Shown one piece after another: positions 1 through 9,260 of a stretch of 9,260 nucleotides of DNA. The stretch spans positions 1 through 9,260 of the forward strand of contig JALWZI010000005.1 in NCBI GenBank assembly GCA_027002755.1, in the 5' to 3' direction. The notes under the pieces are model-generated. The model did not search any database. It was not told where the DNA came from and saw nothing but the letters and a program-made list of their open reading frames with translations. How positions within the stretch are numbered: the first letter of the stretch is position 1; every line of letters begins with the position of its first letter. A program made the translations under genes and the position numbers. This DNA comes from Campylobacteraceae bacterium (GTDB taxonomy: Bacteria > Campylobacterota > Campylobacteria > Campylobacterales > Sulfurovaceae).

Positions 1-11
1 CTGATCCCTCA

Positions 12-30
12 CCGGAGAGAGCTTCTCCGG
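12..30. other. GC-rich hairpin at the left edge
   Basis: A perfect inverted repeat: CCGGAGA (12-18), a five-base loop, then TCTCCGG (24-30). No T-run follows on either strand, so it does not look like a standard intrinsic terminator. It may lie in the 3' end of an upstream gene or be a weak transcript-end structure. No gene can be assigned in the first 134 bases. Confidence 0.4.
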
Positions 31-67
31 GACAACGCTTCCTGCACTTTCCCCCGTTTCCGATATG

Positions 68-90
68 CTGTGTGTAACTGTTTACACAGT
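68..90. promoter_or_regulatory. Palindromic operator candidate upstream of the response regulator
   Basis: TGTGTAA (71-77), spacer CTGT, TTACACA (82-88) is a perfect 18-base palindrome with 7-base arms. An overlapping dyad, ACTGT (77-81) with ACAGT (86-90), shares it. It sits 22 bases upstream of a TACAAT hexamer and 46 bases upstream of the regulator start, a usual place for a dimeric regulator. Its minus strand contains TTACACAC, nearly the same as the CTACACAC words in the control regions near 2085 and 3762. The binding protein is unknown; autoregulation by the adjacent OmpR-type protein is possible. Confidence 0.5.
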
Positions 91-110
91 CGCAGGCTAC
101 CATAGAGTGA

Positions 111-116
111 TACAAT
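111..116 (+). promoter_or_regulatory. Candidate -10 hexamer for the two-component operon
   Basis: TACAAT matches the sigma-70 -10 consensus at five of six positions and lies 18 bases before the start codon, leaving room for a short leader holding the GGGGTGG ribosome binding site. No good -35 box is found at 16-18 bases; TTTACA at 81-86 is too far (24-base spacer). The same TACAAT occurs before the multicopper oxidase gene (3817-3822). Confidence 0.4.
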
Positions 117-134
117 GCGGGAAAGGGGTGGAAG

Positions 135-800
135 ATGCGAAGAATACTGCTGCTCGAAGACGACATCATTCTCCAGGAGATCATTGAAGAGTTTCTGATC
201 GAACGCGGCTACCGGGTCAATTGCTACTACGATGGGGAGTCGGCGCTGGATGCGGCGATGAAAGAGCATTACGACATGCTTCTGCTGGATGTGAATGTCC
301 CCGAGATCGACGGCTTCGAGCTTCTGGAGTACCTTCGGGAGATCCGCAACCGCACCCCGGCGATCTTCATCACCTCACTGGGGGACCTGAAGAATCTGCG
401 CAAAGGCTTCGATCTGGGGGCGGAGGATTATCTGAAAAAGCCCTTCGATCTGGAGGAACTCGCGATTCGGATCGAGCACCATCTGCGTCAGGGGGGAGGG
501 GATATCCGGGAGTGCGGGCCCTTTACCTTCCAGCCGGAACGGCATCTGCTGCTGGGGCCGGAGGGGGAGCGGATCCCGCTCAAGGCCAAAGAGTCCATGA
601 TCCTGGGCTATCTGCTCAGCCGCCGGGGGGAGGTGGTCTCCTTCGACGAACTGATCGCCAACCTCTGGGACGAAGAGCAGACTCCCACCTACGCCACCAT
701 CCGCACCTACATCAAAAACCTCCGCAAAATCCTGGGGCACGAAATGATCGAAAACGTCAAAGGGGAGGGGTATCGCATTGACGCGTCTGAGCGGATATGA
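135..800 (+). CDS. OmpR/PhoB-family response regulator
   Basis: This 221-residue cytoplasmic transcription regulator is the output half of a two-component system. The N-terminal receiver domain (about 1-118) shows the full phospho-site: acidic pair D9/D10, phospho-acceptor D52 in LLLDVNVPE, T80 and K102 in DYLKKPF. The C-terminal winged-helix domain (about 125-217) ends in the typical TYIKNLRKIL and ENVKGEGYRI stretches of the Trans_reg_C family. Length and domain order are normal for the family. The ATG at 135 follows a GGGGTGG ribosome binding site. The kinase gene starts inside its last codons, so the pair is co-transcribed and probably translationally coupled. Its position at the head of a copper/cytochrome locus suggests it controls the genes downstream, as CopR/CusR/CrdR-type regulators do. 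That target set is inferred from context; the sequence alone does not separate metal regulators from other OmpR-family members. Confidence 0.95.
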   Translation: MRRILLLEDDIILQEIIEEFLIERGYRVNCYYDGESALDAAMKEHYDMLLLDVNVPEIDGFELLEYLREIRNRTPAIFITSLGDLKNLRKGFDLGAEDYLKKPFDLEELAIRIEHHLRQGGGDIRECGPFTFQPERHLLLGPEGERIPLKAKESMILGYLLSRRGEVVSFDELIANLWDEEQTPTYATIRTYIKNLRKILGHEMIENVKGEGYRIDASERI

Positions 801-1992
801 GAAGCGTTCGCTTCTGCGTTTTCTGAGCCTCTATCTGGGGTCGGTCTTCGTGCTGCTGGCGATTATCGGCTGGCTATTTTTCGAGCACAACGCCGCGATG
901 ATGAAGAGCGCCATGAAGTTCGAGATGCTCTCAGAAGCCCATCGGATCGAGTCGCGTCTGACCCAGGCACTGATGCAGCAGCCAGTGATGGATCGGGAGG
1001 ATCTGACCGACGTGCTCAAAGGGATCCGAAGCCGCCGGTTCAAGGTGGGCTACTACGATGCCGATCATCGTCCCCTCTACAGCGAAATCAGCGGGATCCC
1101 CGGATTCGAGAAGCCCTTCTATGCCGGGAAACGGAGCTGCTACAGCATGATCAAATGCCCGTTGGGCAAAGAGGGCGTCGCCTACATCGCGCTGCAGGAG
1201 ACCAAGCTCAAGGGGATGATCCGGGCCCTGCGGTGGAAGATCATCGGCTACCTGGTCCTCTCCTTTCTCTTCATGTCGGTGGTGGGGTATTTCCTGGCAC
1301 GCCTGTTCATGCGCCCGATCCGGGAGAAGATCGAGGCACTCGACCGCTTCATCGAAGAGACCACCCACGAGCTCAATACCCCCGTCTCGGCGATTCTGAT
1401 GACGATCCGGCAGCTCAAAGGGGTCGAGGAGAAAAAGCTGCGGCGTCTGAAAGCCAGTGCTCAGCGTCTGAGTACCATGTATGACAGTCTCGCCTACGGT
1501 TTGGGCCGGGAAGTAGAGGAAGCACGAAGCGAAGCGCTGGACCTGGCCGAGATCTGTGCCGAGCGCTGTGACGCCATGGAGCCGCTGGCCCAGAGCAAGC
1601 GGATCGCCTTCGATATCCGGCTGGAGCCCTGCCGCATCTGGATGAACCGGGAGGAGCTGCGACGCCTCATCGACAACGTCCTCTCCAATGCCATCAAATA
1701 CAGTGATCCGGGTGGGGAGGTGACCGTCACCCTGGAGCGGTGCCGTCTGAGTGTGGCCGACCGGGGAATCGGCATGAGCCCTGACGAGCGCCGGGAGATC
1801 TTCAAACGCTATACCCGGGCCAACAAAGAGCGGGGCGGCTTCGGGATCGGATTGAGCATCGTCGCCCAGATCTGCCGGGATCACGGTATCGGCCTGGAGG
1901 TGGAGTCTGCCAAAGGGGAGGGGAGCCGCTTCGTCTTCGATTTCCGGCCGCTGAGGGAAAAAGGCGGTGCCGGCGCTCCTGCCAATCAATGA
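778..1992 (+). CDS. Membrane-bound sensor histidine kinase
   Basis: A 404-residue kinase partnering the regulator just upstream. The order is: TM helix (about 13-34), periplasmic sensor segment (about 36-150), second TM helix (about 153-177), phospho-acceptor H197 in THELNTP, and an ATPase domain with N box (N300 and N304 in DNVLSNAIKYSD), G1 box (D328, DRGIGM) and G2 box (GGFGIGLS, 353-360). Only about 20 residues separate the second TM helix from the H box, so there is no HAMP domain. The sensor segment carries a C-x5-C pair (C121, C127), which could bind metal or form a disulfide. The start is taken as TTG at 778 because GGAGGGG lies seven bases upstream and no in-frame ATG precedes the first TM helix; this gives a 23-base overlap with the regulator gene. 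The ATG at 797 is out of frame. The ligand is not known; copper is a contextual guess. Confidence 0.93.
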   Translation: MTRLSGYEKRSLLRFLSLYLGSVFVLLAIIGWLFFEHNAAMMKSAMKFEMLSEAHRIESRLTQALMQQPVMDREDLTDVLKGIRSRRFKVGYYDADHRPLYSEISGIPGFEKPFYAGKRSCYSMIKCPLGKEGVAYIALQETKLKGMIRALRWKIIGYLVLSFLFMSVVGYFLARLFMRPIREKIEALDRFIEETTHELNTPVSAILMTIRQLKGVEEKKLRRLKASAQRLSTMYDSLAYGLGREVEEARSEALDLAEICAERCDAMEPLAQSKRIAFDIRLEPCRIWMNREELRRLIDNVLSNAIKYSDPGGEVTVTLERCRLSVADRGIGMSPDERREIFKRYTRANKERGGFGIGLSIVAQICRDHGIGLEVESAKGEGSRFVFDFRPLREKGGAGAPANQ

Positions 1993-2012
1993 TTTTCTCT
2001 TTTGCTTCACGT

Positions 2013-2115
2013 GCAGTCAAATTTTTCAAAAATACCCTCAAATGACTACGACGAATGACCTCAAATAACCTTTAATGACTACTACACACGTATTGCATAC
2101 CGATCCGATTAGAAT
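2013..2115 (+). promoter_or_regulatory. Repeat-bearing control region upstream of the P460 gene
   Basis: This A+T-rich gap holds three related words on the plus strand: CCTCAAATGAC (2036-2046), CCTCAAATAAC (2059-2069) and CCTTTAATGAC (2069-2079). Their starts are 23 and 10 bases apart, close to two helical turns and one. AATGACTAC is repeated exactly at 2041-2049 and 2074-2082. Further on come CTACACAC (2082-2089) and a possible -10, TAGAAT (2110-2115), with no good -35 box, as expected of an activator-dependent promoter. Direct repeats about 10-11 bases apart are the usual target of OmpR-family dimers, so the regulator encoded at 135-800 is the first candidate to bind here. Binding is inferred. 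Confidence 0.5.
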
Positions 2116-2142
2116 GGGAAAGTCTATTCGAAAGGAGACGAA

Positions 2143-2889
2143 ATGAAAACAGCAAAATGGATACTCGTCGTATTGGTCGCGACAGGTTTGGGAACATTGG
2201 CAGCCGAGGAGGCCGATCCCTGCGGGATGGGTCAGAAAGGGGAAGCACACAAGGCAAAATCGGGGATGATGTCCCCGTCCGATACGATGAAAGCTCCGGA
2301 GAAAATGGGGCAAGGAATGATGAAACCTTCGGCTTCGATGGAAAAAGGGGCGATGCAAAAGGGGATGATGAAACCTCCCTTCGGCAATCCCGAGGATGTT
2401 GCCTATGCCAAAAAACTCTGGACCAAGCTGCATACGGCGGGCTATGACCGGGTCCACGGACACCTCTACGTGGGTGGTCCTCCGCACGGCAAGGTACGGG
2501 AAGTGAGCGAAGGAGTCATCGACGGTCATCTGGTCATCGTCAAGACCAATTACCGGGGCAAGGATGTGACGGTCGAGAAGGCCGCAGCCAATCCGAAAAA
2601 ATATCTGAAGTCGGTGACGGTGATGGCCAAACGCCCAGGCTATGACCCGGAGGATAAAGATTGGTTCTGGATCAAGTACGCTCCCGACGGTTCGGTCATG
2701 AGCAATCCCAAAGGGATGAAACTGGCAGGAAGAGTCGCCAAAGGCAAGCCCGTCGGCTGTATCTCCTGCCACCAGTCGGCTTCGGGCAACGACTTCGTCT
2801 TCTCCCACAACAAAACGGTCAATGCCGAGGTGACGTGGATCGGGGATGCGACGCTGAAGTCCAAATTTTTCGATCTGACAAACCCGTAG
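2143..2889 (+). CDS. Cytochrome P460-family haem protein with methionine-rich linker
   Basis: A 248-residue exported protein. Residues 1-20 form a Sec-type signal peptide, followed by a linker (about 25-80) with eleven methionines between 29 and 76, several as MM pairs, plus C27 and H36. The C-terminal domain (about 85-248) matches the cytochrome P460 family: VIVKTNY with K134, SVTVMAKRPGYDPEDKDWFW, KYAPDG, then the haem c site CISCH (C206, C209, H210) and NDFVFSH. Known P460 proteins carry a haem c cross-linked to a lysine and oxidise hydroxylamine or handle NO; related cytochromes c'-beta only bind NO. K134 is my candidate cross-link residue. The Met-rich linker is not part of the usual family domain and resembles periplasmic Cu(I)-binding stretches. 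The ATG at 2143 follows AAAGGAG at 2131-2137. The next cytochrome gene starts 10 bases after the stop. Substrate and any copper role are inferred. Confidence 0.85.
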   Translation: MKTAKWILVVLVATGLGTLAAEEADPCGMGQKGEAHKAKSGMMSPSDTMKAPEKMGQGMMKPSASMEKGAMQKGMMKPPFGNPEDVAYAKKLWTKLHTAGYDRVHGHLYVGGPPHGKVREVSEGVIDGHLVIVKTNYRGKDVTVEKAAANPKKYLKSVTVMAKRPGYDPEDKDWFWIKYAPDGSVMSNPKGMKLAGRVAKGKPVGCISCHQSASGNDFVFSHNKTVNAEVTWIGDATLKSKFFDLTNP

Positions 2890-2899
2890 GAGTACAACG

Positions 2900-3328
2900 A
2901 TGAAAATGTCGCAGATCGTTCTGACCGGAGTGTTGTTCTTCGGCACTACGGGTACCTGGGCCACCGGGATGGATGCCCGTCAGGAGGTCTCTCTTCCGGC
3001 GACGCTGAAAACCCACATGCTTCACAATATGCGCGATCATCTCCTGGCGCTGCACGAGATCCTGGATGCCCTGGGACGGGATGACAGCGACAAAGCGGCC
3101 CAAATCGCCGAATCGCGACTGGGGATGTCCTCGCTGGCTCTGCACGGAGCAAACAGGGCAGGCCCCTACATGCCTCCGGCGATGCGCAAAGCCGGGATGA
3201 GCCTCCATCACGCCGCCAGCCGCTTCGCCCTGGCGGTGCAGGAGGAGGATTCCCAAAAGACCTACAAGGCCCTCAGCCAAATCACCGCCTCCTGCATCAC
3301 CTGCCACGCGCAGTTCAGGCTGCGCTGA
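2900..3328 (+). CDS. Cytochrome c'-like (class II) periplasmic cytochrome
   Basis: A 142-residue protein with an N-terminal signal peptide (about 1-22) and a mostly helical mature part. It ends in the C-terminal haem site CITCHAQFRLR (C132, C135, H136), the CxxCHxxFR ending typical of class II cytochromes c such as c' and c556. Earlier helices contain the His/Met-rich stretch LKTHMLHNMRDHLLALHEI, where a sixth haem ligand might lie. Cytochromes c' bind NO and protect against nitrosative stress, while c556 proteins transfer electrons; sequence alone does not decide. ATG at 2900 has GGAG seven bases upstream; a second ATG two codons later is possible. It lies 10 bases after the P460 gene, forming a two-gene unit whose shared theme could be NO or hydroxylamine handling. 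Confidence 0.8.
   Translation: MKMSQIVLTGVLFFGTTGTWATGMDARQEVSLPATLKTHMLHNMRDHLLALHEILDALGRDDSDKAAQIAESRLGMSSLALHGANRAGPYMPPAMRKAGMSLHHAASRFALAVQEEDSQKTYKALSQITASCITCHAQFRLR
3308..3325. other. Short hairpin at a convergent gene junction
   Basis: GCGCAG (3308-3313), a six-base loop, then CTGCGC (3320-3325). It lies just before the cytochrome c' stop and 14 bases from the stop of the convergent DUF302 gene. There is no T-run on either side, so it is a weak terminator candidate at best. Confidence 0.25.
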
Positions 3329-3338
3329 CTCAGGCGTA

Positions 3339-3725
3339 TCACTCTTCCCAACTTTTCATCAAGCCTTTGAGCCGCTCGAAGAGGGTGGTGAAATGCTCCT
3401 GCAAGGTCGACTCTACCTCCACCGAGGCCAAAATGTCTTCGAACCCGATGGTGGCCAGGATTGTCCGGTCCCCTTCCCGGTAGATCGAAAGACGACAGGG
3501 AAGATAGACGGAGATCTCCGGGAGTTCGCTCAAGGCCTGCTGGGCGCCGGCGGGATTGCAGAGTTCGTAGACCGTGATCTCCCGTTCGATGGGAAATCCC
3601 TTGCTCTCCAGGATCTCTTTGAAATCGTAGGAGCCTAAAACGCCGAAGCCGAAGCTCTTCGCCCGTTCGGCAAGCTGGGACTCGATCTCGCTTTTCGTTT
3701 TCGTACTTGTGACTCGATAGATCAT
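3339..3725 (-). CDS. DUF302-domain protein
   Basis: A 128-residue protein without signal peptide or TM segment, so probably cytoplasmic. It matches the DUF302 pattern nearly end to end: an N-terminal SFGFGVLGSYDFKEIL region (about 24-40), ELCNPAGA with C56, and VYLPCRLSIY with C77. The two conserved cysteines are kept. The biochemical role of DUF302 is not established; the proteins often sit near redox and sulfur or metal genes. The start is placed at the ATG read from 3725 because AAGGAA lies just upstream; an earlier frame extension to 3812 would consume the divergent control region and lacks a good ribosome binding site. It is the only minus-strand gene: convergent with cytochrome c' (10 bases between stops) and divergent from the multicopper oxidase gene. 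Confidence 0.85.
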   Translation of the reverse strand: MIYRVTSTKTKSEIESQLAERAKSFGFGVLGSYDFKEILESKGFPIEREITVYELCNPAGAQQALSELPEISVYLPCRLSIYREGDRTILATIGFEDILASVEVESTLQEHFTTLFERLKGLMKSWEE

Positions 3726-3752
3726 CTTTATTCCTTTTTTTGAAAGTTTATC

Positions 3753-3822
3753 GCAATGGTGTGTAGCGTTTCTGCAGGAAGTATTGCACTGCACGCAGAG
3801 TGCACACCGCACACCCTACAAT
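3753..3822. promoter_or_regulatory. Divergent control region between DUF302 and the oxidase operon
   Basis: Three elements can be seen. On the minus strand, CTACACACCATTGC (3766 down to 3753) nearly repeats CTACACACGTATTGC before the P460 gene (2082-2096). TGCACT (3785-3790) and AGTGCA (3799-3804) form a 6-base-arm dyad with an 8-base spacer. GCACACC is repeated in tandem at 3802-3808 and 3809-3815. TACAAT at 3817-3822 is a good -10 for the oxidase gene, 30 bases from its start codon. No recognisable -35 box stands 16-20 bases upstream, so a MerR/CueR-type long-spacer promoter is not supported. An activator using the dyad or the CTACACAC word is more plausible. Confidence 0.5.
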
Positions 3823-3852
3823 GAAAAAGAATCTAACCAAAGGATCAAGAGA

Positions 3853-5334
3853 ATGAAAACCGATCGGCGAAACTTCCTCCGAATCGCACTGGGGATCTCC
3901 GGGGTGACAGCCGCCGCCCTTTTGGCAAAGGGAATGATGGGAGGCCGGATGGGAATGCAGGGAGGCGGCCAGGCAGTGAAGGAGCAGGAGAACCGATTTT
4001 TCAATCCTCTGAGAATCCCTCCCGAAATCAAAGGGGAGTTGAAAAACGGGATCCGCCATTACGACCTGACCCTCCAGAGCGGAATCAGCGAATTTTTTCC
4101 CGGCATCAAGACCCCGACCTGGGGGATCAACGGCCATTATCTCGGGCCGACGATCCGTCTGAAACGTGGAGAGGAAGTGGCACTGCGCTGGTTGAATCGA
4201 TTGCCCGAGAGTACCACGATGCACGGCCACGGGATGCATCTGCCCGCCGTGATGGACGGCAACATCCATCAGGTCATCGAACCGGGCCGAAGCTGGGTCG
4301 CCCGTTACCGGGTCGATCAAAAGGCCTGCACCAACTGGTATCACCCCCATATCATGGACCGGACGGCTCAGCACGTGATGTTGGGGCTCGGCGGGATGAT
4401 CTTCATCGACGACGAGGAGAGTGCGGCGCTCCCCCTCCCCAAACGCTATGGCATCGACGACATCCCTGTGGTGGTGCAGGATCGGCTCTTTACCAAAGAG
4501 GGATATTTCGCCTATCCGCAGAACATGATGACGGTGATGCACGGATTTTCGGGTGACACGCTGCTGATCAACGGAACGATCGCCCCCTATTTCGAAGCGG
4601 AGGAGGGCTTGCTGCGGCTCCGGCTGCTGAACGCCTCCAATGCCCGGATCTATCGGTTTGCCCTGGGAGACGGCCGGCCGATGCATCTGATCGCGGGGGA
4701 CAATTCGTTCCTCGAACGGCCGGAGAAGGTGGATGAGGTCCTCCTCTCCCCGGCGGAGCGGGCCGAGGTGGTCCTGGATCTGAAGGGGATGTCCGGCCGG
4801 GATCTGTTCCTGGTGGACCGTGAAAGCGGAGCGGGGGTTCTGCGGATCCGAGTCGGCAAAGCAGCGACGGCACGCTCCGAGATCCCCAAGCGTCTGACCC
4901 GTCTGGAGAGTTTGGAAAAAGTTCGGCCTACCGGCAGCCGAAGCTTCGACCTGGAGGCCCGGGGACCCGGCCGGCTGGTGATCAACGGCAAGGCGATGGA
5001 TCCGCAGCGCATCGACGAGAAAGTGCCGCTGGGGGCCTATGAGATCTGGACCGTCCGCAATGTGGGAATGGGGATGGGGCGCATGATGGGGATGAATCAC
5101 AACTTCCACATGCACGCCACCCATTTCAGGATTCTGGAGCGTAACGGCAGCGTTTCCGGGGTACGGCCCTGGGAACGGGGCTACAAAGATACGGTCTTCC
5201 TGGCCCCGGGGGATGAGGCGAAGCTGCTGGTACGCCATACCGACTATGCCGACGCCAAGGTGCCCTACATGTACCACTGCCATATCCTGGAACATGAGGA
5301 TGCGGGGATGATGGGACAGTTCGTCGTCGTTTGA
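3853..5334 (+). CDS. Tat-exported multicopper oxidase, CueO/CopA-like
   Basis: A 493-residue periplasmic oxidase, probably oxidising Cu(I) to Cu(II) with O2. It begins with a twin-arginine signal (DRRNFLRIA, then a hydrophobic stretch to about 26). All four copper-binding segments are present: HGHG (H124, H126), HPH (H164, H166), HNFHMH (H416, H419, H421) and YHCHILEHEDAGMM (H475, C476, H477, H481, M486). By family analogy the type 1 site is H416, C476, H481, M486, and the trinuclear cluster uses the remaining histidines. The first motif has Gly where HWHG is usual. Methionines cluster after the signal (28-35) and before the third motif (406-414), suiting a cuprous oxidase. The ATG at 3853 follows AAAGGA and places RR at the correct position; an earlier TTG at 3784 would put 23 extra residues ahead of the Tat signal. 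It heads a block with the SHOCT and ATPase genes. The family call is firm; the Cu(I) substrate is inferred from context. Confidence 0.93.
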   Translation: MKTDRRNFLRIALGISGVTAAALLAKGMMGGRMGMQGGGQAVKEQENRFFNPLRIPPEIKGELKNGIRHYDLTLQSGISEFFPGIKTPTWGINGHYLGPTIRLKRGEEVALRWLNRLPESTTMHGHGMHLPAVMDGNIHQVIEPGRSWVARYRVDQKACTNWYHPHIMDRTAQHVMLGLGGMIFIDDEESAALPLPKRYGIDDIPVVVQDRLFTKEGYFAYPQNMMTVMHGFSGDTLLINGTIAPYFEAEEGLLRLRLLNASNARIYRFALGDGRPMHLIAGDNSFLERPEKVDEVLLSPAERAEVVLDLKGMSGRDLFLVDRESGAGVLRIRVGKAATARSEIPKRLTRLESLEKVRPTGSRSFDLEARGPGRLVINGKAMDPQRIDEKVPLGAYEIWTVRNVGMGMGRMMGMNHNFHMHATHFRILERNGSVSGVRPWERGYKDTVFLAPGDEAKLLVRHTDYADAKVPYMYHCHILEHEDAGMMGQFVVV

Positions 5335-5362
5335 CGTGAATCGAGAGGGAAAGGAGGAACCC

Positions 5363-5584
5363 ATGATGCACTATGGACCGATCTTTGGCATGGGATGGGG
5401 ATGGATCGTCCCGCTGCTGGTTGTGGCGGGGTTGATCTATCTCTTCACGAGAGGAGCTTCCCGGCGATCTGCCGACGGGGCACGCCGGATCCTGGACGAG
5501 CGTTTCGTCCGGGGAGAGATCGACGAAGCGGAGTATCGAAAACGGATCAGGATCCTGAAAGGAGACAACGATGCATCCCCATAA
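5363..5584 (+). CDS. Small SHOCT-domain membrane protein
   Basis: A 73-residue protein with one N-terminal TM helix (about 10-31, MGWGWIVPLLVVAGLIYLF) and a C-terminal SHOCT domain (about 42-66, ARRILDERFVRGEIDEAEY). SHOCT (short C-terminal) domains are oligomerisation or interaction modules of uncertain function, and proteins of this type are often found in copper-resistance clusters. The start is the ATG at 5363, five bases after AAGGAGG; the next codon is also ATG and equally possible. A GTG at 5336 is less likely because the strong ribosome binding site lies downstream of it. The gene begins 28 bases after the oxidase stop and overlaps the ATPase start by 14 bases, implying co-translation. 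A membrane helper of the pump or oxidase is a guess. Confidence 0.82.
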   Translation: MMHYGPIFGMGWGWIVPLLVVAGLIYLFTRGASRRSADGARRILDERFVRGEIDEAEYRKRIRILKGDNDASP

Positions 5585-7592
5585 AATACCCGACCATACC
5601 CATGCTGCCGAAGGGGGTCACGACCATGGCGGCGGACACGAAGGAAACGAAGGGCATCAGCACCACGCCGAAGAGATGAAACGGCGTTTTTACGTCTCCC
5701 TGGCGGTGACAGTCCCGATTCTTCTGCTCTCACCGATGATTCAGGGATGGCTCGGATTCCGTCTGGACGTTCCCTATCGGGAAGCGATCATTTTCATCCT
5801 CTCCACGTTTATCTATTTCTACGGCGGATGGCCCTTCCTGACCGGAATGGTTACAGAGATCCGCAAGCGCAAACCCGGGATGATGACGCTGATTACTCTG
5901 GCGATCAGTGTCGCCTATTTCTATTCGGCCGTCACGCTGGTCGTCCCCGGCGGCAAAGAGTTCTTCTGGGAGTTGGCCACGCTGATCGACATCATGCTCA
6001 TCGGCCACTACATCGAGGCCAAAAGTATTCTAGGGGCCTCGGACGCCCTGGGGGAGCTGGTGAGGATGATCCCGAAGACCGCCATGAAGATCCGGGACGA
6101 CGGCGAGACCGAAGCGGTCCCCATCGACACCCTCCGTCCGGGGGATCGCATTCTGATCCGCCCGGGGGAGACCGTCCCGGCGGATGGGGTGGTCGAAGAG
6201 GGGGAGAGCCTGAGCAACGAAGCCTTTCTCACCGGAGAGTCGAAACCGGTCTCCAAAAAACCCGGCAGCGAAGTCTATATGGGGAGCAGCAATATCGACG
6301 GTGCCCTGAAAGTGAGGATCACCAAGAGCGGTGCCGAGAGCTACCTCTCCCAGGTGATCGAGCTGGTGCGCGAAGCCCAGTCGAGCCGCTCCCGTAGTCA
6401 GGATATGGCCAACCGGGCCGCCGGATGGCTTTTTTATGCCGCCGGGGGTATCGGAGCGGTGACCTTCGCGGTCTGGTCGGCTCTCGTCTCCCCGATGGAC
6501 GCGGTGTTACGCACCGTGACCGTGCTGATCATCGCCTGCCCCCACGCTCTGGGGCTGGCGGTTCCGCTGGTCGTGGCGATCTCTACCTCTCTGGCGGCAA
6601 AACGGGGGATCCTGATCCGAAACCGCCAGGCCTTCGAAAGCCTGAGAAAGGTCGATGCGATCTGCTTCGACAAGACCGGAACATTGAGCGAAGGAAAACT
6701 GGAAGTCTCCCGTTTCGAAACGGTCGGAGAGGCCGGGGAGCTGCTGGCCCTCGCCGCCGCCGTGGAACGGAACTCCGAACACATCATCGCCCAGGCGATC
6801 GTCAACTACGCCCAGGCCCAGGAGGTTCGAATATCGGAGGCCGACAAATTCACCGCCTTCCCGGGGATCGGGGCCAAAGCCCTGGTAGAGGAGCACGAGG
6901 TGATGGTGGGCGGGCCGCGCCTCCTGGAGCGGGAATCGCTGGAACTTCCGGAGGCTCTGGAGCCCTTCCGCCGGGAAGAGTCGACCAAAGTCTGGGTGGC
7001 CGTCGACGGGCAGCTCGTGGGAGTCTTTCTGCTGGCCGATCGGATCCGTCCGAGTGCCGTCGGTGCGATCGCCGCCATCAAAAAACTGGGGATCGAGACC
7101 TGGATGCTCACCGGAGACAACGAAGCGGTCGCCCGTGAAGTGGCAAAGACCTGCGGGATCGACCACTATCGTGCCGGACTGCTGCCCGACGAAAAGGTCA
7201 AGCGGATCCGGAGGCTCCGGGAATCGGGCAAAACCGTCGCCATGGTGGGAGACGGCATCAACGACGCCCCTTCGCTCCTGACGGCCGATATCGGTATCGC
7301 CATCGGGGCGGGGACCGACATCGCCATCGAAAGTGCCGACATCATCCTGACCCAGAGCGATCCCTCCAGCGTCGTCCATGCGATCCGGCTCTCCCGGGCC
7401 ACGACCCGCAAAATGCTCCAGAACCTCTGGTGGGCCAGCGGATACAACATCGTAGCACTCCCCCTGGCCGCCGGGGTGCTCGCCCCCTGGGGAATCCTCA
7501 TCGATCCGGCGGTGGGGGCGATCCTGATGTCCGCCAGCACAGTGATCGTCGCCCTCAACGCCCAGCTGCTCAAACGCTATGGGTCGGCTTGA
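5571..7592 (+). CDS. copB: Copper-translocating P-type ATPase, CopB type (P1B-3)
   Basis: A 673-residue inner-membrane pump exporting copper from the cytoplasm with ATP. The N-terminus has ten histidines in the first 32 residues instead of CxxC HMA domains. Then come two TM pairs (about 41-60, 70-92, 104-125, 131-148), the actuator motif TGES (221-224), a TM pair with the ion-site motif CPH (C323-H325), the phosphorylation site DKTGT (D367), MLTGDN (512-517) and GDGINDAP (560-567). The last two TM segments carry N618-x6-Y625-N626-x4-P631 and MSAST (653-657), the signature of the P1B-3 subgroup that moves Cu(II) and/or Cu(I). The nucleotide-domain motif reads SEHIIA, not the textbook SEHP: H404 is kept and the proline is isoleucine. 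Length and domain order are complete. The start at 5571 follows AAAGGAGA and overlaps the SHOCT gene. Silver export is an alternative known in the family. Confidence 0.95.
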   Translation: MHPHKIPDHTHAAEGGHDHGGGHEGNEGHQHHAEEMKRRFYVSLAVTVPILLLSPMIQGWLGFRLDVPYREAIIFILSTFIYFYGGWPFLTGMVTEIRKRKPGMMTLITLAISVAYFYSAVTLVVPGGKEFFWELATLIDIMLIGHYIEAKSILGASDALGELVRMIPKTAMKIRDDGETEAVPIDTLRPGDRILIRPGETVPADGVVEEGESLSNEAFLTGESKPVSKKPGSEVYMGSSNIDGALKVRITKSGAESYLSQVIELVREAQSSRSRSQDMANRAAGWLFYAAGGIGAVTFAVWSALVSPMDAVLRTVTVLIIACPHALGLAVPLVVAISTSLAAKRGILIRNRQAFESLRKVDAICFDKTGTLSEGKLEVSRFETVGEAGELLALAAAVERNSEHIIAQAIVNYAQAQEVRISEADKFTAFPGIGAKALVEEHEVMVGGPRLLERESLELPEALEPFRREESTKVWVAVDGQLVGVFLLADRIRPSAVGAIAAIKKLGIETWMLTGDNEAVAREVAKTCGIDHYRAGLLPDEKVKRIRRLRESGKTVAMVGDGINDAPSLLTADIGIAIGAGTDIAIESADIILTQSDPSSVVHAIRLSRATTRKMLQNLWWASGYNIVALPLAAGVLAPWGILIDPAVGAILMSASTVIVALNAQLLKRYGSA

Positions 7593-7615
7593 GAGGAGCC
7601 GCCTGTACATATCGG

Positions 7616-7645
7616 TTGCACACTGCTCCTGTAGAGTGTAAAAAA
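7616..7645 (+). promoter_or_regulatory. Candidate promoter/operator of the tandem cytochrome unit
   Basis: The 70-base gap after the ATPase gene contains TTGCAC (7616-7621), 17 bases, then TAAAAA (7639-7644), a possible weak promoter. ACACT (7620-7624) and AGTGT (7635-7639) form a dyad with a 10-base spacer. The word TAGAGTG just before the TA-rich hexamer also occurs before the regulator gene (103-109). On the minus strand, TTACACTC (7641-7634) differs by one base from TTACACAC upstream of the regulator. Read-through from the ATPase gene is equally possible because no terminator is evident between them. Confidence 0.3.
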
Positions 7646-7662
7646 ACGAGAGGAGTTAGACG

Positions 7663-8070
7663 ATGCGACGGAAACAGTCGTTCTTTCTTTTGGTCTCCCT
7701 GCCGCTTCTTTTGAATGCCGCGGACTGGGATGATTCCCGGCAGATCGAGAGAGGCAAAGGCCTCTATGCCGCCAACTGCACCTCTTGTCACGGAGTGCGG
7801 GCCGAGGGGGGCCTTCGATTCGAGGGACGGCGCTCCCCACCCGCGCTCAACGGCAAAGGCCATGTGACCCATCACTCTCCGGAGACGCTCCTGGCCCATA
7901 TTCGAAAAGGGGGCACCAAAAGAGGGGAGTGGATGCCTGCTTTTGAAATGCGTCTCGACAGCAAAGAACAAAAAGCGGTTCTGGCCTATCTCTATAGCCT
8001 TTGGCCCCGGAAGACATGGAGCCGTTATGAAAAGAAATTCCCTCTCAAATCAATGAAGGAGTCACGATGA
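7663..8070 (+). CDS. Small monohaem cytochrome c, first of a tandem pair
   Basis: A 135-residue exported class I cytochrome. A signal peptide (about 1-19, MRRKQSFFLLVSLPLLLNA) is followed by CTSCH (C39, C42, H43), a haem c site. WMPAF (M91) is the probable methionine axial ligand, and a final helix contains AVLAYLYSLWP. A basic tail of about 30 residues (RYEKKF...) follows the cytochrome fold. AGGAG lies about eight bases before the ATG at 7663. It shares with the next gene the blocks WDD, GLY/ELF..NC..CHGV.A, P.LNG..H..HHSP, WMP.FE, YL.SLWP and RY.K.F, so the two arose by duplication. The stop overlaps the next start as ATGA. The role is presumably periplasmic electron transfer; the partner is unknown, though the oxidase upstream is an obvious candidate. 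Confidence 0.88.
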   Translation: MRRKQSFFLLVSLPLLLNAADWDDSRQIERGKGLYAANCTSCHGVRAEGGLRFEGRRSPPALNGKGHVTHHSPETLLAHIRKGGTKRGEWMPAFEMRLDSKEQKAVLAYLYSLWPRKTWSRYEKKFPLKSMKESR

Positions 8071-8507
8071 AACAAAGTATCTACAGTAATCTTTTGGCGG
8101 GGTTGCTGCTTTTCGGAGGAGCCGCGTCTTTCGCCACTGCCGGTTGGGACGATCCGGCGTCTATCGCGAAGGGAGAGGAACTTTTCGCCAAAAACTGTGC
8201 CGTCTGTCATGGGGTCAAAGCTGCGGGAAAACCGGGGGTGGATTGGAAAAAGAAGCTATCTGATGGCAGTTTCCCTCCGCCGCCGCTCAACGGCACCGCC
8301 CATGCCTGGCATCACTCCCCCAAGCTGCTCGACCGGATCATCGCCCAGGGGGCCAAAACCTACGGGGACGCCTACAAAGGATGGATGCCGGGATTTGAAA
8401 AGAAACTCGATGCCTCTGATCGTCTGGCGATCCTCAAATACCTTCACTCTCTCTGGCCCGAGGAGATCCGGAAACGCTATGACAAACATTTCAAACTGGA
8501 AGAGTGA
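8067..8507 (+). CDS. Small monohaem cytochrome c, second of a tandem pair
   Basis: A 146-residue exported cytochrome, paralogous to the preceding one. The signal peptide (about 1-25) ends near ATAGWDD. The haem site is CAVCH (C44, C47, H48), with M107 in GWMPGFEKKL as the probable axial ligand. It differs from its paralogue mainly by an insertion between the haem site and the LNG block (about 54-70, with VDWKKKLSDGSFPPPP) and a slightly longer loop before WMP (TYGDAYKG). The C-terminal SLWPEEIRKRYDKHF matches the paralogue's tail and lies outside the minimal cytochrome fold. The ATG at 8067 overlaps the upstream stop by four bases and follows AAGGAG, so the two are translationally coupled. 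It may form a complex or relay with its paralogue; that is inference. Confidence 0.88.
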   Translation: MKQSIYSNLLAGLLLFGGAASFATAGWDDPASIAKGEELFAKNCAVCHGVKAAGKPGVDWKKKLSDGSFPPPPLNGTAHAWHHSPKLLDRIIAQGAKTYGDAYKGWMPGFEKKLDASDRLAILKYLHSLWPEEIRKRYDKHFKLEE

Positions 8508-8524
8508 GGGGCGATCGATCCAGA

Positions 8525-8530
8525 TATAAT
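8525..8530 (+). promoter_or_regulatory. Candidate -10 box for the HMA chaperone gene
   Basis: A perfect TATAAT, 19 bases before the start codon, in a 42-base gap. No good -35 is seen 16-18 bases upstream, where the sequence is still in the preceding gene. It would give the chaperone its own promoter in addition to read-through. Confidence 0.45.
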
Positions 8531-8549
8531 TTCTCACAAAGGAGTCGAA

Positions 8550-8837
8550 ATGAAAACACAGACCTTCGAAGTCCTCAACGTCAAATGCGGCGGCTGCGCC
8601 AACACGCTGCGCACCAAACTGGAGCCGGAGTTCGGTCCGGTGGAGGTGGATCTGGAGTCGATGCCCCGACGGATCACCCTGCAGATCGACGAAGACCGGA
8701 TCGCAATGCTCCGGGAACGTCTCCGGAAACTGGGATACCCCATGGCCGACGAAAGCCTGGGGATCCTGGATGCCGGAGCCGCCAAGGCCAAAAGCTTCGT
8801 CAGCTGTGCCATCGGGAAGAAGGGGGAGGAGAAATAG
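8550..8837 (+). CDS. HMA-domain metallochaperone, CopZ-like
   Basis: A 95-residue cytoplasmic protein. Residues 1-67 form a heavy-metal-associated (ferredoxin-like) domain with the metal site NVKCGGC (C13, C16) and the loop GYPM near 62-65. Such proteins bind Cu(I) through two cysteines and hand it to a P1B ATPase. The site lacks the GMT(C/H) lead-in of classical CopZ (here NVKC), so other soft metals cannot be excluded. After the fold there is an unusual tail of about 28 residues containing a third cysteine (C86 in KSFVSCAIGKK), which could add a ligand. AAAGGAG lies six bases before the ATG at 8550. The ATPase in this cluster has a His-rich N-terminus and no HMA domain, so a free-standing chaperone fits. 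No terminator is clear downstream; GGAGAAA (8828-8834) and TTTCTCC (8848-8854) could pair weakly. Confidence 0.88.
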   Translation: MKTQTFEVLNVKCGGCANTLRTKLEPEFGPVEVDLESMPRRITLQIDEDRIAMLRERLRKLGYPMADESLGILDAGAAKAKSFVSCAIGKKGEEK

Positions 8838-8878
8838 CGTTTTTCTTTTTCTCCCGATTCCCACTTCCCTCTTTCTAC

Positions 8879-8911
8879 TTAACACTTCCGTAACACCTTC
8901 TGTCGTATCAT
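8879..8911 (+). promoter_or_regulatory. Possible promoter region of the last gene
   Basis: TTAACA (8879-8884) and TATCAT (8906-8911) resemble -35 and -10 boxes, but the spacer is 21 bases, longer than normal. AACACTTC (8881-8888) and AACACCTTC (8892-8900) form an imperfect direct repeat with an 11-base period, a spacing used by OmpR-family dimers. The T-rich stretch from 8840 separates this unit from the chaperone gene. Confidence 0.25.
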
Positions 8912-8938
8912 CCTCCGAAACTGAAGGAGGTAACGGGC

Positions 8939-9260
8939 ATGAATGGGTTGAAATGGATCTTTCTTCTGATCATGACAGGCAGCTTCATCGCAGCGCAGGA
9001 GGCTGTAGTCGTCGCGATTCAGAGTGAGAACCGGATCATTGTGCAAAACAACGGGAAACAGTATCCGATACGTTTGGCGGGTATCGCCTCCTTCGCTACG
9101 GCGGGTGTTCGACAAGCCGAGGTTCCCTGGCAGACCAGAGAAGCATTTTCCGCCAAAGTCAGAGAGATACTGGAACACAGGATAGCTGTAGGCAGTGTCA
9201 TCCACTATGCCGTGATCGATGATGGAGATCGAGGGGCTGAGTATGTTTGGCTCTATGACG
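8939..9260 (+). CDS. Exported protein with SNase-like fold, 3' end cut by window
   Basis: An open frame of 107 codons reaches the window end without a stop. ATG at 8939 follows GGAGG by eight bases. Residues 1-20 look like a signal peptide (hydrophobic core KWIFLLIMTGSFIAA). The visible mature part resembles the start of a staphylococcal-nuclease (TNase) domain: a first strand VVVAIQSENRIIV, then QYPIRLAGIASFA where nucleases have RLxGIDxPE, then TREAFSAKVREIL and VWLYD. The DGDT motif and the Asp and Glu of the ID-PE motif are absent, so if the alignment is right the protein is probably not a nuclease. Its gap and possible own promoter suggest it may not belong to the copper operon. The assignment is tentative because more than half of the domain may lie outside the window. 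Confidence 0.6.
   Translation, partial: MNGLKWIFLLIMTGSFIAAQEAVVVAIQSENRIIVQNNGKQYPIRLAGIASFATAGVRQAEVPWQTREAFSAKVREILEHRIAVGSVIHYAVIDDGDRGAEYVWLYD

Follow-up and report, generated by a model that had tools for sequence, protein, structure and literature searches.

A copper-related precedent with a phenotype is the CorSR-regulated curA operon of Myxococcus xanthus with MXAN_3414, which is copper-induced and unites a two-component system, a multicopper oxidase (MCO), and a copper P-type ATPase with a cytochrome of the PF13442 type (PMC3707914). In Nitratiruptor, copper induces CueO and a CopA-like ATPase, homologs of the enterobacterial CopA–CueO system with its periplasmic CueO-like oxidase and P1B pump, and a cytochrome c gene next to a Cu/Zn efflux transporter gene is upregulated by Cd and by Cu (PMC10092412). 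Plasmids of Alphaproteobacteria and one Arcobacter carry clusters of MCO, cytochrome c, DUF411, and P-type ATPase genes. CueO-type Cu(I) oxidation requires O2, which is very scarce in the habitats of many bacteria that face toxic copper.

We analyzed a stretch of 9260 bp (the window), which is an entire contig (C5) of a 75.6%-complete MAG; the island is visible only up to the contig ends. Pfam, NCBIfam, and motif reading recovered every gene where the original prediction had placed it, including the four c-type heme proteins (four CxxCH proteins), with the orientation of one gene corrected: the DUF302 protein (3339–3725 from its ATG; PF03625, 52 bits) is encoded on the minus strand, opposite to the rest. 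The term "complete" for the copper-export set proved too strong, with an outer-membrane or RND exporter absent among the window genes. Judging from gene content, linkage, motifs, and alignments, we lean toward a reading, given about an even chance, in which this is a copper-detoxification island whose small c-type cytochromes, encoded with an MCO, a CopB-type ATPase, an HMA protein, and a two-component system, would act as an electron outlet for Cu(I) oxidation.

The M. xanthus operon has one cytochrome where the window has a tandem pair, a sigma54-dependent regulator, and an ATPase called CopA, and its nine-gene table, unlike the window, is without P460-like, c'-like, DUF302, and SHOCT genes (PMC3707914). 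Set against enterobacterial CopA–CueO, the window has cytochromes, a two-component system, a CPH-type pump, and no CueR-like gene. The plasmid clusters carry the same cytochrome subfamily as the tandem pair (called HxxHH here after its motif), placed beside an MCO in 12 of 16 records, and the Arcobacter cluster resembles the window in having two-component and SHOCT genes too. Unlike the window, 11 of the 16 have one annotated cytochrome c, and their partners are DUF411, CopC/D, CueR, or Dsb-type proteins; no P460 or c' was annotated in the stretches examined, as given in the incomplete PLSDB gene tables. The original prediction knew of no described system with this exact content. This is partly answered by the curA operon, which already combines two-component system, MCO, copper ATPase, and PF13442 cytochrome (PMC3707914); the addition of P460 and c' was found in none of the literature matches listed.

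The copper genes proper have recognizable signatures. The Tat-type MCO (3853–5334, plus strand; PF07732, PF07731, and PF00394) has an RRNFLR Tat-type start and four Cu motifs (HGHG, HPH, HNFHMH, and HCHILEHEDAGMM), the T1/T2/T3 motifs and signal of such oxidases. It scored 404 bits against the CueO model, below the equivalog cutoff of 525, and we infer a predicted CueO-like oxidase that would act on Cu(I). The ATPase (5571–7592, plus strand) exceeded the TIGR01511 cutoff (612.6 vs. 397 bits), and its His-rich N terminus and CPH motif (IACPHALG) are those of a CopB-type, P1B-3-like copper pump; we take the CPH motif to denote the P1B-3 class. The copper-chaperone-like HMA protein (8550–8837, plus strand; CGGC) scored 18.8 bits for PF00403, below the cutoff of 24.8, and has a CxxC and a C-terminal SFVSCA in 7/7 aligned orthologs, the window's included. 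A small membrane SHOCT protein (5363–5584, plus strand; PF09851, 24.4 bits, below the cutoff of 27) has homologs close to the MCO in seven out of 25 relative loci. An Rfam scan of the window returned nothing at gathering scores.

The tandem cytochromes cyt1 (7663–8070, plus strand; PF13442, 51.6 bits; HVTHH) and cyt2 (8067–8507, plus strand; PF00034, 51.8 bits; HAWHH) have reading frames overlapping by 4 bp and are 43% identical, bearing out the suggestion that they are paralogs. By domain and synteny, the window thus has, like the curA operon, a PF13442 monoheme cytochrome among copper genes. The HxxHH motif was present in 25/25 subfamily members vs. 0/49 other (control) monoheme ORFs, and cyt1 bears metal-binding-type tails in two relatives (His-rich in G329, Met-rich in G096). 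A family search (E 1e-12) found matches in 10 out of 175 genomes among the candidates scored, and all 15 matches, the window's two included, lay within 3 kb of an MCO; at the genome level, a Fisher test without phylogenetic correction gave p 6e-6. Since the genes lie this close to an MCO in all ten genomes, they are likely electron carriers from copper oxidation. Plasmid relatives agreed, with copper-type neighbors in 12 of 13 examined and an MCO in nine of the 13; one (H52) had no copper neighbor. Among the candidates scored, 46 of the 56 MCO-bearing family genomes had no HxxHH match, and therefore the MCO seems not to need such a cytochrome, with absences in this family being soft (only 90/175 genomes reach 90% completeness at low contamination, and in some the candidates scored were capped). 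The idea of an electron outlet through cytochromes was in this way supported for the tandem pair, by its motif, its MCO neighborhood, and its plasmid relatives; P460 and c' adjoin the copper set in this genus only.

We propose the following sequence of events for such an outlet. The two-component system would sense copper and switch the island on; the HMA protein would pass cytosolic copper to the ATPase, which would pump it into the periplasm; and there the MCO, as well as His/Met-rich sites on the cytochromes, would oxidize Cu(I) to Cu(II). The tandem HxxHH cytochromes would hand the electrons to the respiratory chain, and because they drain electrons in this way, oxidation could continue when the MCO is short of O2. 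The P460-like and c'-like proteins would form a genus-specific layer of the island. It is conceivable, if on the unlikely side, that the cytochromes are themselves copper enzymes with built-in copper sites (the HxxHH pair, the Met-tailed P460, and the His/Met-lined c') that form one periplasmic Cu(I):cytochrome c oxidoreductase chain, which would detoxify copper by feeding its electrons into respiration even without O2 at the MCO. The HxxHH subfamily beside MCOs, in a Campylobacterota family and on alphaproteobacterial plasmids, offers a concrete candidate, open to testing, for an electron acceptor other than O2.

Because copper harms both the c-type cytochromes of the periplasm and their maturation, the cytochromes may instead be replacement or protective respiratory carriers, copper-tolerant substitutes that would keep respiration running but do not oxidize copper. 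The Myxococcus authors suggest that MXAN_3414 aids energy generation under copper (PMC3707914), and an MPxF/Y motif, expected of ordinary electron carriers, was found in 25/25 HxxHH subfamily members. We consider this explanation rather unlikely, as it leaves the HxxHH motif, the His/Met tails, and the link to the MCO unexplained.

The P460-like monoheme cytochrome (2143–2889, plus strand) combines a PF16694 domain (37 bits, cutoff 27) and a C-terminal CxxCH, as catalytic P460s do, with a Met-rich N-terminal extension. K134, the putative heme cross-link Lys, was invariant among 30 aligned subfamily members and fell on the consensus cross-link Lys in the profile alignment; a global MAFFT alignment had a Lys in that column for only 14/30, owing to gap placement. 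The invariant Lys sets the protein apart from cytochrome c'-beta, for which no cross-link Lys is expected. T159 occupies the distal-carboxylate position (Glu96/Asp102), where all 30 aligned members have Thr; canonical P460s of the family have Glu there in 21 out of 22 cases, and two bridging P460s (L034 and L035) have Thr too. Hydroxylamine chemistry is argued against because Thr replaces the carboxylate of hydroxylamine oxidases, and "cytochrome P460" in an annotation here should not be taken as nitrification. A review of the P460/cytochrome c'-beta superfamily ties NH2OH oxidation to the distal carboxylate (PMC11928373). The window protein is akin to the superfamily in its PF16694 domain, C-terminal CxxCH, and invariant Lys at the cross-link position, and diverges as a subfamily with a distal Thr in place of Glu/Asp, a Met-rich extension, and an association with copper genes in this genus. 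The AF2 model (mean pLDDT 66.8) was too weak for use: the best cytochrome in Foldseek, 7ead (E 0.25), ranked behind the unrelated 1p32 (E 0.21), and solved structures searched by sequence and by profile gave nothing significant (7ead, E 0.023 and 0.17).

The extension, of a metal-binding type, has 11 Met among the 55 residues that follow residue 22, and three close relatives have counts of 11, 11, and 9 after that residue. The tail is short and Met/His in G329, and in L005 it has seven Met from an over-long start or about four from the likely start, no different from non-copper loci whose start is clear, which have two to four. The case for the tail as a clean copper-locus marker was weakened, the tail standing out only in the three close relatives.

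The c'-like, putatively four-helix monoheme cytochrome (2900–3328, plus strand), assigned to family A2, has conserved His/Met residues and scored 23.9 bits for PF01322, just under the cutoff of 26.5 for a cytochrome c'; precomputed PF01322 hits were present in seven of 33 homologs aligned with it. Its AF2 model (pLDDT 89.2) is a helical bundle with the CxxCH at the C terminus, and its best Foldseek match, cytochrome c' 3vrc (E 0.03, prob 1.00, TM 0.52; none at E 0.001), is suggestive of a cytochrome c' four-helix fold. Neither its sequence nor its profile found a significant match among solved structures.

Within the genus, P460 and c' occurred in the same five out of 13 genomes, the only ones in which they adjoin the copper set, and the MCO and HxxHH cytochromes were found in four of these five and in none of the other eight. 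A relative (L005) has the same eleven genes in rearranged order (46%–86% identity gene by gene), and because it keeps the whole set despite the different order, we regard the set as a unit. A single unit of all four cytochromes was rejected, since the tandem pair is distributed differently from P460 and c'. A single-sequence search of the phylum with P460 matched only 2/298, and a profile was then adopted. The original prediction had named beforehand, as what would refute it, a failure of the cytochrome genes to co-occur with the copper genes in relatives. Co-occurrence was found for cyt1 and cyt2, and for P460 at the genome level: an MCO was present in 10 of 11 family genomes with P460 and, outside the genus, in 6/6 vs. 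46/156 (p 9e-4). It was not found as adjacency outside the genus, where none of 14 P460 loci (several on contigs of only 4–7 kb) had an MCO, ATPase, DUF302, SHOCT, or HMA homolog in the stretch covered. One family with few genomes (f10) gave no contrast (MCO in four of five genomes with P460 vs. two of three without). Co-occurrence failed for c', which did not track the MCO outside the genus (two out of five genomes, 1.6 expected) and had copper-type neighbors at only two out of 14 loci (G129 and G513), with mostly unrelated genes alongside.

Most likely, the P460-like and c'-like proteins are predicted copper-binding heme proteins of the same periplasmic chain and not hydroxylamine/NO enzymes; a fold for hydroxylamine chemistry has perhaps been turned to copper. 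They could also be passengers, unrelated heme genes placed beside a copper island by local rearrangement and kept by drift, as is consistent with their occurrence in other Campylobacterota at sites remote from copper genes and with the broken regulator and c' reading frames in one genome (G333). We think this unlikely: both genes stay with the set through the L005 rearrangement, they occur in the same genomes of the genus, and P460 tracks MCO-bearing genomes beyond it. A further reading places copper detoxification and nitrosative stress under a single two-component system, P460 and c' acting on hydroxylamine or NO. Such a coupling would fit the invariant cross-link-type Lys and the gene order, with both genes directly 3' of the two-component genes in the window and L004, a consecutive order of two-component genes, c', and P460 in L006, and c' after the two-component genes with P460 2.8 kb upstream in L005. 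Characterized relatives of both folds bind NO, according to the review (PMC11928373). We nevertheless rejected this coupling as the leading reading and hold it to be quite improbable: the distal Thr and the absence of any N-oxide gene besides P460 and c' among the window genes (Pfam, NCBIfam) leave a hydroxylamine or nitrosative-stress role unsupported, c' homologs elsewhere sit mostly beside unrelated genes, and nothing was found in support of joint copper/NO control.

The two-component system comprises an OmpR-type response regulator (135–800, plus strand; PF00072, 92 bits; PF00486, 65 bits), which scored 124.5 bits against the heavy-metal regulator subfamily model TIGR01387, below its cutoff of 279.2, and a membrane sensor histidine kinase (778–1992, plus strand; HATPase_c, 87 bits) with a TTG start overlapping the regulator. 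Two-component genes also lie beside the MCO in relatives. A sigma-70 scan gave three sites vs. 3.0 expected. A candidate regulator-binding array (2041–2079, plus strand) consists of AATGAC at 2041, 2054, and 2074 plus one AATAAC at 2064, with a 10-bp spacing from 2054 onward; this imperfect array is not beyond chance by a mononucleotide-shuffle test, and the array is missing in L005. It lies upstream of P460 only, with none upstream of the MCO or ATPase, and therefore does not demonstrate common control. A promoter element shared across the island, sought by eye, was rejected: only the array upstream of P460 in two close relatives, with three AATGAC copies in L004 and four in L003 at an exact 10-bp period, beat the shuffles, being reached by 0/100.

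All eleven genes of the original prediction, which described a copper-export set interleaved with four c-type heme proteins and a two-component system, were confirmed in the window, with DUF302 on the minus strand; the window is the complete contig C5 of an incomplete MAG. The window's HMA, SHOCT, and c'-like proteins score slightly below Pfam cut-offs, and their homologs in relatives accompany the remaining island genes. Named relatives are "Campylobacteraceae bacterium" MAGs, and a P460 relative from Nitratifractor sp. was 75% identical over 64%. The relative locus L004 had a gene order identical to that of the window, with cyt1 (the first of the two tandem cytochromes) split into two frames. 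Locus L005, clearly diverged from the window (identity of 75% for P460, 70% for the multicopper oxidase [MCO], 69% for CopB, and 50% for c'), carried the full set rearranged as P460, DUF302 (minus strand), SHOCT, CopB, regulator, kinase, c', MCO, cyt1, cyt2, HMA. In genome G329 (L006), the set was divided over two contigs (regulator-kinase-c'-P460-HMA and CopB-MCO-cytochrome-cytochrome). Judged by such neighborhoods, the island genes form one unit. Genome G333 retained only the end of the set that comprises regulator, kinase, P460, c', and HMA (L003), and searches of this 99%-complete genome found no MCO or HxxHH cytochrome (the subfamily of cyt1 and cyt2). The regulator and c' of G333 have broken frames (L003/L058), possibly reflecting decay of the rest after loss of the copper core or an assembly error (record coverage of 2.7). 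We also noted an ArsR-like regulator (called by eye) and a rhodanese gene with two PF00581 stretches between CopB and MCO in G329 (L138 8362-9791), and the beginning of a secreted ORF cut by the contig end at 8939-9260 of the window, thermonuclease-like by eye and with no Pfam match.

We tallied by hand the genes near 25 MCO loci in 24 genomes besides the window's, mostly the best-scoring of 56 genomes with an MCO and some on short contigs. A two-component system was found at 15 loci and a regulator alone at three; the other genes counted were an HxxHH cytochrome (nine), DUF302 (eight), SHOCT (seven), HMA (six), a P1B ATPase (six, three of them only 36%-37% identical), c' (two), and P460 (two). 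We conclude that MCO, cytochrome, two-component system, and HMA make up a recurring core, and that P460 and c' are a genus-specific layer of the copper island.

The tandem cytochromes were linked to MCO. Their profile (E 1e-12) had 15 matches in 10 of 175 family genomes, counting the window's two, and an MCO lay within 3 kb of 15/15, with at most ∼22 candidates scored per genome. The HxxHH motif, placed between CxxCH and MPxF/Y, was present in 25/25 aligned members (nine from Campylobacterota genomes and 16 from plasmid records) and in 14/16 strong matches within relative loci (two of the 14 being the L005/L060 duplicate); the other two are fragments of the broken cyt1 of G238. It was found in 0/49 other monoheme ORFs of the same loci, a control of mechanical ORFs, some duplicated, that includes P460 and c'. 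In G238, the nearest relative, cyt1 is in two frames and cyt2 is intact (L059 2327-2748). Two cyt1 homologs have tails, Met-rich and N-terminal in G096 (L148 8369-8905) and His/Met-rich and C-terminal in G329 (L138 11401-11865). As for the proposed electron outlet, we infer such a role for the cytochromes.

The association extends to plasmids. Among 275 plasmid records with a cytochrome match, 24 were chosen for spread and 13 of these 24 were opened, 12 from Alphaproteobacteria and one from Arcobacter. An MCO lay within 6-8 kb of the cytochrome in nine, and some copper-type neighbor (MCO, DUF411, CopC/D, P-type ATPase, or CueR) was present in 12; the three of these lacking an MCO had DUF411 only, DUF411 with a P-type ATPase, and DUF411 with CopC and CopD, and the one remaining record had no such neighbor. 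Three extra top-ranked records all had an MCO (3/3), and in four plasmid records the cytochrome and MCO genes overlap by 4 bp. Copper-linked cytochromes of this kind are not new: a PF13442 cytochrome is encoded in the curA operon of Myxococcus xanthus, and its deletion alters the copper response (PMC3707914).

The P460-like subfamily was found in 4/397 phylum genomes, in 11/175 family genomes (two being fragments at contig ends), and in 8/44 genomes of another family. Within the family, 10/11 P460-like genomes had an MCO (outside the genus, 6/6 vs. 46/156; p 9e-4) and 7/11 had HxxHH cytochromes (outside the genus, 3/6 vs. 3/156; p 6e-4), where the p-values ignore shared ancestry and an MCO is any homolog at E 1e-20. 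Family f10 offered no P460/MCO contrast between genomes. At 14 non-genus P460 loci, the stretches covered held no homologs of MCO, ATPase, DUF302, SHOCT, or HMA; two-component homologs occurred at some non-genus loci, the best in G499 (regulator 46%, kinase 33%). The original prediction had also raised nitrosative stress. Lys134 of P460 is invariant, at the alignment position of the cross-link lysine. Table 2 and accompanying text of a review link hydroxylamine oxidation to a distal carboxylate (PMC11928373); because invariant Thr159 occupies that position, the window's protein is predicted not to be a hydroxylamine oxidase. Three papers that mention cytochrome P460 together with copper resistance deal, judging by title, with ammonia or methane oxidizers. 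In the window's close lineage, an extension ahead of the domain is Met-rich. Canonical P460s with a distal Glu are common in the family (Glu in 21/22 aligned; loci L009-L035), with a response-regulator homolog at 14/27 of these loci, and are possibly its true hydroxylamine/NO enzymes.

The predicted helical structure of the c'-like protein showed weak to moderate likeness to cytochrome c'. Across its family of 34 sequences, His39, 47, 82, and 103 and Met44, 76, 91, and 95 are invariant or nearly so, besides CxxCH, and 5/33 homologs, one named Betaproteobacteria, have His/Met-rich N-termini. The protein is rare (15/175 at E 1e-5; 8/377 at E 1e-10). Outside the genus it did not track MCO (2/5 with MCO, 1.6 expected), and homologs of MCO, ATPase, DUF302, SHOCT, and HMA were absent at 12 of 14 non-genus c' loci fetched. 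In G513, c' has a 70-residue HMA-like ORF at a distance of 1.1 kb (L195 7449-7658) that the record does not annotate, a hint of a copper link of c' outside the genus. In both G129 and Sulfuricurvum plasmid pSULKU02 (L192 8708-10067 and L076 9908-11452), c' is followed by thioredoxin and then a pentapeptide-repeat gene (called by eye in G129), a second, different c' cassette.

Upstream of P460, exact AATGAC hexamers recur at a 10-bp period, four in L003 and three in L004, arrays matched by 0/100 mononucleotide shuffles; the window carries a degraded array there. Joint control of the island by this array is unproven, because it was seen nowhere else in five stretches scanned. Upstream of the response regulator, at 71-88 of the window, lies an inverted repeat, TGTGTAA-CTGT-TTACACA, imperfect in L004, that may be an operator.
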